NCBI GenBank assembly: GCA_947598455.1
Contig: CANQFI010000052.1
Span: 1 to 10,873 of the forward strand
Origin: an uncultured Bacilli bacterium
GTDB lineage: Bacteria; Bacillota_I; Bacilli_A; RF39; UBA660
Direction: 5' to 3'
Length of the DNA: 10,873 nt
The notes beneath the pieces were generated by a model, which was not told where the DNA came from, did not search any database, and saw only the letters and a program-made list of their open reading frames with translations. The translations under genes and the position numbers were made by a program. Positions 1 through 10,873 of this stretch are shown one piece after another (positions within the stretch are counted from its first letter, which is position 1; the number at the start of each line of letters is the position of its first letter).

Positions 1-115
1 CAAATTCTCAACCGGATGTTTTAACTTTAAAAAAAACTATTATTCGCTAGTTGAGATCTTGTTTCTTGTGCTTTTTTGAGGAATATAATTATGTGTTTTT
101 ATCTAATAGAATGAT
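1..115. other. Non-coding leader region with an inverted repeat
   Basis: No open frame crosses this stretch. All three forward frames hit stops (for example TAA at 22-24, TAG at 48-50, TGA at 76-78). Frame 3 reads 15 codons, starting at the left edge, to the TAG at 48-50, so the extreme 3' end of a gene lying mostly outside the window is possible but cannot be confirmed. The heptamer TCTCAAC (6-12) is complementary to GTTGAGA (50-56) across a 37-base loop. The CCGG and CGC triplets stand out from the AT-rich surroundings. A purine-rich TTGAGGA is followed by ATG at 91, which opens only a seven-codon frame. Confidence 0.4.
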
Positions 116-331
116 ATGATGCTTATAGATGAAGATGAACTATTAGAAGCATTTAATAAAGGTGATATACTAAAAAAAGATGTGGAAGTGACATATCAAA
201 CTTTAAGTTATTTAGAAAATACATATATAAATAATTTAGAAGAATTAGTAAAATTTATTAATTATTTATCTAAAAAGTTTAAATTAAAAAATATAAAGGA
301 GAAAGCAAATGAAACAACAAAATATTTATGA
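116..331 (+). pseudogene. Probable C-terminal remnant of a DUF402-family gene
   Basis: This 71-codon frame begins with two ATGs and no ribosome binding site nearby. Its first residues (IDEDELLEAFNKGDI) and the following amphipathic helix resemble the C-terminal tail of DUF402 proteins, some of which are nucleoside phosphatases. Those proteins have an 'LDEDELEEA...GxI' segment followed by a helix. A full DUF402 protein is about 170-200 residues, so the nucleotide-handling domain is missing. Another forward frame just upstream reads ...MCFYLIE before a stop, which may be an out-of-frame trace of the preceding 'YLDI' strand. The frame overlaps the next gene by 23 bases and carries its ribosome binding site. 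The family call rests on motif memory. A small real protein is the alternative. Confidence 0.4.
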
Positions 332-1046
332 CAATAAGGAATTTTTTGAAGGGTATCAAAGTATTAGAGATAACTTAAGTGCAAATGAACTAATTGAAAT
401 ACCACAATTGTTTGAATTGATTGGTGATGTAACTAATTTATCAATATTAGATTTAGGTTGTGGAACTGGTGGTCATGATAGAAAATTGATTGAAATGGGT
501 GCAAAAAAAGTTGTAGGTATTGATTTATCAAATAATATGATAAATGAAGCAATTAAAAATACTAATAGTAATAAAATAGAATATAAAGTTATGTCTATGA
601 CTGATATTGATAAACTAGATGAAAAATTTGATTTAGTTGTTTCGTCACTTGCTATACATTATATTGAAGATTATGATGGCTTGTGTAAAAAAGTTTATAA
701 TATATTAAATGATGGTGGAAGATTCGTTTTCTCACATGGACATCCAATGGATTCATGCGCTATTTTAAAAGATTATTCTGATAATTTTGTGATTATAAAT
801 AATAAGAAATATTTTTTGATAAGTGATTATAATAATGAAGGAAAAAGAATAAGTCATTGGTTTGTAGATGGAGTGGAAACATATCATAGAAATATGTCTC
901 ATTTAGTTAATGGATTAATTGAAGCGGGTTTTAAATTAGAACGTATGGCAGAGTCTTATGCAACAAAAGAAGTAATTAAGTTAAAACCTAAATATATTGA
1001 GCAAAATGATCATTCCTACTATGTTTATTTCAAATGTCAAAAATAA
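309..1046 (+). CDS. Class I SAM-dependent methyltransferase
   Basis: A 245-residue soluble protein with a Rossmann-type methyltransferase core (Methyltransf_11/25 class). Motif I, ILDLGCGTGG, is at residues 46-55. The acidic residue at the end of strand 2 is D72 in VVGIDLS (68-74). The post-core 'FDLVVSSLAIHYIED' strand carries the usual motif IV position, and 'LNDGGRFVFSHGHP' resembles motif VI. The substrate is not evident: the C-terminal part, with SHWFVDGVE and a YHR segment, is typical of small-molecule methyltransferases of Firmicutes that are annotated only generically. The start is fixed by AAGGAG at 296-301, seven bases before the ATG. It overlaps the DUF402-like remnant upstream. 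The 146 bases to the next gene contain no clear terminator. Confidence 0.9.
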   Translation: MKQQNIYDNKEFFEGYQSIRDNLSANELIEIPQLFELIGDVTNLSILDLGCGTGGHDRKLIEMGAKKVVGIDLSNNMINEAIKNTNSNKIEYKVMSMTDIDKLDEKFDLVVSSLAIHYIEDYDGLCKKVYNILNDGGRFVFSHGHPMDSCAILKDYSDNFVIINNKKYFLISDYNNEGKRISHWFVDGVETYHRNMSHLVNGLIEAGFKLERMAESYATKEVIKLKPKYIEQNDHSYYVYFKCQK

Positions 1047-1143
1047 TTGTTATAGATATGATACTAATTTGGAAAAAACGAGTAAAAGAGAAAGAGATTT
1101 TTAAATGGGTGGTTCTTTTATATTATGATAAGTATGTTAAACG

Positions 1144-1172
1144 TTGTTAAGTTATATTTTTGATTTTATGAC
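1144..1172 (+). promoter_or_regulatory. Possible promoter for the 1193 gene
   Basis: TTGTTA (1144-1149) and TATGAC (1167-1172) are separated by 17 bases. Each matches the sigma-A consensus at four of six positions. The -10 box ends 20 bases before the ATG, the same short distance seen at other genes here. Confidence 0.35.
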
Positions 1173-1192
1173 TTAAAAAAGAGAGTGATAAA

Positions 1193-1615
1193 ATGATTAT
1201 AAATAAATTTTTGCAAATTTTTTCTCGAGAATATACAAAGTATAAAACAATAGAACAATTACAAGAATTTACTGGTAAAACATTACCTAATGATGGGACA
1301 GCTAAAATTTTTATTGGCTGCGTACTTATCATGTTTAATATGGGTTTTACTGGTCCTGCTGCATGTCGTGAATATTTACTTTCAATTGTTAAAGCTGGTA
1401 AAGAACATATTGGTAAGAGTAATTTATTATGTTTTTATGTTGAAAGAATTAATACTGATAAAATGGTAGCAAAATATTTAAAAAATATTAATGATGATGA
1501 AAAATTTGATAAACATATAGATTTAATTATTGAATATTTAGAACAATTTTCTTTTGATTTTAGTGCGGATCTAAAGAAAAACTATGATAAGAAAATTGAA
1601 AAGTATAATAATTAG
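1193..1615 (+). CDS. Hypothetical protein, 140 residues
   Basis: I do not recognise this family. The protein looks mostly helical and charged, with no signal peptide. One moderately hydrophobic stretch at about residues 39-55 (IFIGCVLIMFNMGFTGP) is more like a buried helix than a clear membrane span. The C-terminal half is rich in Lys, Asp and Glu and could pack as a helical bundle. Three cysteines are scattered without a metal-site spacing. A weak purine-rich GAGAGTG lies six bases before the ATG. Codon use matches the neighbours (strong preference for A/T third positions), which supports a real gene. No terminator follows, and the next gene begins 157 bases on with its own -10 box. Confidence 0.65.
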   Translation: MIINKFLQIFSREYTKYKTIEQLQEFTGKTLPNDGTAKIFIGCVLIMFNMGFTGPAACREYLLSIVKAGKEHIGKSNLLCFYVERINTDKMVAKYLKNINDDEKFDKHIDLIIEYLEQFSFDFSADLKKNYDKKIEKYNN

Positions 1616-1722
1616 AAAAAAATTTTAATATATAAACAATATGTTTTGAGGTATCTAAATTTATTAAAAAAATATACTTATAAAAGATATGTTTATAAAT
1701 TTATGTGTGGTTATAGGTATTT

Positions 1723-1752
1723 TTAGCAATATTTTAAAGAAAAGAGTATAAT
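1723..1752 (+). promoter_or_regulatory. Promoter for the DUF1003 gene
   Basis: A perfect TATAAT is at 1747-1752. A poor -35 candidate TTAGCA lies at 1723-1728 with an 18-base spacer. The -10 ends 20 bases before the ATG at 1773, giving a predicted leader of about 14 bases. Confidence 0.5.
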
Positions 1753-1761
1753 AATAAATAT

Positions 1762-1766
1762 AGGTG
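1762..1766 (+). promoter_or_regulatory. Ribosome binding site that decides the 1773 start
   Basis: AGGTG at 1762-1766 lies six bases before ATG 1773. The upstream in-frame GTG at 1764 is part of this site, so it is unlikely to be the start. Confidence 0.65.
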
Positions 1767-1772
1767 AATAAT

Positions 1773-2282
1773 ATGAAAGAAGTTAATAAACGAGAAATTG
1801 TTAAAATGTTATTAAATCAAGATATTGATAAAAAAAGTGAAGAAGAACTTTTAGATATGTTAGTTGATAGTCCAATTAGTGTAGATGTTGATAAGATGGA
1901 AGAAGAAAATATGACAATTGGTGATAAAATTGCTGATAAATTAACAGCCATTGCTGGTAGTTGGACATTTATAATTGGTTTTACATTATTTTTAATAGGA
2001 TGGATTGTTTTAAATGCTTGTGTCTTAAAGAAGGCGGTTGATCCATTTCCATTTATTTTATTAAATTTATTATTATCATGTATTGCGGCTTTACAAGCTC
2101 CAGTTATAATGATGAGTCAAAATCGTCAAGCTAAAAAGGATAGTTTAAGAAATCAGAATGATTATAAAACAGATTTAAAAACGGAATTAATAATTGAAGA
2201 ATTACATGACAAAATGGATGAAATAATAAGAAAACAAAAAGAAATAGAGAAAAAAATAGAAAATATAAATAAGTTAAATTAA
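1773..2282 (+). CDS. DUF1003 family membrane protein
   Basis: A 169-residue inner-membrane protein of the DUF1003 family, whose molecular role is unknown. The family core is clear: an IGDKIADKLTAIAGSWTFI segment (residues 49-67), a first membrane helix at about 64-82, the DPFPFILLNLLLS turn and second helix at about 90-114, and the conserved APVIMMSQNRQ motif (109-119). Both termini should lie in the cytoplasm. The C-terminal segment from about residue 134 is a Lys/Glu-rich amphipathic helix likely to form a coiled coil, a usual DUF1003 feature. The ATG at 1773 is chosen over the GTG at 1764, which lies inside the ribosome binding site. The gene appears monocistronic, with its own TATAAT box. 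No convincing terminator follows. Confidence 0.93.
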   Translation: MKEVNKREIVKMLLNQDIDKKSEEELLDMLVDSPISVDVDKMEEENMTIGDKIADKLTAIAGSWTFIIGFTLFLIGWIVLNACVLKKAVDPFPFILLNLLLSCIAALQAPVIMMSQNRQAKKDSLRNQNDYKTDLKTELIIEELHDKMDEIIRKQKEIEKKIENINKLN

Positions 2283-2352
2283 AGTTTTTATTAAAAATTA
2301 TATTACTTTACATTAAAAATAGTGAAATGCTAAAAATAATAATATTTTGAAA

Positions 2353-2381
2353 TTTACAGATGATTGAAACAATGTTATTAT
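2353..2381 (+). promoter_or_regulatory. Extended -10 promoter for the 2402 gene
   Basis: TTTACA (2353-2358, five of six consensus) and TATTAT (2376-2381, five of six) are exactly 17 bases apart. A TGn extension (TGT, 2373-2375) touches the -10 box. This is the best-formed promoter in the window. The ribosome binding site AGAGGTG is at 2388-2394, so the transcript should begin almost at that site. Confidence 0.65.
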
Positions 2382-2401
2382 TATGATAGAGGTGTAGGCT
2401 T

Positions 2402-4165
2402 ATGAAAAAGAAGAATAATCTTAGTTCACTATTTAAAAAGCAAACTCATAATAATTCTACACAATCTGTAAAAAATAAATTTTTTCCAACAGGGATGTTT
2501 AATGATAATACTATAAATGATGTTAATTCTTCAACAAGTGGTGATGCTAATAGTCAATTTATAAATAGAACAACATGGGGTGTTGGAAGCAATGATTCTA
2601 ACAATAATGATAATAATACTGTTTATGCACCAGAAGTTTTGGATTTGTTTGATGAGGAAATAGAAACTTTAATGGATGATGTTAATGGAACTACTTATAA
2701 TATTATGAATTCTAATCAACAGGTTTCTAGTACTAATACAAATAATTATATAAATACTAATCAAATAAATAACAATCAAATGATTAATAATCAAATGATT
2801 AATAATCAAATGAATAATAACCAAATGAATAATAACCAAATGAATAATAACCAAATGATTAATAATTCAATGAATAATAACCAAATGAATAGTAACCAAA
2901 TGCAAAATAATTATAATGGACAATATTCAAATATGAATATGAATCAACAAAACTGGTCAGATCAACAACCTTTAAGTATGGGAGGTTTGGGAGTTAATAC
3001 GATAGTTGGTGAAGATACACCAAAAGAAATAGTTGAAAATAGTAAATATATTATGCCAAGAAATTATAAGTTTGCTGATAATAAAATAACTATTCCAGAG
3101 CCGCCTTTAACAAATAATCAACGTAGTGCATTTGATTTTGATGATCCACCACAAGAAATAGATGAAGTTAAGCTTTGTAAAGAATATGTAGGGCAAGATT
3201 TTACAAAAATTACAATGGCTCCTTTTTCTTTTCCAGCTTTATTATTTGGTGGAGTATATATTGCTTATAGAAAAATGTATATTTATGGCTTATTAGCTAT
3301 ATTGATAGAAATAGCCTTGCTTAATTTATTACCGGTACCTATTAATTTTGTTTGTACTTTTATTTATAGATTAGTTTTAGCTTTAGGAGTTAATCAATTT
3401 TATTTAGGTAGAGTATCTAGAAAAATTCATCGTTTGAGAAAACATAATCCTAAAAAGACACAGTATGAATTAACTCTTAGAGTTCATAAAACTGGAGGAA
3501 CAAATGTATTAATGGCTATTTTGTTTTTAATTGGATATGGATTTGTAATATTTATAATTGGAGTAGTTTTTAATTTTAATGATATTTTAAATTTATTGCC
3601 TGAAAACGATACGCCAGTAATAAATGAAGATAGTAAAGGTGTTACAGGATTTAATGGGGATTTTACCTATGAAGATTACAATATTTCTAATAATTTTAAA
3701 ATAAATATTCCTGATAATTTTAAAGTACAAGGGAATAACTTTACTTATGTTTATGTAGTACCATTACCAGTTGAAGAAAATCCAGTTAATAATAATGCAG
3801 ATGAAGAAGTGAATAGTAATGATACTGAAATACAAGGAGAAAAGGAACCAGAAGTAAAATATAGTAATAATAAATGTACTTTATCTTTTAATGCGATAAA
3901 GGGTTATAAAAATGAAGAAGATCTAATAAAATCAATTTCTTATTATTATACTCATAAGGAAAATGAAAATATTTTAGAATTAAATAATAATCAGATAAAA
4001 TGGTATGCTTTTGATTTTGAAAAAAATGATGAAAAAAATTTTTATCGAGTAACTAAAAAAGATGGTAAATTATTACTATTATCATATAAAATGGAATATG
4101 AAGATGAGAATAAAATTTGTGAAGGTTACTTTAATCAAATATATAATTCAATATTTATAAAATGA
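2402..4165 (+). CDS. Asn-rich repeat membrane protein with a DUF2628-like region
   Basis: A 587-residue membrane protein in three parts. Residues 1 to about 180 are low-complexity and rich in Asn, Gln, Met and Ser, including nine tandem pentapeptides (123-167). Residues about 255-390 form the membrane part: the sequence PFSFPALLFGGVYIAYRKMY (274-293) followed by helices near 294-312, 314-332 and 369-390. This 'FPAxxFGxxYxxYRKMY' pattern and the following NQFYLGRV segment resemble DUF2628 proteins, which are of unknown function. Residues about 391-587 are hydrophilic and, with three spans and a cytoplasmic head, would lie outside the cell. They contain only two cysteines (C492, C573), a possible disulfide. 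The start has a good ribosome binding site, seven bases upstream. The gene stands alone between a promoter and a terminator. Family assignment is by motif memory. Confidence 0.75.
   Translation: MKKKNNLSSLFKKQTHNNSTQSVKNKFFPTGMFNDNTINDVNSSTSGDANSQFINRTTWGVGSNDSNNNDNNTVYAPEVLDLFDEEIETLMDDVNGTTYNIMNSNQQVSSTNTNNYINTNQINNNQMINNQMINNQMNNNQMNNNQMNNNQMINNSMNNNQMNSNQMQNNYNGQYSNMNMNQQNWSDQQPLSMGGLGVNTIVGEDTPKEIVENSKYIMPRNYKFADNKITIPEPPLTNNQRSAFDFDDPPQEIDEVKLCKEYVGQDFTKITMAPFSFPALLFGGVYIAYRKMYIYGLLAILIEIALLNLLPVPINFVCTFIYRLVLALGVNQFYLGRVSRKIHRLRKHNPKKTQYELTLRVHKTGGTNVLMAILFLIGYGFVIFIIGVVFNFNDILNLLPENDTPVINEDSKGVTGFNGDFTYEDYNISNNFKINIPDNFKVQGNNFTYVYVVPLPVEENPVNNNADEEVNSNDTEIQGEKEPEVKYSNNKCTLSFNAIKGYKNEEDLIKSISYYYTHKENENILELNNNQIKWYAFDFEKNDEKNFYRVTKKDGKLLLLSYKMEYEDENKICEGYFNQIYNSIFIK
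2768..2902 (+). repeat. Nine in-frame 15-bp tandem repeats
   Basis: Nine units of 15 bases encode [NI][NS]N[QS]M, with consensus aataataaccaaatg. The units at 2813, 2828, 2843 and 2873 are identical, as are those at 2783 and 2798. Others differ by a few bases. Because the unit is a multiple of three, gain or loss would change the length of the protein head without shifting the frame. Confidence 0.95.
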
Positions 4166-4192
4166 GACTGACGGATTAATAGTCAGTTTTTT
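4166..4192 (+). terminator. Rho-independent terminator
   Basis: ACTGAC (4167-4172) pairs with GTCAGT (4182-4187) around a nine-base loop, followed by a run of T to 4192. It lies directly after the stop codon of the 2402 gene. Confidence 0.85.
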
Positions 4193-4223
4193 CTTTAGTT
4201 AAATATATTTATAGTAAAGATAA

Positions 4224-4252
4224 TTTATAAATAAATATCAAAGTGATATAAT
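4224..4252 (+). promoter_or_regulatory. Promoter of the murL-murD operon
   Basis: TTTATA (4224-4229, four of six) and a perfect TATAAT (4247-4252) are 17 bases apart, with a TGn extension (TGA, 4244-4246). The box ends 17 bases before the murL ATG, so the leader is only about ten bases and consists mostly of the ribosome binding site. Confidence 0.65.
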
Positions 4253-4269
4253 TTTTAAGAGGGATTTAG

Positions 4270-5610
4270 ATGAAAAAATTAGAAGAGTTAAGAAAGTTTA
4301 ATACTTTTAGATATAAGAGTTATGATATTACTTATTTAGATAATTTGGTAAAGATTGGCTTTCATTTTATGATTGATGGTTTAAAAGATTTTAATCCAAC
4401 TTTAGAAATACCAATGAGTAATAAAAAAATAGATAAAGAATATGTTGATTATTTAGTTTTTAATATAGGGATGATAGAAGCTATTAGCTATTGGAAATGT
4501 ACATGTCCTTATAATTTTATTATTGAATGTGGAAGTTTAGATTTGAAACAAGAACAATTTTTTAGAAAGATTTTCTATTATGGTTTAGGAGAATTCTTTT
4601 ATGTTAATAAAATTAATTTAGATTATGATAAGTTTATTAATTTTGAAAGTAAAGGATCTAAGTATAAAGTTAATATTAAATATGAGGGCAGAGGAGATAT
4701 GGTTGCTGTTGGAGGCGGTAAAGACTCTTGTGTGACTTTAAATTTAGTTAGTAAGGCAACTCCTTTTATTATTAATCCTAAACAAGTAATGCTTGATTGT
4801 GCTTATATGGCTGGTTATCAAGATGAAGAGATAATTAAAATAAAGAGAGAACTAGATAAAAGTTTAATAGAATTAAATAAAGAAGGCTTTTTAAATGGAC
4901 ATACACCTTTTTCAGCAATGGTAGCTTTTGTTTCTTATTTAGCTGCATATTTAAATAATAAAAAGAATATTATTTTATCTAATGAATCTAGTGCTAATGA
5001 AGCTAATGTATTAGGAACTAAAATAAATCATCAGTATTCTAAATCTTTTGAATTTGAAAAAGATTTTGATAATTATCAAAGAGAATATTTAGGGGATATA
5101 ATTAAGTATTTTTCATTACTTAGACCATTAACAGAATATCAAATCGGTATGTTATTTGCTAGATATTCTAAATATCATAATATCTTTAAAAGTTGTAATG
5201 TTGGTAGTAAGAAAGAACCTTGGCATTGGTGTGGTAAATGTGCGAAATGTTTATTTGTCTATTCTTTATTAAGTCCATATTTATATAAAGATGAATTAGT
5301 CCGTATTTTTGGTAAAGATTTATTTATGGATTTAGAATTATTACCAATGTTTAAAGAATTACTAGGTTATGAGAATGTTAAACCTTTTGATTGTGTGGGG
5401 ACTTTTGAAGAAATAAATTATGCTATTTATAAAACAATTAATAAATTAGATGATAATCAACTACCAGTTTTACTTAAATATTATAAAGAAAATTATTATA
5501 AAGATTTAAGTTATTTAGATTTAGAACATAGATGGAATAATGAGCATAATTTAAGTGAAAAATATATAAAATTAGTTAGGGATGCTATTAATGATAGAGA
5601 AAATAATTAA
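4270..5610 (+). CDS. murL: UDP-MurNAc-L-Ala-L-Glu epimerase MurL
   Basis: A 446-residue cytosolic protein matching MurL. That enzyme converts UDP-MurNAc-L-Ala-L-Glu to the D-Glu form using ATP, releasing AMP and pyrophosphate, and so supplies D-glutamate to peptidoglycan without a racemase. The sequence shows a PP-loop-like nucleotide motif GGGKDS (148-153), the segment SNESSANEAN (237-246) followed by an INHQYSKSFEFE stretch, and a four-cysteine site C309, C321, C324, C327 (CGKCAKC). The last resembles the zinc site of QueC-like PP-loop enzymes. No signal peptide or membrane span is seen. GAGGG lies six bases before the ATG. The strongest context is the murD gene that overlaps its 3' end by 20 bases. 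The main alternative is an uncharacterised PP-loop enzyme. The family call is from recognition and was not searched. Confidence 0.83.
   Translation: MKKLEELRKFNTFRYKSYDITYLDNLVKIGFHFMIDGLKDFNPTLEIPMSNKKIDKEYVDYLVFNIGMIEAISYWKCTCPYNFIIECGSLDLKQEQFFRKIFYYGLGEFFYVNKINLDYDKFINFESKGSKYKVNIKYEGRGDMVAVGGGKDSCVTLNLVSKATPFIINPKQVMLDCAYMAGYQDEEIIKIKRELDKSLIELNKEGFLNGHTPFSAMVAFVSYLAAYLNNKKNIILSNESSANEANVLGTKINHQYSKSFEFEKDFDNYQREYLGDIIKYFSLLRPLTEYQIGMLFARYSKYHNIFKSCNVGSKKEPWHWCGKCAKCLFVYSLLSPYLYKDELVRIFGKDLFMDLELLPMFKELLGYENVKPFDCVGTFEEINYAIYKTINKLDDNQLPVLLKYYKENYYKDLSYLDLEHRWNNEHNLSEKYIKLVRDAINDRENN
5578..5581 (+). promoter_or_regulatory. Ribosome binding site that decides the murD start
   Basis: AGGG at 5578-5581 directly abuts the upstream ATG at 5582, leaving no spacing, but is nine bases before ATG 5591. 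The latter is therefore preferred. Confidence 0.55.
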
Positions 5611-6943
5611 AAAATTAGTTAATAAAAAAATAGCTATTTTAGGTTTTGGAAGAGAAGGTAAATCAACTTATAAATTTATTAGAAAATATCTTAAAGATGA
5701 AGAAGTTACGATTATTGATAAAGAAGATATTTATAAGATAAATGAAGAAATGTTTAAAGATGATAAAAAGGTTTATTTTATTAGTGGTGATGGCTATTTA
5801 GATAACTTAGATAAATATGATATTATTATTAAAAGTCCAGGTATTTCACTTAATAAAATAGATACATCTTTGTTTTATGATAAGATTAGTTCGCAAATGG
5901 AATTACTTTTAACTGTTGCAAAAGATAAGACTATTGGTGTTACAGGAACTAAAGGAAAAAGTACGACTTCTTCTTTAATAAGTGAAATATTAAAGACAAA
6001 ATATAAGGTAGTTTTAGCTGGTAATATAGGTAAACCTATTTTTGATTTAGACTTAGATGATGAAATTGATTATTTTGTTTTAGAAGTGTCTTCTCATCAA
6101 TTAGAATATTTAGATGTTTCACCGAAAGTTGGAATTATTTTAAATTTATTTCAAGATCATTTAGATCATGCATTAACTATAGAACATTATCATGAAATAA
6201 AAATGCATATGTTTACTAATCAGAGTAGTAATGATTATAGTATTTATTGTGCTTCTAATGATAATTTAAGAAAAATGATTGAAAAGAGTAACTTAAAGAG
6301 TCAGTTATTAGCGGTTGATATTACAGGTAGTAAAGAAGAAGCTATCATGAAAATGATTGATGATAAAATTTATTATAAAGATAACGAAGTATTTGATAGT
6401 AAAATAAAAAGAAATATTTTGGGTAGACATAATTTAGAAAATATTATGGTTTCTTTTTTGGTTGGTAAATTATTTATGATAGATGATGAAGTTATTTTAG
6501 ATGTAATAGCTAATTTTAAGGCTTTACCGTATCGCATGGAATATGTTGGTGAGATAGATAATGTTAAATATTATGTTGATACTTTAGCGACAATACCAGA
6601 AGCAACAATAAATGCTATTAACTCTTTAGAAGATGTTGATACTTTAATATTTGGGGGAATGGACCGAGGAATAGATTATAAAGACTTTATTTTGTTTTTA
6701 CAAAAATGTCATATAAATAATTTTATTTGCATGCCAAAAACTGGTTATGATATTGGAAAACAGTTAGAAGAAAAGAAAGTTTATTATACAGAAACAATAG
6801 AAGAAGCTGTTAAAGTAGCAAAAAAAATAACTAAAAATGGAAAAAGTTGTTTACTTAGTCCAGCGGCAGCTAGTTATGAATATTTTAAAAATTATCAAGA
6901 GAAAGGTGATCGTTTTAAAGAATTAGTTTTAGCAGAAAAATGA
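5591..6943 (+). CDS. murD: MurD-type UDP-MurNAc-L-Ala--glutamate ligase, probably MurD2-like
   Basis: A 450-residue cytosolic Mur ligase with the three-domain MurD layout. After an N-terminal Rossmann domain (AILGFGREGKS) it has the ATP loop GTKGKST (119-125), GNIG (144-147), EVSSHQLE (165-172), DHLDH (189-193) with the probable carbamylated lysine K204, GRHNLEN (278-284), and GGMDRGIDY (355-363). It joins glutamate to UDP-MurNAc-L-alanine with ATP hydrolysis. The usual DSKATN motif of the C-terminal domain is DTLATI here (330-335), losing the conserved lysine. Together with translational overlap with murL, this suggests the L-Glu-adding MurD2 type rather than the D-Glu enzyme; that substrate call is inference. 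ATG 5591 is preferred over 5582 because of ribosome binding site spacing. It ends in TGA and no terminator follows. Confidence 0.9.
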   Translation: MIEKIIKKLVNKKIAILGFGREGKSTYKFIRKYLKDEEVTIIDKEDIYKINEEMFKDDKKVYFISGDGYLDNLDKYDIIIKSPGISLNKIDTSLFYDKISSQMELLLTVAKDKTIGVTGTKGKSTTSSLISEILKTKYKVVLAGNIGKPIFDLDLDDEIDYFVLEVSSHQLEYLDVSPKVGIILNLFQDHLDHALTIEHYHEIKMHMFTNQSSNDYSIYCASNDNLRKMIEKSNLKSQLLAVDITGSKEEAIMKMIDDKIYYKDNEVFDSKIKRNILGRHNLENIMVSFLVGKLFMIDDEVILDVIANFKALPYRMEYVGEIDNVKYYVDTLATIPEATINAINSLEDVDTLIFGGMDRGIDYKDFILFLQKCHINNFICMPKTGYDIGKQLEEKKVYYTETIEEAVKVAKKITKNGKSCLLSPAAASYEYFKNYQEKGDRFKELVLAEK

Positions 6944-6953
6944 TTAAAACTTA

Positions 6954-6982
6954 TTTCAATATTTATAAATTTATAGTATAAT
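6954..6982 (+). promoter_or_regulatory. Promoter for the 7008 gene
   Basis: A perfect TATAAT (6977-6982) follows the murD stop. The -35 candidate TTTCAA (6954-6959) is poor, at 17 bases. The box ends 25 bases before ATG 7008. Confidence 0.45.
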
Positions 6983-6992
6983 TATCTAAGAT

Positions 6993-6999
6993 AAGGTGG
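6993..6999 (+). promoter_or_regulatory. Ribosome binding site that decides the 7008 start
   Basis: AAGGTGG (6993-6999) lies eight bases before ATG 7008. The in-frame GTG at 6996 is inside it and cannot be the start. GTG 7005 remains a minor alternative. Confidence 0.65.
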
Positions 7000-7007
7000 T
7001 TAGTGTG

Positions 7008-7826
7008 ATGAATGATAAAATTTTACCTAGTCTTAAATTAGTTTTTAGACCTTTAGTAATGTATAAAGGTGAATGGGAATTTGCTGATGGTTTAAGAGAA
7101 ATAGCACTAATTAAAAAAGATAAAAATTTATACGATGAATTTATTGAAAGATACTATTATTTGCCTTTAGGAGTAATTTTTAAAGAAGATGATTTAACTA
7201 GAAGTTTTAAATATGAGATATGTTCAACATTAGGAGTTGGAGGAAGAACATTAAGATTTTCGAAAAAAGCTTTCTTACGTAATATAATATCTAATGTAGA
7301 TGATGTTGTTGATTATGGCGATGAAGAGGTCTTTAAAAAATTAAAACAAGCAATTAGAGCACGTAAAGATATTTATCGTGATGTATATAAATTAGATAAA
7401 GATTCAATGTATTATGAAGATTTATATGAAGAATATCAAAATAGTAATGTTGATATGGAATTTAGAGATTATGTAATACTATGTAAGAAAAAATTTACTA
7501 GATTACTAAATGGGTATACAGCATTATTAGAATTATTTGATAAATCAATAGATATAGATAAATTTATTAGTTGTTTTGATGTTAATCAATTATATTTATT
7601 TACGGTTTATTCTATTTTAAAAAATAGTGAAATATATTTTGAAAAATATGGTCGTTTAGATTATAGTGTAGAAACGATAGATTCATATAGGGATTTAGTT
7701 AGTGAATTAAGAAAAGAAAATTCAGAATATGATGCAATTATTAAAGTTAATAATAAAATATATGTAATTGATGATTTATTTAAAGAATATGATGAATTAT
7801 TAAGTAAAAGTAAAACAAATAGATAA
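7008..7826 (+). CDS. Hypothetical soluble protein, 272 residues
   Basis: I do not recognise this protein. It has no signal peptide or membrane segment, is rich in Lys, Asp, Glu and Tyr, and looks mostly helical. The N-terminal third contains PSLKLVFRPLVMYKGEWEFADGL-type mixed strands and a Gly-rich turn in STLGVGGRTLRF. The middle carries basic helical segments such as KQAIRARKDIYRDVYK, and the C-terminal end is acidic and helical. The last 15 residues (258-272) resemble residues 10-24 of the protein encoded by the next gene, with eight identities. It follows the murL-murD pair by 64 bases but has its own -10 box, so a cell-wall role cannot be assumed. An AT-rich hairpin overlaps its stop codon. 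Confidence 0.75.
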   Translation: MNDKILPSLKLVFRPLVMYKGEWEFADGLREIALIKKDKNLYDEFIERYYYLPLGVIFKEDDLTRSFKYEICSTLGVGGRTLRFSKKAFLRNIISNVDDVVDYGDEEVFKKLKQAIRARKDIYRDVYKLDKDSMYYEDLYEEYQNSNVDMEFRDYVILCKKKFTRLLNGYTALLELFDKSIDIDKFISCFDVNQLYLFTVYSILKNSEIYFEKYGRLDYSVETIDSYRDLVSELRKENSEYDAIIKVNNKIYVIDDLFKEYDELLSKSKTNR

Positions 7827-7842
7827 TTATATCTATTTTTTT
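7817..7842 (+). terminator. Weak AT-rich terminator-like hairpin
   Basis: AAATAGATA (7817-7825) is a perfect nine-base complement of TATCTATTT (7830-7838) around a four-base loop, followed by T to 7842. The stem has only one G-C pair and includes the stop codon of the 7008 gene, so termination may be partial. Confidence 0.45.
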
Positions 7843-7849
7843 CTATTTA

Positions 7850-7858
7850 TGATAAAAT
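7850..7858 (+). promoter_or_regulatory. Possible extended -10 promoter for the 7884 gene
   Basis: TGA followed by TAAAAT (7853-7858) forms a TGn-extended -10 box 25 bases before ATG 7884. No good -35 is present. TATGAT at 7848 and TATAAA at 7864 are competing readings. Confidence 0.35.
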
Positions 7859-7883
7859 TGTTTTATAAAGTAGAGTGATATGT

Positions 7884-9779
7884 ATGCGAGAAAAAAAATA
7901 TGCCCATGTTCTTGAAGAATATGAAGAGATGTTAAAGAAGAGCCGTACTAATGAAGATATTGAAGAAGTTGTGGAAGATGATGAAGAAAAGATAGAAAAT
8001 CTTTCAACGACAAGACAAATTAAGTATAAAGAATTACAAAATTCATTAGATAGTAATGCTATTAATAATGTAATTGATGATGATGTTAAAGAAGACGATG
8101 AAATTGCAACTAATAACTCTGAAGAAAATAAACCAATAAAGGAAAACGTTGAAGATATTTTAGAAAATACTGATCATCTACAAGCATTAGAAAAAATGCC
8201 TCAAGACGATAAAGAAGAACACGTTATAGAAGAGAACTCTGATGAAGATAGTACTGATGTAAAAATAGAACAAGTAAGTGGAAAATCTGATTTAGATGAT
8301 CTTTATTTAACTACTTCTTTTCAACCTTTTAGAAAAAGATTTAAATTAAGTAAATTATTTAAAAAAATAATAATAATTATTTTAATTATTGGAATAGTAG
8401 GTGGAATAGGCTATTTTGGAATTTATCCTTTAGCTCAAAAATATATTTTTAATACACCTAAAAAAGTATTTGAACGTTCAATAGATTATGTGTCTGATAT
8501 GGTAGGAAATATTATTCCTGCAGAAGATGAAAACAATAAAGAAATAGAGTCTTTATTATATAAATATAATATAGATTTTAATTCTGATATTGAAGGTAGT
8601 GAAATACTTTCTGATTATAATTATGCAATAGATTTTGGGGTTGATTTTAAAAAGAATATAATGTTATTAAATGGAACAATGGATAAAGGAGAAGAAAGTG
8701 TTGGAATCTCTTTATATCAAAAGGAGAAAGATGCATATTTAAAATATTCAACTGATGATAATTATATGTTAGTAAATAATGATGCTGAAGAAGTAAATGG
8801 TTTTGAATTACAAGATATCTTTAATTCAATTAATCAAGTTTCAACAAGTGATATGAAGTATGCAATAACTGCAGATTTAAACATATATAAATCATTATTA
8901 GATGATAAATATTTAAGTAAAGATAAAGATGAAATTACAATAGATGGAAAAGCTATTGAAGTAACAAGAAATACTCTTAAGTTAGATCAAAAAGCAGCTA
9001 TTGAATTAGATAAAAAATATTATGAAAAAGTAAAAGAGGATAAAAAACTATTAGAAATATTAGCAATATATGAAGACATGGCAACTTCAGAATATGAAGA
9101 TTATATTGATAATATTAATGTAGAAGATGAATATGAAAAAGATTATGAAGAAGCTATTAATATCTATACAACTAAAGGTAATAAATTTGTTGGTTTTGAT
9201 ATTGAAGAAAACGGCTTTAGAGTAATGTATTATTATACTAATAATAATGAGTTTGACTTTTATATTAATTTAACTGATGATGAAGTATGTCAGGCTGGTA
9301 TGGATTGTGCTGCTGAAGATAAAACGGTCTTTCAGGTAACTGGTGAAAAAAAAGATAATGAAACTGAAACTGTTATAAAATATAATAATAAAAAGATAGC
9401 CACATTATATGTTAAAACATTTACTAAAGATTTAATTGATTTAGATTATGAACTAAATTTCCAAGGTGTTTATTTTGAAGGGACTTTAAAAATTGAGGGA
9501 ATACTAGATAAAAATAAGAGTAATATTGATCTTAATGTTAAGACATCAGAATTTTTTATGAATCTTAAATTAGAATGGGAAGCTAAATATAATTGTGATG
9601 TTGAAATAGTAAAAGGCGATGATTTTGTTCCATATAGTGAAGAAGAGGATACAAAAAGATCTGAAAAGTTTTCGGAAAAACTGGATGAGTTGGGAATATT
9701 GGATATAATTAATGAGACGGCAACGACAGAGATAACGGAAAATGATGATAATTCGGTTGTAGCTTCAAATGCGATATAA
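7884..9779 (+). CDS. Single-span surface protein with an acidic cytoplasmic head
   Basis: A 631-residue protein of a family I cannot name. Residues 1 to about 145 are highly acidic (runs of E/D with scattered Lys), probably disordered and cytoplasmic. A basic stretch (RKRFKLSKLFKK) precedes one strongly hydrophobic span at about 161-183. The remaining ~445 residues should face outward. This part is rich in alternating strand-like segments and Asp, with three cysteines: C469 and C475 close together (a possible small disulfide loop) and C571. No LPXTG motif, lipobox or enzyme motif is seen. The C-terminus is a Thr/Glu/Asn-rich tail. ATG 7884 is chosen because the in-frame GTG at 7875 lies in the purine-rich AGAGTG that serves as ribosome binding site. 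A strong terminator follows immediately. Confidence 0.8.
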   Translation: MREKKYAHVLEEYEEMLKKSRTNEDIEEVVEDDEEKIENLSTTRQIKYKELQNSLDSNAINNVIDDDVKEDDEIATNNSEENKPIKENVEDILENTDHLQALEKMPQDDKEEHVIEENSDEDSTDVKIEQVSGKSDLDDLYLTTSFQPFRKRFKLSKLFKKIIIIILIIGIVGGIGYFGIYPLAQKYIFNTPKKVFERSIDYVSDMVGNIIPAEDENNKEIESLLYKYNIDFNSDIEGSEILSDYNYAIDFGVDFKKNIMLLNGTMDKGEESVGISLYQKEKDAYLKYSTDDNYMLVNNDAEEVNGFELQDIFNSINQVSTSDMKYAITADLNIYKSLLDDKYLSKDKDEITIDGKAIEVTRNTLKLDQKAAIELDKKYYEKVKEDKKLLEILAIYEDMATSEYEDYIDNINVEDEYEKDYEEAINIYTTKGNKFVGFDIEENGFRVMYYYTNNNEFDFYINLTDDEVCQAGMDCAAEDKTVFQVTGEKKDNETETVIKYNNKKIATLYVKTFTKDLIDLDYELNFQGVYFEGTLKIEGILDKNKSNIDLNVKTSEFFMNLKLEWEAKYNCDVEIVKGDDFVPYSEEEDTKRSEKFSEKLDELGILDIINETATTEITENDDNSVVASNAI

Positions 9780-9805
9780 AGAATGATATTAGTCATTCTT
9801 TTTTT
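9778..9805 (+). terminator. Rho-independent terminator
   Basis: AAGAATGA (9779-9786) pairs with TCATTCTT (9793-9800) around a six-base loop. The T run continues to 9805. It starts within the stop codon of the 7884 gene. Confidence 0.88.
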
Positions 9806-9810
9806 CTTTA

Positions 9811-9819
9811 TGTTATAAT
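9811..9819 (+). promoter_or_regulatory. Extended -10 promoter for the PPC-domain gene
   Basis: TGT plus TATAAT (9814-9819) makes a TGn-extended perfect -10 box immediately after the terminator. The would-be -35 region is the terminator stem and does not match. The box ends 16 bases before the ATG, so the leader is about ten bases. Confidence 0.55.
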
Positions 9820-9835
9820 TAGAGAGAGGTGTAAT

Positions 9836-10258
9836 ATGGAATATAAAAAGATAGATAATAATTATTATGTTATTAGAATTGATAAAGATGAAGAAGTATT
9901 AAGTAAAATTAAGGAACTTTGTGAAAAATTAGATATAAAATGTGGTTCGGTTGTTGGACTTGGAGCTGCTTCATATGTTAAAGTTGGGTTATTTAATACA
10001 ATGGAAAAAGAATACCATAGTAAAGAATATAAGGGTGCAATGGAAATAACATCATTAATTGGTAATATTTCGAGAATGAATAAGGAAACTTATTTACATT
10101 TTCATATAAATTTATGTGATGAAACGATGAATGTTTTTGGGGGACATTTAAATGAATGTATTATTGGAGCAACTTGCGAACTTGTTTTAACTAGATTAGA
10201 TGGTGATGTTAATCGTGAATTTAATCAAGAGATAGGGTTAAATTTATATAAATTTTAA
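9836..10258 (+). CDS. PPC/DUF296-domain protein
   Basis: A 140-residue protein that is a single PPC domain (PF03479, also called DUF296), a fold seen alone in bacteria and fused to AT-hooks in plants. Family hallmarks are the GSVVGLGAASYVKVGLF strand-turn (37-53), the EITSLIGNIS segment (70-79), and the LHFHINLCDETMNVFGGHL block (87-105) followed by a CELVL strand. H88, H90 and H104 are in positions where bacterial PPC proteins can bind a metal. No AT-hook is present. Bacterial members are often annotated as DNA-binding, but this is weakly supported and the cellular role is unknown. GAGAGGTG lies four bases before the ATG. The ABC ATPase gene starts 46 bases downstream and may be partly co-transcribed, since no terminator intervenes. 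Confidence 0.92.
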   Translation: MEYKKIDNNYYVIRIDKDEEVLSKIKELCEKLDIKCGSVVGLGAASYVKVGLFNTMEKEYHSKEYKGAMEITSLIGNISRMNKETYLHFHINLCDETMNVFGGHLNECIIGATCELVLTRLDGDVNREFNQEIGLNLYKF

Positions 10259-10277
10259 AGGAAAATAAATGATTATA

Positions 10278-10283
10278 TATAAT
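10278..10283 (+). promoter_or_regulatory. Possible -10 box for the ABC ATPase gene
   Basis: A perfect TATAAT (10278-10283) lies 21 bases before the ATG, but in a TA-repeat run and with only a weak -35 (TTAAAG, 10255-10260). It may be chance in AT-rich DNA. Confidence 0.35.
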
Positions 10284-10304
10284 AATATAGATAGGAGGGT
10301 TAGT

Positions 10305-10873
10305 ATGGAAAAAGAAAAAATACTAGAAGTAAAAAATATTAATAAGTATTTTGGGAAAAAACAGGTTTTAAAAGATGTTTCTTTTGATGTATTTGCTGGA
10401 GAGATACTTGGTTTTATAGGACCAAATGGGGCTGGTAAAACGACAACTATTAAATTAATATTAGGATTACAGTCAATTAGCGGGGGAGAAGTAGTTATTA
10501 ATGGCTATAATGTAGTAAAAGATTTTGAAAAAGCTATTGCCAAAGTAGGAGCAATAGTTGAAAGTCCGGATTTATATATGTATTTAACGGGACGAAAAAA
10601 TTTAGAATTAATTGCTAATATGTATCAAGATGTAACTAAAGAAAGAATAGAAGAAGTTATCAAAATATCTGGTTTAGATAATAGAATAAATGATAAAGTG
10701 AGTAAATATAGTTTAGGAATGCGTCAAAGACTTGGTATTGCTGCTTCAATTATTAATAAACCAAATATTTTAATTTTAGATGAACCAACTAATGGTTTAG
10801 ATCCAGAAGGAATAAAAGAATTAAGAGATTTATTAAAAAAATTAGCTAAAGAAGAAAAAATGGGTATTTTAAT
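10305..10873 (+). CDS. ABC transporter ATP-binding protein, BcrA-type (partial, 3' end cut)
   Basis: The first 189 codons of an ABC ATPase run off the window edge without a stop. Walker A is GPNGAGKT (39-46), the signature is SLGMRQR (136-142), Walker B is ILILDE (155-160) and the D-loop is GLDP (164-167). The Q-loop position reads AIVESPDLY, with Glu (E86) instead of Gln. This form is common in the BcrA/bacitracin-type exporter group, which works with a separate membrane subunit. That subunit should be encoded just beyond the window. AGGAGGG (10293-10299) five bases before the ATG is the strongest ribosome binding site here. The substrate cannot be told; resistance to or export of a peptide or lipid is the usual guess for this group. 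Confidence 0.95.
   Translation, partial: MEKEKILEVKNINKYFGKKQVLKDVSFDVFAGEILGFIGPNGAGKTTTIKLILGLQSISGGEVVINGYNVVKDFEKAIAKVGAIVESPDLYMYLTGRKNLELIANMYQDVTKERIEEVIKISGLDNRINDKVSKYSLGMRQRLGIAASIINKPNILILDEPTNGLDPEGIKELRDLLKKLAKEEKMGIL

What the first reader, a model, noticed from the sequence alone, without database searches (positions are those of the whole stretch)
4270..6943. Overlapping murL-murD pair: racemase-free route to D-glutamate
Seen: a PP-loop-like protein resembling MurL overlaps a MurD ligase gene by 20 bases behind one promoter. Known: in Xanthomonas oryzae, MurD2 adds L-Glu to UDP-MurNAc-L-Ala and MurL epimerises it in an ATP-dependent step. Inference: this low-GC Gram-positive-like organism uses that pathway, and may lack glutamate racemase (MurI) and a canonical MurD. 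Occurrence in a small AT-rich Bacilli-like genome would be notable for peptidoglycan evolution and for antibiotics aimed at MurI.
Basis: partly seen in the sequence, partly recalled or inferred. Interest (0 to 1): 0.72.

Follow-up and report, generated by a model that had tools for sequence, protein, structure and literature searches.

The report
Racemase-free D-glutamate genes in Bacilli
This DNA from an uncultured Bacilli-like bacterium carries a two-gene unit that most likely adds ordinary L-glutamate to the growing cell-wall building block and then flips it to the D form, a route known from Xanthomonas and some other bacteria, which may help explain how these bacteria build walls without the usual racemase.

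Summary
ORF 4270-5610 matches MurL (NF041275, E=1.9e-72, 244 bits; curated cut-off 700) and no QueC model. It overlaps a MurD-family ORF (5591-6943, TIGR01087, 304 bits) by 20 bases. No whole genome is held for the window, so relatives were tested. Of 24 MurL-bearing genomes (23 taken as Bacilli, 1 Patescibacteria), 0 have MurI and 23 have one MurD over cut-off. The 25 MurL-linked MurDs examined form one group beside X. sacchari MurD2 and have Ile/Leu where 49 of 49 MurDs from MurL-less genomes have Lys, Glu, Val or Ala; Lys-to-Thr there lets canonical MurD accept L-Glu (PMC8788868). MurL's predicted fold resembles QatC and QueC, with a GGGKDS loop and QueC-like cysteines, which fits carboxylate adenylation. 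Verdict: a new, phylum-extending instance of the known MurD2-MurL pathway. Caveats: no assay; published MurD2 residue Glu197 is Asp here; pairwise, the ligase scores slightly higher to E. coli MurD than to X. sacchari MurD2; 39 of 91 MurD-bearing genomes of the order show neither MurI nor MurL.

The parts
4224..4252 (+). promoter-like site, TTTATA-17-TATAAT with TG before the -10, 17 bases before the murL start
   Evidence: pattern match only, hardly above chance for the window
4270..5610 (+). [quoted passage not shown] GGGKDS loop at residues 148-153; C309-x11-C321-xx-C324-xx-C327
5591..5610 (+). 20-base murL-murD overlap (29 bases if murD starts at 5582)
   Evidence: 20-base overlap also in X. 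sacchari
5591..6943 (+). [quoted passage not shown]
   Evidence: TIGR01087 304 bits; Leu at the E. coli Lys319 site, Arg at the Lys348 site; groups with MurL-linked MurDs and X. sacchari MurD2

Best explanation
The two genes encode the MurD2-MurL route to the D-glutamate of peptidoglycan. [quoted passage not shown] The organism, an uncultured Bacilli-like bacterium, therefore would not need glutamate racemase. Shown here: family membership by sequence, gene coupling, absence of MurI in MurL-bearing relatives, MurD2-type residues and grouping, QueC-like predicted fold and motifs of MurL. Known from X. oryzae enzymes (PMC8788868): the reactions, one ATP used with AMP formed, and the one-way direction; Micromonospora and Salinispora orthologues were also confirmed in vitro. 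The adenylate mechanism is those authors' hypothesis. Inferred by me: that these proteins do the same here, that the QueC-like fold does the adenylation, and translational coupling by the overlap.
Against: No activity has been measured. The window's own genome is not held. At the published MurD2 site Glu197 (E. coli Asp182) the window has Asp, and 10 of 25 MurL-linked MurDs, window included, do (15 have Glu); E197D altered specificity in X. oryzae MurD2 (PMC8788868). The Pro433 site is Ala here. Arg at the Lys348 site does not discriminate (25 of 25 and 47 of 49). Pairwise BLAST scores the window ligase slightly higher to E. coli MurD (136 bits, 28%) than to X. sacchari MurD2 (124 bits, 25%). 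Two MurDs of MurL-less, MurI-bearing genomes (G041, G047) also lack Lys at 319 (Val, Ala) and lie next to the MurD2 group in the tree. The NF041275 score is far below its curated cut-off. G076 has a second, canonical-type MurD. 39 of 91 MurD-bearing genomes of the order show neither MurI nor MurL, so lack of MurI alone does not prove use of MurL. The genomes' completeness is not told; the closest one, G001, also lacks an alanine racemase match, so parts may be missing.
Confidence: 0.88

Rival explanations
1. The ligase is a canonical D-Glu-adding MurD, and the MurL homologue does another ATP-dependent job (for example a different QueC-like or PP-loop reaction on a cell-wall intermediate).
For: Asp at the Glu197 site and Ala at the Pro433 site are as in E. 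coli MurD, and Arg at the Lys348 site occurs in 47 of 49 MurDs of MurL-less genomes (PMC8788868 notes Arg in S. mutans MurD). BLAST is slightly better to E. coli MurD than to X. sacchari MurD2. The MurL score is below the NF041275 cut-off.
Against: Ile/Leu at the Lys319 site, Glu16 and Lys113 are shared with X. sacchari MurD2 and all but absent from the order's other MurDs; grouping with MurD2; no MurI, PF01177 racemase or Dat over cut-off to supply D-Glu in the order draw's 12 MurL-bearing genomes.
Confidence: 0.07
2. Both routes coexist: the pair is a backup, and D-Glu also comes from uptake or an unknown racemase with a second MurD.
For: G076 carries murL-murD2 plus a canonical-type MurD on another contig; 39 MurD-bearing genomes of the order show neither MurI nor MurL, so another D-Glu source may exist in the order.
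Against: 23 of 24 MurL-bearing genomes have no second MurD over cut-off.
Confidence: 0.05

Closest known systems
MurD2-MurL pathway of Xanthomonas oryzae (XOO_1320/XOO_1319), also assayed from Micromonospora and Salinispora (PMC8788868, parts 1 and 2 of 3 read)
   Same: MurL family match; murL-murD order with overlap (X. sacchari); no MurI in 24 MurL-bearing genomes; MurD2 shares Ile/Leu at the Lys319 site, Glu16 and Lys113 and groups with it
   Different: Host is a low-GC Bacilli-like organism (hosts listed in the review are Gamma- and Alphaproteobacteria and rare actinobacteria); 34% identity in MurL; Asp instead of Glu197, Ala instead of Pro433, Tyr instead of Phe435 in MurD2
QueC / QatC (QueC family, PF06508; PMC13329287 and PMC13279940, passages seen)
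   Different: No QueC model hits the sequence; deazaguanine-binding motifs were not looked for; the substrate, by family, is a muramyl peptide
Canonical MurD + MurI
   Same: Same ligase family (TIGR01087); same final product
   Different: MurI absent from 24 of 24 MurL-bearing genomes; ligase lacks the SK-motif lysine (E. coli Lys319)

Membership tests
MurL (NF041275) | significant match over most of the family model | tested here: met
   1.9e-72, residues 13-392 on model 10-396 of 447
MurL (NF041275) | score over the curated (Xanthomonadales) cut-off of 700 bits | tested here: not met
   244.2 bits. The cut-off marks the Xanthomonadales equivalog, so the claim here is membership of the wider MurL family, not of that equivalog
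MurL (NF041275) | gene next to a MurD2-type ligase | tested here: met
   24 of 24 loci same strand and order, 22 of 24 with a possible overlapping start; X. sacchari the same; divergent pair in the Patescibacteria genome
[quoted passage not shown]
   needs an assay
MurD2 | MurD family ligase | tested here: met
   TIGR01087 303.8 bits over the 211.95 cut-off
MurD2 | Glu at E. coli Asp182 (X. oryzae Glu197) | tested here: not met
   Asp in the window; across MurL-linked MurDs Glu 15, Asp 10 of 25. So it is not an X. oryzae-type active site in full, and I call it MurD2-type by the other features
MurD2 | Arg at E. coli Lys348 (X. oryzae Arg358) | tested here: met
   Arg in 25 of 25, but also in 47 of 49 other MurDs, so not diagnostic
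MurD2 | loss of Lys at E. coli Lys319 / S. mutans Lys330 (published change to Thr admits L-Glu) | tested here: met
   Leu in the window; Ile/Leu 25 of 25 MurL-linked, 0 of 49 others; Ile in X. sacchari MurD2. That Ile/Leu marks MurD2 in general is my inference; 17 of the 49 others also lack Lys (Glu 15, Val 1, Ala 1)
MurD2 | groups with known MurD2 rather than canonical MurD | tested here: met
   99/95 with X. sacchari MurD2; only that one MurD2 and E. coli as references, both long branches; pairwise BLAST is slightly better to E. coli MurD
MurD2 | uses L-Glu | not testable with these tools
   needs an assay
racemase-free genome | no MurI and no D-amino-acid transaminase in the genome | tested here: inconclusive
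   own genome not held; relatives: MurI 0 of 24; Dat over cut-off 0 of 12, not searched in the other 12
QueC family (PF06508) | sequence match to the family | tested here: not met
   no QueC hit in Pfam or NCBIfam at E up to 1 for the window protein; only fold and motifs are shared
QueC-like fold | PP-loop Rossmann-like domain with SGGxDS-type loop and zinc-type cysteines | tested here: met

The most novel reading that the evidence does not exclude
MurL is a further functional branch of the QueC/QatC scaffold: a PP-loop ATPase with a zinc-type cysteine site that adenylates a peptidyl carboxylate in order to epimerise it. Together with a MurD2 marked by Glu16, Lys113 and Ile/Leu319, it forms a cassette found in at least three phyla (Pseudomonadota, Bacillota, Patescibacteria) that supplies the wall D-Glu in a set of uncultured Bacilli, some of whose kin have been thought to need scavenged muropeptides.
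Probability: 0.65. Interest if true: 0.75.

Novelty: new member of a known kind. Interest (0 to 1): 0.62.

Why it matters
A 2024 survey of RF39, RFN20 and ML615J-28 Bacilli (PMC10868615, section 20 and passages) found missing wall-precursor steps and inferred muropeptide scavenging unless unidentified genes replace them. It does not say in the text I read which steps are missing, but murL-murD2 could be such a replacement for the D-Glu step. Gene-content predictions that use MurI as a marker would miss it. If the pathway is used, MurI inhibitors should spare these bacteria, and MurD2/MurL inhibitors sought against Xanthomonas and Stenotrophomonas could also hit them. The MurD site pattern may help tell L-Glu ligases from D-Glu ligases in genomes. 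The QueC-like fold would give the ATP requirement of MurL a structural basis.

Tried and rejected
Rejected: QueC or another PP-loop enzyme misread as MurL (no such family hits the window sequence above its cut-off; only a weak PAPS reductase match at E 0.13 and DUF6395 at 0.0015, both below cut-off; one of 20 members has a weak NAD synthase match at 0.13). Rejected: defence-system QatC (no PADLOC hit). Rejected: a MurD-epimerase fusion for the 915- and 938-residue MurD frames in G009 and G091; by reading they are MurD-MurC fusions. Led nowhere: PDB sequence searches for MurL, viral contigs (87 pattern matches, none a relative), tRNA and Rfam, plain Foldseek. The Pfam copy held gave no MurL domain above cut-off, although the protein database lists PF26298 and PF26299 for the homologues. 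Not tested: Dat and PF01177 in the 10 class-level genomes, G003 and G004; the MurI rate over the whole class draw. The second residue table counted the initial Met and is off by one; one search has the published numbering and is the one used.

Literature: the searches showed me, in their listings, no paper placing MurL in Bacilli or linking it to QueC (one search listed 40 of 72 hits and 20 of 37; most listed papers were not opened). Six papers were opened: PMC8788868 (parts 1 and 2 of 3), PMC5808125, PMC7301438, PMC13329287 and PMC13279940 (passages), PMC10868615 (section 20 and passages). The library lacks most subscription papers; the original Feng 2017 report I know only through the two reviews.

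Full report
Check of the observation. The window (GC 22-26% per kilobase) holds a row of genes on the + strand. ORF 4270-5610 encodes 446 residues and matches only the MurL model NF041275 among 18,950 NCBIfam models at E up to 1 (1.9e-72, 244 bits, residues 13-392; the model's cut-off of 700 bits is set for Xanthomonadales). ORF 5582/5591-6943 matches MurD (TIGR01087, 304 bits, over its cut-off of 212) and Pfam Mur_ligase_M, Mur_ligase_C and MurD-like_N.

Conservation of the pair. The loci found in bacterial genomes are L001 (68% identity in MurL), L002 (54%), L003 (51%) and a Patescibacteria genome, L004 (35%). In 24 loci examined (window plus 23 MurL-bearing relatives taken as Bacilli), murL and murD lie in that order on one strand in 24, and a possible murD start inside murL exists in 22. 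In the Patescibacteria genome the two genes are divergent neighbours. Xanthomonas sacchari has annotated murL 2800-4155 and murD 4136-5572 in L109, again a 20-base overlap. A protein search scored 8,000 candidates, 7,997 of them at E up to 1e-5; 120 are listed, and the only organism named among these is Candidatus Coprovivens, class Bacilli.

Does the organism lack the racemase? No whole genome is held for the window. I therefore used 24 MurL-bearing genomes: 12 of 117 drawn from the order of L001's genome, L003's genome, the Patescibacteria genome, and 10 more among the 16 of 395 drawn from the class (6 of the 16 were already among the 12). MurI (TIGR00067) is found in 0 of 14 and 0 of 10. 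In the same draw of 117, 48 genomes have a MurI match, 44 over cut-off; none of them is one of the 12. Fisher p for the order draw is 0.003 with over-cut-off matches and 0.001 with any match; the genomes are related to each other, so these are not true probabilities. The wider Asp/Glu racemase family PF01177 is in 47 of 117, none of the 12. The D-amino-acid transaminase model has 3 matches in 117 and none over cut-off; one of these, an 18.6-bit partial match inside a 611-residue frame, is in a MurL-bearing genome (G095). MurD over cut-off occurs once in 13 of 14 and in 10 of 10 of the MurL-bearing genomes; G076 has two. Alanine racemase is found in 20 of 24, over cut-off in 19, so the lack of MurI is not a general lack of wall genes. 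But the closest genome, G001, is one of the four without an alanine racemase match, and the completeness of these assemblies is not told.

Which substrate does the ligase use? The review PMC8788868 (parts 1 and 2 of 3 read) names Glu197, Arg358, Pro433 and Phe435 in X. oryzae MurD2 for Asp182, Lys348, Ala414 and Leu416 of E. coli MurD. It also reports that Lys330Thr in S. mutans MurD slightly improved acceptance of L-Glu and that Lys319Thr in E. coli MurD admitted it; the former was the sole clone selected together with MurL. I aligned 25 MurL-linked MurDs (window, 23 relatives taken as Bacilli, Patescibacteria), 49 MurDs of MurL-less genomes of the order (of 79), E. coli MurD and X. sacchari MurD2. 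At Lys319 the MurL-linked set has Ile 20 and Leu 5; the others have Lys 32, Glu 15, Val 1, Ala 1; X. sacchari MurD2 has Ile. Glu at position 16 and Lys at 113 are also in 25 of 25 and in X. sacchari MurD2, against 0 of 49 and 1 of 49. Results that do not discriminate or go against: Arg at 348 is in 25 of 25 and 47 of 49; at 182 the MurL-linked set is Glu 15, Asp 10, and the window is Asp; at 414 the window has Ala. Pairwise BLAST gives the window ligase 136 bits to E. coli MurD and 124 bits to X. sacchari MurD2. So the four published positions alone would leave the window undecided; the Lys319 site and the grouping decide it for me.

Descent. A maximum-likelihood tree of 75 MurDs puts all 25 MurL-linked ones in one group (98/85), joined by X. 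sacchari MurD2 (99/95). Of 48 MurDs of the order that are not MurL-linked (47 from MurL-less genomes plus G076's second copy), 46 lie on the E. coli side (97/91); the two others (L080 of G041, L081 of G047, both MurI-bearing) lie next to the MurD2 group and have Val and Ala at the Lys319 site. The X. sacchari, E. coli and Patescibacteria branches are long, and references are few. The simplest reading is that these bacteria carry a distinct MurD2 lineage together with murL, not a canonical MurD altered in place.

What is known and new. The pathway is known. PMC8788868 lists Gamma- and Alphaproteobacteria and rare actinobacteria as hosts, and PMC5808125 (passages) adds low-similarity orthologues in cyanobacteria, a fungus and an amoeba. 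Neither names Bacilli or Patescibacteria in the text I read. PMC10868615 (section 20 read; a find for murI, glutamate racemase, MurL, murD and D-glutamate gave 0 in the main text) reports missing precursor steps in RF39, ML615J-28 and one RFN20 family, without naming them there, and infers muropeptide scavenging unless unidentified genes replace them. Against a general gap, PMC7301438 (passages) found the peptidoglycan pathway complete in four RFN20 and RF39 genomes, two of them lacking UDP-GlcNAc synthesis. I rate it a new member of a known kind, with a range extension to Bacillota and Patescibacteria and two leads (Lys319 marker, QueC-like MurL) that I did not see in print in the listings.

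Open point. Of 91 genomes of the order draw with a MurD over cut-off, 12 have MurL, 40 have a MurI match, and 39 have neither; none of the 39 has a PF01177 match, and one (G069) has a below-cut-off Dat match of 92 bits. The 21 of these 39 that are in the alignment have Lys or Glu at the Lys319 site. Their D-Glu source is unexplained; gaps in the assemblies, uptake, or another enzyme are all possible.

Noticed in passing
order census, e.g. G005, G021, G037, G074: 39 of 91 MurD-bearing genomes of the order draw have no MurI, no MurL, no PF01177 racemase and no Dat over cut-off (G069 has a 92-bit Dat match below it). The 21 whose MurDs were aligned keep Lys or Glu at the Lys319 site. A third D-Glu source or uptake may exist, or the assemblies are incomplete.
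   Followed up: partly
L112 (MT836755.1), 3881-5278 and 5199-6539: A record labelled UNVERIFIED Bacteriophage sp. from human faeces looks to me like a bacterial contig: it carries a murL-murD pair (MurL 43% identity; MurD with CIATIP at the Lys319 site) beside what read like elongation-factor-G and NUDIX genes (by eye, no family search).
   Followed up: partly
L110, L111 (Pseudonocardia plasmids): Plasmid-borne MurL homologues with GGGRDS and the cysteine cluster lie next to a WD40-repeat gene, with no murD annotated within 3 kb (that gene table is incomplete); perhaps a MurL paralogue with another job.
   Followed up: partly
G076:C47 (L104, L019): A genome with murL-murD2 also carries a canonical-type MurD on a separate 8.3 kb contig; either a transitional genome or contamination.
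   Followed up: no
L099 (G009) and L100 (G091): MurD and, by reading, MurC are fused in one frame of 915 and 938 residues in two MurL-less genomes of the order.
   Followed up: partly
window 2741-2932 within ORF 2402-4165: A 15-base tandem array (about 10 copies) encodes an Asn/Gln/Met-rich repeat in a protein with a DUF2628 match just below cut-off; by eye L001 has a similar gene before murL without such an array.
   Followed up: no
window 6996-7826 and 7875-9779: Two genes without a convincing family match follow murD and, by reading, keep the same order in L001 (7674-8495, 8553-10028); a possible envelope-linked neighbourhood.
   Followed up: no
G004:C40 (L005, L032): A Patescibacteria genome whose genes read through with TGA as glycine has divergent murL and MurD, with Glu at the Asp182 site, Ile at Lys319 and Pro at Ala414, closer to X. 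oryzae MurD2 at the published sites than the window is.
   Followed up: partly
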